Part shown: positions 1-64,000 of the stretch, piece after piece | Layout: each line of letters begins with the position of its first letter | Numbering within the stretch: position 1 is the stretch's first letter | NCBI GenBank assembly: GCA_021792635.1 | Contig: JAJYUH010000006.1 | Location: 62,001-126,000 of the forward strand | Length of the DNA stretch: 64,000 bases | Source of the DNA: Natronospirales bacterium | Lineage (GTDB): Bacteria; Pseudomonadota; Gammaproteobacteria; Natronospirales; REEB76 | Direction: 5' to 3' | Program-made: the position numbers and the translations under genes | The notes under the pieces: model-generated | Database searches by the model: none | What the model was told of the DNA's origin: nothing | What the model saw: only the letters and a program-made list of their open reading frames with translations

Positions 1-280
1 GCTGTACGCGGCCGGGCGGATCAATTGCCCGGTAATATTCTTCCAGGGTCTCAAGGATCGGGTGGTGCCTCCCGATCAGACGGAACGCATGGTGAATGCG
101 CTGCGTGCCAAAAAACTGCCGGTCGCCTGTCTGACTTTCGCCGGGGAAGGTCATGGTTTCCGCCGCCGCGACACCCTCCAGCGCGCACTGGAAGCGGAAC
201 TCACCTTTTACGGGCGCGTGTTCGGCTTCACGCCAGCAGACGCCTTGCCGCCGCTTGCCATCGAAAACCTGCCGGGATAG
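1..280 (+). CDS. S9 (prolyl oligopeptidase-type) peptidase, C-terminal part
   Basis: The gene enters from outside the window; about 92 C-terminal residues are visible, ending at TAG 278-280. The segment reads like the end of an alpha/beta-hydrolase peptidase of the S9 family. GLKDRVVPP contains the usual catalytic Asp after the last core strand, and GEGHGF contains the catalytic His. The serine nucleophile would lie upstream of the window. Substrate and localisation cannot be judged from this piece. The family call is fairly sure; the exact member is unknown. Confidence 0.8.
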   Translation, partial: LYAAGRINCPVIFFQGLKDRVVPPDQTERMVNALRAKKLPVACLTFAGEGHGFRRRDTLQRALEAELTFYGRVFGFTPADALPPLAIENLPG

Positions 281-686
281 GAATGCGTACCGGATGCTCG
301 CCACCCAATCGATACCGGAGGCGGAGTCAGGCATGGCCAACAGCACGGATCTCACCCACCCCAGCGAACGGTAAATCCGCCGCTCCGGAAACCAAAGCGG
401 GCGTCTCATTACATACCCGATGTTTTACGCCAGGACCGGCATACCTGCCGGTGCAACATCCCGATGTTCGGTCGGCAATTCCACATTCTGCACCGCATCA
501 TTAACAAATGGTAATATTTCCATGGAATGGCTTCAGTATCATTTGCCCGCAACCCGTATGCTCAATCTGTTTGCAATTGCATATTGCCGGAATTGACAGG
601 CTGTTTACCCTTGCCCGGAAATAAAAAAACGTTAAATCAACAACCTGGCTTTCCGCACACAGCCCTTGCTCTGCGGAGCCGCTATT
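281..686. other. Intergenic region between the peptidase and the glucan cluster
   Basis: No convincing gene is seen here. The first 200 bases are GC-rich. From about 500 the sequence becomes AT-rich, as expected for a promoter region. A TTGACA hexamer lies at 593-598 but has no good -10 box at standard spacing, so no promoter is assigned. A 13-codon open frame from the ATG at 333 has no support. Confidence 0.4.
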
Positions 687-968
687 GTGAATGATTTGGA
701 CACATACTCTGTCATGGTCGAGCGATTACGCGCTTATGCCGATGCGCTTGATCTCAAGAGCGATGATGAACTGATATTCAATACCCTGGATACCGGCAAA
801 AATACGGGAGAAGCGCTCGCACTGCTGCGTGAGAAACTCAGTATGCGGGTGGGCGGCGATTTTCTTGATTACCGCCTTCGCAGGTATTTTGCGGCAATGG
901 AAACGGATTTCCGCGGACCCCCGTTTGCAAGGCAGCGGCTTGTTACGGCGGCATTGACACGCAAATAA
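687..968 (+). CDS. Small hypothetical protein upstream of opgH
   Basis: A 93-residue protein from the GTG at 687; an ATG at 714 (protein starting MVERLRAY) is an alternative. It looks helical and acidic in the first half and ends with a basic stretch (RQRLVTAALTRK). There is no signal peptide or membrane segment and I recognise no family. It ends 25 bases before opgH on the same strand, so it may be co-transcribed with the glucan genes. The coding call is moderate and rests on its position and amino-acid composition. Confidence 0.45.
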   Translation: MNDLDTYSVMVERLRAYADALDLKSDDELIFNTLDTGKNTGEALALLREKLSMRVGGDFLDYRLRRYFAAMETDFRGPPFARQRLVTAALTRK

Positions 969-993
969 CGGCGGTTCGAAGGCCGGGGCCAAA

Positions 994-3063
994 ATGAAGC
1001 TGAGACTCTGGAGAAGCAAGGCTCTGCGCCGGCGTATGGCACTCGTCATTCTGGTGACCGTGCCGGCGTTGCTCGCCAGCGAGTTCATGGCGGGGGCGCT
1101 CCCGGTTCCCGGAAATCCGTTGCTGGATGATGCGGTTATTCTGGTATTCGGCCTACTCACAGCCTGGGTCGCGATCGGATTTTGGACCGCCATCTTCGGA
1201 TTTTTCGTATTGTTTACCCGCCGATCAACGGTACCTCTGCAGATGCCTTCCGTATGCGCGCTGCCGGAATCCACAACGGCTATTGTTGTGCCTGTATACA
1301 AGGAATCTGCCGAACGGGTGACTGCCGCGATCGAGGTGATGTATCGGGGGCTCGAAAAAGAATCCGCTCTCGGGCATTTCGAGTTCTATATCCTCTCCGA
1401 CAGTGACGATCCTGACGCATGCGTGCGGGAACAATGGGCCTGGGCACAGTTGTGCCGGACACTGGGAACGTTTAAGCGCGTACATTACCGGCGGCGTCAG
1501 GTAAACATCAAACGGAAAACGGGCAATATCGCCGATTTCCTGCGTCGCTGGGGTTCGCGTCATGATTACATGATCGTCCTCGATGCGGACAGTTTGATGT
1601 CTGCGGCAACCCTGGTAAAACTGGTTGCACTCATGGAAATCAACCCCACCGCCGGAATCATCCAGACCGCTCCCGGTATCATGCTTGCGAGGACACTGTT
1701 CGGCCGCATTCAGCAATTCGCGAACCGACTCTACGGTCCGATGTACGCCGCCGGGCTGTCATTCTGGCAACTCGGTGACAGTTATTACTGGGGACACAAT
1801 GCCATCATCCGTGTGGCGCCTTTCATGCAACACTGCGCACTGCCGAGACTGCGTGGCCGCGCGCCGTTATCCGGAGACATCCTGAGTCATGATTTCGTGG
1901 AGGCCGCACTCATGCGGCGCGCAGGCTGGTCAGTGTGGCTCATGTCCGACATCGCGGGAAGCTGGGAGGAAACGCCACCGACGCTGCTGGATGAACTTAA
2001 ACGAGACCGTCGCTGGTGTCATGGAAACCTGCAACATCTGCGTCTGCTGCTTGCCAAAGGGATGCTCGCCACTCACCGGCTGATGTTCATCAACGGCGCC
2101 ATGTCCTATATCGCATCGCTCCTGTGGTTCATTTATCTGCTGCTCGGCACCGCGGTCATCGCCTGGCACGCGCTCATTCCCCCAAACTACTTCCCTGCGG
2201 GCCACGGCCTGTTCCCGGTATGGCCGGTATGGCATCAGGGACTTGCGGTCGTTCTGCTCGCCCTGACCGTACTGATATTGTTCCTGCCGAAGCTGCTGGC
2301 GGTGGCACTCACCGTTGCGCAACGCCGCACGCATGAGTTTGGCGGACTGCCGCTACTGTTTTCCGGAGTAGGTATCGAGTTCCTTCACTCGGCGCTGCTG
2401 GCTCCCGTGCGCATGCTGTTCCACAGCCGCTTTGTGCTGGCGTCCCTCAGCGGGCGGAAGGTGAGCTGGGGTCCGCAGCAGCGCCAGGCAAGTGCCACGG
2501 GTTGGCGCGAGGCGCTGCGCTATCACGCGTTAGGCGCCATGCTGGCGTTTGCCTGGGCCGCTCTGTTGTATGCACTTGATCCCGGTTTTCTCTGGTGGCT
2601 GCTGCCCGTGCTCGGCTCCCTGATTCTCGCCCTGCCCGTTTCGGTATATACCAGCCGCGTGCAAACGGGTCAGGCTGCCAGACGCCTCGGTCTGTTCGCC
2701 ACCCCCGAAGAACGCACACCCACGGCCGAGATCAGCCTGCTGCAGCAGACATCGCTCACCCGCCAAACGGCGGCGCGGCGCGCCGTGCCGGGATTCCAGG
2801 CGGCGATCACAGACCCCTATGTCAATGCGGTCATCATGGCGCGGTTATCCCCCGTTTTGCGCCGCTACAATGAAGAGGTGACACTTACGCGGGCCTTGTA
2901 CCGTGTGCGCCTCCTGCGACATGGTCCGACGGCGCTCAACCGCCGGGAACAACTTGCAGTTCTCGGAGACCGCGGCTTGCTGGAGGACCTGCATGGCAGC
3001 GTGTGGGCATCATCCGCAGAACGCGCTTCCCTATGGTCCCTGGATATCAAGGCCAAGGCTTAA
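994..3063 (+). CDS. opgH: Glucan biosynthesis glucosyltransferase OpgH (MdoH)
   Basis: Inner-membrane family-2 glucosyltransferase that polymerises UDP-glucose into the linear backbone of osmoregulated periplasmic glucans. Two N-terminal membrane segments (about residues 15-35 and 45-75) precede the cytoplasmic GT2 domain. This shows SDSDD (135-139), DADS (197-200), SHDFVE (298-303) and RDRRW (337-341), the UDP-binding, metal-binding, acceptor and QxxRW-like motifs. More membrane segments follow from about 365. At 689 residues it is shorter than E. coli OpgH (847), mainly by lacking the long N-terminal extension. It is followed after 17 bases by an OpgG-like gene. The order H then G is the reverse of the enteric opgGH operon. 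Confidence 0.95.
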   Translation: MKLRLWRSKALRRRMALVILVTVPALLASEFMAGALPVPGNPLLDDAVILVFGLLTAWVAIGFWTAIFGFFVLFTRRSTVPLQMPSVCALPESTTAIVVPVYKESAERVTAAIEVMYRGLEKESALGHFEFYILSDSDDPDACVREQWAWAQLCRTLGTFKRVHYRRRQVNIKRKTGNIADFLRRWGSRHDYMIVLDADSLMSAATLVKLVALMEINPTAGIIQTAPGIMLARTLFGRIQQFANRLYGPMYAAGLSFWQLGDSYYWGHNAIIRVAPFMQHCALPRLRGRAPLSGDILSHDFVEAALMRRAGWSVWLMSDIAGSWEETPPTLLDELKRDRRWCHGNLQHLRLLLAKGMLATHRLMFINGAMSYIASLLWFIYLLLGTAVIAWHALIPPNYFPAGHGLFPVWPVWHQGLAVVLLALTVLILFLPKLLAVALTVAQRRTHEFGGLPLLFSGVGIEFLHSALLAPVRMLFHSRFVLASLSGRKVSWGPQQRQASATGWREALRYHALGAMLAFAWAALLYALDPGFLWWLLPVLGSLILALPVSVYTSRVQTGQAARRLGLFATPEERTPTAEISLLQQTSLTRQTAARRAVPGFQAAITDPYVNAVIMARLSPVLRRYNEEVTLTRALYRVRLLRHGPTALNRREQLAVLGDRGLLEDLHGSVWASSAERASLWSLDIKAKA

Positions 3064-3080
3064 ATCAGGACGCAACCGGC

Positions 3081-4862
3081 ATGCTCAGATTCACAGCACA
3101 TTTGCGCATCGTTCTGGTTTTATTCCCGCTGATTCTCGCCAGCTGCGCGTCCCTATCCTCGGTACACCGCGCACAAAGTGCGGCGGCTGCGGCCAATGTG
3201 CGCGCACAGCGTGCCGAGGCACAGGCCCGGGCCCTCGCCAAGAAAGTGGCAGCGATGCAGGCGGATTTTTCCTCCAACCTGGCCGAGATAAGCACCCAGC
3301 AGATGACACTCGCCTCAGCCGCGGCGGCCGCGCAAACACAATCGCTGACCGCCCTGCGGCGGGTAAAACGCGCGGAGCAAATGCTTTCGGCAACCCTGGC
3401 GAGCGATGCGAAGAACCCCGCCGGCGAACCGCGTTCCGCTCAGGGAGACCGGCTGTATTCCCGCCTGGTGGCCGAGGTACGCCTGCGCGCCGAGCGTGCT
3501 TACGTGTCGCCTCATTCCGTACCCGCCGTCTTGACCCGGATGGATCGGGAGGCATTCGATAAACTTGCATGGCGGGGAACCGTTCCGGGTTGGCCGATTG
3601 ACTCGCATTTCTCGCTGGCCTTTCAGCCGGCCGGATACCTGTACGATCATGGGATCACGGTACATCTGGTAAACGGTACCGGTGCGGAAACACTCACATT
3701 CACACCGCGGGATTTCAGTATCCCGGCGTCTCTGGCACACCGCCTGCCGGCGCGGGTGGCTGCCGCGGGAATTAATTTTTCATACCCGCTGAATGCCGAA
3801 CACCAGGCGGATGAGTTTCTTTCGTTTCTTGGCGCCAGCTATTTCCGTGCGCTGGGCCGCCGTCAATGGTGGGGACTCTCCGCCCGCGGTCTGGCGGTGA
3901 ATACGGCGGTGCCGAACATGCAGGAGGAATTTCCCTTTTTTCGTTCCTTTTGGGTCGTGGTGCCCCCCGCGGATGCCCGCTCGATGACTGTGCTGGCGCT
4001 GCTTGACAGTCCGAGTGTCACGGGAGCGTACCGCTTTGTGATTACCCCCGGTGAAACGACCACGCTTCACATAACGGCCATCCTGTTCCTGCGTCATTCT
4101 GTGCGCCGGCTTGGGCTCGCACCGCTCACCAGCATGTTTCTGCAGGGACGCGCCAGCCCGAGGCGCGTGACTGCATTGCATCAGGAGATTCATGATTCCG
4201 ATGGACTGTCCATCGAAACACAAACCGGCCAATGGCTGTGGCGACCGTTAACCAACCCCGCGCGGCTCAGCACCACGAGTTTTGAACTGGACAATCCCGC
4301 TGGCTATGGGCTGATGCAACGTGACCGCGACTTCAACGAGTACCAGTCTCTCAGCAACCATTACCAGGATCGCCCGAGTGCATGGGTTAGGTTCCTGGGT
4401 CACTGGGGTCGCGGGCACATTGAACTCATCGAGATTCCGAGCCAGAGCGCTGCAAACGATAACGTGGTGGCATTCTGGGTACCCCGGAAACTTCCGCAAC
4501 CTGGCCAGCCGCTGACATTGCGCTACGACATTCAGTGGCAGGGTGGCGAACAGACCCACCCACCGCTCGCCTGGACCGTGGAAACCCGGCAGGTACGCCT
4601 CGCGGGAGACATACGCATGTTCACCCTCTACTTTTCTGGCGGCGAACTTGCACAATTGCCCTCCTGGGTGTTACTGCAACCCGAGGTACGGGTCAGCGGC
4701 GCACAGCCCGCCACGAATGTGACCCTCGTCAAGCTGCCGACCGGCGGGCGCTGGCGCTTGCGATTCACGGTGCATGGAAACGCTCATGTGAAGATCAATG
4801 CGCAGATTGTTTACCGCGGTAAATCGCTCACGGAAAACTGGAACTATGGACCACGGCCCTGA
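3081..4862 (+). CDS. OpgG/OpgD-like glucan protein with lipoprotein signal and coiled coil
   Basis: A 593-residue periplasmic glucan biosynthesis protein (MdoG family) from the ATG at 3081. The signal ends in the lipobox LASC with Cys22, so it should be lipidated. Residues about 28-120 are an Ala/Gln/Arg-rich coiled coil absent from ordinary OpgG. The MdoG domain follows from about 150 to the end; segments such as DNPAGYGLMQRD and HWGRGHIELIEIP are shared with the second paralogue at 4878-6443. OpgG/OpgD proteins shape or branch the beta-glucan in the periplasm, and E. coli OpgD and OpgG are reported to be beta-1,2-glucanases. It lies directly behind opgH, so the two are almost certainly one operon. 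The extension may tether the enzyme to a membrane or to OpgH; that is inference. Confidence 0.88.
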   Translation: MLRFTAHLRIVLVLFPLILASCASLSSVHRAQSAAAAANVRAQRAEAQARALAKKVAAMQADFSSNLAEISTQQMTLASAAAAAQTQSLTALRRVKRAEQMLSATLASDAKNPAGEPRSAQGDRLYSRLVAEVRLRAERAYVSPHSVPAVLTRMDREAFDKLAWRGTVPGWPIDSHFSLAFQPAGYLYDHGITVHLVNGTGAETLTFTPRDFSIPASLAHRLPARVAAAGINFSYPLNAEHQADEFLSFLGASYFRALGRRQWWGLSARGLAVNTAVPNMQEEFPFFRSFWVVVPPADARSMTVLALLDSPSVTGAYRFVITPGETTTLHITAILFLRHSVRRLGLAPLTSMFLQGRASPRRVTALHQEIHDSDGLSIETQTGQWLWRPLTNPARLSTTSFELDNPAGYGLMQRDRDFNEYQSLSNHYQDRPSAWVRFLGHWGRGHIELIEIPSQSAANDNVVAFWVPRKLPQPGQPLTLRYDIQWQGGEQTHPPLAWTVETRQVRLAGDIRMFTLYFSGGELAQLPSWVLLQPEVRVSGAQPATNVTLVKLPTGGRWRLRFTVHGNAHVKINAQIVYRGKSLTENWNYGPRP

Positions 4863-4877
4863 AGTCGGGAGCGGTAT

Positions 4878-6443
4878 TCAAGCCCCGGGGCATCCGGGTG
4901 TTTGCAGCAGCGGGCGCGCATTGCTCCAGGGCAGCAGATAGCTCCAGGTTTCGGTGAGCGTATTCCGGCCGCGTTGCAGGAATGCCCTGAGTTCCAGCGG
5001 GCGCTCTGCCTGGACTCGAACAAGGAAAGAGAGTCTGTAACCCCCCGCGGCGCGGTTTCGCATGACGGAAACCCGGCTCACCCGCGCGGAGCGGTCGGCG
5101 CTGACGGCAGCGTGAACCGTGCCCCGGCCCGGCAGGAATTTGCCGCCGAAATCCACGACAAACCGCAGAGTATTTTTTGCGGAATCACACGGCATGCCCG
5201 GATTCGGTCCTGAACCGATGAAGGTGTGCCTGACGTAGCCTGCGGGCGGACGGGCAACCCCGGCACGGCCGAATAGCACCCGATAGGCATAGCGATATTC
5301 CCGGCCGGGCTGCGCAGGCTGCCGGGGAACCCAGTAAGCCACGATGTTATCCATCGTTTCGGAGCTTGCGGGGATCTCCACGAGTTCAATGTGCCCGCGC
5401 CCCCAGTGGTTTGCGGGAACCACCCACGCGCTTGGCCGCAAATCATAGCGGGCCCCCAGATCCTGGTAGGCTGAAAATCGCTGCTCGCGCTGCATGAGTC
5501 CGAAACCCACGGGATCATCCAGCGCAAAACTTGAAACCAGAAAATGCACCGGATTGAGCAGCGGTCGCCACAGCCATTCGCCGTCGCCGTTCTCCATCTG
5601 CAGCCCGTTTGAATCATGTACGGCGGGACGCCATTCTCCGGCAGGCCGCGGGGTTCCGGCGCCGAAGAAAAACATGCTGGTGAGCGGCGCGATGCCGACA
5701 ACGCGTGGCGTCTTGCGGAAGAAAAGCGCCGCCTGAACCGCAATGCGGGTGGCCCCGCCCGGCGTGATCTGGAAACGGTAGGCTCCCGTGACACTGGATC
5801 CGTCGAGGAGGGCATAAACCGTCATACTGGCCGCTCCATGCTTTGGTTCCAGCAGCCAGAACTTGCGAAATGCCGGAAACTGTTCACCGGGAGGGAAGGC
5901 GGTATCCACGGCGATGGCGCGCGCGGAAAGACCAAAATGATTCGGGCGTCCGACGGCGCGAAAATAGCTTGCCCCCGCGAATACCAGGAACTGGTTTTGA
6001 ATACCCGGTACCGTCAAGGGAAAGGTGAGCTTGAACCCCGCGTAACCGGGATGGCGGGGCAGGCGCCGGGAAAAGGCCCCGGAGGGATAGGTAAAATCCC
6101 GTTTTGAAAAATGCAGCGGCTGCACGGATCCGTTCCTGACAATCGCTATCGCGACCGGGGTCATGTAATAGAGCCCGAGCGGAACCGGTTGCACCTGGAA
6201 GTTGCGCCCGCTGCCATGCCACAGGCTGTTGGCGGGGATGAAGCGGATGGCTTGATACTGATCGTAGGAAATGGCGGACAGGAACTCCGGCGCCCGCGGC
6301 GGCGGCACGTAAGCATGGAGCGCAGCCGCGCGGGCTTCCTGTATGACATGCGCGAAAGAAAAGCGTGCGGCGCCTTGTGCGGTATGCATGGCCACAAGCG
6401 ATGTCGCCAGGAAGGCAAACAGAATGAATAATGCGATGCGCAT
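4878..6443 (-). CDS. opgG: Periplasmic glucan biosynthesis protein OpgG (second paralogue)
   Basis: A 521-residue MdoG-family protein with a conventional cleavable signal peptide (about residues 1-25, ending AQGA) and no coiled coil. The fold runs through conserved blocks including GASYFRAVG, GLSARAIAVDTA, DDPVGFGLMQRE and HWGRGHIELVEIP, which parallel the lipoprotein paralogue encoded convergently on the plus strand 15 bases away. It would act in the periplasm on the glucan made by OpgH. Having two OpgG-type proteins around one opgH resembles the OpgG/OpgD pair of enterics, where one makes and one trims the polymer. Which one does what here cannot be told from sequence. Confidence 0.92.
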   Translation of the reverse strand: MRIALFILFAFLATSLVAMHTAQGAARFSFAHVIQEARAAALHAYVPPPRAPEFLSAISYDQYQAIRFIPANSLWHGSGRNFQVQPVPLGLYYMTPVAIAIVRNGSVQPLHFSKRDFTYPSGAFSRRLPRHPGYAGFKLTFPLTVPGIQNQFLVFAGASYFRAVGRPNHFGLSARAIAVDTAFPPGEQFPAFRKFWLLEPKHGAASMTVYALLDGSSVTGAYRFQITPGGATRIAVQAALFFRKTPRVVGIAPLTSMFFFGAGTPRPAGEWRPAVHDSNGLQMENGDGEWLWRPLLNPVHFLVSSFALDDPVGFGLMQREQRFSAYQDLGARYDLRPSAWVVPANHWGRGHIELVEIPASSETMDNIVAYWVPRQPAQPGREYRYAYRVLFGRAGVARPPAGYVRHTFIGSGPNPGMPCDSAKNTLRFVVDFGGKFLPGRGTVHAAVSADRSARVSRVSVMRNRAAGGYRLSFLVRVQAERPLELRAFLQRGRNTLTETWSYLLPWSNARPLLQTPGCPGA

Positions 6444-6592
6444 GGTTTCTCTGACCGATTGCTGCCAACCCTTCTCCGGACTATTTCAGCTCACGGGTTG
6501 CCGAAATGCCGTGCCGCGTGTCTTTGCTTCAAACCTCCGCGCTGGATTCAATTGTAACGAAGCGTCGACCTGATTTGCGACAGTTGCGGTGT

Positions 6593-8257
6593 TCAGCCCT
6601 GGAAATCCTCTTCGCGGAACTCGTCGGGCGATCCGGCCTCGGCGTGGCGGCGCAGTTCCACCCGGCGGATTTTTCCGGATATGGTCTTGGGCAAGTCGAA
6701 GAACTCCAGCCGGCGGATGCGCTGGTAGGGCGGCAGGCGCGTGCGTGCAAATGCGAACAGGGCGGCGGCGGTCTCGCGCGTCGGCGCAAATCCCGCGCGC
6801 AGCGCCACATAGGCCTTGGGCACCGCCATCCGCTGCGCATCGGGCGCCGGCACCACCGCCGCCTCGGCCACAGCTGGGTGCTCGATGAGCGCGGATTCGA
6901 TCTCGAAGGGGCTGATGCGGTAATCCGAACTCTTGAACACATCGTCGCTGCGGCCCACGTACCAGAAGCGCCCCCCCGCGTCGCGGCGCGCCACGTCACC
7001 GGTGCGATAATAGCCGCCGGCCATGGCCGCAGCGCTGCGCGCCGCATCATCCAGATAACCGGTCATGAGTCCCAGCGGCCGCGGCGCGAGCCTGAGCGCC
7101 AGCATGCCTTCCTCGGCGGGGGCACCGTCGGCATCGAGAACCACCGGATCGAACCCCGGCAGCGGACGGCCCATGGCGCCCGGCTGCACGCTCTCGCCCG
7201 GCAGGTTGCCGATCTGCGCAGTGGTCTCGGTCTGTCCGTAGCCGTCACGTACCGTGAGCCCCCAGGCGTGTTGCACCCGCTGGATTACCTCGGGGTTGAG
7301 CGGTTCGCCGGCGCTCGCGAGTTCCCGCAACTGGGTTCGGCAAGCCCCCAGCTCCTGCTGGATGAACAGCCGCCACACCGTGGGCGGCGCGCACAGCGTG
7401 GTCACGCGTTTTTCGGCAATGAGTGCCAGGGTACGCGCCGCGTCGAAGCGTCCGCCGCGCTGGCCGAACACCGTCGCACCGGCATTCCACGGGGCGAACA
7501 CGCTGCTCCACGCATGCTTGGCCCAGCCGGGCGAGCTGATGTTGAAATGCACATCACCCTCGCGGATGCCGATCCAGTAAAGCGTGGACAGATGGCCCAC
7601 CGGATAACTCACATGGGTATGGCCCACGAGCTTGGGATGCGCGGTGGTGCCGGAGGTGAAGTACAGCAGGAACAGCGCGTCGGCACGCGTGCGCACCGGC
7701 GGACGGAAAGCGGCGGGCATGGCGTAGGCCGTGCTGTAATCCACCCAGCCGGGCGTCTTGTCACCCACCGCGATGCGCGTGAGCGTGGCCGGTAACGCGG
7801 CACAGCGTTCGGTATGTTCTCCGGCGACGACCAGATGGCGGATGTCACCGGCCTGAACCCGGTAGGCGAGGCCCTCGGCGTTCATGAGCGTGGTGGTGGG
7901 TACGATTACCGCGCCGAGTTTCATGACGGCGAGCAGCGTTTCCCACAGCGCTGGCACGTTGTCGAGCATCACCAGCACGCGTTCACCGGGTACGACGCCC
8001 CGTGCCTGCAGGAAATTGGCCACCTGGGCCGAGCGCCGGGCGAGCTCGGCAAACGACAGCTTCTCCTCGCTGCCGGTCTCCTCCATGAGCCACAGCGCGG
8101 TGCGCGCGTTACCGGCGGCATAGTGATCGAAATAATCCAGCGCCCAGTTGAAATGCTCGAACACCGGCCAGCGGAAACCGCCGTAGGCCCGCGCGTAGTC
8201 GAGCCGGTTTTCCAGCAGAAAATCCCGGGCCTTGAGGAAGGCGTCGAGTGGAGTCAT
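6593..8257 (-). CDS. AMP-dependent acyl-CoA synthetase (medium-chain/ACSM-like)
   Basis: A 554-residue adenylate-forming ligase that would activate a carboxylic acid to its acyl-CoA through an acyl-AMP. The ATP-binding loop TSGTT is at residues 201-205, followed by the usual GYGQTETT, YRTGDVARRD and the C-terminal PKTISGKIRR motif, whose catalytic Lys is about residue 529. The N-terminal block FNWALDYFD and the SSPGWAKHAWSS region are typical of the medium-chain or benzoate-type branch rather than acetyl-CoA synthetase. The substrate is not predictable. It stands alone between glucan genes and an outer-membrane protein, with no operon partner. Confidence 0.9.
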   Translation of the reverse strand: MTPLDAFLKARDFLLENRLDYARAYGGFRWPVFEHFNWALDYFDHYAAGNARTALWLMEETGSEEKLSFAELARRSAQVANFLQARGVVPGERVLVMLDNVPALWETLLAVMKLGAVIVPTTTLMNAEGLAYRVQAGDIRHLVVAGEHTERCAALPATLTRIAVGDKTPGWVDYSTAYAMPAAFRPPVRTRADALFLLYFTSGTTAHPKLVGHTHVSYPVGHLSTLYWIGIREGDVHFNISSPGWAKHAWSSVFAPWNAGATVFGQRGGRFDAARTLALIAEKRVTTLCAPPTVWRLFIQQELGACRTQLRELASAGEPLNPEVIQRVQHAWGLTVRDGYGQTETTAQIGNLPGESVQPGAMGRPLPGFDPVVLDADGAPAEEGMLALRLAPRPLGLMTGYLDDAARSAAAMAGGYYRTGDVARRDAGGRFWYVGRSDDVFKSSDYRISPFEIESALIEHPAVAEAAVVPAPDAQRMAVPKAYVALRAGFAPTRETAAALFAFARTRLPPYQRIRRLEFFDLPKTISGKIRRVELRRHAEAGSPDEFREEDFQG

Positions 8258-8387
8258 GACTTCGCCCGGTGAATGTAGCGGGGAAATGCTAACACCGGCG
8301 CCGGTGCCGCGTCAGGATTCGCGGAACCATCCTCCTGCGGGGGCATCGGCGGCGGCGCGTCCCCTGCGCCGTCCCTCTGCGCCCCCG

Positions 8388-8867
8388 TCAAAAATGATAC
8401 GCAATGCCGATCATCAGGGTGTCCAGGTTCGTGCCCAGATTGCCGCTGCGGTTTGACAGCACCTGGTATTCGCCCCGCAGGCTCATGTGATGCGTGAGCC
8501 GGTACGATATCCCCACGCCAATCAGCGGATCCGTGCCGGTGGCCTTATAGGTGCTCACCGGACTTTCCGTCCAATACGCCATGCCCAGACGCGCCAGCAG
8601 GTGTAGGTGCCGGGTGAGCGGATAGCGCCCGAGGGCACTGACGCTCCACAGCGTCATCTCATAACCCATCAGGGACTGGTAGCCGGCCTCCACATTCAGA
8701 TAACGGTTGAAGCGATAGCCGCCCGAAAACCCGAAATCCGATGAGTTGCCGAACCCCGAGGTCGTGGTCCGGCCCAGATTGGCTCCCGCGTAGAAACCGG
8801 TACCGGCATGCGCCAGCGGAACGGCCAGTACAGCGGCCAGGACAAAAGCACCGATAAATTTCTTCAT
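8388..8867 (-). CDS. Small outer-membrane beta-barrel protein
   Basis: A 159-residue protein with a signal peptide (residues about 1-22, ending AHAG) followed by alternating amphipathic strands such as GFYAGANLGR, FGFSGGYRF, YLNVEAGYQ and LDTLMIGIAYHF. The terminal Phe is the usual signal for BAM-assisted insertion. The pattern fits the OmpA/OmpW-like eight-stranded barrels (OMP_b-brl family). There is no periplasmic peptidoglycan-binding domain. The leader carries GAGG shortly before the ATG and a strong hairpin further upstream. The function is unknown; it could be structural or an adhesin-like barrel. Confidence 0.85.
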   Translation of the reverse strand: MKKFIGAFVLAAVLAVPLAHAGTGFYAGANLGRTTTSGFGNSSDFGFSGGYRFNRYLNVEAGYQSLMGYEMTLWSVSALGRYPLTRHLHLLARLGMAYWTESPVSTYKATGTDPLIGVGISYRLTHHMSLRGEYQVLSNRSGNLGTNLDTLMIGIAYHF

Positions 8868-8901
8868 GAATACAGGTTCCTCAATTTTATGTTATGACGG
8901 C

Positions 8902-8931
8902 GGCGTGCTGAGAAAGTCTTCGCAGCACGCC
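8902..8931 (-). promoter_or_regulatory. Nine-base-pair hairpin in the leader of the barrel gene
   Basis: GGCGTGCTG at 8902-8910 pairs perfectly with CAGCACGCC at 8923-8931 around a 12-base loop. Read on the minus strand it lies 35-64 bases upstream of the barrel start codon. A TATAAC hexamer farther upstream, near 8960-8965, could serve as -10 box. There is no U-tract, so it is not an intrinsic terminator. Leader hairpins are known to stabilise outer-membrane protein mRNAs such as ompA; that role here is inference. Confidence 0.45.
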
Positions 8932-9284
8932 GTTCCTGGGACGCCGGGAGTAAACCCGCGCATTCAGTTATACACGGGATTTTTATCCAGAAGGGTTCCG
9001 CACCGGTATCATGGTCTCTCGGTGCAATTTGCAAGGCACTTCTTGAGTGTGGTTTTCCCCACAGTCCGGGTGGGGGCGGGAAGAAGTTTTTCGCTTTCCC
9101 TGCACCCCGAGCCGAATCAGACCGCCATCCCGCCACAAAGTTCAAGCTAACCCCGATTTATCCGCACTTCCGCAGTGCCGGCAAGATTCATTCCGCCGCT
9201 GCCTGGAAATGAAGCGGATGGAGTGGTGAAACTGGCGCAGATCCAACACGACCCGCCTGCGCGCAGTGCCGACAGGCGGAAGGA
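8932..9284. other. Intergenic region without a recognised gene
   Basis: Apart from the probable promoter of the barrel gene at its left end, I see no coding potential or RNA gene. An imperfect inverted repeat CGCCTG...CAGGCG lies at about 9250-9277, just beyond the end of the hydrolase remnant, without a T-run. Confidence 0.35.
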
Positions 9285-9785
9285 TCATCCCATGACAGGC
9301 AGCACGCTCAGCAGCCACGCGCGGATGTGCAGGATTTCTTCGGGGTGCACGGCATGCGGCATCGGGTAGGTATGCCAGGTGACCGGGCAGCCGCGGGCAA
9401 TCAATTCATTGCGCGTGTGTTCCGCAAGCTGCAATGGCACCACCGGGTCCTGCGTCCCATGACCGTAAAAGATCGGCGTGGCAGCGTTGGCAGGGTTCAG
9501 TTGGAACTCGAAACCTTCCACCAGCGGCAGGTAAGTGGACATGGCCATGATACCGGCGCGGTCCCGCGGCTGGTTCAGTCCGATCTTCACGATGTCGAAC
9601 CAGGCGCGCATCACATAGCCGTTGTTGAGCGTCACCGGCCGCAGCGGTGCGTGGGGGAACACGAAACGCAGCGGCAGCGAGGCGGGCAGGCGCAGCTCCG
9701 GCACGATGGGCTCGAAATCGTGGCCGTCCGCCCCCAGACCGTGCAGCCAGATGACGCTGGCCGAAGACACCAGCGCACCGGCCAT
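9285..9785 (-). pseudogene. Broken copy of the alpha/beta hydrolase, nucleophile region deleted
   Basis: From about 9765 down to the stop this is a close copy of the intact hydrolase at 11878-12576, with long runs of identical DNA. The reading frame is open but lacks exactly 50 residues between NQPRDR and AGIMAMS. The missing piece includes the GFSQGG nucleophile elbow. The Asp (GTQDP) and His (HAVHPEE) segments remain. The deletion end points carry a short direct repeat (ATGCCGGCG and ATGCCGTCG in the intact copy), so slippage or recombination is likely. The first residues are not hydrolase sequence but come from the antisense of the tamB remnant. It should have no hydrolase activity. Confidence 0.88.
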
Positions 9786-9955
9786 GTTCCTCGGCAAATA
9801 CCTCTCGCCGCGGTTGTACATCAGCTACGGTGTAGGTTTTACCCAGCCCATCAACACGCTGCGCATCCAAATATACCCTGAGCGCCCGCTGGATGCTGGA
9901 AGCCGAGACCAGCATCGCCAGCGGCGCGGATTTGATTTACAGCATCGAACGTTGA
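9757..9955 (+). pseudogene. tamB: C-terminal remnant of tamB (translocation and assembly module)
   Basis: The plus strand encodes FLGKYLSPRLYISYGVG and TQPINTLRIQIY in one frame. After a single extra C near 9876 it continues in the next frame as LSARWMLEAETS and SGADLIYSIER, ending at TGA 9953-9955. This is the highly characteristic C-terminus of TamB, the inner-membrane-anchored protein that works with TamA in outer-membrane and lipid transport. Only about 65 residues remain, and the piece is fused directly to the hydrolase copy at about 9760. It is a dead fragment marking a rearrangement breakpoint; a full tamB is not in the window. Confidence 0.8.
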
Positions 9956-10016
9956 CGAATATCCTGGGATATTAGCTGTTGGTTCTCAACGCTAAGAATG
10001 CTGTTGCTCGCGTTCA

Positions 10017-10682
10017 TCAGAACGAATAAGTCACCCCTAGTGAAAGAAAATTCACATCCCCCACGGCCGGGATATCATGAAACTGCTGCCAAGTGCTGCG
10101 TACTGACCACCGCTTGGTCGCTGCATACGCCACGCCGACGCCATAGGACTGCTTGGTGCCACTACCGGATGCCGTACCAGAACCGTTGCCGATGCTGCCC
10201 GAGTCAACGAAAGAGTTTGCCCCGCGTGCTGCGATAATTCCAAGTTTTCCGAAAACAAGAAATTTCTGTGTCAGTGGGTAGCTGAGCATGGCATCAAAGG
10301 TGACGCCATAAGCCTTCATTTCGGAATGGACTGTTCCCGAATTTGACGGCGTGAATGGAAAGCCAGGAACATAGGGGCCGGTTGCTGTGCCCACGGCTTT
10401 GCCAAAATTCGCATAGCCGCCCTCGAGGGCAAAATACTCGTTGAAGCGATAACCAACAAAACCCTGATAACCAAGCTCCCGGTTGTTCATATCCAAGTGG
10501 TAGGAGCAAGTGCCGCAATTTGCGGTCAGAATCCCGGCGGAACTATTCATGCCCCCGGAGGCATCCTTGAAATAGGATTGTCCAGCATTAAGCCCGATAT
10601 AAAGGCTATCATCCGCCACAGCAGCGGCTGATAAAGCTGACGCCAGTATTACAAATGCCGTCGTCAAGAAGTATTTCTTCAC
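10017..10682 (-). CDS. Outer-membrane beta-barrel protein (OmpA-like barrel)
   Basis: A 221-residue protein. I choose the GTG at 10682 because AAGGAG lies nine bases upstream and the product then begins with a clean signal peptide (MKKYFLTTAF to AAVAD); a longer frame from 10721 would bury it. Barrel-like strands follow (YIGLNAGQSYF, YQGFVGYRFNEYFALEGGY, VFGKLGIIAARG, FLSLGVTYSF), with the terminal Phe of BAM substrates. A Cys-containing loop (CGTCS) lies near residue 57. It has no periplasmic domain. It sits in an accessory segment between a rearrangement junction and a secreted PKD protein; its function is unknown. Confidence 0.85.
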   Translation of the reverse strand: MKKYFLTTAFVILASALSAAAVADDSLYIGLNAGQSYFKDASGGMNSSAGILTANCGTCSYHLDMNNRELGYQGFVGYRFNEYFALEGGYANFGKAVGTATGPYVPGFPFTPSNSGTVHSEMKAYGVTFDAMLSYPLTQKFLVFGKLGIIAARGANSFVDSGSIGNGSGTASGSGTKQSYGVGVAYAATKRWSVRSTWQQFHDIPAVGDVNFLSLGVTYSF

Positions 10683-10757
10683 TGCTACTTGCTCCTTATC
10701 GTTGATCCACGTTTCTAACATCGCGGCTGTCTTGCAGATATGCCTGCAAAGCCCTGC

Positions 10758-11750
10758 TCATGGCGGAGCCACACAAGGACCAGTTCCAACGCCGATGGTT
10801 GTCCATGCGCTCCAGTTCGTTCCATCGCCGGCCCGGATACGCAAACTGTGGGCTGTATTAGGCGCGAGTAAAACAGTCGTGCGCGTCTGGCCGCCATTAT
10901 AAAAATCATACCAACCAGTGCCGTTCGATTCCTTTTGCGCCTGATACGTCGTTGGCGCTTGGCCAGGTCCGGCTTGCCATGTAACTAGATATTTATTGGG
11001 GGGCACACATCCCACGTACTCAGCTTTAAAGTTTACCGGCGGAGAAAACTGGTTATTTGGCGCAGTTATGGTTATTGGTTTACTCAGCCAAGAAGCCTCA
11101 GAAACGCTATTTCCATCATAGACATAAAAGCTCACCGTATAGCTTCCGGCATTTGCGTAGGTATGGCTTGTTGTCTGAGTGTAACAATAGTTTGGGCCTG
11201 CATTTGAACCGCAATTGGAAGCGTCTGTACGGTTACTGTCTAACTCACCAGAATTGCCGCCATCGCCAAAATCCCAATATACCCTCATCCCCTGACCACT
11301 CATTGCGTAATTGGAACTCTGATCAATGAGACCGTAGCCCGTAAAGCTGATGGCAGCTCCAGGTTGTAAATCACTTGAGGTTATAAACTGCACTGCTTGA
11401 GGCGGATTTGTTATATAAAACGAGCCACTATTTCCACCGTTGCACAGAACCGTGTTCGTGGAATCTGACAGAACACTCGATGACCAATTTACGTATTGAC
11501 GCGTAGTATATGAAAGCGAATAAAACTGCGTACCATACGCCGGTGGGACGATGAAATGTTTATAACCCCATAGACCATTGACGTTCCATTGTCCCGTAAA
11601 GCCCCCGCTGTTATAAACGCAGTTATACGAAAGCGGTAGATTAACTTGTGTATTGACTGGAAACCACTGGGTGCTCGCAAACGCGTTACCACTTGCCGCT
11701 AAAAGCAAGAGACTCAATAAACCAAAGATGTTTCGTTTCACGATCGACAT
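10758..11750 (-). CDS. Secreted protein with PKD and fibronectin III-like domains
   Basis: A 330-residue protein with a signal peptide (about residues 1-25, ending AFAS). Residues roughly 120-235 form a PKD domain, recognisable by YWDFGDGG and, near its end, SHTYANAGSYTVSFYVYDG. Residues about 240-328 look like a fibronectin type III domain (VTWQAGPGQAP, NTAHSLRIRAGDG). Many Tyr, Asn and Ser residues and several Cys suggest an extracellular, disulfide-bonded protein. Its base composition is markedly more AT-rich than the surrounding genes, a sign of horizontal origin. It has no catalytic domain, so a binding or adhesive role is more likely than an enzyme. It starts after an AT-rich 120-base gap. 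Confidence 0.8.
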   Translation of the reverse strand: MSIVKRNIFGLLSLLLLAASGNAFASTQWFPVNTQVNLPLSYNCVYNSGGFTGQWNVNGLWGYKHFIVPPAYGTQFYSLSYTTRQYVNWSSSVLSDSTNTVLCNGGNSGSFYITNPPQAVQFITSSDLQPGAAISFTGYGLIDQSSNYAMSGQGMRVYWDFGDGGNSGELDSNRTDASNCGSNAGPNYCYTQTTSHTYANAGSYTVSFYVYDGNSVSEASWLSKPITITAPNNQFSPPVNFKAEYVGCVPPNKYLVTWQAGPGQAPTTYQAQKESNGTGWYDFYNGGQTRTTVLLAPNTAHSLRIRAGDGTNWSAWTTIGVGTGPCVAPP

Positions 11751-11877
11751 CCTTGTCTAATTGAAAACTTTAGGTTCGAATCTATGAGCTTCTAAAAATT
11801 TCTACTCGAACGCGATTTTGCCAAGAATATAAACAACGCGAGGTCAAAAAAAGTCTGAATCGGCCGTAGGATAAGTC

Positions 11878-12576
11878 CTACATTCTGGGAGGCGGGCCAG
11901 AATAATTTTTTGTGAATACATTCAGCAGCCACGCGTGGATGTGCAGGATTTCTTCGGGGTGCACGGCATGCGGCATCGGGTAGGTATGCCAGGTGACCGG
12001 GCAGCCGCGGGCAGTCAATTCATTGCGCGTGTATTCCGCAAGCTGCAATGGCACTACCGGGTCCTGGGTACCGTGGCCGTAGAAAATCGGCACGCTGGCA
12101 TTGGCGGCGGAGATATCGAGATCAAATCCCTCGCCGATGGGTAGATAAGTGGACAGGGCCATGATGCCGGCGAGCTTTTCTTTATATTGCAGACCGGTGT
12201 AAAGCGCCACGGCGCCGCCCTGGGAAAATCCCGCCAGCACGATACGCTTGCTTTCAATGCCGCGCTGATGCTCGCGCGCAATCAAGCCTTCGAGCGCGGC
12301 GCGCGAAGCCAGCATGCCGTCGCGGTCACGCGGTTGATTCAGGCCGATCTTCACGATGTCGAACCAGGCGCGCATCGGATAACCATTGTTCAAGGTCACC
12401 GGCCGCACCGGCGCGTGCGGAAACACGAAACGCAGCGGCAGCGAGGCGGACAGGCGCAGCTCCGGCACGATGGGCTCGAAATCGTGGCCGTCCGCCCCCA
12501 GACCGTGCAGCCAGATGACGCTGGCCACGGGCGACGCGCCGGTTTCCAGTTCCACGCATTCGGGCAGGTTCGCCAT
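11878..12576 (-). CDS. Alpha/beta hydrolase (carboxylesterase/phospholipase family)
   Basis: A 232-residue enzyme of the Abhydrolase_2 family. I choose the ATG at 12576 because GGAG precedes it. WLHGLGADGHD supplies the oxyanion region, GFSQGG the serine nucleophile elbow, and GTQDPVVP and HAVHPEE the Asp and His of the triad. Such cytoplasmic enzymes cleave short-chain esters or lysophospholipids, or remove acyl groups from proteins; the natural substrate is not evident. It is divergent from the SDR gene, with an 88-base gap. A defective copy lies 2 kb away at 9285-9785, so the two flank the barrel and PKD genes. Confidence 0.92.
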   Translation of the reverse strand: MANLPECVELETGASPVASVIWLHGLGADGHDFEPIVPELRLSASLPLRFVFPHAPVRPVTLNNGYPMRAWFDIVKIGLNQPRDRDGMLASRAALEGLIAREHQRGIESKRIVLAGFSQGGAVALYTGLQYKEKLAGIMALSTYLPIGEGFDLDISAANASVPIFYGHGTQDPVVPLQLAEYTRNELTARGCPVTWHTYPMPHAVHPEEILHIHAWLLNVFTKNYSGPPPRM

Positions 12577-12664
12577 CGCGCTCTCCGTTAGAATGGGCGT
12601 GCGATTGTAGCCGACTGACAAGGTTGGGGTGAGGTCTTCCGAACCCCAACGATGAGGGTACATT

Positions 12665-13423
12665 TTGAACTTCTCGAACAAAATCATTCTCATCACCGGC
12701 GCCGCCCGCGGCATCGGCCGCGCCACGGCCGAAGCCTTTGCCCGCCTCGGCGGCATGGTGGCGGTTCATTACCACACCAGCCGCACACAGGCCGAACAGC
12801 TCGTTCGGACATTGGCCGGCAAGAATCACCGCACCTTCGGCGCCGATCTCACCGATCCTGCTGCCTGCGAATCACTGATCAACGACGTGATGAAGCATTA
12901 CGGCCGGCTGGACGTACTGGTGAATAATGCCGGCATCTACGACGTGAAACCGCTCAGGGATTTGAGTTACGCCGATTGGCAGAAGACCTGGAAAACCACC
13001 CTGGGCGCGAATCTCCTCGGCCCCGCGAATCTGTGCTTCCTGGCCGCGAAAATCATGATGCAGCAAAGCAGCGGCCACATCATCAACATCTCCTCCCGCG
13101 GCGCCTTCCGCGGCGAGCCCGACGCGCTTCCCTACGGCGCCTCCAAAGCAGGCCTGAACCAACTGTCGCAATCCCTCGCCCAGGCGCTCGCGCCCTGGAA
13201 CATCTTCGTGGGCGTGGTGGCGCCCGGTTTCGTGCGCACCGACATGGCGGCGGAACTGCTGGACGGCCCGCAGGGCGAAGCCATCCGCAAGCAAAGCCCG
13301 CTTGGACGAGTAGCCACGCCGGAGGAAATCGCCGAAGCCGTGATCCGGCTCGCGGCCGACGGCATGCTGTACGCCACCGGCTGCATCCTGGATGTGAACG
13401 GCGCGTCGTATTTGCGCACTTGA
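12665..13423 (+). CDS. Short-chain dehydrogenase/reductase
   Basis: A 252-residue classical SDR. The start is taken at the TTG at 12665: GAGGG lies about seven bases upstream, an in-frame stop lies just before that, and the cofactor motif begins at once. TGAARGIG binds NAD(P), NNAG stabilises the central sheet, ISSRG and YGASKAG carry the catalytic Ser and Tyr-Lys, and ILDVNGASYLR is the usual C-terminus of FabG-like members. A preference for NADP is suggested by the basic residue after the glycine motif but is not certain. A truncated copy of its last 70 codons is present at 14086-14328. Confidence 0.92.
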   Translation: MNFSNKIILITGAARGIGRATAEAFARLGGMVAVHYHTSRTQAEQLVRTLAGKNHRTFGADLTDPAACESLINDVMKHYGRLDVLVNNAGIYDVKPLRDLSYADWQKTWKTTLGANLLGPANLCFLAAKIMMQQSSGHIINISSRGAFRGEPDALPYGASKAGLNQLSQSLAQALAPWNIFVGVVAPGFVRTDMAAELLDGPQGEAIRKQSPLGRVATPEEIAEAVIRLAADGMLYATGCILDVNGASYLRT

Positions 13424-13489
13424 GAACTCACAATCAGTCCGCTTTGCGCGCGAACGGAATAGCGCAGTCGTATCGCTGAATAATCTCGA

Positions 13490-13732
13490 CTAGCGAGAAG
13501 ATCGTGCCGGCCGTTCCGGTGAGCCATGCAACCCGCTCAGCACAGTGACTTCTTCGAGCACACCGGTGTCACCCGCACGCTTGGAAGTCTCCAGCAGTTC
13601 AATACCCACCAGATGTCCCTCGGCATCGTAATCGGCAATCATGCCCGGTGCAATTTCCTCACTGCTCTCGATGTCAGCGCCGGTGAGATCCAGGTACACC
13701 GCGTCCGCGGCTTTATCCACTCTCACGCGCAT
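13490..13732 (-). CDS. DUF2283 family protein
   Basis: An 80-residue protein matching the DUF2283 pattern: VRVDKAADAVYLDLT at the start and MIADYDAEGHLVGIELL in the middle, followed by a variable tail. These small proteins commonly sit beside DUF4258 genes in chromosomal islands and are suspected to be antitoxin-like. Here the start overlaps the end of the DUF4258 gene by ten bases, so translation is probably coupled. The pairing is seen; the toxin-antitoxin role is inference. Confidence 0.75.
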   Translation of the reverse strand: MRVRVDKAADAVYLDLTGADIESSEEIAPGMIADYDAEGHLVGIELLETSKRAGDTGVLEEVTVLSGLHGSPERPARSSR

Positions 13733-13953
13733 GGTTTTCTCCTGTCAAAATACGCCGTGACGCCATACTGCGGGTCGTCTATCCGCGTCACCACCCGTAG
13801 TTTCTTCCCGTGCTCCGGATGGCATTTCAGAAAGGAACGCTTGTTGTCGCGTACTTCTTGCTCATCCGGAAACCTCAGAGCAGCCTCGACCCATTCCCGC
13901 TGAATCCCGCGACGCACCATTTGGAAGAGAGCATGTGGATCATAGCGTGCCAT
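13723..13953 (-). CDS. DUF4258 family protein
   Basis: A 76-residue protein with the DUF4258 layout: HALFQMVRRGI near the start, a short acidic helix (WVEAALRFPDE), then beta strands KKLRVVTRIDDPQYGVTAYF. DUF4258 is distantly related to the RelE/BrnT-like mRNA interferase fold. It is the first gene of a two-gene unit with the DUF2283 protein. The unit lies inside a stretch rich in broken gene copies, fitting the usual setting of small toxin-antitoxin-like modules. Toxicity has not been shown for this family member. Confidence 0.72.
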   Translation of the reverse strand: MARYDPHALFQMVRRGIQREWVEAALRFPDEQEVRDNKRSFLKCHPEHGKKLRVVTRIDDPQYGVTAYFDRRKPCA

Positions 13954-14085
13954 CAGGCCGTGTCTCTGGGGAGAAGGTGATCAAAGTATACCTTGGCGCA
14001 ATGACGATCATACGCAAATAGTGTCTCCTCCGCCTGGCCACCGGCCCGGAAGCTCGTGGGGCACTCACGTCCTGAAACGTTCTTG

Positions 14086-14328
14086 TCGAGTTGGCGGCGG
14101 GGTTTCACTTACACCGGCATGGCAACAGAGTTGCTGAATGGCCCGGAGGGTGAAGCCATCCGCGCACAGAGCCCCCTGAAGCGCGAAGCCACGCCGGAGG
14201 AAATCGCCGAAGCCGTGATCCGGCTCACCGCCGCCGGCATGCTGTACGCCACCGGCTGCATCCTGGACGTGAACGGCGCGTCGTATTTGAGGAGCCGAGA
14301 ATTTCTGAAGGGGTTGCTTTATATGTGA
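14086..14328 (+). pseudogene. C-terminal fragment of the SDR gene
   Basis: Residues from about GMATELLNGPEGEAIRAQSP to LDVNGASYLR match the last 70 residues of the SDR at 12665-13423, including a run of identical DNA around ATPEEIAEAVIRL. The Rossmann motif, Ser and Tyr-Lys are missing. After the match the frame runs on into unrelated, AT-richer sequence (SREFLKGLLYM). It is a dead partial duplicate in the same orientation as the intact gene, 0.7 kb away. Confidence 0.85.
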
Positions 14329-14405
14329 GGAATAGCTCCGCCAAACAATTCGCTAACAAACAGACCGTACCGGGCGATGCAGCGGGAATTGCATGTGGTC
14401 GAGTC

Positions 14406-14434
14406 TTGACAAGCCGTTGTATTTACTATATCTA
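14406..14434 (+). promoter_or_regulatory. Sigma-70-like promoter of the small zinc-ribbon gene
   Basis: TTGACA at 14406-14411 is a perfect -35 hexamer. A -10 element lies within TATATCTA at 14427-14434, with spacing of 15-17 bases depending on the register. The predicted transcript starts near 14440, about 30 bases before the zinc-ribbon start codon and its AGGAG site. Confidence 0.55.
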
Positions 14435-14469
14435 TTTTTGCGAGCGAGCTGTAAGTGTAAGGAGCAAAA

Positions 14470-14655
14470 ATGTCTGCGTGCCCCGGTAGAAGGTTGAACG
14501 GACGATCACAATGCAATGCTACTCTTTATCGTTGTGAAGCGTGCGGAAATGTTGGATGTGTGCAAAAGGACTGCAGTAATGTTGCTTTCGGGCAAGTCCG
14601 TAATAAATGCTTAAGGTGTGGCGCATACGGAAAAGCTAAGAGATTTTATGGGTAG
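14470..14655 (+). CDS. Small Cys-rich (zinc-ribbon-like) protein
   Basis: A 61-residue protein with a clean ribosome binding site (AAGGAG, then six bases, then ATG) and a strong promoter upstream. It contains CEAC, then CVQKDC, and later CLRC, an arrangement that could hold one zinc ion in a treble-clef or ribbon. The rest is basic. I do not recognise a family. The AT-rich DNA here (about 14.3-15.5 kb) differs from the flanks and suggests a transferred segment, perhaps phage- or plasmid-derived. It is followed by two GIY-YIG-like genes, the first of them broken. Confidence 0.6.
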   Translation: MSACPGRRLNGRSQCNATLYRCEACGNVGCVQKDCSNVAFGQVRNKCLRCGAYGKAKRFYG

Positions 14656-14700
14656 CGGGTTCATGCTTCCGATCCGGAAGAGACCCGACTGGAGGAGACT

Positions 14701-14905
14701 ATGAATTTCTTCGATGTCTACGGCCCCTATGACTTACCCCGTCCGAAGAATAATAAAGAGGATTATTTCTGACGAGAAGAAACGCCGTCAGAATTTTTGG
14801 GAAGGTATCAAACACAAAAATAAAAAAATCCTGAATCCTGGGTTATCTGAAGCATGCGGCTGTTATTACGTGGAGCGATAAATTGTGCGTAGGTTACGCA
14901 GCCGC
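14701..14905 (+). pseudogene. Broken copy of the GIY-YIG-like gene
   Basis: A GGAGG site and ATG at 14701 start MNFFDVYGPYDLPRP, which mirrors MNFKVYGPYLLPRN of the intact gene at 14961. The frame stops after 23 codons. In another frame, SDEKKRRQNFW and LSEACGCYY continue the similarity, and a third frame recovers DKLCVGYAA. At least two frameshifts therefore interrupt it, and the C-terminal two thirds are missing. It is a degenerate tandem duplicate, still carrying its own translation signal. Confidence 0.78.
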
Positions 14906-14960
14906 ATACTGCTAAATCTCTGGATCGAACTCTGACTGGATTATTCGACAGGAGGTGGTT

Positions 14961-15476
14961 ATGAATTTCAAGGTGTACGGCCCATATCTATTACCTCGTA
15001 ATGAGAGGTTCGTTACAAACGAGAAGAAAAAACGTCAAGAATTTTTGAATTCTTTGGATGAAGATGTCGCTGGATTATCCCAAGCGTGCGGTTGTTATGT
15101 TTTTTTGGTGGGTAAGAAAGCCTGGTACGTTGGCATGACAGGAAAAAATACCTTTGAAAAAGAGTGCTTTGGGGCACACAAGCTAAACTTATACAACAGA
15201 GCACTTCAAATCAAAAAGTCCGTACCAAGACTTATCCTGATTCCAGGGCAGACGAGGAAAGGAAAATTCACGAAACCTGGGAAAAATGGAAATAAGAACA
15301 TCGAGATGTTGGAGCGGTTGTTAATCGGTGCTGCGCTTCAGCATAACAAGAAGCTTTTGAATATTAGAGACGCAGCGAGATTGCGGAAAATACGTGTTCC
15401 TGGATTTATCAATACCGGTCAGGGAGGGGCAAACGCGAAAGCAGTAAGAGTCTTTAAAACTGCGATCGGTTTATAA
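14961..15476 (+). CDS. GIY-YIG-like domain protein
   Basis: A 171-residue protein from the ATG at 14961, preceded by AGGAGG at ideal spacing. The core CGCYVFLVGKKAWYVGMTGK resembles the GIY and YVG strands of GIY-YIG endonucleases, followed by a short helix with Phe and Glu. The rest is Lys-rich (KGKFTKPGKNGNK). Members of this variant are found in mobile regions and cleave or nick DNA in better-known relatives. Whether this one is catalytic is uncertain because the usual Arg/Glu pair cannot be placed with confidence. The DNA is AT-rich compared with the neighbourhood, and a broken copy precedes it. Confidence 0.65.
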   Translation: MNFKVYGPYLLPRNERFVTNEKKKRQEFLNSLDEDVAGLSQACGCYVFLVGKKAWYVGMTGKNTFEKECFGAHKLNLYNRALQIKKSVPRLILIPGQTRKGKFTKPGKNGNKNIEMLERLLIGAALQHNKKLLNIRDAARLRKIRVPGFINTGQGGANAKAVRVFKTAIGL

Positions 15477-15483
15477 GGTGCCG

Positions 15484-15660
15484 CTAGCGAATTACCTGAG
15501 CATCATTTTTGAACTCGCACCAACTTAAACACGAAGCCTTGGCATCATCTAAAGCATAATGCAGACGCAGTCCTGATTCATACGCCTGTTCTCTGGCGCG
15601 TTCGAATTCCTTCGCGCCCGAGGGCAACGCAAGAGGCTCATGGCTAAGATTGCCCGGCCA
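15484..15660 (-). pseudogene. C-terminal fragment of the DEDDh exonuclease gene
   Basis: On the minus strand PGNLSHEPLALPSG, FERAREQAYESGLR and HYALDDAKASCLSW parallel the last 58 residues of the exonuclease at 16231-16746 (PTKLSHQPLALPSG, FEKARERCYKSGMR, HHALDDARAARLSW). Upstream of this the similarity stops abruptly and no start with the DTE motif is present. It is a diverged partial duplicate in the same orientation as the intact gene, separated from it by the antitoxin gene. Confidence 0.8.
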
Positions 15661-15774
15661 GGGAATGATCGTATGCACGCACTTGTGGCCGGCTAACTTC
15701 GCCTCGCTGCGCTCGGAACGCCTGGTTACTTTTGGCATGTCGTCGGCTGGTCGCCTGCTTGTCATAGCACATAG

Positions 15775-15852
15775 GAGCGCGATGAGGCGATTCGCATCAT
15801 CAGCGCCCGTGTCGCAACTCCCTCTGAAAGGCGAATTTATGAAAAAAGGTAA
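15775..15852 (+). pseudogene. C-terminal remnant of a BrnT-family toxin
   Basis: After an in-frame TAG at 15772, the frame reads ERDEAIRIISARVATPSER then RIYEKR and ends at TAA 15850-15852. The segment EAIRIISAR followed by a Ser/Arg-rich tail is the standard C-terminus of BrnT ribonuclease toxins. The N-terminal two thirds are gone; their place is taken by unrelated sequence running into the exonuclease fragment. The stop overlaps the start of the following antitoxin, as in intact modules. It cannot encode an active toxin. Confidence 0.75.
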
Positions 15853-16102
15853 ACCTCACTCCGACGATCTGCAGCCTGAATACAAGCGCTCTGACTTCGC
15901 AAAGCTGGAGCGCGGCCGCTACTACGATCGTATGAAGGCCAGCTCGAACGTTGTGGTCCTCGATGCCAAAGTTTCAGCAGTATTTCCTAACTCGGCCGCT
16001 GTAAATAAGGTACTCCACTCGCTTGTTGATGTTGCACAAAAGGCCACGGATCTGCCCAGAAGTTCCAGCCGGCGCCCTCGCGTTCGGCTCGGCCGCGGCT
16101 GA
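15839..16102 (+). CDS. Orphan antitoxin (BrnT-associated)
   Basis: An 87-residue protein from the ATG at 15839. The block DDLQPEYKRSDFAKLERG followed by SSNVVVLDAKVSAVFPNSAAVN is typical of antitoxins found downstream of BrnT toxins; the second part resembles a short ribbon-helix DNA-binding segment. It overlaps the brnT remnant by 14 bases. The last 20 residues are Arg/Ser-rich and may be extended beyond the normal end. With its toxin truncated it is an orphan that could still act as a repressor or protect against a related toxin elsewhere; that is inference. Confidence 0.68.
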   Translation: MKKGKPHSDDLQPEYKRSDFAKLERGRYYDRMKASSNVVVLDAKVSAVFPNSAAVNKVLHSLVDVAQKATDLPRSSSRRPRVRLGRG

Positions 16103-16230
16103 GCTGTGGCGTTGTGCGGACCCGCACAGCCTTGATAGAACGATATCGTGGTGCGCGATTATAGTAGATTCCCATGCATATCATGTGCTGCGCACTTGAT
16201 GCCACCCACGTTTTAACGTGAGCAGGAAAT

Positions 16231-16746
16231 TTACGAGCTGATCCGGAGCTTTTCATTTACCGCTATCCAGCTCAGGCGCGCGGCTCTTGCATCGTCCAAC
16301 GCATGATGTTCCCGCATCCCTGACTTGTAACAACGCTCGCGGGCCTTTTCGAACACTTCGACGCCAGACGGAAGTGCCAGCGGCTGATGGCTAAGTTTGG
16401 TTGGCCAGGAGTTGGCTGCGTAGCAGATTTTCTGAATCCATTCCCAGTCCGCTGCTACCGCGTCGGTGGCAATCCGCACCGGACGGCCGAAGGCGGCAAC
16501 CCATGCCGGCAGGCGTTCCGTGAGTTCATCCCAGGTCATTTGGAACTTGCCGCCCTCCAATAATGGCAACACCTGCTCCTGTACGAAGGGATCGCACTCC
16601 TCCATTCCCCAGGTGTCCGTGAGTTCCGCATAGAACTCGCGCCCGTCCTCACTCACGAGCGCAATGCTGATGAGGTTGGGCTCGGACATGAGACCGGTGA
16701 ATTCGGTGTCCAGAAACAGCAGCAGGGGTTCGGTCGGGGTTTGCAT
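16231..16746 (-). CDS. DEDDh-type 3'-5' exonuclease
   Basis: A 171-residue protein from the ATG at 16746. FLDTEFTGL supplies the first Asp-x-Glu, TDAVAADW a central Asp, and HHALDDARA the His-x4-Asp of the DEDDh family (RNase T / epsilon-like fold). Two metal ions would be held for hydrolysis of DNA or RNA ends. A longer upstream open frame lacks family features and overlaps the neighbouring gene, so I do not use it. It is the last gene of a minus-strand row behind the cupin gene (50-base gap), the Cas4-like nuclease and the AAA+ ATPase. A degenerate copy of its tail lies at 15484-15660. Confidence 0.82.
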   Translation of the reverse strand: MQTPTEPLLLFLDTEFTGLMSEPNLISIALVSEDGREFYAELTDTWGMEECDPFVQEQVLPLLEGGKFQMTWDELTERLPAWVAAFGRPVRIATDAVAADWEWIQKICYAANSWPTKLSHQPLALPSGVEVFEKARERCYKSGMREHHALDDARAARLSWIAVNEKLRISS

Positions 16747-16796
16747 GTAAGAAGCAATGCCTCTGTCGGGCGAGTGCGAGATCATGCCGCGCGCCG

Positions 16797-17219
16797 CTAT
16801 CCGTTGGAACGATGAAAGCCCCAAGTGCGCACACACGGGCCGGTAATAAGCAAAGTCCACACGGGTCCGTAGATAATTTCGAGACGGTGTGCGGTGACCG
16901 CTCGTCGCCAGGCCATGCTTACCGCATGCCGCTCCTTGATGCGCCAAGGCACGTCCGTGACGCGCACATACGGCGTCGGCGAATTGGGAAAGCCCGCCAG
17001 AATCTCGCGATAGGCGCCTTTCAGCATGATACTCACGAAACCCCACGGATGATCGTGCAACGCGGCATCAGGATCATCGCGCAGGATGCAGTGCAGAAAG
17101 ACATTGAACCAGCGGTTTTCGGGCAGCAGACACCAGCGCAGCAGGTAGGGATGCCGCGGGTCCCCGATAATCTCATCGGGTGGCCGGGCAATCGGAAACC
17201 GAAACGCTCGCCTGATCAT
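16797..17219 (-). CDS. Small cupin-like protein
   Basis: A 140-residue single-domain protein. HDHPWGFVSIMLKGAYRE carries the His-x-His of a cupin metal site, and a later AHRLE provides a third possible His. The Trp-rich C-terminus (WTLLITGPCVRTWGFH) is typical of short cupins that I associate with phage and island genes. It may bind a metal and act as dioxygenase, isomerase or ligand sensor; nothing decides between these. Its start overlaps the stop of the Cas4-like nuclease gene in an ATGA, so translation is coupled and the two products probably work together. Confidence 0.72.
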   Translation of the reverse strand: MIRRAFRFPIARPPDEIIGDPRHPYLLRWCLLPENRWFNVFLHCILRDDPDAALHDHPWGFVSIMLKGAYREILAGFPNSPTPYVRVTDVPWRIKERHAVSMAWRRAVTAHRLEIIYGPVWTLLITGPCVRTWGFHRSNG

Positions 17220-18694
17220 GCGCTCCGCTTCCGGCGTTTGCCGTGCTGCAGGAAACGCGCCACTTCCAGCATGGCGAGCGTGTCGCGCTCGCAGTATTGC
17301 AGGAGCGCCTGGCGCAGCGTTTGGCGGTGCTCCGCGGCCGTCTCCCCCGCAATCAGTTCAAGATACGCCGCGCTGGCGGCTCCGCCCTCGCGGATTTCCT
17401 CCAGGTTTTGGTAATCCAGCTCCGGCGCAATGGTTGGCAGCACCGATTTGATGGACCAGCTTCCCTGCATGGCCGGGTGATAATAGCTCTTGCGCGTGAG
17501 GGCGCATAAATCCACGAGTCTTGCCGTTATGGCCGATAGCGGCTTTTTCAAATCCGGAAAGCGCTCGGCCAATGCATTCAAGATTCGTTTTTCGTAAGGG
17601 CTGTACACCAGTACCGGCCCGCGCCGCCCCGCAGCCTTGATCACCGCTTCGGCAAAGGCCCGCATGGGTGGCGTGCCGTCATCGTGCAAAAATTCCGTGT
17701 TGCTCAAGTGGCCATCCTGCTGCTCCACATGACAGGAGAACTGGAACGGCAGCGCCTCGTAGGGGCGCGTTTCCGCCCAGATGGGGACGGCAAAACTCAC
17801 GGTTTCAAAGTCCAGGTAATAACGCGGATAGCCCAATTCCTCGAGAGCCGCCCGGGCGTCCGGTTTGAGTTCCGGTTTGCCGCTGCACGTGATCCGATGC
17901 ACCCATTTCTGCACATCGGTCCGGATGCGTTCCGGGGGCACTTCGCGCAGGTCCGCGTAACCACCCGCCAGCAGCTCATAAACCTTGTCGCCGATGCGTG
18001 GCAGGTTGATTACCGGGTAATCCGCCCTCGGCCAGCAGTGATGCACGAAAGGACATTCGTACGGTTCAAAGCATTGCTTGCCGATGGCGATGTTCGGCGT
18101 TCGCCCCGCGAGTATGCGCTTCAATTCCCGAACAATGCCTGGCATCTCGGGAAACAAGGCACGCACGGCCTGACGTATGTCCTGATACACAAACAGTCCC
18201 GCGTAATCGCCGTCGCCGCGATACAGAAAATCCCGGTTGATATAGCCGAGCTGGATTTCGCGCAACTGGTGGCCGGCGCGTTCGACAACCCAGGCTTGTA
18301 CGGCCACATCCAGGTCATGTTCAGGCTTCGGTTCCGTGGATGATTTAATTTCAATGAGACTCAACTTGCCGGTCTTGTTTTTCCGCAGCACGTCGCAACG
18401 CACCAGTACGCCTTCGGCCCGGAAGGCCGCCTCGAACAGCGTGAGCGATCCCTTGCAGACCAGATGCGCTTCCGTTTCCCTGAGCGCTTGACCGAGATTC
18501 TCCTGGTGCTCGATCAGAACGCCTTCCGGAAACTGCCGGCGGGCCGCCTCACCCACCTTATGGCCGGTGGTGAAAGCCGCCTCCCGACTTTCGTCCAGCT
18601 CCGCCAGTTCCGGGCGGTGAACTTCGAGATACAGACGCTTCGGGCATTGCCGGCCCGAGAGGATTTTTGATTTCGACAGGCGATATTCACGCAT
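17216..18694 (-). CDS. Cas4-like nuclease fused to DUF2779 (DEDD-type) domain
   Basis: A 492-residue, two-domain protein. The N-terminal half looks like a Cas4/AddB-type PD-(D/E)xK nuclease: Cys17, then Asp101 and EIK at 115-117, and Cys208, Cys214 and Cys220, four cysteines that could bind an iron-sulfur cluster. The second half (from about 285) is DUF2779, an RNase-H-like fold starting with YYLDFETVSF (Asp295, Glu297) and including PVLVYSPYEKRIL. Cas4-type enzymes trim DNA ends with exonuclease activity. There is no CRISPR array or other cas gene, so a CRISPR role is unlikely. The gene starts 12 bases behind the AAA+ ATPase and overlaps the cupin gene. Confidence 0.82.
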   Translation of the reverse strand: MREYRLSKSKILSGRQCPKRLYLEVHRPELAELDESREAAFTTGHKVGEAARRQFPEGVLIEHQENLGQALRETEAHLVCKGSLTLFEAAFRAEGVLVRCDVLRKNKTGKLSLIEIKSSTEPKPEHDLDVAVQAWVVERAGHQLREIQLGYINRDFLYRGDGDYAGLFVYQDIRQAVRALFPEMPGIVRELKRILAGRTPNIAIGKQCFEPYECPFVHHCWPRADYPVINLPRIGDKVYELLAGGYADLREVPPERIRTDVQKWVHRITCSGKPELKPDARAALEELGYPRYYLDFETVSFAVPIWAETRPYEALPFQFSCHVEQQDGHLSNTEFLHDDGTPPMRAFAEAVIKAAGRRGPVLVYSPYEKRILNALAERFPDLKKPLSAITARLVDLCALTRKSYYHPAMQGSWSIKSVLPTIAPELDYQNLEEIREGGAASAAYLELIAGETAAEHRQTLRQALLQYCERDTLAMLEVARFLQHGKRRKRSA

Positions 18695-18706
18695 GTTGCG
18701 TTCTCC

Positions 18707-20887
18707 TCAATTCAGAGTGGCAGTGAATCCGACGGGTCTGCTGGAATCGCGCTGTTTCATCCGGCATTCGTCTTCAAGACCCCGGATCAGCCGTTCCGCA
18801 TTGAGCGCCGCGCCGAAAACCCTGGCCTTGCGCACCACCACGGCAAAATCTCCGGGCGCGAGGTTACCGAGCCGGTTGAGCCGTTTTTCAGTCTCCGCAT
18901 CCAGGGGGTTCTGGCCGTGCTCGTCCAACACCGATAGAAACAAATCGTGTGCCTGCTGCGGGTTGAGATAATTGAAGCGAATCTTGAAATCAAAACGCCG
19001 CAGCGACGCCGCGTCCAGCGTATCCATCAGGTTGGTGGAGGCGATGAAGATACCTTCGAAGGCTTCCATTTGCGTCAGTACTTCGTTCACCTGCGTGACC
19101 TCCCAGCTTGCGTATGCGCCACGGCGCTCACGCAGGAAACTGTCGGCTTCATCGAGCAATAGCACTGCGCCTTCACGCTCGGCATCGCGAAACATCGAGG
19201 CGATATTTCGCTCGGACATTCCCACCCACATGCTTAAGAGATCGGAGGCCGGTTTGACCAACAACGGCTTGTCGAGCTGTTCGGCGAGATGGCGTCCAAA
19301 AGCGGTCTTGCCGGTGCCGGGCGGACCGTAAAGGCACAGGCGCGCTCGAGTACAGTGCCGCAGGCCGGACACCAGTGCGGTCAGATCGGTGTCGGAATTC
19401 GAATACTCGGGCGCGTAGGGTGTGGACGGAGGCTCGATCGCCATCGGCCGACACAGCAGCCCCATGGCATCGAGCGTATGCTCCACCACCCGCCGCAGGG
19501 TTGCGTCGGCCTGCGCCTCGTCCCGGATTTCAAGCCTGCGCAATACCGCGGCGGCATTCGCCACCACAGCCGGCGCCAAGGCCTCGTGTTCCGCCAGCGC
19601 TCGGATGCAGGCCGGTGACACGGGAATGCCGTTCAGATGTTTGGCAAAACTTCGGCTCCGGGTCGCGCGCGTGCCGCCCCGCAGTTCCACGATGTACTGG
19701 AAGCGACGCAGATACGCGGGATCTATGCTTTCGACGGAGTTGGTCAGCCATAGAGTGGGCACCGGATTTTCCTCCAACAGGCGGTTGATGGCTGCCTTGG
19801 TCTGCCCGCCGGGTTTCGTGGTGAACAGGGAGAAAAACGGCGCATCGCCGCCGAATACGTCCTCGGCTTCGTCAAATACCACCAGCGCATCCGGGTTGCG
19901 TACCAGCACCCGCTGGCTCAAGGCATAGGCACGCAACCGCTGTTTGCCGTCCAGGGCTTCGTGATCCTTGGCTTCCTCCGTAGCCACCTCGTAAAGGGGC
20001 CGGGCGAGCACCTCAGCAAGGACCCGGGTCAGTTGCGTTTTGCCGACGCCCGGGTTGCCATAAATCAGGAAATTGACTCCCGGCTCCGCACGGGCGCGCA
20101 CACCGTGAAGATAATCCCGCATCAGCGCAAAGTCATCGGCATGGCCGGCAAAATCAGCCGGCGCCAGATCGGCCCGCCCGGCCCGGCGGAAGTAGCGTTG
20201 GAAAATGCTGAGCGTGTCGCCGTGCTCAGCCAGCAGCGTTTCCATGAGCCCCTCCAGAAGTTCCAGCCGGTCGGTCAGGTCCAGATGGAAGCACTCAGTG
20301 CCCTTCAGACGCAGCAGTCCGGAGCGAACCAACGGGCCGTCCGTTGAGAGCGCCAAGCGTATCTCTTCTGCGGGCGCTCGCAGGATGCATGCGAGCTGCT
20401 GCATGTGCGAAAGATCGCTTGCCGAGCCAAGCCCCTCGGTAACCTGATGCAGCCAGCCCAAGTGTGTAATCAGCAGCACAAACTGCACCAGCAGGCATTC
20501 GGTGGCATTGAGCCCAAGGGTCTCGGCGAGACGATTGAGGTTGCGTCCAAATAGGTCTTGCCCGTCCGGCACGGGCAGCGTAAACGTTTTGAGGCAGCGG
20601 CGCAGCGCACGCGGAAGTTCACGTTTCAGGTACTTGCCGGGGTTCTCTTCACCGGGTGCCCGTGCTTCATCTTCCCAGCCCTCGCAGCGATCATAAACGT
20701 CAAGCAAGGTGCGTAACTCGAAGAGTTCCAGCACTTCTCGGAACAGGTCATTGCCAAAGTCAATATCCGGAAAAAGCTTGCGTACTACGCCAAGTTCCAC
20801 CAGCATCCGCAGGCCCCAGAGCTTGCCGAGTTCTTCATAGGCCGGAATAACTCCGGCAGGGGACATCGCATTCTTGCTGTTCGTCAT
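18707..20887 (-). CDS. Tandem AAA+ ATPase (two AAA domains)
   Basis: A 726-residue protein from the ATG at 20887, preceded by GGAG. A helical region of about 270 residues comes first. AAA domain 1 has Walker A GNPGVGKT (about 277-284), Walker B ALVVFDEAED and a TNSVESID sensor. AAA domain 2 has GPPGTGKT (about 521-528), a pore-loop-like MWVGMSE, Walker B AVLLLDEADS and STNLMDTLD. Arg pairs (YLRRF, SLRRFDF) follow each. Both ATP sites appear intact, as in CDC48-like remodelling machines, but the N-terminal region matches no adaptor I know. It heads the operon and is divergent from a WYL regulator, suggesting an inducible remodeller that works with the two nucleases. Confidence 0.85.
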   Translation of the reverse strand: MTNSKNAMSPAGVIPAYEELGKLWGLRMLVELGVVRKLFPDIDFGNDLFREVLELFELRTLLDVYDRCEGWEDEARAPGEENPGKYLKRELPRALRRCLKTFTLPVPDGQDLFGRNLNRLAETLGLNATECLLVQFVLLITHLGWLHQVTEGLGSASDLSHMQQLACILRAPAEEIRLALSTDGPLVRSGLLRLKGTECFHLDLTDRLELLEGLMETLLAEHGDTLSIFQRYFRRAGRADLAPADFAGHADDFALMRDYLHGVRARAEPGVNFLIYGNPGVGKTQLTRVLAEVLARPLYEVATEEAKDHEALDGKQRLRAYALSQRVLVRNPDALVVFDEAEDVFGGDAPFFSLFTTKPGGQTKAAINRLLEENPVPTLWLTNSVESIDPAYLRRFQYIVELRGGTRATRSRSFAKHLNGIPVSPACIRALAEHEALAPAVVANAAAVLRRLEIRDEAQADATLRRVVEHTLDAMGLLCRPMAIEPPSTPYAPEYSNSDTDLTALVSGLRHCTRARLCLYGPPGTGKTAFGRHLAEQLDKPLLVKPASDLLSMWVGMSERNIASMFRDAEREGAVLLLDEADSFLRERRGAYASWEVTQVNEVLTQMEAFEGIFIASTNLMDTLDAASLRRFDFKIRFNYLNPQQAHDLFLSVLDEHGQNPLDAETEKRLNRLGNLAPGDFAVVVRKARVFGAALNAERLIRGLEDECRMKQRDSSRPVGFTATLN

Positions 20888-20935
20888 GAGGGCGCTCTCC
20901 AATGCGTTTCACCTGCGCACAGGATAGCCGTGCCC

Positions 20936-20954
20936 TGCGACAATTCCTGTCGCA
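20936..20954. promoter_or_regulatory. Perfect palindrome in the WYL/AAA divergent promoter region
   Basis: TGCGACA at 20936-20942 and TGTCGCA at 20948-20954 form a perfect 7-5-7 inverted repeat. It lies between the divergent start codons, 42 bases from the WYL gene and 48 from the ATPase gene. This is the size and position expected of a dimeric repressor site; the WYL protein next door is the natural candidate to bind it and to control both transcripts. Confidence 0.65.
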
Positions 20955-20996
20955 CTGATGTGCTACCGTGTAACCGCTCAAAACGGAGGAACGGAC

Positions 20997-21992
20997 ATGG
21001 CCGACAAGCTGCTGCGTCTGCTCGCGATGCTGGAGCAGATTCCCCGGGCACCTTACAAGCGATCGCCGACTGAAATCCGCGCTCGGCTTGCTCAGGTTGG
21101 CTACCTGACCGACGTGCGCAGCGTGCAGCGCGATCTCGAATCCCTGATCGGGCGCTTGCCTATTGAGGCCGACCGGCGCAACAAGCCCTACGGCTGGCAC
21201 TGGTCGAAGGCGGCTCGTCCTCTGAATCTGCCGCGCATGACTACCGCCGAGGCCACGACCTACCGCCTGGTGGGGATGTTTCTGCGGGATCTCCTGCCTG
21301 GCTCGGTGCTGCAAGCTCTCCAGCCGCAGATGCAGGCGGCCGAGCAGGTGCTTGCGACACTGCCCCACGGAGGGTTTCGGGATTGGAGCCGCAAGGTCCG
21401 TTTGCTGCCGCCCGGCCAGCCGCTGATTGCACCGCAGGTCAAACCAGCAGTGCTCGCGCAGCTCTACGAAGCGTTGCTCACCAGCCGCCGGATAAGCGCC
21501 CGGTATCGTCCGGTGGGAGAATCAGGTCCGCGTCCTTACAAGGAACTGAGTCCGCTCGGTCTCGTGCTCCGGGGCCGGGTGCTCTATTTACTCTGCACCG
21601 TGTTCGAATACAGTGACGTGCTGCAGTTCGCCGCCCACCGCTTCGTCGAGGCGGCGTTGCTCGACAAGACCGCGAACCGGCCGGATAGTTTCGATCTGGA
21701 TACCTACATACAGGCGAACAACTTCGATTTTCCCAAGGGAAAGTCCATTCCGCTGGAAGTGCTTTTCGAGAAAACCCTGGCAGTACATCTACAGGAGACT
21801 CCGCTGTCGAAGGACCAGACGGTGGAGCCCTTCGACCATGAGCGGGTCCGCATCCGTGCCACGGTCCGCGATACCGGTCAGCTCCGCTGGTGGCTATTGA
21901 GCTTTGGCCACCGTGTGGAAGTCCTAGCCCCGCAGGCACTCCGCACCGAAATGCAGGAAACCTGCCGCGCCATGGCACAGCGATATGCCTGA
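20997..21992 (+). CDS. WYL-domain transcriptional regulator
   Basis: A 331-residue protein from the ATG at 20997, with CGGAGGA upstream at good spacing. Residues 1-65 form a winged helix-turn-helix (RLLAMLEQIPRAP, RSVQRDLESLIGRLPI). A WYL domain follows from about 140, with ARYRPVGESG and PLGLVLRGRVLYLLC, and then a C-terminal WCX-like part. WYL proteins are ligand-responsive regulators frequently found beside defence operons such as BREX, CBASS and Pif-like loci. It is divergent from the ATPase-nuclease operon with a perfect palindrome between. It probably represses that operon and itself until a nucleotide-type signal appears; the ligand is unknown. Confidence 0.87.
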   Translation: MADKLLRLLAMLEQIPRAPYKRSPTEIRARLAQVGYLTDVRSVQRDLESLIGRLPIEADRRNKPYGWHWSKAARPLNLPRMTTAEATTYRLVGMFLRDLLPGSVLQALQPQMQAAEQVLATLPHGGFRDWSRKVRLLPPGQPLIAPQVKPAVLAQLYEALLTSRRISARYRPVGESGPRPYKELSPLGLVLRGRVLYLLCTVFEYSDVLQFAAHRFVEAALLDKTANRPDSFDLDTYIQANNFDFPKGKSIPLEVLFEKTLAVHLQETPLSKDQTVEPFDHERVRIRATVRDTGQLRWWLLSFGHRVEVLAPQALRTEMQETCRAMAQRYA

Positions 21993-22020
21993 AGACGGTG
22001 CGATCAAAATTGGACTGCCA

Positions 22021-22677
22021 ATGGACGAACGCAATATGCAGACCGGCATCCGAATCACGGTAATCGCGTTGCTGTTCGCGGCCGCCCTTTGTCCAAGCGG
22101 CGCGCTGGCGGCAACGGCTGCTCCGCACGTGCCGGTGGCCGGCCACGCAGTCCTCAACCACCAGTTGCTGATCCTTGCGCTTTGGGCTCTGGCCGGCGCT
22201 TTTCTGTTGCTGCTGGCGCTGGGCCTGACCAACCGGGTGGTGATCTTTTACGACGGTTGGGACGCGTTCTGGGCCGTCGTCCCACTTATCTCGGTGGTGG
22301 TTTCCGTGATTATCGTCATCAGCATCACCCCCGACACTGCCCACGGCGCCCCACAGGTCGGCCACACGCTCCTGCCGACCCTGGTTCTGGCGGCGGGCGG
22401 TTTCGGCGCATTGATCGGCGGAATCATGACGCTTTACAACGCGGTCAAATACAACCGGAACCTGCCGCTGGGCTTGCTGATCGGTGTCTGCAAACTGGTT
22501 ATCTCCATGCTGCTGATCACACTGTCACTCAACTATCTCCTGAACATGAACGATAAGCGCACCCGGAATCGGAACCTGTTCACGTTCCTCGTCCTGGGAG
22601 GGATTGCATGGCTGTGGCTAAAGCTCGTCAACGGCGAACGGGTTTATGAAAGGAAGGGGTGGACAACGCCGAAGTGA
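22021..22677 (+). CDS. Multi-spanning membrane protein of unknown function
   Basis: About 218 residues. A signal-like hydrophobic segment (ITVIALLFAAALC) is followed by four or five further membrane helices: LLILALWALAGAFLLLL, AVVPLISVVVSVIIVIS, LPTLVLAAGGFGALIGGI, LLIGVCKLVISMLLIT and FTFLVLGGIAWLWL. Starts at 21985 (overlapping the end of the WYL gene), 22021 and 22036 are all possible; none has a strong ribosome binding site. I recognise no family. Overlap or close spacing with the WYL gene suggests co-transcription, so it may belong to the same functional unit, but it could also be an unrelated conserved membrane protein. Confidence 0.65.
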   Translation: MDERNMQTGIRITVIALLFAAALCPSGALAATAAPHVPVAGHAVLNHQLLILALWALAGAFLLLLALGLTNRVVIFYDGWDAFWAVVPLISVVVSVIIVISITPDTAHGAPQVGHTLLPTLVLAAGGFGALIGGIMTLYNAVKYNRNLPLGLLIGVCKLVISMLLITLSLNYLLNMNDKRTRNRNLFTFLVLGGIAWLWLKLVNGERVYERKGWTTPK

Positions 22678-22889
22678 TGTACTTGCCGGCGGCTGGGGGA
22701 AATACTGTGCCGGCTGACATCAGATTCCCGATCGGACAGCGGCATTCCGGGGTGATTTGCCGGATCCCGGCGGCATGACACAATGCAATTCAAGCGGATT
22801 CCATCACGGCTGCACCGGTTCGATTTTCATGACATGATTTCGCCAGCAATCTTCGTGGGCGATCCTGCTTTCCATCAAGGACTGAATCT

Positions 22890-23600
22890 ATGGAATGGAT
22901 CATGAATCTCGACATCTGGGCGGCGCTGGTGACGCTCACGGCGCTGGAAATCGTTCTCGGCATCGACAACATCATTTTCATATCCATCGTCACCGGACGC
23001 TTGCCGCCGGCGCGTCAGGCTGCCGCCCGTCAACTGGGCCTGACGCTGGCGGTGGTCACGCGGCTGGCGCTGCTCGTCACAATCTTTTGGCTGTCGCGGC
23101 TCAGCGCACCGCTGTTCAGCCTGTTCGAGCGGCCCTTTTCGCTGCGTGATCTGGTACTGATCGGCGGCGGCTTGTTCCTGCTCGCCAAGAGCACGCTGGA
23201 GATCCACGGCGACATCGAGGAGGGCTTCACGCCGCGCGCCTCCGGCGCGCACCTGTCGCTGGCCTCGGCGGTGGTGCAGATCGCACTGCTCGACATCGTG
23301 TTCTCGTTCGATTCCGTGATCACCGCCATCGGCATGTCGGACCGCTTGTTCGTCATGGCCGCGGCCATCATTATCGCCGTGGGCTGCATGCTGCTGTACG
23401 CCGGTGCGGTGAGCCGCTTCGTGCAGCGCCATCCGACCCTCAAGATGCTGGCACTCGCATTTCTGATCCTGATCGGCGTGGCGCTGATCGCCGACGGCAT
23501 CGGCCTGCATATCCCCAAGGGTTACATCTATTTCGCCATGGCCTTCGCCTTCGGCATGGAGATGCTCAACCTGCGGCTGCGGCGGAAGCCTGCGCCGTGA
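22890..23600 (+). CDS. TerC-family integral membrane protein
   Basis: A 236-residue protein with about seven membrane helices and the TerC hallmarks: LEIVLGIDNIIFI in the first helix and LLDIVFSFDSVITAIGM in the middle, whose acidic residues are thought to bind metal. The family includes manganese exporters and proteins that metallate exported enzymes. It starts a three-gene run with overlapping stops and starts (Dph6-like ligase, then thioesterase). I looked for a yybP-ykoY manganese riboswitch upstream and saw none. Confidence 0.92.
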   Translation: MEWIMNLDIWAALVTLTALEIVLGIDNIIFISIVTGRLPPARQAAARQLGLTLAVVTRLALLVTIFWLSRLSAPLFSLFERPFSLRDLVLIGGGLFLLAKSTLEIHGDIEEGFTPRASGAHLSLASAVVQIALLDIVFSFDSVITAIGMSDRLFVMAAAIIIAVGCMLLYAGAVSRFVQRHPTLKMLALAFLILIGVALIADGIGLHIPKGYIYFAMAFAFGMEMLNLRLRRKPAP

Positions 23601-24283
23601 AAGCGCTGCCCGTGATCCTCTCCTGGAGCGGCGGCAAAGACAGCGCCCTGGCGCTGCACGCCCTGCGGCGGGAGGCGCGTTACCGCGTGGCCGGTTTGCT
23701 CACCAGCGTGAACGCGCACTACGGCCGCATCAGCATGCACGGGGTGCGCGAGGATTTGCTGGATGCCCAGGCGGAATCCATCGGTCTGCCGCTGCACAAG
23801 ATCAAATTGTCCGAGCGTCCGTCGAACGAAGAATACGAACAGAAAATGCGCGCGGCGCTGGAAAGCTTCCAGGCGCAGCGTATCCGGCACGTGGCTTTCG
23901 GCGATCTGTTCCTGGAGGATATTCGCCAATACCGCATTGAACACCTGCGACAGACGGGCATGGATTGTCTGTTTCCACTTTGGCACCGTCCCACGGACAA
24001 ACTGGCACGCGAATTCATTGCCCTGGGATTCAAGGCGGTGCTCTGCTGCGTGGATGGGCAGGCACTGGCCGCGGAATTCGCCGGCCGCGAGTATGATGAC
24101 GCGTTGCTGCACGATCTGCCCGCCGGCGTGGATCCCTGCGGCGAGCACGGCGAATTTCACACCTTCGTGTACGCCGGACCGGTTTTCAGGCATGCAATCC
24201 ACTTTACCCGTGGCGCACGCGTCAACAGGGACGAACGTTTCTATTTCTGTGACCTGATCCCCGTACAGGAGGCCCTCGCATGA
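23597..24283 (+). CDS. Dph6-like ATP-binding amidoligase (adenine nucleotide alpha hydrolase)
   Basis: A 228-residue protein with the PP-loop SWSGGKDS near the N-terminus and the family-specific DPCGEHGEFHTF near residue 180. It is related to archaeal and eukaryotic diphthine-ammonia ligase, but bacteria lack diphthamide, so the bacterial substrate is unknown; an ATP-dependent amide or thiolation-like reaction is likely. Start and stop overlap the adjoining genes by four bases each, indicating translational coupling in the TerC operon. Confidence 0.88.
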   Translation: MKALPVILSWSGGKDSALALHALRREARYRVAGLLTSVNAHYGRISMHGVREDLLDAQAESIGLPLHKIKLSERPSNEEYEQKMRAALESFQAQRIRHVAFGDLFLEDIRQYRIEHLRQTGMDCLFPLWHRPTDKLAREFIALGFKAVLCCVDGQALAAEFAGREYDDALLHDLPAGVDPCGEHGEFHTFVYAGPVFRHAIHFTRGARVNRDERFYFCDLIPVQEALA

Positions 24284-24714
24284 GCATCTGGTTCCAACCC
24301 TTCACGTTGGATGAACTCAACCGCTACCAGCAGCAAACGCTGGTGACCCATCTTGGCATCCGCTACACGGAAGTCGGCGAGGATTACCTCCAGGCCACGA
24401 TGCCGGTGGATGCGCGCACCAAACAGCCGGCCGGCATCCTGCACGGCGGCGCCTCGGTGGCGCTGGCCGAAACCCTGGGAAGCACGGGGGCCAATCTGAC
24501 GGTGGACCGGAAACAGAAATTCTGCGTGGGGCTCGACATTAACGCCAACCATATACGCGCCATGCGCGAGGGAGAAGTGATCGGCACCGCGCGGCCGCTG
24601 CACATCGGCAAAACCACCCAGGTGTGGGAAATCAGGATTACCGATGAGGCGGACAGGCTGGTGTGTATCTCGCGGATTACCATGGCGGTGCTGGAACGTA
24701 CCGCCATGAAATGA
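24280..24714 (+). CDS. Hotdog-fold acyl-CoA thioesterase (PaaI/YdiI type)
   Basis: A 144-residue single hotdog domain. GILHGGASVALAETLGS carries the catalytic Glu and substrate-binding Gly residues of the YdiI/MenI branch, which hydrolyse aromatic acyl-CoA such as DHNA-CoA or related thioesters. It probably forms a tetramer in the cytoplasm. It is the last gene of the TerC operon (ATGA overlap) and converges with the gene at 24722. Confidence 0.9.
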   Translation: MSIWFQPFTLDELNRYQQQTLVTHLGIRYTEVGEDYLQATMPVDARTKQPAGILHGGASVALAETLGSTGANLTVDRKQKFCVGLDINANHIRAMREGEVIGTARPLHIGKTTQVWEIRITDEADRLVCISRITMAVLERTAMK

Positions 24715-24721
24715 ATAGCCC

Positions 24722-25270
24722 TCAGTCGGGATACTTGGACCTGCGTGCCGGCGGCTGGCGTCGCGTCCAGCCCAACAGCCAGCCGACGAGACGTCTCACG
24801 GGAGTCGCATACTGATGTTTACGCAACGGCATGGTATCGGCGGCGCGGACATCCAGGTCGGGAACCAGTTCCAGCAGGGCGTCCTTCTGCTCACAGGTGC
24901 GGAAGTACACCACCACCGGCGGATTCTTCGCATCGTACGTTGACGTGCCGCTGCGATGCGTCAGCAGCATGTGCGCGGCGATCTCGCTGTCCTCCGCGAT
25001 GCGCGCCACCTCCTCCTCGGAGGCCACCACGAAATCCAGGGTTACCACCCGTCCATTGGTACGGAACACCTTGACGGCGGTGATTTCCACCAGGCGCTCC
25101 CGCTGTTCGCGTCCAAACACCGTTTTTTCGTCCCAGGCGAGCACCCGATCCCCCACTTTGACATCAGTACCGTAAGGACAAAACAGGCACCGCGCGGAGT
25201 TTACGTTGCGCACATAACTCGGCAGCCGCGCCGGGCCGCTCATCCGTTTCGCTTTTTTCCGCAGGGCCAT
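24722..25270 (-). CDS. Hypothetical protein
   Basis: A 182-residue protein from the ATG at 25270, which has GGAGG seven bases upstream. The N-terminal third is basic with a CLFCPYG pair of cysteines, followed by a beta-rich stretch (RVLAWDEKTVFG, LVEITAVKVFRTNGRVVTLDFVV). A helical region and a very basic C-terminus (GWTRRQPPARRSKYP) complete it. There is no signal peptide or clear membrane helix. I do not recognise the family. It stands alone and converges with the thioesterase gene. Confidence 0.6.
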   Translation of the reverse strand: MALRKKAKRMSGPARLPSYVRNVNSARCLFCPYGTDVKVGDRVLAWDEKTVFGREQRERLVEITAVKVFRTNGRVVTLDFVVASEEEVARIAEDSEIAAHMLLTHRSGTSTYDAKNPPVVVYFRTCEQKDALLELVPDLDVRAADTMPLRKHQYATPVRRLVGWLLGWTRRQPPARRSKYPD

Positions 25271-25438
25271 CACTGTCCTCCATTACTTCAAACCGCGTAG
25301 CGGCTTCCAAGACGCGCACCGCCGCTCCCGGTCCCCGTGGTACGCAACCGCGTGTTCATCTGCTGCGGCTGCCGCAGTGCCCGGTATTTTGACATAAAAC
25401 CATGACGAAGAGGATGGATATGCCGGCAGGGGCAGATC

Positions 25439-26095
25439 TCACCAATGCACCACCGCCTGCCGGGCTGCGGCGTTCCCAGGTCGCGCCACCAGCCCCGTGG
25501 GGCTGAGCGTCACCCGGTACTCGGCCCCGTTCGCCATCGGTAAATAGGTACCGCTGCCGTAGCTCGCGTCCAACAGCCACGGCAACCATCGCTGGTAACG
25601 GTGCGCCAACGACCAACTGTCCTGCCAGGTTGCGGGACCAAGGGACACGGCGCTGTGGAGCGCCGTACGTTCCTGCCGCACGCTGCGGTATCGGCCGCTC
25701 AGGCGATCAAGACGATACAGGGTCTTGAGGCCCAGCACATTGGCGAACCCCCGCCACCTGATGATGCGCGCGTCCAGCTCCCATTCATCGCCGTGCAGAT
25801 CGGTTTCGATCACGCGATTCTCGGCGTAGCTGAGCCGCGCACGGAAATATTGCGGGCCGAGCGCGCGGAAACGCACGGTTGCCACCGGCTGTTCGTAGGT
25901 CAGCTCGAAATAGGTACGCAAATCCAGCGCCAGCAGCGTGATCAACGCCGCGCAGAAGAGCAGCACGAGTCCGCCCAGCGCGCGGCTCATGCCGTTGAGC
26001 GGATGACCATGCACGAGCCGCGCCAGGCCACCAAAGAACACTGCCATGCCGGTGATTGCCACCAGCGCCAATACCGCCCAGCCGATGTACAGCAT
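25439..26095 (-). CDS. Conserved membrane-anchored protein
   Basis: A 218-residue protein with two N-terminal membrane helices (IGWAVLALVAITGMAVFFG and LGGLVLLFCAALITLLALDL) and a C-terminal soluble domain of about 150 residues, probably periplasmic. That domain contains RFRALGPQYFRARL, RWRGFANVLGLKTLYRLDRLSGRY and SLAHRYQRWLPWLLDASYGS. It resembles a conserved gammaproteobacterial family often listed as an uncharacterised membrane or efflux-associated protein; I cannot assign a function. It is divergent from lptM-lysA. Confidence 0.7.
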   Translation of the reverse strand: MLYIGWAVLALVAITGMAVFFGGLARLVHGHPLNGMSRALGGLVLLFCAALITLLALDLRTYFELTYEQPVATVRFRALGPQYFRARLSYAENRVIETDLHGDEWELDARIIRWRGFANVLGLKTLYRLDRLSGRYRSVRQERTALHSAVSLGPATWQDSWSLAHRYQRWLPWLLDASYGSGTYLPMANGAEYRVTLSPTGLVARPGNAAARQAVVHW

Positions 26096-26235
26096 GAAAA
26101 TGACCTCGTCCCATCGGCGGCGTGCGGCACACCTGGTACCGCGGGAAGTTTTGAATCAATCCGGCTTGCCCAACTCTGGCATGGGGTGTACCCGTGCCTG
26201 CACCCAGGCGCCGCCGCAACGTTTATACTTGCCGC

Positions 26236-26433
26236 ATGCGCCACACACTCGCCGCTTTGGCCGCCGCCGTGTTCACGGCCGCACTGGCCGGTTGTGGTCA
26301 GAAGGGGCCGCTCTACCTGCCGGTCACGCCACCGCGGACTCTTCCGCCCATGCCGCCGCAGGCGCCTGCGGCCGCCACCCGGCATCCTGCTCAACCGGTC
26401 CAACCGCCGCCGAGCGGGGGAACAAAACCCTGA
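26236..26433 (+). CDS. lptM: LPS translocon maturation chaperone LptM (YifL-like lipoprotein)
   Basis: A 65-residue lipoprotein with signal peptide and lipobox LAGC, immediately followed by the family signature GQKGPLYLP and a Pro-rich tail. LptM mimics lipopolysaccharide and assists disulfide maturation of the LptDE translocon in the outer membrane. A TATACT hexamer at 26224-26229 lies just before the ATG and no ribosome binding site is visible, so the message may be leaderless. It is directly followed by lysA, the common gammaproteobacterial order. Confidence 0.88.
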   Translation: MRHTLAALAAAVFTAALAGCGQKGPLYLPVTPPRTLPPMPPQAPAAATRHPAQPVQPPPSGGTKP

Positions 26434-26441
26434 GCAGGTTG

Positions 26442-27716
26442 GTGCCCCGGAATCCATCCGTGTCTTCCTCCCGCTGCAGTTACCGCGACGGCGTCCTGCA
26501 GGTTGAGAAGGCAAGTCTGCCGGTTCTGGCGCAGCATTTCGGCACGCCTTTGTACGTGTATTCCCGCCGCGCCATCACCGAGGCGTGGCAGGGCTTTGCC
26601 CGGCCGCTCGCCGGCACACCGCACCTGGCATGTTATGCCGTCAAAGCCAACAGCACGCTTGCCATCCTGCAGTTGCTGGCGCAACTCGGCGCCGGTTTCG
26701 ACATCGTCTCCGTGGGCGAACTGCAGCGGGTGCTGCGCGCCGGCGGTGACCCGCGGCGTATCGTGTTCTCCGGCGTGGGCAAGCGTACGGACGAGTTGCT
26801 GCGGGCGCTGGATGCGGGCATCCACTGCTTCAATGTGGAATCGGAAACGGAACTGCTGCGGCTCAACGAATTGACGCTGGCCCGCGGCACGCGCGCGGCG
26901 GTGGCATTGCGCATCAACCCAGACGTGGAAAGCGGCACCCATCCGCACGTCGCCACCGGCCACGGCGCGGCCAAGTTCGGCATTGACCCAGCCCGTGCCG
27001 AAGCCGTGGCACTCAATATGGGAAAATTTCCCGGGATATGCCTCACGGGGCTGGCCTGCCATGTGGGCTCGCAACTTGTGCAGGCGGCGCCCTGGCGCGC
27101 GGCGGCAAAGCGGCTCGCGCAACTCGCGGACCGCCTCGCGGCGCAGGGTATTACGCTCGCGCATCTCGATTTCGGCGGCGGCTTTCCCGTGCGCTATCAT
27201 GACGAATCCCTGCCTGACACAGGCGCGTTGTTGAAAGAGTTCCGCACGCTGGCGGAAGCGCGCGGTCTTGGCATGCTGATTGAACCGGGTCGCGCCATCG
27301 TCGCCGGCGCCGGCGTGCTGTTGACCCGCGTGGAATACGTGAAGCCGACGCCGCACGGCCGTTTCGTGATCGTGGACGCCGGCATGACGGAGCTCATCCG
27401 CCCGGCGCTGTATGATGCCTGGCATGAGATCCGTGCGGTGATATCACGCACCGAGGCAAAGGCGGAGTGGTGCGATGTGGTGGGACCGGTGTGCGAGTCG
27501 GCGGATTTTTTCGCCCGTGACCGTCGGCTCGCCGTACAAGCAGGTGATCTGCTGGCGGTCATGGATGCGGGGGCTTACGGATTCTCCATGAGTTCAAATT
27601 ACAATTCCCGGCCGCGCGCTGCCGAAGTGCTGGTGGATGGCGAACACGTAACGCTCATCCGGCGCCGCGAAACACTCGACGACTTGATGGCACTGGAAGA
27701 ATTGCTGCCTGAATGA
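26442..27716 (+). CDS. lysA: Diaminopimelate decarboxylase
   Basis: A PLP-dependent enzyme that makes L-lysine from meso-diaminopimelate in the last step of lysine synthesis. With the GTG at 26442 the product has 424 residues; GTG at 26460 is an alternative, and the ribosome binding site is weak in both cases. CYAVKANS carries the PLP Lys (about residue 68). HVGSQ, LDFGGGFPV, EPGRAIV and CESADFF are the family blocks, the last with the active-site Cys from the partner subunit. It begins nine bases after lptM. dapF, which follows lysA in many relatives, is not here; a vapBC module follows instead. Confidence 0.95.
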   Translation: MPRNPSVSSSRCSYRDGVLQVEKASLPVLAQHFGTPLYVYSRRAITEAWQGFARPLAGTPHLACYAVKANSTLAILQLLAQLGAGFDIVSVGELQRVLRAGGDPRRIVFSGVGKRTDELLRALDAGIHCFNVESETELLRLNELTLARGTRAAVALRINPDVESGTHPHVATGHGAAKFGIDPARAEAVALNMGKFPGICLTGLACHVGSQLVQAAPWRAAAKRLAQLADRLAAQGITLAHLDFGGGFPVRYHDESLPDTGALLKEFRTLAEARGLGMLIEPGRAIVAGAGVLLTRVEYVKPTPHGRFVIVDAGMTELIRPALYDAWHEIRAVISRTEAKAEWCDVVGPVCESADFFARDRRLAVQAGDLLAVMDAGAYGFSMSSNYNSRPRAAEVLVDGEHVTLIRRRETLDDLMALEELLPE

Positions 27717-27794
27717 TGGGCTTGGGCTGCGGGATCCCGCCATCCCGGCCCGATTGCCTTCCGCTGGTGTGTACGGTTGCGGCCCCATGCCGTA

Positions 27795-27824
27795 GGTATT
27801 ACCATTAAGAATGTAAGTAATACC
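27795..27824. promoter_or_regulatory. Operator-like inverted repeat of the vapBC module
   Basis: GGTATTAC (27795-27802) and GTAATACC (27817-27824) form a perfect 8-bp inverted repeat with a 14-base spacer, 13 bases upstream of the vapB start. AbrB-type VapB antitoxins bind such repeats with their toxin and repress their own promoter. The AT-rich spacer probably contains promoter elements. Confidence 0.65.
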
Positions 27825-27836
27825 TTGGGAGACGAT

Positions 27837-28073
27837 ATGAATACCGCACTCACGAGCAAAGGGCAGGTTACCATCCCCAAGAAGATCCGCGACGCGCTGC
27901 AATTGGCGCCTGGCAGCCGCGTGGAATTCAACGTCAATGCCGACGGCCAGGTGGTGCTGCACAAGGCGGGCGCACCACGACGCGGCAAATCGGACCGCTT
28001 CGAGCGGACGCGCGGCCGGGCCGAGGTCAAATGGCGCACCGACCAGCTCATGGCCATGCTGCGGGCCGATTGA
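27837..28073 (+). CDS. vapB: AbrB-type antitoxin VapB
   Basis: A 78-residue antitoxin. The first 45 residues are a SpoVT/AbrB swapped-hairpin DNA-binding domain (LTSKGQVTIPKKIRDAL, PGSRVEFNVNADGQVVL). The basic C-terminal tail (FERTRGRAEVKWRTDQLMAML) would bind and block the PIN toxin. TGGGAGA upstream is a fair ribosome binding site. Its stop overlaps the toxin start (TGATG), so the two proteins are made in a coupled way. The inverted repeat just upstream is the likely autoregulatory site. Confidence 0.93.
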   Translation: MNTALTSKGQVTIPKKIRDALQLAPGSRVEFNVNADGQVVLHKAGAPRRGKSDRFERTRGRAEVKWRTDQLMAMLRAD

Positions 28074-28474
28074 TGCTCTTGGTGGACACCAATGTGCTCG
28101 CGGATGTGCTGGCAGACGATCCCGAGTGGGCCGGCTGGTCCATCCGCCGCCTGCGGGCGCAGGCGCAGGTACACGAACTGGCGATCAATCCCGTTATTTA
28201 CGCCGAGCTTTCGCTGGCCTTTGTCACGATCGAGGAACTGGACCGGGTGGTACGCGACCTCGCCCTGAGCGTGCTGCAGCTTCCCCCTCCCGCCCTGTTT
28301 CTCGCCGGCAAGGCCTTCGCCAAATACCGCCGCACCGGTGGGCGCAAGCGCAATGTGCTCGCCGATTTCTTCATCGGTGCCCACGCGGCGGTGCTCGGTT
28401 GTGGCATCCTGACACGCGATGCCTGGCGATACCGCTCTTATTTCCCGACCGTGCTCCTGATAACTCCAGACTGA
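28073..28474 (+). CDS. vapC: PIN-domain toxin VapC
   Basis: A 133-residue PIN-domain ribonuclease. LLVDTNVLADVL supplies the first acidic residue (Asp5), YAELS the central Glu, and NVLADFFIGAHA plus LTRDAWRY the C-terminal Asp residues that hold the metal. VapC toxins cleave tRNA or rRNA when freed from VapB. All acidic positions seem present, so the toxin is probably active. It ends 38 bases before polA. The module looks like a cassette inserted between lysA and polA. Confidence 0.93.
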   Translation: MLLVDTNVLADVLADDPEWAGWSIRRLRAQAQVHELAINPVIYAELSLAFVTIEELDRVVRDLALSVLQLPPPALFLAGKAFAKYRRTGGRKRNVLADFFIGAHAAVLGCGILTRDAWRYRSYFPTVLLITPD

Positions 28475-28512
28475 CCGATCACAAGACATCAGCCCGCCTT
28501 ACACTTAATTGC

Positions 28513-31305
28513 ATGCCTGAAAACGCAAACACTGACGCAGCTGCGACGAACGCCCAACCAAAACCGCTGATCCTGGTGGACGGCTCGTCGTATCTGTACC
28601 GCGCCTTTTATGCACTGCCGCCGCTGAGCAACTCGAAAGGCGAGCCTACCGGCGCGGTACGCGGCGTGGCGGCGATGCTCAAGAAGCTGCTGGCGGATTA
28701 CGCCCCCGAGAAAGTCGCGGTGGTGTTCGACGCCCGCGGCAAAACCTTCCGCGACGAACTGTTTGCGGAGTACAAGGCCAACCGTCCGCCCATGCCGGAT
28801 GACATGAGCACGCAGATTGAGCCGTTGCGTGCGCTGGTCAAGGCGCTCGGTTTCCCGGTGTTGCAGATCAGCGGCGTGGAGGCGGACGATGTGATCGGCA
28901 CGCTGGCACGGGAAACCGCTGAGACCGGCCGTCCGGTGCTCATCTCCACCGGCGACAAGGACATGGCGCAACTGGTGAACCCGCTGGTGACGCTGGTGAA
29001 CACCATGACCGGCACCACCCTCGACCGGGACGGAGTGAAGGAAAAGTTCGGCGTGTGGCCGGAGCAGATCATTGATTATCTGGCGCTGGTGGGCGACAGC
29101 TCCGACAACATCCCCGGTGTGACCGGTATCGGCCCCAAGACTGCGGCGCCGCTGCTGGCACATTTCGGCACGCTGACAGCGATGTACGCACGGCTGAGCG
29201 AAATTCCAACCCTGGCCCTCCGCGGCGCAAAACAGTTGCCGGAAAAACTCCGCGCCCACCGCGAACAGGCCATGCTCTCGCGTCAGCTCGCCGTCATCCG
29301 CTGTGACCTCGAGTTGCCGGCAAAACCCGAGGATCTCGCCATGCGCGCACCGGACCTGGGTAGCTTGCGGGAGCTATATACGCGTCTCGAATTCAAAAGC
29401 TGGCTGCGCCAGCTTGACGGCGATACGCAGGAAAATACGGATAGAGCTGCCCCGATGGTCGTTTCTTCTGCACGCAGCACGCAGCACGCAGCACCTGCGC
29501 CCAACTATGAAGCCATCCTGGACTGGGCTGCTCTGGATAAATGGATGGCAAAACTCGAAGCAGCCGACCTGTTCGCCTTCGACACCGAGACCACCAGCCT
29601 GGATTACATGCGGGCGGAAATCGTCGGTGTATCCTTCGCGGTGAAGGCGGGCGAGGCGGCCTACGTGCCGCTGGCACACGCATACGCGGACGCGCCCCGG
29701 CAACTCGACCGTGAAGCGGTGCTGCGGCGCCTCAAGCCGCTGCTTGAAGATCCCCGGCGGTCGAAGCTGGGGCAGCATCTCAAGTACGACGCGCATGTAC
29801 TCAGAAACCACGGTGTGGAACTCCAAGGCATGCGTTACGACTCCATGCTGGAGTCCTACGTGCTCGACAGCACCGCCAGCCGCCACGATATGGATTCGCT
29901 GGCGGAGAAATATCTGCGTTACCGGACCATTCATTACGCGGATGTGGCCGGCAAGGGCGCAAAACAAATCCGTTTCGACGAGGTGCGCGTCGAGGACGCC
30001 ACGCGCTACTCGGCTGAGGATGCCGACATTACCCTGCGCCTGCACGCGGCCCTGTGGCCGCGGCTCAGCTCGATCCCCGCGTTGCGCAAGGTGTTCGAGG
30101 AAATCGAGATGCCGCTGGTGCCGGTGCTGCTGGACATGGAGCACGACGGTGTGCTCATAGACACAGCCATGCTCAGGGAGCAGAGCCGTGAAATAACCCA
30201 GGCGTTGCACGCGCTGGAAAAGCACGCCCACGAACTCGCCGGCGGCGGGTTCAATCTGGATTCCCCCAGGCAATTGCAGGCCATCCTGTTCGAGAAAATG
30301 CAGTTGCCGGTCCTGCGCAAGACTCCCGGCGGCCAGCCGTCCACGGCAGAGGATGTGCTGGAAGAGCTGGCCGGTGATTTCGAACTGCCCAGGGTGATTC
30401 TTGAATACCGCGGCCTGAACAAGCTCAAATCCACCTACACCGACAAGCTGCCGGAACAGGTGAATCCCGCCACCGGCCGGGTGCATACTTCCTACCATCA
30501 GGCGGTCGCGGCCACCGGCCGGCTGTCCTCCTCGGATCCCAATCTGCAGAATATCCCGGTGCGCACCGCGGAAGGCCGCCGCATCCGCCAGGCCTTCATC
30601 GCCCCCAAGGGTTACCGAATCCTCGCCGCGGATTACTCCCAGATCGAATTACGCATCATGGCGCATCTTTCCGGGGACGCGGGCCTGCTGCATGCCTTCA
30701 CCAAAGGCATGGATATCCATCGGGCAACCGCCGCGGAAGTTTTCGCCGTTGCGCCGGAAAAGATTACCGACGAGCAGCGCCGCTCGGCAAAAGCCATCAA
30801 CTTCGGATTGATCTACGGCATGTCCGCCTTCGGCCTGGCCAAGCAACTGGGTATCGAGCGCGCCGCGGCGCAAGCCTATGTGGACCTGTACTTCACCCGC
30901 TATCCCGGCGTGAAGGACTTCATGGAACACACCCGTGCGCTCGCCCGTGAACAGGGTTATGTGGAAACCGTATTCGGCCGGCGGCTGTATCTGCCCGACA
31001 TCCGCGCACGCAACGCACAACTGCGTCAGTACGCGGAACGCACCGCCATCAATGCGCCCATGCAGGGTACCGCCGCCGATATCATCAAGCGCGCCATGAT
31101 CGCCCTGCACTCCTGGCTGAAGGCAAGCGCCATGCCCGCGCGCATGATTATGCAGGTCCACGATGAGCTGGTGTTCGAAGTGCAGGAAAAGGCGCTGGAT
31201 AGCGTGAGACACGAGGTCGTGAAACTCATGGCCGGCGCCGCACAACTCAAGGTAGCGCTGGTGGTGGACGTGGGCGTGGGCTTGAACTGGGATGAAGCCC
31301 ATTGA
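28513..31305 (+). CDS. polA: DNA polymerase I
   Basis: A 930-residue three-domain polymerase for Okazaki fragment maturation and repair. Residues 1-300 are the 5' nuclease (LVDGSSYLYRAFYALP, GVEADDVIGTLA, GDSSDNIPG). A 3'-5' proofreading domain starts near 350 with FAFDTETTSLDYM, keeping the catalytic Asp and Glu. The polymerase domain shows motif A (DYSQIELRIMAHLSGD), motif B (RRSAKAINFGLIYG) and motif C (VHDELVFEV). I choose the ATG at 28513; upstream sequence in this frame is vapC in another frame. The linker between the nuclease and proofreading domains is encoded in part by a heptanucleotide repeat. engB follows in the next conserved position, as in other gammaproteobacteria. Confidence 0.97.
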   Translation: MPENANTDAAATNAQPKPLILVDGSSYLYRAFYALPPLSNSKGEPTGAVRGVAAMLKKLLADYAPEKVAVVFDARGKTFRDELFAEYKANRPPMPDDMSTQIEPLRALVKALGFPVLQISGVEADDVIGTLARETAETGRPVLISTGDKDMAQLVNPLVTLVNTMTGTTLDRDGVKEKFGVWPEQIIDYLALVGDSSDNIPGVTGIGPKTAAPLLAHFGTLTAMYARLSEIPTLALRGAKQLPEKLRAHREQAMLSRQLAVIRCDLELPAKPEDLAMRAPDLGSLRELYTRLEFKSWLRQLDGDTQENTDRAAPMVVSSARSTQHAAPAPNYEAILDWAALDKWMAKLEAADLFAFDTETTSLDYMRAEIVGVSFAVKAGEAAYVPLAHAYADAPRQLDREAVLRRLKPLLEDPRRSKLGQHLKYDAHVLRNHGVELQGMRYDSMLESYVLDSTASRHDMDSLAEKYLRYRTIHYADVAGKGAKQIRFDEVRVEDATRYSAEDADITLRLHAALWPRLSSIPALRKVFEEIEMPLVPVLLDMEHDGVLIDTAMLREQSREITQALHALEKHAHELAGGGFNLDSPRQLQAILFEKMQLPVLRKTPGGQPSTAEDVLEELAGDFELPRVILEYRGLNKLKSTYTDKLPEQVNPATGRVHTSYHQAVAATGRLSSSDPNLQNIPVRTAEGRRIRQAFIAPKGYRILAADYSQIELRIMAHLSGDAGLLHAFTKGMDIHRATAAEVFAVAPEKITDEQRRSAKAINFGLIYGMSAFGLAKQLGIERAAAQAYVDLYFTRYPGVKDFMEHTRALAREQGYVETVFGRRLYLPDIRARNAQLRQYAERTAINAPMQGTAADIIKRAMIALHSWLKASAMPARMIMQVHDELVFEVQEKALDSVRHEVVKLMAGAAQLKVALVVDVGVGLNWDEAH
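29471..29494 (+). repeat. Three-copy CACGCAG tandem repeat inside polA
   Basis: CACGCAG occurs three times in a row (29471-29491), followed by CAC. It encodes part of the interdomain linker (ARSTQHAA). Because the unit is seven bases, gain or loss of one copy would shift the frame between the 5' nuclease and the Klenow part. Confidence 0.8.
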
Positions 31306-31444
31306 ACACGGGTACCGTCCGACATCCCCGCGTGTGGATAAATATGCGGAAGTGCTTGCGATAAATTACCTGGATTCAACGACTTGAGGTCAAAAACCGC
31401 ATTTTTCACCCGTTCAGGAACTTTTTCACGGACTGAATCTCAAA

Positions 31445-31572
31445 CCCCATGAGCATCGCAACGGTGCTCACCCCGCTCGCCTCCCTAGAGCGGGAAAGCA
31501 GCCCGGTCTCCCCAAGCCGGGTGAAGCGATTAACCCCGGCGTTTTTCCCCTTTGGCGCCGGGGTTTCTTTTT
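31445..31572 (+). ncRNA. Candidate small RNA between polA and engB with C-rich hairpin loops
   Basis: Four hairpins follow one another. 31451-31469: 8-bp stem (one G-U pair), loop CAA. 31472-31494: CCCGCTC/GAGCGGG, loop GCCTCCCTA. 31502-31521: CCCGG/CCGGG, loop TCTCCCCAAG. 31534-31563: CCCCGGCG/CGCCGGGG, followed by a U-tract. Three of the loops are runs of C and U complementary to Shine-Dalgarno sequences. The polA-engB gap encodes Spot 42 in enterics and vibrios and ErsA in Pseudomonas, so position supports a trans-acting RNA. The 5' end is uncertain; no strong promoter was identified between the polA stop and 31445. Sequence similarity to Spot 42 or ErsA was not established. Confidence 0.62.
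31534..31572 (+). terminator. Rho-independent terminator
   Basis: CCCCGGCG at 31534-31541 pairs perfectly with CGCCGGGG at 31556-31563 and is followed at once by TTTCTTTTT (31564-31572). It would end the candidate small RNA and any readthrough from polA. Confidence 0.88.
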
Positions 31573-31581
31573 CCCCCCGTC

Positions 31582-31600
31582 ATTATGTCCCTGATGCACA
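31582..31600 (+). repeat. Left 19-bp inverted repeat
   Basis: The sequence ATTATGTCCCTGATGCACA reads inward here and is repeated exactly, inverted, at 35701-35719. It starts ten bases after the U-tract of the terminator. Confidence 0.85.
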
Positions 31601-31881
31601 TGACAATTCCAAAGCCAGCCGCTAAGGTAGCGGCCTATGGCGCGATACATCTCTCTTCACCTGAATACGAGCCCGATCCTATACCTTGGGAGTCCTCACC
31701 AGGATCCAACGGCGGCTGGGGGTCGAGAAGACTGAACTGGCTGTTACCGCGAGGCGAGTGAAACTCGACCAACTGGACGCCCAGATCAAGGCTGTCGCCC
31801 CGGGAATAGACTCATCGCAAATTCGGGGGGACTTGGCGGGCGGGCTCCCGCCACACTTGGCCCAAGGGAGCGTTTAACCGG
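31601..31881. other. Left part of the cassette, no gene assigned
   Basis: Short open frames exist, for example 31686-31877, but none has family features or a convincing start. The sequence could be the remains of a gene; nothing was recognised on either strand. Confidence 0.3.
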
Positions 31882-32208
31882 GTGCTGGCGGATGTCCTCC
31901 AGGGGAGCATTTTGACGGATGACGCAATATCACGGGTTGCAACGGCCTTGGACGTATCGGAGGATCCCGAGGAATTCCGGTATTTCCGGGCCTGGTGGTG
32001 GCCGCTCCGGTACTGGGTCGCTGACGGGTTCGTTGAACGGTACATCCTACGTGTGGACGGGGTTCGGCAAATACTGTGGCACTGGATCGATCCAACCCTA
32101 CGAGAGCGCAGGCCCCGCCATAAACAGGAATTCCCCGGAGCGTTTGTTGCCGTTACCGCAGCCACGCCCATCTTCCGACAGCCCGGCACTGAACACACGG
32201 CCCACTGA
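31882..32208 (+). CDS. Hypothetical protein (doubtful)
   Basis: An open frame of 108 codons with a protein-like, Trp-rich middle (FRYFRAWWWPLRYWVADGF, GVRQILWHWIDPTL) and an acidic start (DDAISRVATALDVSEDPEE). It resembles no family I know and may be a gene fragment, since the frame is also open upstream of the chosen start. It lies in the cassette bounded by the inverted repeats and converges with the exporter gene. Confidence 0.3.
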   Translation: MLADVLQGSILTDDAISRVATALDVSEDPEEFRYFRAWWWPLRYWVADGFVERYILRVDGVRQILWHWIDPTLRERRPRHKQEFPGAFVAVTAATPIFRQPGTEHTAH

Positions 32209-32281
32209 ATTGGCGAGCTGTTTCCCTGTCTGGATATTCCACGATCTCCGAGGGGCTCCGATCCAGCTCGCGGTTCGGGAG

Positions 32282-33960
32282 TCAGTGGTCGTCGTGGACG
32301 TATCGGCTTCCGCGCGACCACGATGCGGCCGCGGCGACCAGGCACACGACAGCCGCAAAGATGAACGCCTCAATCAGCCCCGCATGGAACGGATCAGAAA
32401 TCAGATTGGCGAAGAAGGAGTGCCCGGTCAACTCCATGCGGTTGGCGGCCGAAAGATGATCCAGCACGCCCGCGCCAACCAGCGTCTGGATCGGGTTGTA
32501 GCCGAGGAATGCTGCGAACAGAATCGAGACCGGCGGCAGGGCGCCAACGCGCCCGGCAACCGTTGCCGATACGCCGTGTTGCATCAGGCTGTGCGTCAGC
32601 GTCGTTGAGAGTGTCAGCGACAGGCCGATGATCATCAGCGTGAAAAAAACGCCGATCGAAAGCACCTGGGCGGAGTTCTGGAAGGTCGAATTCATGCCTC
32701 CCCCTGCGCCCCGGTCGCGCGCGGGCAGGCTGTTCATGATGGCCGCCCGGTTGGGCGCGGCGAAGGCGCCCATGGAGAGTCCGTTGAACAGGAGGATCAC
32801 GGCAAATACCCAGTAGTTGAAGTCGATGGGCAGCAGCATCAACAACAGGAAACTGGCGGCGGCTCCGATCATGCCGCCCGTGGCGAAATAGCGTGCACCC
32901 AGGCGATCGGACAGGTAACCCGAGAGCGGCCCCGCAAGCAGGAATCCCACGGTCAACGGAAGCATGAAGATACCCGCCCACAGCGGCGTCTGCGCGAAGC
33001 TGTAACCGTGCAGCGGCAGCCAGACTCCCTGCAGCCAGATGATGAGCATGAACATCAGGCCGCCGCGGCCGATGGCCGACAGAAATGTCGAGAGCGTGCC
33101 AAAGGTGAACGCCTTGATCTTGAACAGATGCAACCGGAACATCGGCGCGCGCGCGCTTCAATGATGACGAATGCAATCAGCGACGCCACGCCCGCTGCCA
33201 GCAAGGCAATCACCGACGCGCTCGTCCAGCCCATGTCATTGCCGTTGGCCGGTTCGATTCCGTACGTAATTCCGATCATGATCAGGATCAGCCCGGTGGC
33301 GAAGCTGGCGTTGCCGGCCCAGTCGATCCGGGCGCGATGGCGCTGCCCGAGTTCATTCAGCTTCAGGTAGGACCAGATGGTCCCGAAGACTCCGAACGGC
33401 ACCGATACCAGGAACACCAGCCGCCAGTCGATGGCAGCCAGCACGCCGCCGAGGATCAGGCCGATGAAGGAGCCGCTGATGCCGGCGATGTTGTTGATGC
33501 CCAGCGCCAGACCACGCTGGTTTGCCGGGAACGCGTCCGTCAGGATAGCGGCAGAGTTGGCGACCAGGAACGCAGCGCCGACGCCCTGGAAGATCCGCCC
33601 GACGATCAGCCAGTCCGCCCCGGTACGCGCCGTGAAAGGATCGAGCGCCAGCAGCAGCGAGGCCACGGTGAACACGACGAAGCCGAGGTTGTACATCTTC
33701 ACGCGCCCGAACATGTCGCCGAGGCGACCAAGGCTCACGACCAGTACGCTGCTCACGATCTGGAAGCCGAGGATCATCCAGAGCAGATAAAACGTGTTAC
33801 CCGGTTCAAGCGGATTCAATTTGATCCCGCGAAAGATTTCGGGCATCGCGATCAGCATGATCGAGGAGTCGATCGTCGCGAGCAGAACCCCGATGGTGGT
33901 GTTGGACAGTGCCAACCATTTGTAACGCGGAGAGATGCCTACTGAACTCGATGGGGTCAT
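32282..33960 (-). pseudogene. Frameshifted 14-TM MFS drug exporter (DHA2/EmrB type)
   Basis: Two abutting frames together make one exporter of about 560 residues. The first (from the ATG at 33960) has LATIDSSIMLIAMPEI, LGRLGDMFGRVKMYNLGF and FQGVGAAFLVANSAAI, the usual first-half motifs of the EmrB/QacA family. The second begins FRLHLFKIKAFTFGTLS and carries LSGYLSDRLGARYFATGG and six or so more helices. The break lies in a (GC)6 run at about 33145-33156; removing two bases or adding one restores the frame in the middle of IIEARA. It may be a real slippage mutation or a sequencing error. It lies downstream of an isochorismatase-like gene and a MarR regulator, a typical inducible efflux arrangement. 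Confidence 0.82.
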
Positions 33961-34017
33961 TGTCGAAACTCCGATGTCGGCCGGTGGTCCATGCGAAGCG
34001 GTCAATCGACTGGCGGC

Positions 34018-34581
34018 TCACGCGCGGGTGCTGTCGAGTAGAGCAATGATCTCCTGGGTCGTGCCGGTTTCGCCCAGCCTCGGGAATATCCACGTGATGC
34101 TGTTAGTGTGAGCCTCAGCGCTCAAGTCGGTCATGGCGTCGACGGCGAGGGTGACGTTGAACCCGTATTCGTAAGCATGACGTGCGGTCGACTCGACACC
34201 GATGCTGGTGGCGATGCCGGCTATCACGACCTGCGTGACGCCCAGCCTTTTCAGATACTTTTCGAGGTCCGTTTTCGTGAACGCCCCCCATGTCCGCTTC
34301 GTCACTCTATGGTCTCCCGGCTGTGGATTAAGCTCGGGGACGAGATCGGCCCACCCGGCGGGAAGCTGTCCACCTCTGCGAGCCTGTTCCGTTCGGCCCC
34401 GTGCTCCGCCGGCAACGTTGACGAGCACAACCGGCAAGCCATGTCGCCGGAATGCGTCGGCCAGTGCGCTGGCGTGCTTCACTACCCCGTCAGCCGGGCG
34501 CGCGGTGGGGAAAGCGAGGATGCCCTTCTGCAGATCGATGACAAGAAGAGCGGTCCTCAGATCAAGCGTAGTTACTGCCAT
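34018..34581 (-). CDS. Isochorismatase-family protein lacking the nucleophile Cys
   Basis: A 187-residue alpha/beta protein of the cysteine hydrolase family (ATG at 34581). ALLVIDLQKG carries the usual Asp and VTKRTWGAF the Lys of the triad. However, the third position reads ATSIGVEST where active members have Cys in place of the Gly. It may therefore be a non-hydrolytic member or use another mechanism; similar Gly variants occur in the family to my knowledge. It lies between a MarR regulator and a drug exporter on the same strand and is probably expressed with them. Confidence 0.82.
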   Translation of the reverse strand: MAVTTLDLRTALLVIDLQKGILAFPTARPADGVVKHASALADAFRRHGLPVVLVNVAGGARGRTEQARRGGQLPAGWADLVPELNPQPGDHRVTKRTWGAFTKTDLEKYLKRLGVTQVVIAGIATSIGVESTARHAYEYGFNVTLAVDAMTDLSAEAHTNSITWIFPRLGETGTTQEIIALLDSTRA

Positions 34582-34679
34582 GGTGTTCTCTCTCTGGTGA
34601 TTTGGACTGTAGCGTGCCCGGAGTGAGGCGCGACAAAGCGATTTCGGCAAGAAAGTGGATATCGGACGAGAGGGTCCGG

Positions 34680-35138
34680 TTACGAGTCGACGAGACGGTT
34701 GAGCAATTCGACGCCGGTCGCGAGTTCTTCCTGCTCACCTGGCGCAAGCTTTGTTCGAATGGCGCGCAACAACCAGTCCTCCCGCGCCGCCCGGCCAGCC
34801 TTGATCGCTTCCCGGCAGGCTGCAGTGAGAGACAAAATGGTTTGTCGCCCGTCGGCCGTATCCGGTGCGCCACTCACGAGCCCCGCCGCCTTCAGGACGG
34901 AAACAGTGGCACTCATGGATTGCGGGCGCACACCCTCAGCCTGTGCGAGGGTTGTCACTGTCGCAGGACCTTCGCGCTCCAAACGGGCGAGGACTTTTAG
35001 TTGAGACCAGGTGAAATCTCCCAGATGCGCCTCTTCACGCAGCCGCCGGCCCAGTTTGCCAATCAGAATACGAAGTTCCCCTGCTACAGCTGATGCGCGC
35101 ATAGCCTCGGGATTACCCTGCTGCTCGTTCATTTTCAT
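34680..35138 (-). CDS. MarR-family transcriptional regulator
   Basis: A 152-residue winged helix-turn-helix protein. FTWSQLKVLARLEREGPATVTTLAQAEGV and RPQSMSATVSVLKAAGLVS form the recognition region, and DTADGRQTILSLT the wing. It would act as a dimer that releases DNA when it binds a phenolic or similar compound. It is transcribed toward the isochorismatase-like protein and the exporter and is probably the local repressor. The AT-rich 80 bases upstream of its start (35139-35220) are the likely promoter and operator. Confidence 0.9.
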   Translation of the reverse strand: MKMNEQQGNPEAMRASAVAGELRILIGKLGRRLREEAHLGDFTWSQLKVLARLEREGPATVTTLAQAEGVRPQSMSATVSVLKAAGLVSGAPDTADGRQTILSLTAACREAIKAGRAAREDWLLRAIRTKLAPGEQEELATGVELLNRLVDS

Positions 35139-35700
35139 ACTCTAGCAGATAGGAAGGGTAACTACACATATAAACTACCAAGTTTATCTAACTATATTAA
35201 ACCATCTAAGCTAAAATGATGGGCCTCGCTAACCCTATATGGGCTTTAGACCCCGACCGGATTGTGCGGTCCGGGCTGCGTGTAACGCGCGAGGCTGAGT
35301 CCGGGTCCATCGGCGGTCGGCACCTACGCATCGATCACCTGCTGTAGATTTCCGTACGGCATTGACCCGGTCTTTTCAAATCTGCTGACTCCCGTAATCA
35401 CTCAAGAAATAATCACAGTCATCCATCAGCGTTGTCATGGTGGGTCAGTCACAAGTGAAAAGCCGGGGCACATCGCGATGGAAATCAATGTATTCCGCTG
35501 TAATTCGGCGTTCAGTCACGTCATGTCAGCGCGGCTGCGCGTTGTCTGCCGCTTGAGAACCTTGAGCTCATCCTCAAAGTGTCAGCAATTTTCTGGGAGG
35601 TTCGATTAAACGAACCCTTCGCGCAGCTTCCAGCTCGTATGCGTGCGGTCAGTCTGAGAAATCAATGCCGCCATGACTACTTTTCCCGGCCGAAAAGTCT
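35139..35700. other. Gene-free right part of the cassette
   Basis: The first 80 bases are AT-rich and should hold the promoter of the MarR gene. The rest shows no family-like open frame on either strand; a frame at 35579-35803 runs into engB antisense and has no support. No transposase remnant could be recognised. Confidence 0.4.
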
Positions 35701-35719
35701 TGTGCATCAGGGACATAAT
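35701..35719 (-). repeat. Right 19-bp inverted repeat
   Basis: Exact reverse complement of 31582-31600. It lies 21 bases from the end of engB. Inside the element the match continues only weakly (about six of ten further positions). Confidence 0.85.
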
Positions 35720-35740
35720 AGCGTTTTGAGAAAAATCCTC

Positions 35741-36331
35741 TCAGGCACCCGCCAGCCAGTCGCGGATCATCCGCCGTGCGGCTTCCGCGCCATCCCCGGA
35801 TAACGCCGAAAACACCTGTACCCCCGCACGCCCCTTGAGTCCGGCGCTCACGGCGCGCTGGGTTGCGAAGGCCGCAGTGCGGGAGAGCTTGTCTGCCTTG
35901 GTAAGCAGCGCCTGCACCGGCAGTTCCAGGGGCGCCACCCAGGCCAGCAATTGAGCGTCGAAGGCGGTCAGCGGCTGGCGGATGTCCATGACCAGCACCA
36001 GGCCGGCCAGCGAGGCCCGCGATGCAAAATAGTCCTGCATGAGCTGCGCCCAGCCGGCACGTATCGCTTGCGGAACCCTGGCGTAACCGTAGCCCGGCAG
36101 GTCCACCAAGCGCCGCTGTTCCTCCAGCTCGAAAATATTGATGAGCCGGGTGCGCCCCGGTGTCTTGCTCACGCGTGCCAGGCCTTTGATGCCGGCGATG
36201 GCATTCAGGGCGCTGGATTTGCCGGCATTGGAACGGCCGGCAAAGGCCACCTCGCGGCCCGCATCCGGCGGCAGGTCCCGTGGCGCGGCGACACTTTTTA
36301 AAAAATGAATATGGCGGAAATCAGCGGTCAA
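35741..36331 (-). CDS. engB: Ribosome biogenesis GTPase EngB (YsxC/YihA)
   Basis: A 196-residue GTPase needed for late assembly of the large ribosomal subunit. GRSNAGKSS is the P-loop, TPGRTRLIN the switch region, DLPGYGYA the G3 motif and TKAD the G4 motif. Its convergent placement with polA is conserved in gammaproteobacteria, but here a 4-kb cassette separates them. It is divergent from the cytochrome c4 gene, also a conserved order. Confidence 0.95.
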   Translation of the reverse strand: MTADFRHIHFLKSVAAPRDLPPDAGREVAFAGRSNAGKSSALNAIAGIKGLARVSKTPGRTRLINIFELEEQRRLVDLPGYGYARVPQAIRAGWAQLMQDYFASRASLAGLVLVMDIRQPLTAFDAQLLAWVAPLELPVQALLTKADKLSRTAAFATQRAVSAGLKGRAGVQVFSALSGDGAEAARRMIRDWLAGA

Positions 36332-36477
36332 ATAAGCGATTCCTGTGGAGCGGTCTTTGGAGCTTGGTGTAAAATCCGGGCTTCATCTGCGGCAGGCCGG
36401 GCAGTATGCCCCGCAGGACTACCCTCTGATCCTCTGCCGCCCGCCTGGCCCGAATTTCCCGTGAGGAGCTGTCCCGC

Positions 36478-37104
36478 ATGAACAAGTTTGTGATGACCGC
36501 GGCTGCCATAATCGCCTTCGCACTCGCCACCAGCGTGAGCGCCGCGGGCAACGCCGCGGCCGGCAAGACCAAGGCCGCCGTGTGCGCCGCCTGTCACGGC
36601 GCTGATGGTAACAGCGTCAATCCGCAATTTCCCAAACTCGCCGGCCAGAACGCGAACTACCTTGTCGAACAACTACAAGACTTCAAGTCCGGCAAACGCC
36701 CGAATGCCATCATGTCCGGCATGGCGGCGTCTCTGAGCGAACAGGACATGCAGGACATCGCCGCCTGGTTTTCCAGCCAGCCGGTGCAGCCCGGTGAGGC
36801 GAATCCCGGCCTGGTGACCATCGGCCAGCAGATTTACCGTGGTGGGGACAGGGAGAGCGGCGTGCCCGCCTGCCTCGCCTGCCACGGCCCCGATGGGGCC
36901 GGCAATCCCCCCATGAAGATTCCGCAGCTCGCCGGCCAGCATGCGGCCTACGTGGTGGCGCAGCTCAAAGCGTATGCCAGCGGCCAGCGCACCACCGATC
37001 CCCGCAAGATGATGGAAACCATCGCCTCGCGGCTCAGCGATGCGCAGATGCAGGCGGTGGCTTCTTACATCGAGGGTCTACACGGCACACCCATCCGGCC
37101 GTAA
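36478..37104 (+). CDS. Dihaem cytochrome c4
   Basis: A 208-residue periplasmic electron carrier with a signal peptide (about residues 1-22). It has two haem-binding CXXCH sites, CAACH near residue 36 and CLACH near residue 132, each in a cytochrome c domain with a downstream Met ligand. Cytochrome c4 passes electrons from the bc1 complex to terminal oxidases. It is followed by two dsbA genes, as in Pseudomonas, where DsbA and cytochrome maturation are linked. Confidence 0.94.
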   Translation: MNKFVMTAAAIIAFALATSVSAAGNAAAGKTKAAVCAACHGADGNSVNPQFPKLAGQNANYLVEQLQDFKSGKRPNAIMSGMAASLSEQDMQDIAAWFSSQPVQPGEANPGLVTIGQQIYRGGDRESGVPACLACHGPDGAGNPPMKIPQLAGQHAAYVVAQLKAYASGQRTTDPRKMMETIASRLSDAQMQAVASYIEGLHGTPIRP

Positions 37105-37174
37105 GCGGCTGAACTTTTCGCACGGTGCACGCTCTACGTGTTTGCACATTGAACGGGCCAGGACGGTATCGGCA

Positions 37175-37840
37175 ATGATCATGCAGAAGCTTCTCCTCCC
37201 CTTCGGGTTAGCTCTCGGCTTGCTGGCCGGCACCGCCCACGCGACCGGCGCGCCCGCTGCTTTCAAGGCAGGCATCAACTATATTCCGGTGGTGCCGGCA
37301 CAGCCCACCAGCGTCCCACCCGGCCAGATCCAGGTGGTTGAATTCTTCTGGTACGGTTGCGCGCGCTGTTTCGCGCTGCAACCCTACCTCGAAGCCTGGG
37401 ACAAGAATAAACCCGCCAATGTGGTACTGAAGCGTGTGCCTGCGGCGCTCAATCCGCAATGGGACATCGCCGCGCGCGCCTATTACACCGCCAGGCAGCT
37501 CGGCATTCCCGCCCAGGCCAACGATGCGATCTATCAGGCGCTGCAGATCAAACACATGAATCTCGCCACCGCGGCGGATTACGAGAATTTCTTTACCAGC
37601 CGGTTCGGCGTCACCGCGCAACAATTCGAAACCGTGTGGAATTCTCTCGAGGTGGATGCGCGGATTTCCCAAGCCAAGGTACTGGCACAGCGCTATGGCA
37701 TCACCGACGTGCCCACACTGGCGGTGAACGGCAAATGGCTCACCGGCGCCGGCTATCATCTGTCCAATGCGCAGATCATGGCTGCGGTGAATTGGCTGGT
37801 ACAGCAGGAGCAAACGGCGCTCACCGGCGGTGCACAATAG
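37175..37840 (+). CDS. dsbA: DsbA-family thiol oxidoreductase with CARC active site
   Basis: A 221-residue periplasmic thioredoxin-fold protein with a signal peptide ending AHA. The active site reads WYGCARCF (Cys62 and Cys65, codons 37358-37369), where DsbA normally has CPHC; the cis-Pro segment DVPTLAVNG is present. Replacing Pro-His with Ala-Arg should change the redox potential and the acidity of the first Cys, probably making it less oxidising. I choose the ATG at 37175 with AGGA upstream. It is a tandem paralogue of the normal dsbA that follows after 50 bases and may be specialised in substrate or act as a reductase or isomerase. Confidence 0.88.
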   Translation: MIMQKLLLPFGLALGLLAGTAHATGAPAAFKAGINYIPVVPAQPTSVPPGQIQVVEFFWYGCARCFALQPYLEAWDKNKPANVVLKRVPAALNPQWDIAARAYYTARQLGIPAQANDAIYQALQIKHMNLATAADYENFFTSRFGVTAQQFETVWNSLEVDARISQAKVLAQRYGITDVPTLAVNGKWLTGAGYHLSNAQIMAAVNWLVQQEQTALTGGAQ

Positions 37841-37890
37841 ATCCTGATTCTTAACTCGTCGCCGGTACGGCGATTTGCGGGAGAACTGAC

Positions 37891-38559
37891 ATGACAAAAC
37901 TGCGGAATTCATGCATCGGGCTGTTCGCCGCCTGCGCACTGCTCACCGGCGGCACGGCGCTGGCCGCCGGCATGACCAGCTTCCAGGAAGGCGTGAACTA
38001 CGTGCCCGTCTCGCCGGCCCAGCCCACCACCGTAGGCCCCGGCCAGATCGAGGTCATCGAGTTCTTCTGGTACGGCTGTCCCCACTGCTTTGCGTTCGAA
38101 CCGTATGTGGAGGCCTGGCTGCGGCATAAACCAGCGAACGTGGTGTACAAGCGCATCCCCGGCGCGTTCACCGGTGGCGAGCACTGGGACATAGATGCCC
38201 GGGCGTTTTATACCGCCCAGGTACTCGGCATCGGCGACAAGATACATGAACCGCTGTTCAACGCCATTCACTTGCAGAATCAGTACAATCTCACCAGCAG
38301 TAAAAGTGCGCTGCAAAAGTTCTTCGCCAAGTATGGTGTGAGCAAGCAGCGGTTCGACTCCACCTGGAGCTCCTTTGCGGTACAGCTCAAGATGAACCAG
38401 GCATTACAGACCGAGAAACGCTATGGCCTGGAGGGCGTGCCCACATTCGTCATCAACGGCAAGTGGATGACTGGTGCCGGTTATCAGATGGCACCCGCCG
38501 ACGCATTAAAGTGCGTTCAATACCTGGTGGGCAGGGAAGAGGCGGCCCTGAAAAAATAA
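37891..38559 (+). CDS. dsbA: Thiol:disulfide interchange protein DsbA
   Basis: A 222-residue periplasmic disulfide oxidase with a signal peptide (ending ALAA), the classic active site WYGCPHCF and cis-Pro segment GVPTFVINGKW. It introduces disulfides into exported proteins and is reoxidised by DsbB, which is not in the window. It shares the layout of the upstream paralogue throughout, so the two arose by tandem duplication. GGGAGAA precedes the ATG. Confidence 0.95.
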   Translation: MTKLRNSCIGLFAACALLTGGTALAAGMTSFQEGVNYVPVSPAQPTTVGPGQIEVIEFFWYGCPHCFAFEPYVEAWLRHKPANVVYKRIPGAFTGGEHWDIDARAFYTAQVLGIGDKIHEPLFNAIHLQNQYNLTSSKSALQKFFAKYGVSKQRFDSTWSSFAVQLKMNQALQTEKRYGLEGVPTFVINGKWMTGAGYQMAPADALKCVQYLVGREEAALKK

Positions 38560-38996
38560 CGCGGAATCCCGCTGAGCGGTAAACCGAGGTCATCCGGTTG
38601 CGGTTTGTCTTTCTGATTTTATTCCGCTCTTCGAATATTCCGCGGGTGCCGCGGTTGTCACCGTTCGCCTGCTTCTGCAATGTGCCGGACATCACGCCGG
38701 CGGCGTTCGACGCCGGATTTGCTGCGTTTCTTAATCCCCTGCCAGTACTCCGGCGCGGAGATGCCGCCGGCATGGTTCAGGGCTTGCATTTTCACATCCG
38801 TCCGCGCGGGGCGGGTGTGGACAGAAGAAAAACGCGGTACCCTCAAGCTCCGCCATTATCGCCTCCCCAGCCATTGCAGTGCCGCCAGGGGAGACATTTA
38901 TAGGCCGGAAACGCATGCCTGCCGACAGGGGGCTGGAAAACGCCGCCGGTTCCACTAAACTTCACCCCCCGCGCCACCGCCCCGGCCCACGTTCCC
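38560..38996. other. Intergenic region after the dsbA pair
   Basis: No family-like gene. A GC-rich inverted repeat (GCCGGCG, short loop, CGCCGG) near 38697-38720 could be a weak hairpin. Short frames on both strands, for example 38658-38846 on the minus strand, look partly protein-like but match nothing and lack translation signals. Confidence 0.35.
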
Positions 38997-40358
38997 ATGT
39001 CGCCTTTCGACACCACCCCCCGTCTGAGTCCCCAGGAACGCATGCAGCAGCATCTTCACCTCAAACCCTGGGACCCGCTGTACCGGGCCGCCATCCTGCT
39101 AAGCCTGATTGCCACCGTTTATTTCAGCTTCCGCTGGCATTTGTTTCAGCCGCTGTTGCGCGCCGCCGAGGAACACGAGTGGACACGTTTCATCGTGCAG
39201 CCCGGTATTCTGTGGATGCTCATGGGAACCATGATGCTGCTGTTCCGTACCCTGCTGTGGTTCCGCTATCGTACCCCGCCCATCGCCGGTTTCACCGACG
39301 CCCCGGTACTCACGGTCATCATTCCCGCCTACAACGAGGGCCCCATGGTGGCCCAATCCATAGACTCGGTGGCGGCCGCGCATTATCCGCGTGAACGGCT
39401 GGAGATTTTCGTGGTGGATGACGGCAGCGGCGACGATACCTGGGAACATATTGAAGCGGCGGCGGGACGTTACCCGGGCCTGGTGACGACGCTGCGTTTT
39501 CCGCAGAACCGCGGCAAACGCGCGGCGCTGGAAGCGGGATTCCGCCATGCGCGCGGCGATGTCATCGTCACGATTGATTCCGACAGCGTCATCGAGCGCA
39601 GCACCCTGCTCGCCATGGCGGGACCGTTCCGCGATCCGAAAGTGGGTGCCGTGGCCGGCAAGGTTACAGTGTACAACCGTGACGGCGGGCTCATTCCGCG
39701 CATGCTCAAGGTACGCTACGCGCTCAGCTTTGATTATCTGCGTGCGGTGCAATCCACCTATGGCACCGTGTACTGCTGTCCCGGCGCACTCGCCGGTTAC
39801 CGCGCCAGCGTGGTGCGCTCGGTACTGGACAACTGGGTGCGGCAGACTTTCATGGGCGTGACCTGTACTTACGGTGAGGATCGCTCCATGACCAACTACA
39901 TCCTGTCCCGGGGTTATGACACCGTGTACCAGCGTGCCGCCGTGGTGCACACCGTGGTGCCGGTCACCTACTGGAAACTCTGCAAGATGTTTCTGCGCTG
40001 GGACCGCAGCTATGTACGCGAAGAGCTGCGTTTCGCACGCATTGTGTGGAAACGGCCGCCGGGCCCACGGCTCATCGCTATTACCGACGCGCTGATCACC
40101 AACCTGCGCTACCCGATAAGCTGGGCGGCGCTGGTGCTGTTGGTGGCGATTATTGTCTGGCATCCCGCCACGTTGCTGCGTTTTCTGTGCGCCATCGGTA
40201 TCATGGCCAGCTTCAATATGCTGTATTACCTCCGCAGCGAACGTTCCTGGGATTTTGTTTACGGCATTTTCTATTCCTATTACTCCGCTTTCGCGTTGTT
40301 CTGGGTATTCCCTTATGCGGTGCTCACGGTGCGCGCCAAATCCTGGCTGACCCGCTGA
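38997..40358 (+). CDS. Processive GT2 glycosyltransferase, hyaluronan/chitin synthase-like
   Basis: A 453-residue membrane glycosyltransferase. Two N-terminal helices precede the GT2 domain: VTVYNRDGG in the middle, preceded by VVDDGSGDD and TIDSDS, and followed by GEDRSMTNYILSRGY and LRWDRSYVREE. The last two correspond to the GDDR and QxxRW region of hyaluronan, chitin and NodC synthases. Three or four helices at the C-terminus would form the export channel. It probably polymerises a UDP-sugar and secretes the chain; the sugar is unknown. No other polysaccharide genes are adjacent, which suits a self-contained synthase. Confidence 0.85.
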   Translation: MSPFDTTPRLSPQERMQQHLHLKPWDPLYRAAILLSLIATVYFSFRWHLFQPLLRAAEEHEWTRFIVQPGILWMLMGTMMLLFRTLLWFRYRTPPIAGFTDAPVLTVIIPAYNEGPMVAQSIDSVAAAHYPRERLEIFVVDDGSGDDTWEHIEAAAGRYPGLVTTLRFPQNRGKRAALEAGFRHARGDVIVTIDSDSVIERSTLLAMAGPFRDPKVGAVAGKVTVYNRDGGLIPRMLKVRYALSFDYLRAVQSTYGTVYCCPGALAGYRASVVRSVLDNWVRQTFMGVTCTYGEDRSMTNYILSRGYDTVYQRAAVVHTVVPVTYWKLCKMFLRWDRSYVREELRFARIVWKRPPGPRLIAITDALITNLRYPISWAALVLLVAIIVWHPATLLRFLCAIGIMASFNMLYYLRSERSWDFVYGIFYSYYSAFALFWVFPYAVLTVRAKSWLTR

Positions 40359-40402
40359 ACACGGCGGGTGCCAACCTGACCAGCTCTTGGTCATCGCCGG
40401 GT

Positions 40403-40408
40403 TATAAT
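40403..40408 (+). promoter_or_regulatory. Possible -10 element of the Nramp-like gene
   Basis: A perfect TATAAT lies 33 bases before the start codon, and AGGAG follows at about 40426-40430. No good -35 hexamer is visible. The overlapping AATGATTCTCA resembles half of a Fur site only. Confidence 0.4.
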
Positions 40409-40440
40409 GATTCTCACTCCCATCTAGGAGACCGGTTTCC

Positions 40441-41682
40441 ATGCAGGACACAATGCGCGCGGCGCGCAACTGGCGCCGTACGCTGGCAATCATGGGACCC
40501 GGTCTCATTGTCATGCTCGCCGATACCGACGCCGGCAGCATCATCACCGCCGCCCAGAGCGGCGCCCAGACCGGCTATCAGCTATTGCTGCTGCAGGGGC
40601 TGCTGATCCCCATCCTGTTCGTGGCGCAGGAGCTCACCCTGCGGCTCGGGCTCGTCACCGGCCGCGGTCACGGTGAACTGATCCGCGCACGCTTCGGCCT
40701 CGGCTGGGCGTCTTTATCGGTGGGTACCCTCGTGTTGAGCTGTGTCGGCGCACTGCTCACGGAGCTCTCCGGCATCGCGGGGGTGGCACAGCTATTCGGC
40801 GTACCGGCCTGGATCGCGATGCTGCTCACTGTAAGCTTCATGATACTGATGATCGTGACCGGCTCGTACCGCTCGGTGGAGCGCATCGTGATCCTGTTCG
40901 GACTGTTCGAATTTGCATTCCTGCTGGTAGCCTGGAAAGCCGCTCCCAGCGGAGCGGGGATGCTGCGGGAGATGCAGCAGTTACCGCTGCACGACAACAA
41001 CTTCCTATTTCTTGCCGCGGCCAACATCGGAGCGGTCATCATGCCGTGGATGATTTTCTACCAGCAGTCGGCGGTGATTGACAAGGGCCTGACACCCAGA
41101 GATCTCCGGATCGCGCGTTTCGATACCGCTGTCGGCGCCGTAATCACGCAGGTGATCATGGCAGCGGTCCTGATCGCCACCGCCGCCACTTTGCATCGCG
41201 ACGGTGTGCGCTCACCGCTCGATAACGTGCCGCAGATTGCCGGCGCACTCACCGCTTTTCTCGGCGTCGAGGTGGGCCGGGTGGTATTTGCGCTCGGCAT
41301 GATGGGTGCGGCACTGGTGGCCACGGTGGTGGTGTGCCTGACGGCCGCCTGGGGCCTTGGCGAGATCACCGGCTACAAACGCTCACTGGAGCACCATCCA
41401 TTGGAAGCACCGTGGTTTTACGGCGTCTTCAGCCTGACGCTGGTGGTGGGCGGAGTCCTGGTGGCTTCGGGCATCAACCTGGTGAACCTGTCGGTGGCGG
41501 TGGAAGTGATGAATGCGCTGTTGCTGCCTATCGTGCTTGGGTTTCTGTACCTGCTGGCACGCACTGCTCTTCCCGAGCCATACCGCCTGCAAGGCATGTA
41601 TGCATGGCTGGTGGGTGCACTGATGCTGGTTACCGCGGGACTCGGGGTGTATGCGGGCATGCGCGGCATCTTCGGAGGTTGA
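40441..41682 (+). CDS. Nramp-family transporter with atypical metal-site motifs
   Basis: A 413-residue membrane protein with about eleven helices and clear Nramp layout. In helix 1, where canonical members have DPGN, this one has DAGS (within LADTDAGSIITAAQSGAQ). In helix 6, where canonical members have MPH, it has MPW (GAVIMPWMIFYQQSAV). The binding-site Asp and Met are kept but the Asn and His are replaced. The substrate may therefore differ from Mn and Fe. Several bacterial Nramp-related clades with altered sites transport magnesium or aluminium; which applies here is open. It is a single gene in its own transcription unit. Confidence 0.85.
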   Translation: MQDTMRAARNWRRTLAIMGPGLIVMLADTDAGSIITAAQSGAQTGYQLLLLQGLLIPILFVAQELTLRLGLVTGRGHGELIRARFGLGWASLSVGTLVLSCVGALLTELSGIAGVAQLFGVPAWIAMLLTVSFMILMIVTGSYRSVERIVILFGLFEFAFLLVAWKAAPSGAGMLREMQQLPLHDNNFLFLAAANIGAVIMPWMIFYQQSAVIDKGLTPRDLRIARFDTAVGAVITQVIMAAVLIATAATLHRDGVRSPLDNVPQIAGALTAFLGVEVGRVVFALGMMGAALVATVVVCLTAAWGLGEITGYKRSLEHHPLEAPWFYGVFSLTLVVGGVLVASGINLVNLSVAVEVMNALLLPIVLGFLYLLARTALPEPYRLQGMYAWLVGALMLVTAGLGVYAGMRGIFGG

Positions 41683-41698
41683 TCACTGATCCCGTCCC

Positions 41699-43789
41699 TC
41701 AGAAATCTTTGACAATGCCTGCATAAATCCGCCGCCCGGGACCGGGAAAATAGCGGTAATTGCCGAAACTGTAGTCGGCGCGCTCGGCATAGGCTTTGTT
41801 GGTGAGATTGATTATTCGCAGCGTCAGCGTCCAGCCGCGCACCAACGACTTTTCCACATACAGATTCCATAGATCCTGACCACCATAACGATGCCGGTTG
41901 GACTCATCCAGCCAATAGCCGCCCACATGGGTCCAGGCCAGCTCGAGCTGCGTGGTGTCGGCGGGACGCCAGCGCAGGCGCACACTGCCGAGACTGCGGG
42001 GCGCATATTTCACGTCGTTGCCGGCGGTGATGTAGTTTCCCTGGCCGAGGTTCTGGCTGAAGGCATAGCTGTGTACCGCATAGGTGCCGTCCAGGAGCAC
42101 GGCGAGAGACGAAGTCATGACGTAGTTGAGAGTGAACTCCACACCGCGCGAGCGGATGCGGCCGTCGCTCACGTTGAAACCGTTGGCGTCGCGAAAGATG
42201 AAATGGTTCTTGAGCATGTAATAGGCGTCCATGTCCCAGCCGAACCGACCCGCCTGTCCGCGCCAGCCGAGTTCAAAGGCATTCAGCGTTTCCGAATGCA
42301 GGTCCGCCACGGACTGCTGGCGCTGCAGCTCATAAAGCTCGGTGGTCTGGGGCGCACGGGCGCCGCGGCCAACGTTGAAATAAAGCGTCTGCGTGGCAGT
42401 CGCGAGATAGCTCACGCCGAACTTTGGCAGCACATTCACGAACTGATCCGCCCGGTCCGCCGGCCGGTTGAATAAACAGCCGCCGAACAGGCAGGGAATG
42501 CCGTTGTCCTGCGTGTTGCCCACGGGAAGGAAATTCACATAAGTATAGCGCACGCCCTCCAGGCGCACGCCTCCGGAAAACAGCCACCGTGGAGTCCACC
42601 GGTGCGTCACATCCATATACGCTGCAAGCGTGCGACTGTCGGCGGCATAGTCATAATGCCAGCCCTGTGGACGGATAGCGGCCTGCGGCGGCGGCAGTGT
42701 GGTCACCGGACCCGGCTGGAACTCCATCACGGTACCGTGGGCGTATTCCGCATCGCTGCCGTAGATCACCGATGTGGCTGGTGACAGGGTATCGCGCAAT
42801 TTCACCTGCACGCCGGCGCTGTTGACGGCCGTGGTGGCGATAGGCTCTCCCGGCAGATAGTGCTCGGTGAAACTCATCCAGTTGTGACGCGCGTAAGGCG
42901 TGATGTCCAACTCGCGGTCATGCGCCAGTTTCAAGCGCCATTTCTGCAGCACGCGCACACTCTGCGCATCGCGGAACGCGCCGGGAGTGGGGTTGGAATA
43001 GCGCAGAGCCGGATTCTCATACGCATCCAGGCCATAAATATAGCCGGCGGTCTTCTGATTGAGGTGGATGGCTTCCAACAGCGTCTCGCGGCTCACCGCA
43101 GTGCCGTTATGGTCAATGCGCAGGGTCAATTTCTGCTGCGCGTAACCGGAATCGGCACGGAAACCATCGCTGTGCGCGGCATTGGCACTGACACGGAACC
43201 CGTCCGTGCCGTTCCACTCACCGACACTCGCCTCGACACGGGTGTAATCATTGGCGCCACGTTCGACAGTCACACTGCTCCGTGGCAGGGACTCCGGCGG
43301 ACGCGTAAGCACGTTGATGATGCCATTCAGCGCATTGGAGCCGTACAGCACCGAACCGGGTCCGCGAATCACCTCCACCGCATCCGCCTGTTCGGTGTTG
43401 ATCTCAAATAAGGCGTTTACGTCGCAGAAACCCGCCGGCTGGATGGGTACGCCGTCTTCCAGCAGCAGGAAGGCGCCGCAGGCACCCGCACCGGTGAACA
43501 GCGGCGAACGGATGGCCATGAGACTTTCCTGGCCGCTGCCCGCCGTGATCCACACGCCCGGGACCGTGGTAAGCAACTGGGAGGGCCGGGTCGCGCCCAG
43601 CAGATTCAGCGTTGCGCTGTCCACGCGCGCGGTGTTATCGGGCAGGGTTCGCACCGGCAGCGGCGCGCCCGTGTCCGTCACCACCACCTTACCGAGCCGC
43701 ACTGCTGTGTCACGCTTATCCTTTGCCAGGCCCCTACCGCTGACCAGCAAGATCGCCAGCGTAACGAGTAACCACCCGGCGCGATTCAT
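41699..43789 (-). CDS. TonB-dependent outer-membrane receptor
   Basis: A 696-residue receptor with signal peptide (ending GLAK) and N-terminal plug (about residues 45-165, with IRGPGSVLYGSNALNGIINVLT). A 22-strand barrel ends in GIVKDF with the terminal Phe. The first part VRLGKVVVTDTGAPLPV acts as TonB box region. Its ATG overlaps the stop of the PQQ-dependent dehydrogenase (ATGA), so the two are translationally coupled. This points to uptake of the dehydrogenase cofactor or substrate. E. coli PqqU shows that PQQ itself can be a TonB cargo, and no PQQ synthesis genes are in the window; cargo assignment is inference. Confidence 0.93.
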   Translation of the reverse strand: MNRAGWLLVTLAILLVSGRGLAKDKRDTAVRLGKVVVTDTGAPLPVRTLPDNTARVDSATLNLLGATRPSQLLTTVPGVWITAGSGQESLMAIRSPLFTGAGACGAFLLLEDGVPIQPAGFCDVNALFEINTEQADAVEVIRGPGSVLYGSNALNGIINVLTRPPESLPRSSVTVERGANDYTRVEASVGEWNGTDGFRVSANAAHSDGFRADSGYAQQKLTLRIDHNGTAVSRETLLEAIHLNQKTAGYIYGLDAYENPALRYSNPTPGAFRDAQSVRVLQKWRLKLAHDRELDITPYARHNWMSFTEHYLPGEPIATTAVNSAGVQVKLRDTLSPATSVIYGSDAEYAHGTVMEFQPGPVTTLPPPQAAIRPQGWHYDYAADSRTLAAYMDVTHRWTPRWLFSGGVRLEGVRYTYVNFLPVGNTQDNGIPCLFGGCLFNRPADRADQFVNVLPKFGVSYLATATQTLYFNVGRGARAPQTTELYELQRQQSVADLHSETLNAFELGWRGQAGRFGWDMDAYYMLKNHFIFRDANGFNVSDGRIRSRGVEFTLNYVMTSSLAVLLDGTYAVHSYAFSQNLGQGNYITAGNDVKYAPRSLGSVRLRWRPADTTQLELAWTHVGGYWLDESNRHRYGGQDLWNLYVEKSLVRGWTLTLRIINLTNKAYAERADYSFGNYRYFPGPGRRIYAGIVKDF

Positions 43790-45771
43790 TGCGGCAATGC
43801 GAACGCCATCACGTAGTCACCGCGCTTGGTGCCGAGACCGCCGTGGCCGCCGGCGGCGATTACCACGTACTGTTTGCCGTTGACTGAATAGGTCATGGGT
43901 GTGGCCTGACCGCCGGCCGGCAGTTTATATTGCCACAGCACTTTGCCGGTGTGGATATCGAAAGCGCGGATATCGTCGTCCACGGTGGCGGCAATGAAGA
44001 TGAGACCGCTGGCCGTGACAATGGGGCCCCCCATACTGGGCACGCCCAGGTTCCAGTGATTGAGCACGGCATTGCCGAAGGGCACCTGCCATTTGATCTT
44101 GCCACTTGCCATATCTACCGCCGCGAGTTGCCCCCAGGGCGGCTTGACACAGGGAATATGCAGCGGCGACAGCAGGGTCTTGCGGCGCATGCCGTAGGGC
44201 GTGCCCTGCATGCGCGAGAAATCCCAGCCGTGGTATTTGCCGGAACGGGATTCCGCCAATAATTTGTTGCGCGGTATCAACGCCACCACCATGGGAACAT
44301 TGTTGGTGTTGACTATGGCAATTTGGTGCACGGGATCGAAGGCGATCCCGCCCCATTCAATCCCTCCGCCGTAGCCAGGCTGTTCGATGCTGCCCTGGAA
44401 GCTCGGCGGCGTGTAGATGCCTTGTGAGCGGTATTGCTTGATTTCCCTGCGGCACCGGCCCTCATCCCAGAAGGTCAGCCCCCAGGCATCCGCCGGCGTC
44501 ACCGGCCCGGTGCGCACCAGCGGCGGCGGTGCCACGGGAAACGGCTGAGTGGGCGAGGGCGATTCCCCGGGCACGCCGTCCGTCGGCACCGGCTTCTCCA
44601 CGATCGGAAACAGCGGTTGCCCGGTGACGCGGTTGAAAGTGAACAGCAGGCCCATCTTGGTGGGCTGGATCACCGCCGGTACTTCCGCGCCATCGTGTTT
44701 CAGTTCCACCAGCGCCGGTTCCGCCGGCAAGTCGTAATCCCAGAGATCGTGGTGCACCAACTGATGCGCCCATACCAGTCTGCCGGTATCACCGTCGAGG
44801 GCCACCAGAGAGTCGGTCCAGCGGTCATCGCCCAAGCGCTCACCGCCGTACATGTCGGGATCCGCCGAAGTGGTGGGCAGATACACCAGATTGCGTCTGG
44901 TATCCACCGAGATGAGCGACCACACGTTGCCCGCACCGGCAGTGGCGGCCGCCTTGGGATTCCATTCCTTGTATACCGGATTGGCGGCATTCCGCGGAAT
45001 CGGATCCCAGCTCCACAGTAACTTGCCGGTGCGCGCAGCAAACGCACGCACCTCGCCCGATTCCTCGGTGGTGGAACGATTGTCGCCGATGGAGGAGCCG
45101 ATGATGAGTTTGCCATGCAGAATCGCCGGCGGCGAAGTCACAAGATAATTCCGGTATGCGCTCGTATAGTACTGGGTGTTGCGGTGTTTGAGATGCATTC
45201 CGGCGGTGAGACTGAGCACACCATGATCGGCAAACCCAGGACAGAGTTTGCCGCTCGCGGCATCCAGCGCCAGCAACCGACCGTCCAGCGTGGGGGCAAA
45301 GATGCGCGCGTGGCACACGGCGTCCGCCGGGGTGCTGTCATCCACCCACAGGGAAACGCCGCGGGAGACGGCATCGGAATACCAGAGTTTCCGCACCTGG
45401 GTATTGACGCGCCAGCGCAGCTTGCCGGTGGCGGCGTTGACCGCCACCACATTGGTTGAGGAGGTAGTGAAGTACAGCGTGCCGTCGTAGAGGATGGGCG
45501 TGGCCTCGAAGGCCATGTGCGACTTCCACTCATCGCCGGGGAAACCGGTGCCGGTGTCGCCGGTGCGGTAGGTCCAAGCCACTTTCAGGTCTTTTACGTT
45601 GGCAGGCGTAATCTGGGCCAGGATCGAATAATGTGTGCCGCCGGCATCGCCGCCGTAATGGCTCCAGCCGGTGTCGGGCACCGGAGCCACCGCCACTTTG
45701 CCACTGCCGCAGCCGGCCAGCACCAGGCCGGCCGACAAAATCATCAGACCAAATCGGAAAATCGCATGCAT
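43786..45771 (-). CDS. PQQ-dependent dehydrogenase, lipoprotein (glucose/quinate type)
   Basis: A 661-residue quinoprotein beta-propeller. The signal peptide ends in the lipobox LAGC, so it is a periplasmic lipoprotein rather than having the five-helix anchor of E. coli Gcd. Family blocks include WSHYGGDAGGTHYS near the N-terminus, HHDLWDYDLPAEP in the middle and GGHGGLGTKRGDY near the end, typical of the glucose/quinate/shikimate dehydrogenase group. It would oxidise a sugar or polyol in the periplasm and pass electrons to quinone. Its substrate is not clear. It is followed by a TonB receptor in the same transcript. Confidence 0.92.
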   Translation of the reverse strand: MHAIFRFGLMILSAGLVLAGCGSGKVAVAPVPDTGWSHYGGDAGGTHYSILAQITPANVKDLKVAWTYRTGDTGTGFPGDEWKSHMAFEATPILYDGTLYFTTSSTNVVAVNAATGKLRWRVNTQVRKLWYSDAVSRGVSLWVDDSTPADAVCHARIFAPTLDGRLLALDAASGKLCPGFADHGVLSLTAGMHLKHRNTQYYTSAYRNYLVTSPPAILHGKLIIGSSIGDNRSTTEESGEVRAFAARTGKLLWSWDPIPRNAANPVYKEWNPKAAATAGAGNVWSLISVDTRRNLVYLPTTSADPDMYGGERLGDDRWTDSLVALDGDTGRLVWAHQLVHHDLWDYDLPAEPALVELKHDGAEVPAVIQPTKMGLLFTFNRVTGQPLFPIVEKPVPTDGVPGESPSPTQPFPVAPPPLVRTGPVTPADAWGLTFWDEGRCRREIKQYRSQGIYTPPSFQGSIEQPGYGGGIEWGGIAFDPVHQIAIVNTNNVPMVVALIPRNKLLAESRSGKYHGWDFSRMQGTPYGMRRKTLLSPLHIPCVKPPWGQLAAVDMASGKIKWQVPFGNAVLNHWNLGVPSMGGPIVTASGLIFIAATVDDDIRAFDIHTGKVLWQYKLPAGGQATPMTYSVNGKQYVVIAAGGHGGLGTKRGDYVMAFALPQ

Positions 45772-45889
45772 GGTCCGCCTCCTGTCGGGTGCCGTGAAAA
45801 ATAGACGGCGGAACCGAGTCCGGCAACGTCAAATGTGACGGGCGGCGCCACTCCGGGCCGAACGGCGCAGACCGCGGGACGAACGACGC

Positions 45890-46756
45890 TCAGGACTGGA
45901 AAAGCCGCGGCAGGCGGCTGCGATAACGACGGCTGAAATTCACCAAGCTGCCGTCCTTAAGCAGGATGCGGTAGTCGCCGCTGTCCCAAGGTTGGATTTC
46001 GCGGATGCGGTCCAGATTCACGATGTGGCCGCGGTGCACGCGCGCGAAGCGCCGCGGATCGAGCTTTTTTTCCAGTGCGGCGAGGGATTCACGCAGCGGA
46101 TAGGACGTGCCCTGCGCATACAAGGTGACGTAGTTGCCGTCCGCCTCGATGCGGTCTATGTCGGCGGTATTCAGAATGAATTCGCGGTTGAGTTTCCTCA
46201 CCACCAGCCGCTCCATGCGGTCATTGAGAGCAAATGCGGGAGTCACGGTCGTTGGTGGCAACCGGCTTTCCAGCCACAGACGGCATACGCGGAAGGCATA
46301 CAGCGCCGCAAGGATCAGCCAATACGTGACAAAATCCTTGCGGTATTCGTATATCCAGTTGGGAATCGGCGCGCCGAAATGATAGTGAAGACCGGCGATA
46401 CGGTAGGTCAGCTTGCGCAAGGCCACCATGCCGCTTACGTGGATGATCGAGTATGGGATCGTCGCCAGCAGATGCAGCGGCAGCGTCCATTTCCAGGTGC
46501 GTGCATCAATCGGCGCATATGCGTTGAACCAGGCAACACAGGGGATCAACATCCAGGTCAGCAACGCGCTGGAGTATTCCCACACCACGGGTTGCCAGGG
46601 CGACAAATAGATGCCGTCGCTCGCCTTGTTGGCAAGCGTGGTAAAAATGTTCACTGTGGTAATAGCACCGACAACGGCGAAGAAAAAGGCGCCCTGCCAC
46701 AGCCGCACGCGGCGTCGGATGGCGGACTCCTGCTGCCTGTGCGACTCATCCGCCAT
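45890..46756 (-). CDS. LytTR-type regulator with membrane domain
   Basis: A 288-residue protein from the ATG at 46756. Four membrane helices (about residues 20-150: AFFFAVVGAITTVNIF, LLTWMLIPCVAWFNAY, LPLHLLATIPYSIIHV, FVTYWLILAALYAF) lead to a C-terminal LytTR DNA-binding domain. Blocks there are IDRIEADGNYVTLY, RFARVHRGHIVNLDRI and LVNFSRRYRSRLP. There is no receiver domain, so it is a one-component membrane sensor. It lies upstream of the PQQ dehydrogenase gene on the same strand with a 118-base gap and may regulate it. Signal unknown. Confidence 0.88.
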   Translation of the reverse strand: MADESHRQQESAIRRRVRLWQGAFFFAVVGAITTVNIFTTLANKASDGIYLSPWQPVVWEYSSALLTWMLIPCVAWFNAYAPIDARTWKWTLPLHLLATIPYSIIHVSGMVALRKLTYRIAGLHYHFGAPIPNWIYEYRKDFVTYWLILAALYAFRVCRLWLESRLPPTTVTPAFALNDRMERLVVRKLNREFILNTADIDRIEADGNYVTLYAQGTSYPLRESLAALEKKLDPRRFARVHRGHIVNLDRIREIQPWDSGDYRILLKDGSLVNFSRRYRSRLPRLFQS

Positions 46757-46793
46757 CCGACGCACCTCAATCCATTCACTGCGGGCGACTATT

Positions 46794-47108
46794 CTATTCC
46801 CGCGACGATGCCTCGGGCAGTACCACGCTCGGCATGGGGTAAATCTCGAAGCGGAAGCCCGCATCCGCCAGGATCGTCGGGTCATTCGCGCCCAGCGTTT
46901 GCGGATCCGCGTCATCCCGGAGCCGCAGGAGGGCGATGCCGTAAGGCCACTTGGGGTCAGCGACCGGTCCGAAGGCGACGACCTTGCCCTCCGCCATCAG
47001 GCCGCGCCAGTAGGCGGCGTGCCCCCGCATCAGCCGGCGCTCCTTGTCCGTCATATCCTTCATGAACGTGCGTCGCGGCGGGATCAGCCGGAACAGGAAA
47101 TACTTCAG
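46794..47108 (-). CDS. YciI-like protein, probably with a non-ATG start
   Basis: A YCII-family protein of about 105 residues: ERRLMRGHAAYWRGLMAEGKV with the conserved His-Asp pair region and AFGPVADPKWPYGIALL. Relatives begin with a short strand like KYFLFRLIPPR, and exactly this is encoded upstream of the first ATG (47063). It starts at CTG 47108 or ATC 47111, eight or so bases behind GGGAGG. I therefore place the start at 47108; if only ATG is used, the conserved first strand is lost. The fold is ferredoxin-like and the function unknown. It follows the PEP-mutase-type gene closely on the same strand. Confidence 0.75.
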   Translation of the reverse strand: MKYFLFRLIPPRRTFMKDMTDKERRLMRGHAAYWRGLMAEGKVVAFGPVADPKWPYGIALLRLRDDADPQTLGANDPTILADAGFRFEIYPMPSVVLPEASSRE

Positions 47109-47132
47109 GATCGTCTGCTCCTCCCGGATAGT

Positions 47133-47978
47133 TCAGCCTGCTGCATGCGACAACAGCCTGTTCATCTCGGCGTGCGTGATGATGCCATCGGCGAAGTCGA
47201 AACGGCCGGTGGCACGCAGTTCGTCTGACGCCCGCCGGATGATGCTCAGTGCGGCACGCGCCAGCGCGCCGCCGACGCTCACGCGCGCCACGCCCAGCCT
47301 TTTCAGCTCCGGCAGCGGCGGCGTCTGCGCCCCCGCCAGAATATTGAGTGGGCCGTTCACTGCCCTGGCCAGCCGGTCGATGAGCTCCGCCTCGCTTACA
47401 AACGGCAGAAACAGGCAGTCGGCGCCGGCCTCGCGATAGGCATTGGCGCGGCGCACCGCCTCGGCAAAACGGTCGCCGCACACGTAGCCGGGATGGAACG
47501 CATCACTGCGCGCGTTGATGACCAGCGGTACGCCGGTTTCGCTCGCCGCGGCGCGGGCCGCACGCACGCGTTGCACCGCCACTTCGAACGGCAGCAGCAC
47601 GCCGCGGCGTGCATCCTCCAGATTGAAGCCGGCGGCGCCCGCCTCGACGGCGGCACGCACCGTGTGCTTTACGGCGTCCTCGCCCTCGCCGTAGCCCGCT
47701 TCCAGATCCGCACTGACCGGTACAGTCACGGCGTGCGCGATACGCGCGACGACGGCAAGCATTTCCCCGCGGCTCAGCCGCTCGCCGTCGGCGTAGCCGA
47801 GTGAATTCGCCACGCCCGAACTGGTGGTGGCGATGGCCGGGAAGCCCAGCGATTCCACCAGCCGTGCGCTGGCTGCGTCCCAGACATTGAGTAGCAGCAG
47901 CGGCTCGGGTCCGTGGTGCAGTGCGCACAGCGCCTGCGCCTTGCGGCGCAAAACCGCCAGGTCCGGCACCTCCCCCAT
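47133..47978 (-). CDS. Isocitrate lyase/PEP mutase-family enzyme
   Basis: A 281-residue TIM-barrel enzyme (ATG at 47978, one base after the stop of the upstream gene). LLNVWDAASARLVESLG, VSADLEAGYGEGEDAV and NLEDARRG are metal- and substrate-site blocks of the PEP mutase branch, with INARSDAF replacing the isocitrate lyase KKCGH loop. Members include methylisocitrate lyase, oxaloacetate hydrolase and carboxyphosphonoenolpyruvate mutase; the exact reaction cannot be decided. It lies between the propeller protein and a YciI-like protein, all on one strand. Confidence 0.88.
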   Translation of the reverse strand: MGEVPDLAVLRRKAQALCALHHGPEPLLLLNVWDAASARLVESLGFPAIATTSSGVANSLGYADGERLSRGEMLAVVARIAHAVTVPVSADLEAGYGEGEDAVKHTVRAAVEAGAAGFNLEDARRGVLLPFEVAVQRVRAARAAASETGVPLVINARSDAFHPGYVCGDRFAEAVRRANAYREAGADCLFLPFVSEAELIDRLARAVNGPLNILAGAQTPPLPELKRLGVARVSVGGALARAALSIIRRASDELRATGRFDFADGIITHAEMNRLLSHAAG

Positions 47979-47979
47979 C

Positions 47980-50900
47980 TCAGAGCTTGAGGGGTGCCAG
48001 ACCGGCATTTTGCAATGCGGCGTTCAGTTGCGGCAGGTCCACCAGTTGCACCTGGCGCCAGCGGTGCAGGACCGGCTCCAGCAACCTGCTCTGGCGCTTG
48101 AAGCCGGTGCGCGCATCGGGGGTGGGCGCCGCATCCGCGCTCTCCACCGCCCGTTCCAGGCTCGCCAGCGCGCCCATCAGGTAGTTCAGGTTATGCAGAT
48201 TGGCGGGTGGCACACCCACGGAGTTATCCGGATTGGCGGGCGCAATCCCGCCGATGGCATCCAGTTTCCGCGTGAGGGCCGCGACCTGGGTGGCTAGCGT
48301 ACCGCTCACCCGATTCTTGATGGCCGGCAACTGTTTGAGCAGTGACGCGATGTCGTGCCTGGCCTCGGCCACTTGCACGCGCGCCGACTCGATGTGCTGC
48401 GCGAACTCGAGCTGGTGATGCAGGCTGAAGATGAATACCTTCACGCGCGGGTCTTCCCGCACCATGAGCGGCTGAGTGTAGGTCCGGCCGTTCACCGTGA
48501 GTTTCACCGTATATTTGCCGGGCACGACCCACAGACCGCCGCTGGACCCGTTACCGTGCCGCAGTGCCCGGGGAAGTGCGTAGCGCAGATCCCAGACGAA
48601 GCGGTGCATGCCGGCGCCGGTCACGAGCGGCGTGGGCAGCGTCATCCAGTCCGGCGTGGACACGATCTTGGAGAGGTGAATTTTCTCCGGCGGGGTCGCG
48701 CTGCTGAAATGCCGCACCTGGTTTCCCAGCGCGTCATAGATGTCCAGCGTCACCGGTGTGCTCACGGCGGTCTTCAGGTAGTAATCCAGGTACGCACCCA
48801 GCGGCGGGTTTTCCGCGTGCGACTCGTCCGTGGGCAGCGGCGTGCCGGTGAAACCGGCCGGCAGCACCCGATAGGCGGGTGCCGGCTTGAACAGCCAGGC
48901 AGCCGCCTGCGCCACTTTCCCGGTGAGCTGCCGCAAGGGCGTCACGTCGTCCATAATCCAGAAGCCGCGGCCCTGGGTGGCGATCACCAGATCGGAGCCA
49001 TGCACGTCAATGTCGCGCACCGAGGTCACCGGCAGATTCTGCTGCAGGCTCTGCCAGCGGCGGCCGCCATCGAAGGACACGTACATGCCCCGCTCGGTGC
49101 CGGCATACAGCAGACCGCGCTTCACCGGGTCCTCGCGTACCACGTTCACGAAGCTGCCGTCGGGGATGCCGTTGACGATCAACCGCCAATGCCTGCCGCC
49201 GTCATGGGTGGCGTAGATATACGGCCTGTAGTCGTTGAGGCGGTGGCGATCTACAGCGAGGTAGGCGGTGCCGGCACTGAAATGACCGGCCTCGATGATG
49301 CCCACCTTCGACCAGGGCGTGAGCGCCTTGGGAGTGACGTTGTCCCAGTGCTTGCCGCCGTCATGCGTCACCCATACCAGGCCATCGTCGGTGCCGGCCC
49401 AGATGAGATTCTTGTTGAGCGGCGAGGGCGCGATGCTGTAGATCACGCCGCGGCGCGGTCCCTTGACCGCCGCATCCCGGGCGGTGACCGCATCCAAATT
49501 GGACGGCACCCCCGGATCCGGGCGCGAGAGGTCCGGACTGATGATGCTCCAGTGTTTGCCGCCGTCCGTGGTGCGGAACATCTTCTGGTTGGCGAAATAC
49601 AGCGCGTGCGGATCCGCCGGCGAGAACACCAGCGGCATGGTCCAGACGTTACGGTACAGGCCCGGGTAGGCGAGCGTAGGGCCGACGCCCCGGGTCTGCC
49701 CGGTGACGGTGTCGAGCAGATCCACGCCGCCGTTATAGTCGCTGCCATAAATGTAATGCGGGTTCAGCGGATCCACGGCCAAGTAGCCGCTTTCGCCGCC
49801 CGCGGTAATTTCGTGGAATTGCATCATGCTGATGCCGTCGGTGGTGTTGGTGCGGCTGGGCAGGGCCACGGCACCCGAGTCCTGCTGCGCACCGTACACC
49901 CAATAGGGAAAGCGGTTGTCGGTGGTCACGTGATAGATCTGGGCAATGGGCTGGTTGTACCAGCTCGACCAAGTCTTGCCGCCGTCGAGTGTGATGATGG
50001 TGCCCTGGTCCACGCCGGCGATCATATGTTGCGGATTGTGCGGATCAATCCACAGGCTGTGATAGTCATCGCCGGTGGGGTCGCCTTTGAAGGGCAGGAA
50101 AATTTTGCCGCCGTCGGTGGATTTGTACATGGCAGTGTCGCATGCGTACACGACATCCGGATTCCGCGGATCCACGGTGACGCCGCCGAAATACCAGCCG
50201 CGCTGCCAGATGCGCGGATCAGCGGAGATACGCGTCCAGTTCACACCGCCATCGCTGGATTTGTACAGGCCGCCCTGCGCGGCATCCACCAGCGCATACA
50301 CGATCTGCGGGTTGCTCGGGGAAACCGCGATGCCGATACGGCCCAGACCCTCGCTGGGAAATCCGTGGCCGGTGATTTGCGTCCAGTGTTCGCCCGCGTC
50401 GCGGGACACATACAGGCCGCTGCCGGGACCGTTGGAGGGCGGATACACATTCCACGGCGGCCGGCGTGTTTGCCACAGCGCCGCATAAATGGTCCGGTCG
50501 TTGCCGCCGAAAGCCAGATCAATGGCGCCGGTGTTGTCATTCTTGTACAGAACCTTGCTCCAGGTTTTGCCGCCGTCGCTGCTTTTGAACACGCCGCGCT
50601 CGGCGTTCGGGCCATAGGCGTGTCCCAGGGCCGCCACATACACGATATCGGCATTCTTGGGGTCCACCAGAATCTTGCCGATCTGCATGCTGTCCGTGAG
50701 ACCGATGTGCTGCCAAGTGTTGCCGCCGTTCGTGGATTTGTACATGCCATCGCCGTAGGCGATGTCGGAGCGCATGTCCGCCTCGCCGGAACCCACATAG
50801 ATGACGTTCGGATCGGAAGGCGCCACGGCGATGGCGCCGATGGAACCGATAGGCTCGTGGTCGAAAATCGGCCGCCAGGTGCGGCCCGCGTCACGGGTCT

Positions 50901-51111
50901 CCCACACGCCGCCGTCCACCGCGCCGAAATAGAAATGGTTGGGCTGGCCCGGTACCCCGCTCACCGCCAGCACGCGGCCGGAACGGAACGGGCCGAGCAT
51001 GCGCCAGTGCAGGCCGGAATACAGGGCCGGGTTAAACGGCGCCGCTTGGACAGGCGCGTTCAGCAGGGGGAAAAACAGCAGGGATAACAGCAGCCACGGA
51101 CGCATGCGCAT
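47980..51111 (-). CDS. Large secreted Asp-box (BNR/Vps10-like) beta-propeller protein
   Basis: A 1043-residue exported protein from the ATG at 51111 (GGAG eight bases upstream), with a signal peptide ending VQAA. I count about eleven Asp-box motifs of the type SSDGGKTW, STNGGNTW and THDGGKHW between residues about 60 and 720, indicating one or two sortilin/Vps10-like propellers. The C-terminal 300 residues include a beta-sandwich (TAVSTPVTLDIYDALGN, PGKYTVKLTVNG) and a helical end. Similar proteins are widespread in soil bacteria and are often listed as glycosyl hydrolases, but no catalytic residues of sialidases are evident. Its role is unknown, perhaps in binding or degradation of protein or glycan. 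Confidence 0.85.
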   Translation of the reverse strand: MRMRPWLLLSLLFFPLLNAPVQAAPFNPALYSGLHWRMLGPFRSGRVLAVSGVPGQPNHFYFGAVDGGVWETRDAGRTWRPIFDHEPIGSIGAIAVAPSDPNVIYVGSGEADMRSDIAYGDGMYKSTNGGNTWQHIGLTDSMQIGKILVDPKNADIVYVAALGHAYGPNAERGVFKSSDGGKTWSKVLYKNDNTGAIDLAFGGNDRTIYAALWQTRRPPWNVYPPSNGPGSGLYVSRDAGEHWTQITGHGFPSEGLGRIGIAVSPSNPQIVYALVDAAQGGLYKSSDGGVNWTRISADPRIWQRGWYFGGVTVDPRNPDVVYACDTAMYKSTDGGKIFLPFKGDPTGDDYHSLWIDPHNPQHMIAGVDQGTIITLDGGKTWSSWYNQPIAQIYHVTTDNRFPYWVYGAQQDSGAVALPSRTNTTDGISMMQFHEITAGGESGYLAVDPLNPHYIYGSDYNGGVDLLDTVTGQTRGVGPTLAYPGLYRNVWTMPLVFSPADPHALYFANQKMFRTTDGGKHWSIISPDLSRPDPGVPSNLDAVTARDAAVKGPRRGVIYSIAPSPLNKNLIWAGTDDGLVWVTHDGGKHWDNVTPKALTPWSKVGIIEAGHFSAGTAYLAVDRHRLNDYRPYIYATHDGGRHWRLIVNGIPDGSFVNVVREDPVKRGLLYAGTERGMYVSFDGGRRWQSLQQNLPVTSVRDIDVHGSDLVIATQGRGFWIMDDVTPLRQLTGKVAQAAAWLFKPAPAYRVLPAGFTGTPLPTDESHAENPPLGAYLDYYLKTAVSTPVTLDIYDALGNQVRHFSSATPPEKIHLSKIVSTPDWMTLPTPLVTGAGMHRFVWDLRYALPRALRHGNGSSGGLWVVPGKYTVKLTVNGRTYTQPLMVREDPRVKVFIFSLHHQLEFAQHIESARVQVAEARHDIASLLKQLPAIKNRVSGTLATQVAALTRKLDAIGGIAPANPDNSVGVPPANLHNLNYLMGALASLERAVESADAAPTPDARTGFKRQSRLLEPVLHRWRQVQLVDLPQLNAALQNAGLAPLKL

Positions 51112-51233
51112 GGGTTTCTCCACAATCTGGGGATGGATGCGGGCTTGAGACCCGCGCAACCGGCATAAGTTTTACACGATTGCGGCCGGCGCGCGCGCCG
51201 CCGTGAAAATTCCGCCAACCGGGTCCCCGGCCC

Positions 51234-51271
51234 TTGACAATCGCGCTATATTTCCAAAATAATGGAAATAT
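51234..51271 (+). promoter_or_regulatory. Promoter and ArsR operator of the arsenic operon
   Basis: TTGACA at 51234-51239 and AATAAT at 51258-51263 (spacer 18) form a strong promoter. ATATTTCC (51248-51255) and GGAAATAT (51264-51271) are a perfect 8-8-8 inverted repeat covering the -10 box and reaching into the arsR start codon at 51270. ArsR repressor bound there would block polymerase. The predicted transcription start coincides with the ATG. Confidence 0.78.
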
Positions 51272-51635
51272 GGAAACAGAAACCGCCCTGACTGCCCTGA
51301 CCGGCCTGGCTCACGCCACCCGTCTCGCCATTTTCCGCCTGCTGGTACCGGCGGGTGCCCCGGGTTTGGCGGCGGGTCAACTGGGCGAAGCCTTGCGTCT
51401 GCCGCCCGCGACCCTGTCTTTTCACCTGAAGGAACTGCGCCATGCGGGTCTCCTCACCCAGCGGCGCGCGGGCCGCACCCTGTATTACGCCGCCGACTAC
51501 ACGGCGATGAATGCGTTGCTGGCGTATCTCACGGAGAACTGCTGCCAGGCCGACGCCGGCGGTTGTGAGGCGGTGTGTACGCCGGTTCCGGCCCGCAAAC
51601 GCCGCAGCTCTTCCGCCACCCGCCGCCCCCTTTGA
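51270..51635 (+). CDS. arsR: ArsR-family arsenic-responsive repressor
   Basis: A 121-residue winged-helix repressor. LTGLAHATRLAIFRLL and LRLPPATLSFHLKELRHAGLLTQRRAGR form the DNA-binding core. Cysteines lie at the C-terminal end (ENCCQADAGGCEAVC) instead of the CxC of E. coli ArsR, as in the arsenic sensors of Acidithiobacillus or Corynebacterium type, so arsenite would bind there. It controls its own operon through the inverted repeat over the promoter. No ribosome binding site fits, in line with a leaderless message. Confidence 0.93.
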   Translation: METETALTALTGLAHATRLAIFRLLVPAGAPGLAAGQLGEALRLPPATLSFHLKELRHAGLLTQRRAGRTLYYAADYTAMNALLAYLTENCCQADAGGCEAVCTPVPARKRRSSSATRRPL

Positions 51636-51656
51636 ACCTGCAACAGGAGACCCGCT

Positions 51657-52103
51657 ATGAAGCGCCTGCATGTGCACGTCGCCGTCCGCGACCTGGATGA
51701 CTCTATCCGCTTTTATGCCACGCTGTTCGGCAGCGAACCGAACGTCCGCAAGCAGGATTACGCCAAATGGATGCTGGAGGACCCACGCGTCAACTTCGCC
51801 ATTTCGGCGCGGGGCCGCACGCCGGGCGTGGATCATCTGGGCATTCAGGCGGAACAGCCCGCGGAACTGGCTGCGATCACCGCGCGCCTGCGCGCCGCAG
51901 GAAGCGGTGTGCGGGAGGAAAACGATGCGCAATGTTGCTACGCGCGTTCCGACAAGACCTGGAGCACGGATCCCTCCGGCATCCGCTGGGAAAGTTTCCA
52001 CACCCACGGCGTGATCACCACGTACGGCCTGGACGCGTCGCCGGAAAATACCTCCGCCTGCTGCAATTCCCCGACGGCCTGCGGCGCGGCGGCCGCGGAG
52101 TGA
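51657..52103 (+). CDS. arsI: ArsI/CadI-type glyoxalase-fold protein (C-As lyase)
   Basis: A 148-residue vicinal-oxygen-chelate enzyme. Adjacent cysteines in AQCCYARSDKTW (Cys93-Cys94) match the trivalent-arsenical site of ArsI. His5 (or His7), His60 and Glu112 fit the iron ligands. ArsI cleaves the carbon-arsenic bond of methylarsenite and aromatic arsenicals using oxygen; the similar CadI protein is cadmium-induced and less well defined. AGGAG lies ahead of the ATG. It is the second gene of the ars operon. The Cys-rich tail (SACCNSPTAC) is an unusual addition. Confidence 0.87.
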   Translation: MKRLHVHVAVRDLDDSIRFYATLFGSEPNVRKQDYAKWMLEDPRVNFAISARGRTPGVDHLGIQAEQPAELAAITARLRAAGSGVREENDAQCCYARSDKTWSTDPSGIRWESFHTHGVITTYGLDASPENTSACCNSPTACGAAAAE

Positions 52104-52111
52104 GTCCTTCC

Positions 52112-52624
52112 ATGCCTGAAAAAAAATATAACGTGCTGTTCCTGTGCACCGGGAATTCGGCGCGCTCTATCCTCGGGGAAGCACTCATGAACAAGCTTGG
52201 TCGGGAACGTTTCTACGCCTACAGTGCCGGCAGCCATCCGAAAGGGGAAGTGCATCCCCTGGCGCTGGAAGCATTGCGCGCCCTGAACATTCCGACGCAG
52301 GGATTGCGTAGCAAGGGCTGGGAAGAGTTTGTTCAACCCGACGCGCCGCGCATGGATTTCGTGTTTACGGTGTGCGACCGAGCGGCCGCCGAACCGTGTC
52401 CTGTCTGGCCCGGCCAGCCGGCCACGGCCCACTGGGGCATTCCGGATCCGGCCGCGGTGACCGGCAGCATCGAACAGCAGCAGCGGGCTTTCCTGGACAC
52501 CCTGCACATCCTCGACAACCGCATCCGCCTGCTGCTGGCCCTGCGCATTGAGGGCCTGGACCGGCTCAGGCTGAAACACGCACTCGACGCCATCGGCAAA
52601 AGCACCCCGGAGCAGACTCCGTGA
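52112..52624 (+). CDS. arsC: Arsenate reductase ArsC (LMW phosphatase type)
   Basis: A 170-residue protein with LFLCTGNSARS, the Cys-x5-Arg-Ser loop that attacks arsenate, YSAGSHPKG, and VCDRAAAEPC with two more cysteines for disulfide relay. It reduces arsenate to arsenite for export by the ACR3 pump encoded next. It starts eight bases after arsI, and its stop overlaps the GTG start of acr3. Confidence 0.93.
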   Translation: MPEKKYNVLFLCTGNSARSILGEALMNKLGRERFYAYSAGSHPKGEVHPLALEALRALNIPTQGLRSKGWEEFVQPDAPRMDFVFTVCDRAAAEPCPVWPGQPATAHWGIPDPAAVTGSIEQQQRAFLDTLHILDNRIRLLLALRIEGLDRLRLKHALDAIGKSTPEQTP

Positions 52625-53694
52625 ACCGCTGCGAAGACGCGCCGCGGGCGCCCGCGCGGCTGACCGGATTCAGCCGCTATCTGAGCCTGTGGGTGGTGCT
52701 GTGCATTGCGACGGGCATTCTGCTCGGCAAATTCCTGCCGGCGGCGTTCCGGGTGCTCGGCGGACTGGAACTGGCGCAGGTGAACCTGCCGGTGGCCGCA
52801 CTCATCTGGCTGATGATCATCCCGATGCTGCTCAAGGTGGACCTGGGCGCACTGCACCAGGTCCGCGGACACTGGCGCGGCATCGGCGTGACGCTGTTCA
52901 TCAACTGGGCGGTCAAGCCGTTTTCCATGGCGCTGCTCGGCTGGCTGTTCATCGGCCACCTGTTTTCCGCCTGGCTCCCGGCGAACCAGAGCGACAGCTA
53001 CATCGCCGGCCTCATATTGCTCGCGGCCGCGCCCTGCACGGCCATGGTGTTCGTGTGGAGCAACCTTTCGGGGGGCGAGCCGCATTTCACCCTGAGCCAG
53101 GTGGCCTTGAACGACGTCATCATGATCTTCGCGTTCGCCCCCATTGTCGGGCTGCTGCTGGGACTTGCCTCCATCAGCGTGCCCTGGGACACGCTGCTGC
53201 TGTCGGTGGGGCTCTACATCGTCATTCCCACGGCGCTGGCGCAGCGGTGGCGCCGCCGGCTGCTCGCGCGCGGCGGCGATGCGGCGGTGGCGCGCGCCCT
53301 CAAGAACCTCAACCCGGCATCGCTGCTGGCGCTGCTCACCACGCTGATACTGCTGTTCGGTTTCCAGGGCGGGCAGATCATGGCGCAGCCGCTGGTCATC
53401 GTGCTGCTGGCGGTGCCCATCCTGATCCAGGTGTATTTCAACGCCGGTCTGGCGTATCTGCTGAACCGCCGTTTCGGCGTGGCCCACTGCATTGCGGGGC
53501 CGTCGGCGCTCATCGGCGCCAGCAATTTCTTCGAGCTGGCGGTCGCCACCGCCATCAGCCTGTTCGGCTTCCAGTCCGGCGCGGCGCTGGCAACGGTGGT
53601 GGGCGTGCTCATCGAGGTTCCCGTCATGCTGTCGGTGGTAAAGCTTTTGGGATATACGCGCTCCTGGTACGAAGCGGGTATTACGGTGCCATAA
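52621..53694 (+). CDS. acr3: ACR3-family arsenite efflux permease
   Basis: A 357-residue inner-membrane carrier with ten predicted helices. The conserved helix-4 Cys is in AAAPCTAMVFVWSNLSGG, and PSALIGASNFFELAVA is the conserved ninth-helix block with its Glu. It exports arsenite using the proton gradient. The GTG start at 52621 overlaps the arsC stop. The order arsC-acr3-arsC places it between two reductases. Confidence 0.95.
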   Translation: MNRCEDAPRAPARLTGFSRYLSLWVVLCIATGILLGKFLPAAFRVLGGLELAQVNLPVAALIWLMIIPMLLKVDLGALHQVRGHWRGIGVTLFINWAVKPFSMALLGWLFIGHLFSAWLPANQSDSYIAGLILLAAAPCTAMVFVWSNLSGGEPHFTLSQVALNDVIMIFAFAPIVGLLLGLASISVPWDTLLLSVGLYIVIPTALAQRWRRRLLARGGDAAVARALKNLNPASLLALLTTLILLFGFQGGQIMAQPLVIVLLAVPILIQVYFNAGLAYLLNRRFGVAHCIAGPSALIGASNFFELAVATAISLFGFQSGAALATVVGVLIEVPVMLSVVKLLGYTRSWYEAGITVP

Positions 53695-53701
53695 TCTCCC
53701 C

Positions 53702-54184
53702 ATGAACGTGTTGTTCCTGTGCACCGGCAATTCCGCCCGCAGTATTTTTGCCGAAGCGCTGCTGAATGCGAGCGCTGCGGACCGGGTGCGCGCTTTCAGC
53801 GCCGGCAGTCAGCCGGAAGGCCGGGTACATCCCCTGGCGCTGGAAATCCTGCGCACCTGCAATCTGCCGACAGCGGGATTGCGCAGCAAAAGCAGCGGGG
53901 AATTCATCACCGACGACGCACCGCGCATGGAGTGCATCATCAGCGTGTGTGATCGTGCCGCTGCGGAACCCTGTCCCCTGTGGCCGGGGGCACCCGTCCT
54001 GGCCCACTGGAGCATCCCCGATCCGGCCGCAGCGGCGGGCACGCAGCGGGAAAAGCTCGCCGCCTTCGCGCAATGTTTCACCCTGCTCGAAAAACACATC
54101 AGCCTGCTCCTGAACCTGCCGCTGGAACAGTTGGCAACGGACGAGCTGGAAGCCGGTTTGCGTTTCATCCCCGGAAATATCTGA
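53702..54184 (+). CDS. arsC: Second arsenate reductase (LMW phosphatase type)
   Basis: A 160-residue paralogue of the first ArsC. LFLCTGNSARSIFAEALL contains the catalytic loop and VCDRAAAEPCPLWPG the relay cysteines. It begins seven bases after acr3. The two copies are clearly related throughout but well diverged, so this is not a recent duplication. They may differ in electron donor (thioredoxin or glutaredoxin) or in affinity. Confidence 0.92.
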   Translation: MNVLFLCTGNSARSIFAEALLNASAADRVRAFSAGSQPEGRVHPLALEILRTCNLPTAGLRSKSSGEFITDDAPRMECIISVCDRAAAEPCPLWPGAPVLAHWSIPDPAAAAGTQREKLAAFAQCFTLLEKHISLLLNLPLEQLATDELEAGLRFIPGNI

Positions 54185-54306
54185 GACGGTTTCCCGGTCG
54201 TCAGTAAGAATCGGCCCGACAGGTCTGATTGGACTCGCCGCGCCGGCGGGCGGGATAATCTCCGCTCCGCTCAATCCGTAGCCGGTTACCGTGTGAGATA
54301 TCCCCC

Positions 54307-55365
54307 ATGAACGATGCCGCGCATGTCAGCGAAACCATCCGTGATTACTACGCGCACGTGTTGCAATCCAGGCGCGACCTCAAGACCAGCGCCTGCTGCA
54401 CTGCCGAATCCCTGCCGGCACCGCTGCGCGGCATCGTGCAGCAGCTGCACCCCGAGGTGACCGGGCGCTTCTACGGCTGCGGTTCGCCCATTCCGCCCGC
54501 GCTCACGGGGCTGACGCTGCTGGACCTGGGCTGCGGCAGCGGCCGCGACTGCTATCTCTTGTCGAAACTGGCGGGGCCGCGGGGCCGGGTCATCGGTGTG
54601 GACATGACCGCGGAGCAGCTCGCCGTGGCGCGCCGTCACCGGGACTACCACGCCAAGGCCTTCGGCTACGCACGTTCCAACGTGGAATTTCATGAGGGTT
54701 ATATCGAGGACCTCGAGGCGCTCGGCATCGAAAATGATTCCGTGGACGCGGTGATCTCCAACTGCGTCATCAACCTCTCGCCCGACAAGCCACGCGTATT
54801 CCGGGAGATTTTCCGGGTGCTCAAGCCGGGCGGTGAACTGTATTTCTCCGACGTGTTCGCCGGACGGCGCGTGCCCGCGGAACTCGCCCGCGACCCGGTG
54901 TTGCTGGGCGAATGTCTGGGCGGGGCGCTGTATATCGAGGATTTCCGCCGCCTGCTGCAGGCGGCGGGCTGCGCGGATGCCCGCGTGTGTGCGCGCACAC
55001 GCCTGAGGCTCGACAACGATGACATCGAGCGCCGTGCCGGCATGATTGATTTCCATTCCCTGACACTGCGTGCCTTCAAGCTCCCGCTGGAGGACCGCTG
55101 CGAGGATTACGGCCAGGCGGCCGGGTACCTCGGCACGCTGCCGCAGCATCCGCACGCCTTCGCCCTGGACGATCATCATCTCTTCGAGACCGGCAGGCCC
55201 CGGCCGGTGTGCGGCAATACCGCCGACATGCTGTCGGCCACGCGCTACGCGCCGCATTTCCGCGTGAGCGGCGACAAGTCGCGGCACTTCGGCCTGTTCA
55301 ACTGCAATACGAGCAGCACCGCGAACCTCTCCTCCCCCGATGCCTGCGGACCAGGGTGCTGCTGA
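54307..55365 (+). CDS. arsM: Arsenite S-adenosylmethionine methyltransferase
   Basis: A 352-residue ArsM. LLDLGCGSGRD binds S-adenosylmethionine. Cys58, Cys153 (ISNCVINL) and Cys203 (GECLGG) match the three arsenite-binding cysteines of algal ArsM (72, 174 and 224) in order and roughly in spacing, and a CC pair lies at 30-31. The C-terminus ends in GPGCC. It converts arsenite to methylated, partly volatile species. It follows the second arsC by 120 bases, so it could have its own promoter but most likely belongs to the ars operon. Confidence 0.95.
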   Translation: MNDAAHVSETIRDYYAHVLQSRRDLKTSACCTAESLPAPLRGIVQQLHPEVTGRFYGCGSPIPPALTGLTLLDLGCGSGRDCYLLSKLAGPRGRVIGVDMTAEQLAVARRHRDYHAKAFGYARSNVEFHEGYIEDLEALGIENDSVDAVISNCVINLSPDKPRVFREIFRVLKPGGELYFSDVFAGRRVPAELARDPVLLGECLGGALYIEDFRRLLQAAGCADARVCARTRLRLDNDDIERRAGMIDFHSLTLRAFKLPLEDRCEDYGQAAGYLGTLPQHPHAFALDDHHLFETGRPRPVCGNTADMLSATRYAPHFRVSGDKSRHFGLFNCNTSSTANLSSPDACGPGCC

Positions 55366-55378
55366 CGGCTGATGCGGT

Positions 55379-56722
55379 TTACTGCAACAGCGGTTTCAGC
55401 GCGGTCTCCTCCCCAAGCCAGGCGGACAACAGTGCGCCGGCGACACCGGTAGCGGCAAACATCAGCATCAGCCAGGCCACGCCCAGGCGCGCCTGCGCCA
55501 GCGGCAACAGGAACACCGCCACCAGCGCTCCCACCCGCGACACCGCGGTGGCGAGACCATGGGCCGAGGCGCGCAGCTCCGTGGGATAAAGTTCTGCCGG
55601 GAAGATCCAGCAGGTGTTGGCGGGCCCGTAACTGATGGCCACTTGCCAGAGCAATAGCCCGATTACCAGCACCGCCAGCGGCGGCGGGCCATGCAGTGCG
55701 AACACCCACACCAGCAGCAATCCAATGACCGAGCCCACGAAGCCGGACACTTGCGCGCGCAGGCGACCGACGCGCTCGATGCTGACGGCCAGCAGTGCGG
55801 TGCCGACGATGGCGACGACATCCAGCAGCGTGTTGCCGATGACCGACTGCACGTTGCCGTGCAGTCCCAGACCCAGCAGCAGCAACGGCGCGTAGATGCC
55901 GAAGCTGTAGCCCATGATGTCGAACAGGAACCAGGGCAGGGTGATGAACAGCGTGCGTCTTATATAAGCGGGTGAGAACAGTTCGATCCAGGGTGCCAGC
56001 GGCGCCTGCCGGTGCTGCTGCTCCGCTGCGATCAAGTCGCGGCGTTCCGCATCGCCGAGCGACGGCACCAGTTGTGCGAGCACTTCCACCGCTTCTCGGA
56101 TGCGTCCGCGCCGCAGGTACCAGCGCGGCGATTCCGGCAGATTCTTTCTGAGCCACAGGATGCCGAGCGCCGGGATCGCGCCCGAGGCCAGCATGATGCG
56201 CCAAGCGTGTTCACCCAAAGGCAGCAGCGCCAAGCCCACGGCGCTCGACACCGCCGCGCCGCCCATCCACAACGCGAACACCCACACGGTGATGCGGCCG
56301 CGGCGCGCCCGCGGCAGGAATTCAATCAGATAGGTGGCCGACAGGGGATAATCCGCGCCCACCCCCAGGCCCAGCACGAAGCGCAGCATTACCAATGAAG
56401 CAATATCCCAGGCAAACCCGGAAGCCAGCGCCGCCACCAGAAAGGTGGCCATGTCCATGAGATAAATCGCCTTGCGGCCGAAGCGGTCGGCGAGCGACCC
56501 GCCGAAAAGACTGCCCAGGAACGCGCCCGCCAGCGCCGCGCCGCCCAGCAATCCGGTTTGCAACGCGCCCAGATGCCACTGGGGTTTCAGCAGGATCAGG
56601 GCGATGGCGATGATGGAGATGTCATAGCCGTCGAGGAAAATCCCGAGCCCCGCCGCCCAGGCGGAACGCCGGTGGACCCGGTCGAGACGCGCTTCATCCA
56701 GATGGTCGGCGACGCTTTGCAT
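55379..56722 (-). CDS. MFS transporter (sugar-porter-like)
   Basis: A 447-residue, twelve-helix major facilitator (ATG at 56722). GGSLADRFGRKAIYLMD is the helix 2-3 loop motif, GLGVGADYPLSATYLIEFLPRARRGR and PESPRWYLRRGR are sugar-porter-type motifs, and ELYPTELRASAHGLATAVSR is the second-half signature. The substrate could be an organic acid, sugar or phosphate. It is convergent with arsM, 13 bases apart, so it is not part of that operon. Confidence 0.88.
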   Translation of the reverse strand: MQSVADHLDEARLDRVHRRSAWAAGLGIFLDGYDISIIAIALILLKPQWHLGALQTGLLGGAALAGAFLGSLFGGSLADRFGRKAIYLMDMATFLVAALASGFAWDIASLVMLRFVLGLGVGADYPLSATYLIEFLPRARRGRITVWVFALWMGGAAVSSAVGLALLPLGEHAWRIMLASGAIPALGILWLRKNLPESPRWYLRRGRIREAVEVLAQLVPSLGDAERRDLIAAEQQHRQAPLAPWIELFSPAYIRRTLFITLPWFLFDIMGYSFGIYAPLLLLGLGLHGNVQSVIGNTLLDVVAIVGTALLAVSIERVGRLRAQVSGFVGSVIGLLLVWVFALHGPPPLAVLVIGLLLWQVAISYGPANTCWIFPAELYPTELRASAHGLATAVSRVGALVAVFLLPLAQARLGVAWLMLMFAATGVAGALLSAWLGEETALKPLLQ

Positions 56723-56833
56723 AGTCCCTTTTGAATTTGAATCCTCACGCGGGCTCGATGCGCTTTCTCCGGAAATATCCGCCCCCGGCCGCATGCAGAT
56801 GAGGTCGCCTTAATCTTAGCCGAGAATGCGGCA

Positions 56834-57188
56834 TCATCCGTGTTTGGCGCCGACATGCACCCAGACTTCCGGTCCTGACTGCGGCTTGACGCGCGCGCTG
56901 ATAGGCATCCGTCTCGCAGGCATCGGCGGCGCGCAGTTCCTCGGGGGTGATGGCGAACATCATGCCGTGCACTGCTTCCCTCGGATCGTCGCCGGGCACC
57001 AGAATCTGGTGCACTCCCAGACCGCTTTCGGTCACGACCTCCGGGTCGGTGATCTGCACGCTGGAAAGCCTGTAACCCATGATTGCGTCCGGGATACCTT
57101 CGAGTTTGCGGCCGGAATTCGCCAGTTACACCGCCTCTTGTTGCAGCGTGCCGTAGGAGAAAAGCCGTTCGCTCCGGGCATTTTTCAT
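56834..57188 (-). pseudogene. Broken gamma-glutamylcyclotransferase-like gene
   Basis: From the ATG at 57188 the frame reads MKNARSERLFSYGTLQQEAV, containing the YGTL motif of the AIG2/GGCT fold, then TAA at 57126-57128. Directly after the stop the same frame continues LANSGRKLEGIPDAIMGYRL and on to ETDAYQRAR. There the frame shifts at a CG run (about 56890-56898), and another frame gives VKPQSGPEVWVHVGAKHG and a stop at 56834. Two separate lesions, a nonsense change and an indel in the CG run, show the gene is dead unless both are errors. Confidence 0.82.
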
Positions 57189-57290
57189 TGGATGGGGCCT
57201 TAGGATGTTGGCTGCTCCCGCAGGAGCGGGCATACTGACAACGCAATAAATTATAGTATCCCCTCTGTCGCCGGCGGTTTGAGACAACGC

Positions 57291-57941
57291 ATGCACGAAA
57301 CGACCTCGATCTCGGACGAATTCAATTCCGACGAGTGGCTGAACACCCTCACCCATTTTCTGGGATTCCTGTTGCTGCTCGGCGCCGTGCCGGTGCTGAT
57401 CACCCTGGCAGCCGTGTACGGCAGCTCGCGCGATATCACCACCTTCAGCATCTACAGCGGCACGCTCATCTTCACTTACCTGAGTTCCACGCTGTACCAC
57501 TACGTCAAGCCCAGCGCACTGAAACGGGTTTTGCGCCGGGTGGATCATATCGCCATCTATCTGCTTATCGCCGGAACCTACACGCCCTTTCTCATCGTCG
57601 GTTTGCGCGGCGCGTGGGGATGGAGCCTGTTCGGCGTGTTGTGGGGGCTTGCTGCCCTGGGCATCATCTTCAAGCTGAGCTTCGCACACCGTTATGAGCT
57701 GGCCTCCACCGTCACCTACGTGCTCATGGGCTGGATGGGTCTGGTGGCATTCATGCCGCTGATACACAGCCTGCCCCTGGCATCCTTCATCCTGATATTT
57801 GCGGGCGGCATGTCCTACACCGCCGGTGCGCTGTTCTATGCCTGGGAAAAGCTGCGCTTCAACCACGCCATCTGGCACCTGTTCTGCCTGGGAGGCAGCG
57901 TGCTGCAGTTCACCGCGGTGTTCTTTCTGCTGGGTCGCTGA
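57291..57941 (+). CDS. Haemolysin III/PAQR-family membrane protein
   Basis: A 216-residue, seven-helix protein. NTLTHFLGFLLLLGAV, SSTLYHY with the Ser and His of the PAQR metal site, VDHIAIYLLIAGTYTPF and, near the end, FNHAIWHLFCLGGSVLQF carry the conserved Ser, His and Asp positions. Family members act as membrane hydrolases or influence membrane fluidity; haemolysis is a historical label. It is a single gene. ATG 57279 is an alternative start. Confidence 0.9.
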   Translation: MHETTSISDEFNSDEWLNTLTHFLGFLLLLGAVPVLITLAAVYGSSRDITTFSIYSGTLIFTYLSSTLYHYVKPSALKRVLRRVDHIAIYLLIAGTYTPFLIVGLRGAWGWSLFGVLWGLAALGIIFKLSFAHRYELASTVTYVLMGWMGLVAFMPLIHSLPLASFILIFAGGMSYTAGALFYAWEKLRFNHAIWHLFCLGGSVLQFTAVFFLLGR

Positions 57942-58083
57942 ATAAAACGCCGCCGGCAAATACTGCATAATCCCTGCTAACGATAGGGAGCCGTGCGCAT
58001 TCCCGACAAGGATGGTGAAGTGGCCGCTGCAGCGCTAAGACGCGCGGTTCTGGCCGCTCATCGCCATTCAACCGGAGACCGTC

Positions 58084-60276
58084 ATGAAGAAATACACGCT
58101 TGCCATTATTTCGATCCTAGCTGCCGCGGGTGTGTCCTCGTGTTTTGCGGCGCAGCCGAGCGCGCAGGAACTCACGCGCTGGCAACAGGAGGCGCGCGCC
58201 GTCACCCTCTACCGCGACAACTGGGGCATCGCCCACGTGTACGGCAAAACCGACGCCGACGCAGTGTTCGGCATGGAGTACGCCCAGGCCGAAGACGATT
58301 TCCACCGGGTGGAAACCAACTACATGGACGCGCTGGGCTGGCGCTCGGAAGCCGAGGGTGCGACGGGAATCTACCGCGACCTGCGCCGCAAGCTGTTCAT
58401 TCATACCCCGCAGCTCAAGGCCGAATACGCCAGGAGCCCCGCCTGGCTCAGGAGGCTTATGGATGCCTTTGCCGACGGCCTCAACTACTACTTATATACG
58501 CATCCCCAGGTGAAGCCCGAGGTCATCACCCGTTTCGAGCCGTGGATGGCGCTGGGTTTCACCGAGGGCAGCATCGGCGGGGATATCGAGCAGGGGGTGA
58601 ACATTCCCCGGCTCGCGGCGTTCTACGGCGGCGTGCCGCTGCTGCCACGGAAGACGGCGGAAAACCTGCCACCTCCCGAACCTACGGGCTCGAACGGCAT
58701 CGCCATCGCGCCGTCCATTACCCTCGACCACCACGCGCTCCTGTGGATCAACCCGCACACCTCGTTCTATTTCCGCTCGGAGCTGCAGATGGTGAGCAAC
58801 CAGGGCCTCGACGCCTACGGCGCCGTGACCTGGGGACAGTTCTTTGTTTACCAGGGATTCAACGCCACCGCCGGCTGGATGCACACCTCAAGCGGGGTGG
58901 AAAATATCTCCCGGTTCCTCGAAACAGTGACCCAGAAGCACGGCCGCTATTATTATCGCTACGGCAACCGGGAACTGCCGATGAAGACCCGCAGAATCGT
59001 GGTGCGCTACAAGACGGCCAAGGGCATGGCGGAGAAAACCTTCACCGCCTATTACACCCAGCACGGACCGATTATCGGAAAGATCGGTGACCAGTGGGAG
59101 AGCGTCAATCTGATGCAGCGGCCCATACGCTCACTGATCCAGGACTTCACCCGCACCAAAGCCAAAGACTACGCGCAGTTTCGCAAAACCATGCAACTGC
59201 ACACCAATTCCTCCAACAACACGATCTTCGCGGACGCCGAAGGCAATATCGCCTACTGGCACTCCGACTGGATCCCCCGGCGCAGCGACGCCTTCAACTG
59301 GAGCAAGCCCGTGGATGGCAGCAACCCGGCCACGGCCTTCCACGGACTGCTGACCCTCGCCGAGACCCCGCACCTGCTCAACCCGCCGAATGGATGGCTG
59401 TACAACTCCAACAACTGGCCCTGGTCGGCGGCCGGACCCTACAGCCCGAAACGCAAGGATTTTCCCAGGTATGTGGAACGAGGCACGGAGGAGACCCCGC
59501 GGGGTTACCACGCGCTGAGGGTGCTCACCGGCCGCAAGAACTGGACCATGGCCTCCCTGACGGCGGCGGCGTTCGACAGTTATCTGCCGGCATTCGCCAC
59601 CCTGATTCCGGTGTTGCTCAAGGCCTATGACGCAACGCCCGCGTCCGCTCCGCTCAAGGCACAATTGGCCAGGCAGATCACTGTACTGCGCGCCTGGAAT
59701 TATCGCTGGGGGATCAATTCCGTGGCCACCTCGCTGGCCGTATTCTGGGGCACAGACATCTACGCGCAGGTGCGTGACGCGGCCCGGGCCGCGGGCCTGT
59801 CGCCCGAAGATTACGTGGTGCGACGCGCGACGCCAGAGCAGCTGCTGCGGTCGCTGGCCGCGGCCTCGGACCGGCTGACTGCCGATTTCGGAAGCTGGGA
59901 AATCCCATGGGGTCACATCAACCGCTTCCAGCGCATCAATGACGACATCAGCCCGCACTTCGACGACTCCAAACCGAGCATCCCGGTGGCGTTCACTTCG
60001 TCGCTGTGGGGTTCGCTGGCATCGTTCGGCGCGCGCCCCTATCCCAACACCAGGAAATGGTACGGCGACAGCGGCAACAGCTTCGTGTGCGTGGTCGAGT
60101 TCGGCCCCAGAGTGCGGGCCTGGGCCATCACCGCCGGCGGCGAGAGCGGTAATCCCGCGTCGCCGCACTTCGATGATGAAGCGACGCAATACGCCGTGGG
60201 CGATCTGCGGACTGTGTATTACTACCAGTCGCAGCTCAAGGGACACATTGAGCGGGAGTACCACCCCGGCGGCTGA
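58084..60276 (+). CDS. Penicillin acylase-family N-terminal nucleophile amidase
   Basis: A 730-residue periplasmic amidase precursor with signal sequence (possible lipobox VSSC, Cys20). RDNWGIAHVYGKTDADAVFGMEYAQAEDDF is the start of the alpha subunit. TGSNGIAIAPS contains Ser203, the nucleophile exposed by self-cleavage, in the expected GSN context. LHTNSSNNTIFADAEGNIAYW and similar blocks form the beta subunit. Relatives hydrolyse beta-lactam side chains, acyl-homoserine lactones or cyclic lipopeptides. The substrate is unknown; quorum quenching is one possibility. It stands alone and is followed by a hairpin. Confidence 0.92.
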   Translation: MKKYTLAIISILAAAGVSSCFAAQPSAQELTRWQQEARAVTLYRDNWGIAHVYGKTDADAVFGMEYAQAEDDFHRVETNYMDALGWRSEAEGATGIYRDLRRKLFIHTPQLKAEYARSPAWLRRLMDAFADGLNYYLYTHPQVKPEVITRFEPWMALGFTEGSIGGDIEQGVNIPRLAAFYGGVPLLPRKTAENLPPPEPTGSNGIAIAPSITLDHHALLWINPHTSFYFRSELQMVSNQGLDAYGAVTWGQFFVYQGFNATAGWMHTSSGVENISRFLETVTQKHGRYYYRYGNRELPMKTRRIVVRYKTAKGMAEKTFTAYYTQHGPIIGKIGDQWESVNLMQRPIRSLIQDFTRTKAKDYAQFRKTMQLHTNSSNNTIFADAEGNIAYWHSDWIPRRSDAFNWSKPVDGSNPATAFHGLLTLAETPHLLNPPNGWLYNSNNWPWSAAGPYSPKRKDFPRYVERGTEETPRGYHALRVLTGRKNWTMASLTAAAFDSYLPAFATLIPVLLKAYDATPASAPLKAQLARQITVLRAWNYRWGINSVATSLAVFWGTDIYAQVRDAARAAGLSPEDYVVRRATPEQLLRSLAAASDRLTADFGSWEIPWGHINRFQRINDDISPHFDDSKPSIPVAFTSSLWGSLASFGARPYPNTRKWYGDSGNSFVCVVEFGPRVRAWAITAGGESGNPASPHFDDEATQYAVGDLRTVYYYQSQLKGHIEREYHPGG

Positions 60277-60280
60277 TCCG

Positions 60281-60311
60281 CATCCCGGATAATGGTACAG
60301 ATCCCGGGATG
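60281..60311 (+). terminator. Hairpin after the acylase gene, without U-tract
   Basis: CATCCCGG (60281-60288) pairs perfectly with CCGGGATG (60304-60311), four bases after the acylase stop codon. No T-run follows, so it is not a standard intrinsic terminator; it may protect the 3' end or assist factor-dependent termination. Confidence 0.45.
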
Positions 60312-60452
60312 TCCGGCACCTGATCCTGAACCGGTAACCGGCGGAAACACGGCCTCGACAAAATTGCCGTACACGATGGGTTCTTCCCGCCGGATACGCC
60401 CGCTGTTTCCGGAGCAAAAGCTGTTGATGATGCACGCATCCATAACGTTCCA

Positions 60453-60464
60453 CGTTATATAACG
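60453..60464. promoter_or_regulatory. Twelve-base perfect palindrome upstream of mnmG
   Basis: CGTTATATAACG is its own reverse complement and lies 75 bases before the mnmG start, flanked by further ACGTT and AACGT pieces. It could be a protein-binding site or hold a -10 box (TATATA). No regulator is suggested by the context. Confidence 0.4.
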
Positions 60465-60539
60465 CGAAACGTCATAGAGCCGGGCTGGCCCGGCAGCGAC
60501 CGAGGGCCTACAATCCCGTCCCTCTCGAGGACTCAGCAA

Positions 60540-62432
60540 GTGGATTACCCCCGGCAATTCGACGTGATCGTGGTGGGCGGCGGCCATGCGGGCACCGAGG
60601 CGGCGCTGGCCGCCGCGCGCATGGGCTGCGCCACGCTGCTGCTCACCCACAACGTGGAAACCCTGGGGCAGATGAGCTGCAACCCGGCCATCGGCGGCAT
60701 CGGCAAGGGACATCTGGTCAAGGAAATTGACGCCCTGGGCGGTGCCATGGCGCGCGCCGCTGACCAGGCCGGCATCCAGTTCCGCATCCTCAACGCCAGC
60801 AAGGGTCCGGCGGTGCGCGCCACCCGTGCCCAGGCGGACCGCACACTGTATAAAAAGGCGATCCGCAGTCTCATCGAGAACCAGGCGAACCTGACGCTGT
60901 TTCAGCAGGCGGTGGATGACCTGCTGGTGGAAGGCGAACACATTACCGGCGTCGTCACCCAGATGGGTCTGCGATTCCTCGCGTCCGTGGTGGTGCTCAC
61001 GGTCGGCACGTTTCTGGGCGGGCGTATCCACATCGGTCTCGAAAATCACGCAGGCGGCCGCGCCGGTGATCCACCGGCCAACCGGCTGGCGCAGCGTCTG
61101 CGAGAGCTGCCATTCCGGGTCGGGCGCCTGAAGACCGGCACGCCGCCGCGTCTGGACGGCCGCAGCATCCATTACGACGGTCTTGACGTACAAGCCGGCG
61201 ACGAGCCGACACCGGTATTTTCCTTCCTGGGCTCGCGTGACCAGCATCCGCGCCAAATGGCGTGCCACATCACCCACACCAATGCCCGCACCCACGAGAT
61301 CATCCAGTCCGGACTGGACCGCTCACCCATGTACACCGGCGTCATCGAGGGCGCGGGTCCGCGCTATTGTCCGTCAGTGGAAGACAAGGTCATGCGCTTC
61401 GCCGACAAGACCAGCCACCAGATCTTTATCGAGCCGGAAGGCCTGGACACCCACGAAGTGTATCCCAACGGCATCTCCACCAGCCTGCCTTTCGATGTGC
61501 AGTACGCGCTGGTGCGCTCCATCAAGGGCTTCGAGAACGCGCACATCACCCGCCCCGGCTATGCCATTGAGTACGACTACTTCGATCCGCGGGATCTCAA
61601 ATATTCGCTGGAAACCAAATACATCGGCGGCCTGTATTTTGCCGGTCAGATCAATGGCACCACCGGTTATGAAGAAGCCGCTGCGCAAGGATTGCTCGCC
61701 GGTATCAATGCCGCACTCGCAGTGCAGCAGAAAGAACCCTGGTGGCCGGGACGCGATCAGGCGTATCTCGGCGTGCTGGTGGACGACCTCATCACCCGCG
61801 GTGCGCCGGAACCCTACCGCATGTTCACCAGCCGCGCGGAGCACCGGCTGATGCTGCGGGAAGACAACGCCGACCTGCGTCTCACAGAGACCGGTCGCAA
61901 GCTGGACCTGGTGGACGAAGCGCGCTGGAGGAAATTCTCGGAGAAGCGCGCAGCCATCAAGCGCGAGACCGCACGGCTGCAAGACATCCTGCTGCGGCCC
62001 AACGACATCCCGGAGAGCCAGGCCATCGAATTTTTCGGCGCACCGCTGGCGCGTGAGGTACGGGCGCTGGATCTGCTGCGCCGGCCGGAAATGAATTACC
62101 GGAAACTGGCAACGCTTACGTGCGTGGGCGGGGCGGACATAGCGCCGGAGGTGGCGGAACAGGTGGAGATCGGCGTGCGTTACGCCGGTTACATCGAGCG
62201 CCAGCGGGAGGAAGTCGCCCGCTCCCGCCGCCAGGAGGAAACCCCGCTGCCGGCGAACTTCGATTTCAATGCGGTGCGCGGCCTGTCCAACGAAGTGCGC
62301 CAGAAGCTCACGCAGGTCAGGCCCCAGACCCTGGGCCAGGCGGCGCGTATCCCAGGCGTCACGCCGGCCGCCATCTCACTCCTGCTGGTGCATCTCAAAA
62401 AGCGCGGCATGAAACTGCGCCGCAGCGCCTGA
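60540..62432 (+). CDS. mnmG: tRNA uridine-5-carboxymethylaminomethyl enzyme MnmG (GidA)
   Basis: A 630-residue FAD enzyme that, with the GTPase MnmE, modifies the wobble uridine of several tRNAs. [19 protein letters not shown] binds [20 protein letters not shown] and [21 protein letters not shown] are family signatures, and the C-terminal helical domain for MnmE contact is present. The start is the GTG at 60540; no in-frame ATG gives a better fit. rsmG, its usual neighbour, does not follow. Confidence 0.96.
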
Positions 62433-62619
62433 TTGCGGCTGTTCCGCGCTTCGTATCCGAATTGACCGATCAGCTGCATAAAGCCCCTTACCCGTCCCAT
62501 TAAACTTCGTTCATATCCTTGAGGTACACCTGTTCAGGGACTAGCCTGTATATAAGCTCCTGCGACTCCCGCCAGCAGCATGAGCGGGATGCAGGCAAAG
62601 ATCGCAGAGGAGGCAGCCC

Positions 62620-63225
62620 ATGTACACCAAGATGGTCTTGATCGGATTGGCGATGTTAGCGTTCACCGCCTGCGCCACGGTTTCTCCCACCCGGCGCTTC
62701 GCTGCCAGCGTTGCTGCGGCCCAGCGGGCCCACCGCCCGCTGGTGGTGTACCGGCTATATACGCAGACGGCAGCCTCGAATTTCCCGTTATGGATAAACC
62801 GGCGGTATGCCATGTTTACCAGAGTGGGCTTCATCAACATCGCTCCCCAGCCGATCAAGCGAGTGGTCTTTAAGCTCTCCGCCTATAACGGCAACCGGCC
62901 GGTATTGGATCGCCACGGCCGGCCTCTGACCCGGGACTTGGTTGCCCTCGGGCCCTTTGCGGCGGGCAGCCACGAGGAATTGGTGACGAAAGATCCGGTA
63001 TGGACCAGCCGCAGCGATCTCCACTTCTGCGGCCGGCTGCAGGGAATCCGGGTGTTTTATGCGGACGGTTCCTCGGTTGCCGTGACCGCTTCCGAGGCCG
63101 TGCGCTACCTGACTCCGCAGATCAGCCCCAGCGGCTGTACGTATTATCCGCCGGGGTTTGCGATGCTCGACGGCGGAGCGGTGGGAACGGGCGATGACCC
63201 CGACGGTGACGGACCGGGGCGATAA
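62620..63225 (+). CDS. Lipoprotein of unknown function
   Basis: A 201-residue predicted lipoprotein with lipobox FTAC (Cys18). The mature part contains FINIAPQPIKRVVFKLSAYNG, two cysteines that could form a disulfide (LHFCGRLQ and SGCTYY) and an acidic Gly-rich end (GTGDDPDGDGPGR). It shares the look of small outer-membrane lipoproteins but I recognise no family. GAGGAGG lies about ten bases before the ATG. It stands alone. Confidence 0.75.
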   Translation: MYTKMVLIGLAMLAFTACATVSPTRRFAASVAAAQRAHRPLVVYRLYTQTAASNFPLWINRRYAMFTRVGFINIAPQPIKRVVFKLSAYNGNRPVLDRHGRPLTRDLVALGPFAAGSHEELVTKDPVWTSRSDLHFCGRLQGIRVFYADGSSVAVTASEAVRYLTPQISPSGCTYYPPGFAMLDGGAVGTGDDPDGDGPGR

Positions 63226-63318
63226 CGGCACAGGCCGGACGCAGGACCGTCGGCATTCTGTAAACCGTTGCACAGGCACTGCGTATCGGCAGTTGCCCGT
63301 ATCATGCCGGCTACGGGA

Positions 63319-63993
63319 TTACGCCAGGTACTTCCGGAAAAACGTGAGGCAGCGTTCCCAGGCCTGTTTCGCCGCTGCGCCGTCATAGACTTCCCTGCGC
63401 TCCGGGTTCATGAAGGCATGCTGGCCGGCATAGCGGTAAATCTCGCAGGTCTTGCCCGCGGCCTTGATCTCCTTCTCGAAGTTATCCACCATGGCCGGCG
63501 TGCACCAGTCGTCCTGGCTGGCGAAGTGGCCCTGGAACGGCACACGCACGTCTTTTGCCGCCGCCACGTTTCCCGGCGGCAGACCGTAGAAAGCCACCGC
63601 CGCATCCAGCTCGGGAATGTGCACCGCACCGATGACGGTCACCGCCCCGCCCATGCAGAAGCCGGTGAGCCCCGCCTTGCCGCCGCGGGACTTGAGATAT
63701 TGCACCGCACCGCGTACCGCCTGCTCGGTGGCCGCCTTGAAATCCAGCGATGACATGGCGGCATTGGCGGCGGCAGTATCATGGTAGGGCACGGTCTTGC
63801 CGTTGTAGAGATCGGGAGCGAGCGCATGAAACCCGGCCTGAGCGAAGCGCTCGCAGACCGTCTTGATCTGCCCCTGTAAACCCCACCACTCCTGGATCAC
63901 CACCACGCCAGGGGCAGCGGAGTTTTTGGCTTCGGCAAGGTAGCCGTGAGCCTGTTTACCATCAGTGCGGTTAAACGCAATCATCTTGCCCAT
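63319..63993 (-). CDS. Dienelactone hydrolase-family protein
   Basis: A 224-residue alpha/beta hydrolase. VVVIQEWWGL is the strand-3 block with the Glu that activates the nucleophile, GFCMGG the Cys nucleophile elbow, SQDDWCTP the Asp, and YAGQHAFMNP the His. These are the Cys-His-Asp triad of carboxymethylenebutenolidase-like enzymes. Such enzymes open dienelactones in chlorocatechol breakdown, but many homologues have other roles. The upstream region is cut by the window end, so the start (ATG 63993 or 63984) cannot be checked. Confidence 0.92.
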   Translation of the reverse strand: MGKMIAFNRTDGKQAHGYLAEAKNSAAPGVVVIQEWWGLQGQIKTVCERFAQAGFHALAPDLYNGKTVPYHDTAAANAAMSSLDFKAATEQAVRGAVQYLKSRGGKAGLTGFCMGGAVTVIGAVHIPELDAAVAFYGLPPGNVAAAKDVRVPFQGHFASQDDWCTPAMVDNFEKEIKAAGKTCEIYRYAGQHAFMNPERREVYDGAAAKQAWERCLTFFRKYLA

Positions 63994-64000
63994 ATCAGTT

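Follow-up and report, generated by a model that had tools for sequence, protein, structure and literature searches.

How infection is sensed before defence systems fire is a long-standing open question. In Caulobacter crescentus, DriD, a homodimeric WYL activator that regulates didA/bapE/recJ, recognizes the consensus ATACGAC-N7-GTCGTAT at a site which overlaps the -35 element and keeps a fixed distance to the -10, and its signal is ssDNA (PMC12340889). WYL-regulated ADP-ribosylglycohydrolase systems with chaperones have been predicted by Iyer et al. 2022 (PMC9503650): these ARG-centred, WYL/Nudix-regulated systems combine a WYL protein, an ADP-ribosylglycohydrolase with a phosphatase, and restriction-fold effectors. 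For DUF2779, a 3'-5' exonuclease activity has been predicted and a fusion to a PD-(D/E)XK-like domain has been noted (PMC3985635); nothing linking the family to defence was found in the open literature. IetA is a single-module AAA+ protein, with the subtilisin-like IetS as its partner.

The window, i.e. the whole stretch of 64,000 nucleotides that was analyzed, carries five genes which a preliminary description had put forward as one system. All five were confirmed. Four genes on the minus strand, the first two 12 bp apart, the second and third overlapping by 4 bp and the last two 50 bp apart, code for a tandem AAA+ ATPase (18707-20887; 726 amino acids, Cdc48/p97-like), a Cas4-like/DUF2779 dual nuclease (17216-18694; PF11074 and PADLOC Cas4), a cupin-like protein (16797-17219; phrog_4786, 5e-39) and a DEDDh / RNase AS-like exonuclease (16231-16746; phrog_2259, RNase H-like, 2e-22). 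The gene for a wHTH-WYL-WCX regulator (20997-21992, plus strand; PF13280 and PF25583) is divergent from the ATPase gene; its longest ORF begins at 20958, and 20997, which is preceded by GGAGG, is the more likely start. The earlier domain assignments (two AAA modules, DUF2779, Cas4-like, WYL, DEDDh and cupin) were upheld by Pfam, PADLOC and PHROG matches.

These genes lie in an accessory insertion of approximately 9.5 kb that is flanked by an SDR gene and terC (13424-22889; the right edge may be at about 22544). The segment is absent from five congeners: in these same-genus genomes SDR and terC are direct neighbours, with about 15 bp to 1.1 kb between them, and the insertion site is empty. The toxin-antitoxin pieces and broken genes reported previously in the neighbourhood were recovered as a DUF2283/DUF4258 pair of toxin-antitoxin type (13490-13953), a duplication of the SDR 3' end (14056-14328) and a second, partial DEDDh gene (15484-15765).

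The ATPase gave two PF00004 matches (8e-40) and a full-length match to phrog_10401 (4.5e-99). A helical N-domain is followed by two AAA+ modules, both with an intact Walker A (G277-K283; G521-K527), a Walker B Asp-Glu pair (D339E340 in module 1, D579E580 in module 2) and an RR finger pair (R394R395 and R630R631); the Walker A, Walker B and arginine-finger motifs were invariant across 57 relatives. Module 2 also contains a W-V-G pore-loop-like motif (residues 554-556). The best PDB folds for the AF2 model (pLDDT 89.7), in which a divergent, mostly helical region takes up the N-terminal 240 residues, were Cdc48/p97/Rix7/NVL, and the model indicates a Cdc48/p97-type double-ring (type II AAA+) unfoldase. 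The second AAA+ module scored best against IetA in PADLOC and NCBIfam; membership in IetAS was ruled out, since the ATPase has two modules and reached 112 bits against a cut-off of 510, and a domain scan of the operon genes revealed no protease domain.

The nuclease is composed of a Cas4-like N-terminal half (PADLOC, 5.5e-8) and a C-terminal DUF2779 half (PF11074, 1.2e-40). Residues C16, D100, E114, K116, Q132, C207, C213 and C219 are invariant in the Cas4/RecB-like PD-(D/E)XK half, as are D294, E296, Y466 and D470 in the DUF2779 half, an RNase H-fold of DEDDy type. Judged from these residues, the protein retains both predicted active sites, the PD-(D/E)XK site with its Fe-S cysteines and the DEDDy site. 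No sequence-level match was obtained among solved structures; the best folds for the AF2 model (pLDDT 92.2) were Cas4 (8d3l/4ic1), AdnA, EXO5 and RNase H. Membership in CRISPR Cas4 adaptation was ruled out, as no Cas1/Cas2 was found when the neighbouring genes were scanned with Pfam and PADLOC.

Gene-set membership was assessed on about 100 related loci. Among 99 loci selected by the ATPase, the WYL family was present in 46 and the nuclease in 15, in 11 of which it directly adjoins the ATPase on the same strand. Across 369 gammaproteobacterial genomes, the ATPase and the WYL regulator were found together in 16 (2.0 expected, p=5e-14), the nuclease and the ATPase in 7 (1.4 expected), and the nuclease and the WYL regulator in 9 (1.6 expected). 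The recurring core is the WYL regulator with the tandem AAA+ ATPase, plus the Cas4-like/DUF2779 nuclease in a subset. The cupin and DEDDh genes occurred at none of the 98 other ATPase loci, nor were they present in any of 55 relatives; they were therefore ruled out as system members and are regarded as local passengers. Hence the five-gene set first proposed was reduced, its co-occurrence holding for WYL and ATPase, with or without the nuclease, and failing for the other two. No system in PADLOC, Pfam or NCBIfam corresponds to the gene set, in agreement with the original proposal that a WYL regulator is linked here to an ATPase-nuclease module without a name.

Thirteen of 20 nuclease-bearing genomes had no ATPase, indicating that the nuclease also works alone; this counts against the explanation preferred below. 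Related loci have other genes instead of the nuclease or in addition to it, which at 92 core loci included Sir2 (9), ADP-ribosylglycohydrolase/phosphatase (7), HEPN (7) and RtcB (4), as well as helicases, so that the ATPase and the WYL regulator together look like a platform on which effectors can be exchanged. The same partners, and the systems predicted by Iyer et al., would suit a counter-system against ADP-ribosylation or RNA damage, in which the ATPase unfolds or extracts phage-modified proteins, Sir2, ADP-ribosylglycohydrolase and RtcB form the theme and the nuclease is an optional effector. We consider this improbable: the window holds no Sir2, ADP-ribosylglycohydrolase, RtcB or HEPN partner, and the published description (PMC9503650) names neither the ATPase nor DUF2779. 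The ARG-centred systems overlap with some ATPase loci; the locus was not assigned to them, as their core is lacking, no ADP-ribosylglycohydrolase being found among the scanned island genes.

The distribution of the locus is very patchy (5 of 56 relatives). The ATPase was found on 19 plasmid records, one of them with the gene adjoining a conjugation operon, and on one phage-like record, and many copies are chromosomal; a scan of viral sequences for the nuclease yielded only 4 loci. BREX genes adjoin one relative of the locus, ZacABC and type I restriction genes were found near related loci, and GmrSD with HEPN is located beside a WYL gene and an operator site. ZacABC, for which no description was found in the open literature, recurs beside two relatives. 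The accessory status suggested earlier was thus corroborated by plasmid carriage, defence genes nearby and the empty insertion site. The plasmid records, including the one with the conjugation operon, could also point to plasmid or island maintenance or competition (exclusion, stabilization) instead of anti-phage defence. This is very improbable in our estimation, given the many chromosomal copies, a core without a toxin-antitoxin-like pair, and the associated restriction and BREX genes.

Between the divergent ATPase and WYL genes lies a palindrome, TGCGACA-N5-TGTCGCA (20936-20954; core CGAC-N7-GTCG), the sole exact copy in the 2.7-Mb genome. It was not detected by an automated inverted-repeat search because its arms are 7 bp long. 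With two mismatches or fewer allowed, 32 of 88 other core loci with divergent genes had it upstream from the ATPase; in the same loci permuted half-sites (n=300) gave at most 3 and any other spacing at most 1, and the frequency upstream from other genes was 2.3%. The ATPases of operator-bearing loci are only about 35-40% identical, and approximately half of the ATPase loci have no clear operator. In one clade, formed by Comamonadaceae and their close relatives (27 of 98 ATPase tree rows), both the WYL gene and the operator have been lost (0/27 for the operator); these loci, mainly from Comamonadaceae, look stably chromosomal and may be domesticated. The ATPase loci lacking a clear operator and this WYL-less clade also count against the explanation preferred below. 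Conservation of this candidate operator is the strongest new result of the analysis.

A -10-like hexamer, TATCCT (20921-20926, minus strand), lies on the ATPase side of the operator at a distance of 9 bp, and a second one, TACCGT (20964-20969, plus strand), was assigned by symmetry at 9 bp towards the WYL gene. TAnnnT occurred at offset 9 in 10 of 49 relatives (about 0.8 expected), and no -35 element was found with the operator-adjacent promoter. Exact operator copies numbered 13 in the 369 genomes, with about 4 expected by chance and 5 for a reversed control pattern; those at SIR2-HerA, Fic and recC-recB are no more than suggestive. A second genome sample added 6 exact sites, 2 of them at WYL genes; the remainder look like chance.

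The nearest solved structures to the WYL regulator were those of DriD (7tzv, 7u02, 9pfq, 8tp8; 1e-16 to 1e-17), followed by PafBC. The regulator probably activates transcription from its conserved operator as DriD does, and by analogy ssDNA would be one candidate ligand. Alternatively, it could act as a repressor in the manner of BrxR and CapW, with which it shares the wHTH-WYL-WCX architecture, an inverted-repeat operator (with a 5-bp spacer in BrxR) and a neighbourhood of defence genes; however, the promoter layout suggests an activator, and neither protein was among the solved relatives at E up to 1e-5, where DriD was returned. A BREX or BrxR-controlled system was ruled out, no BREX gene (pglX/pglZ) being present in the operon.

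DriD and PafBC govern DNA-damage responses, one half of the nuclease resembles AdnA, EXO5 and Cas4, and one recC-recB operon has an exact copy of the operator at its start, a single site that could be due to chance. These findings would fit a DNA-damage repair operon, DriD-like and ssDNA-activated, which strips stalled proteins from damaged DNA and trims ends to the benefit of the host, independently of phages. We regard this as unlikely, since the very patchy distribution, the five congeners without the insertion, the frequency of plasmids and a fast turnover of partner genes, of the kind usual for conflict systems, argue against it.

Computation shows that the genes recur as a set, that their operator has been conserved and that relatives lack the insertion. 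The explanation that we favour, at a probability of roughly 0.6, is a mobile inducible conflict module, most likely anti-phage or anti-plasmid, made up of the WYL regulator, its operator and the Cdc48-like ATPase, with the dual nuclease as effector; its defence activity is what we infer. Upon invasion or DNA damage, the WYL dimer would be loaded by a nucleic acid acting as the signal, as with DriD probably ssDNA; bound to CGAC-N7-GTCG at the -35 position, the dimer would recruit RNA polymerase and switch on the ATPase-nuclease operon. The ATPase hexamer would then thread or remodel a protein on the invading or replicating DNA, and the nuclease would degrade the exposed ends, its Cas4-like half and 3'-5' DEDDy half possibly attacking opposite strands or two polarities. 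Remodelling by the one protein and cutting by the other fits the modelled folds.

More tentatively, the locus may belong to a class of bacterial defence that has not been named so far, in which a Cdc48-like unfoldase serves as the platform for interchangeable effectors under the control, across Proteobacteria, of one conserved DriD-like WYL operator, by which a signal of ssDNA or DNA damage would be tied directly to immunity. If true, this would place a Cdc48-type unfoldase in bacterial immunity, paired with a nuclease of two active sites. The palindrome offers a concrete, testable switch of WYL protein, operator and inducible promoter, and its sequence is a tag for seeking further regulon members.

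Compared with DriD, the regulator has WYL-WCX homology and the CGAC-N7-GTCG core in common, and in both cases the operator takes the -35 place at a fixed distance from the -10, in a promoter divergent with the regulator gene; the outer operator bases are TG..CA here instead of ATA..TAT, and the genes regulated are an ATPase-nuclease module. The nuclease shares with Cas4 and the TM0106/UU173 RecB-like nucleases the PD-(D/E)XK half with four cysteines and the fusion to an RNase H-like exonuclease half, but has DUF2779 in place of RNase_H_2 and an AAA+ unfoldase as partner, not Cas1/Cas2 or a helicase. The ATPase resembles Cdc48/p97, Rix7 and NVL in fold and in its two modules with intact ATPase motifs, and differs from them in its helical N-domain, in an identity of about 20%, in a first module without the usual aromatic pore motif and in being encoded by a bacterial accessory gene.

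The preliminary description proposed four minus-strand genes and a divergent WYL gene; all five were present, with the gaps it gave, in the window (contig positions 62001-126000 within a 2.7-Mb genome). Domain searches bore out its assignments: a tandem AAA+ ATPase (18707-20887, minus strand), a DUF2779 nuclease with a Cas4-like N-terminal half (17216-18694, minus), a cupin-like protein (16797-17219, minus), a DEDDh-like exonuclease (16231-16746, minus) and a WYL/WCX regulator (20997-21992, plus). A second, partial DEDDh copy at 15484-15765 lacks the 5' end and shows 55% identity to the intact one over 56 residues. The intact gene at 14955-15476, GIY-YIG-like by eye and with no match in Pfam, PADLOC, PHROG or NCBIfam, has a broken copy directly upstream (14700-14940).

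In five congeneric genomes terC follows an SDR gene after approximately 15 bp to 1.1 kb; in the window 9.5 kb are found there. The insertion starts just past the SDR stop codon and holds the 3' end of the SDR gene a second time: the sequence at 13240-13423 is repeated at 14056-14328, approximately 0.9 kb downstream, and the two repeats flank a DUF2283/DUF4258 toxin-antitoxin-like pair (13490-13953). This repeat may mark how the island entered. A congener (G007) has its own ATPase-WYL pair, located on another contig.

Loci were selected by similarity to the ATPase of the window from related genomes, plasmids, one phage-like record and genome contigs. The ATPase family was found in 5 of 56 related genomes, on 19 plasmid records and the phage-like record, and in 80 loci retained from genome contigs, mostly of Pseudomonadota, together with Nitrospirota, Myxococcota and others. 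Among 99 ATPase-selected loci, 46 carried the WYL family and 15 the nuclease, which in 11 of these 15 was the adjacent gene on the same strand. The cupin and DEDDh genes recurred in none of the 98 loci besides the window and were absent from the 55 related genomes searched, and the five-gene set was therefore abandoned as a recurring unit. The triple of ATP-binding, DUF2779 and WYL proteins was seen directly on annotated plasmids, e.g. of Rhodoferax antarcticus and Diaphorobacter. On a quick ATPase tree, whose deep branches are weak, nuclease presence needed approximately 10 changes, at least 4 of them forced by well-supported branches; thus the pairing of nuclease and ATPase has been gained or lost repeatedly.

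In 369 gammaproteobacterial genomes the nuclease, ATPase and WYL families occurred in 20, 25 and 30 genomes, respectively. ATPase and WYL were found together in 16 genomes (2.0 expected, p=5e-14), nuclease and WYL in 9 (1.6 expected, p=4e-6) and nuclease and ATPase in 7 (1.4 expected, p=1e-4), six of these last having both genes on one contig, at most approximately 8 kb apart. The ATPase was missing from 13 nuclease-bearing genomes, hence the nuclease has roles outside this pairing too.

Subtracting a WYL-less clade (n=27, L073-L105) from the 119 ATPase-bearing loci left 92 core loci. This clade consists mainly of Comamonadaceae (Variovorax, Hydrogenophaga, Ramlibacter and others); its ATPase is chromosomal and well conserved, lacks both WYL gene and operator, and was possibly domesticated for a housekeeping role. 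In the core loci, WYL neighbours the ATPase in 46 and the nuclease is present in 18, some of which were fetched via the nuclease itself. Other partners were Sir2 (9/92), an ADP-ribosylglycohydrolase fused to a phosphatase (7/92), HEPN (7/92), a three-gene PLD/helicase set like ZacABC (5/92), a RecB-like helicase (5/92) and RtcB (4/92). Known defence genes near ATPase relatives included BREX pglZ/brxD, ZacABC and type I restriction. The unnamed three-gene set lies beside the ATPase-WYL pair or beside the nuclease in six loci (L016, L031, L035, L046, L079, L247); its likeness to ZacABC is distant, with proteins of approximately 420 aa, 655 aa (PLD-like) and 870 aa (SNF2-like helicase). One locus (L239, G223:C44) combines two ATPases of the family with the nuclease, WYL and an ADP-ribosylglycohydrolase within a single 17-kb stretch.

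The ATPase model (pLDDT 89.7) matched Cdc48, p97, Rix7 and NVL (best E 1.1e-17), and the ATP site of each module is intact and invariant. In the alignment the second AAA+ module has W-V-G at the usual pore-loop position (Y-V-G in most relatives); no motif of this kind was found at that position of the first module. The nuclease model (pLDDT 92.2) matched Cas4 (8d3l, 4.9e-5), SSO0001, AdnA and EXO5 in its N-terminal half and RNase H folds in its C-terminal half; its invariant residues are consistent with a PD-(D/E)XK site plus four cysteines and a DEDDy site. For DUF2779, 3'-5' exonuclease activity had been predicted before (PMC3985635). Judging from these families, the targets of the unfoldase and the dual nuclease would be DNA-protein complexes that are invading or damaged. 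The intact active sites, the operator described below, the core set and the mobility of that set are shown by computation. Names were sought in the open literature and the PADLOC 2023 release, where lack of a name does not prove the set unnamed.

The 109 bp between the ATPase and WYL starts contain an inverted repeat, TGCGACAATTCCTGTCGCA (20936-20954), whose 7-bp arms match perfectly and are separated by 5 bp. An equal repeat arose in 20 of 500 shuffles of this region, so the window palindrome alone is weak evidence. It was applied unaltered as a probe to other loci: many have a copy with 0-3 mismatches near the start of the ATPase gene, and L051 has an exact-arm copy in the same place as the window. 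With at most 2 of 14 mismatches, in the interval from -170 to +150 relative to the ATPase start, the operator was found in 32 of 88 core loci (window excluded). Permuted half-sites (n=300) gave 0.11 loci of 88 on average and never more than 3, spacers altered to any other length from 0 to 11 gave at most 1 of 88, and the rate upstream of the remaining genes in these loci was 2.3%. The operator occurred in 10 of 14 nuclease-linked loci (window excluded; at most 2 mismatches) and in none of the 27 WYL-less loci. Genes of unannotated relatives were called with a simple composition-based caller, giving approximate starts, and some operators may be hidden or misplaced.

The window copy is the only exact one in its genome. 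Exact sites numbered 13, in 12 of the 369 genomes (approximately 4 expected by chance; 5 for a reversed control pattern), and the WYL family was present in 7 of these 12 (1.0 expected, p=7e-6). Exact sites lacking the ATPase adjoin WYL genes in L302, L303 and L305. Three others, one per locus (L304, 9915-9983; L307, 9979-9997; L308, 9980-9998), have no adjoining WYL gene and are located where Fic, recC-recB and SIR2-HerA genes begin or immediately before them; these may include chance matches. A second genome sample added 6 exact sites, of which 2 were at WYL genes.

In the window, -10-like hexamers lie 9 bp from the palindrome toward both the ATPase (TATCCT) and WYL (TACCGT). Of 49 promoters, 10 have TAnnnT toward the ATPase at offset 9 and 4 have it at offset 8, where base frequencies predict approximately 0.8 per offset; conservation is approximately 60% for each of A at +11, A at +13 and T at +15 past the operator. 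At 17 bp upstream of the -10-like hexamer, any -35 hexamer would sit within the operator. BrxR operators likewise have a 5-bp spacer (PMC9122601, PMC9122589), as does the window palindrome, and spacer length alone therefore decides neither for an activator nor for a repressor. The solved structure closest to the window WYL protein was DriD, with PafBC second, rather than BrxR or CapW. Caulobacter DriD binds the consensus ATACGAC-N7-GTCGTAT, in a site overlapping the -35 at a constant distance from the -10, is activated by ssDNA bound within the WYL domain, and has a bidirectional promoter adjoining its gene (PMC12340889). The promoter layout is the same at the ATPase and WYL promoters of the window. 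Judging from its family, the WYL dimer would act as an activator and ssDNA would be its activating signal.
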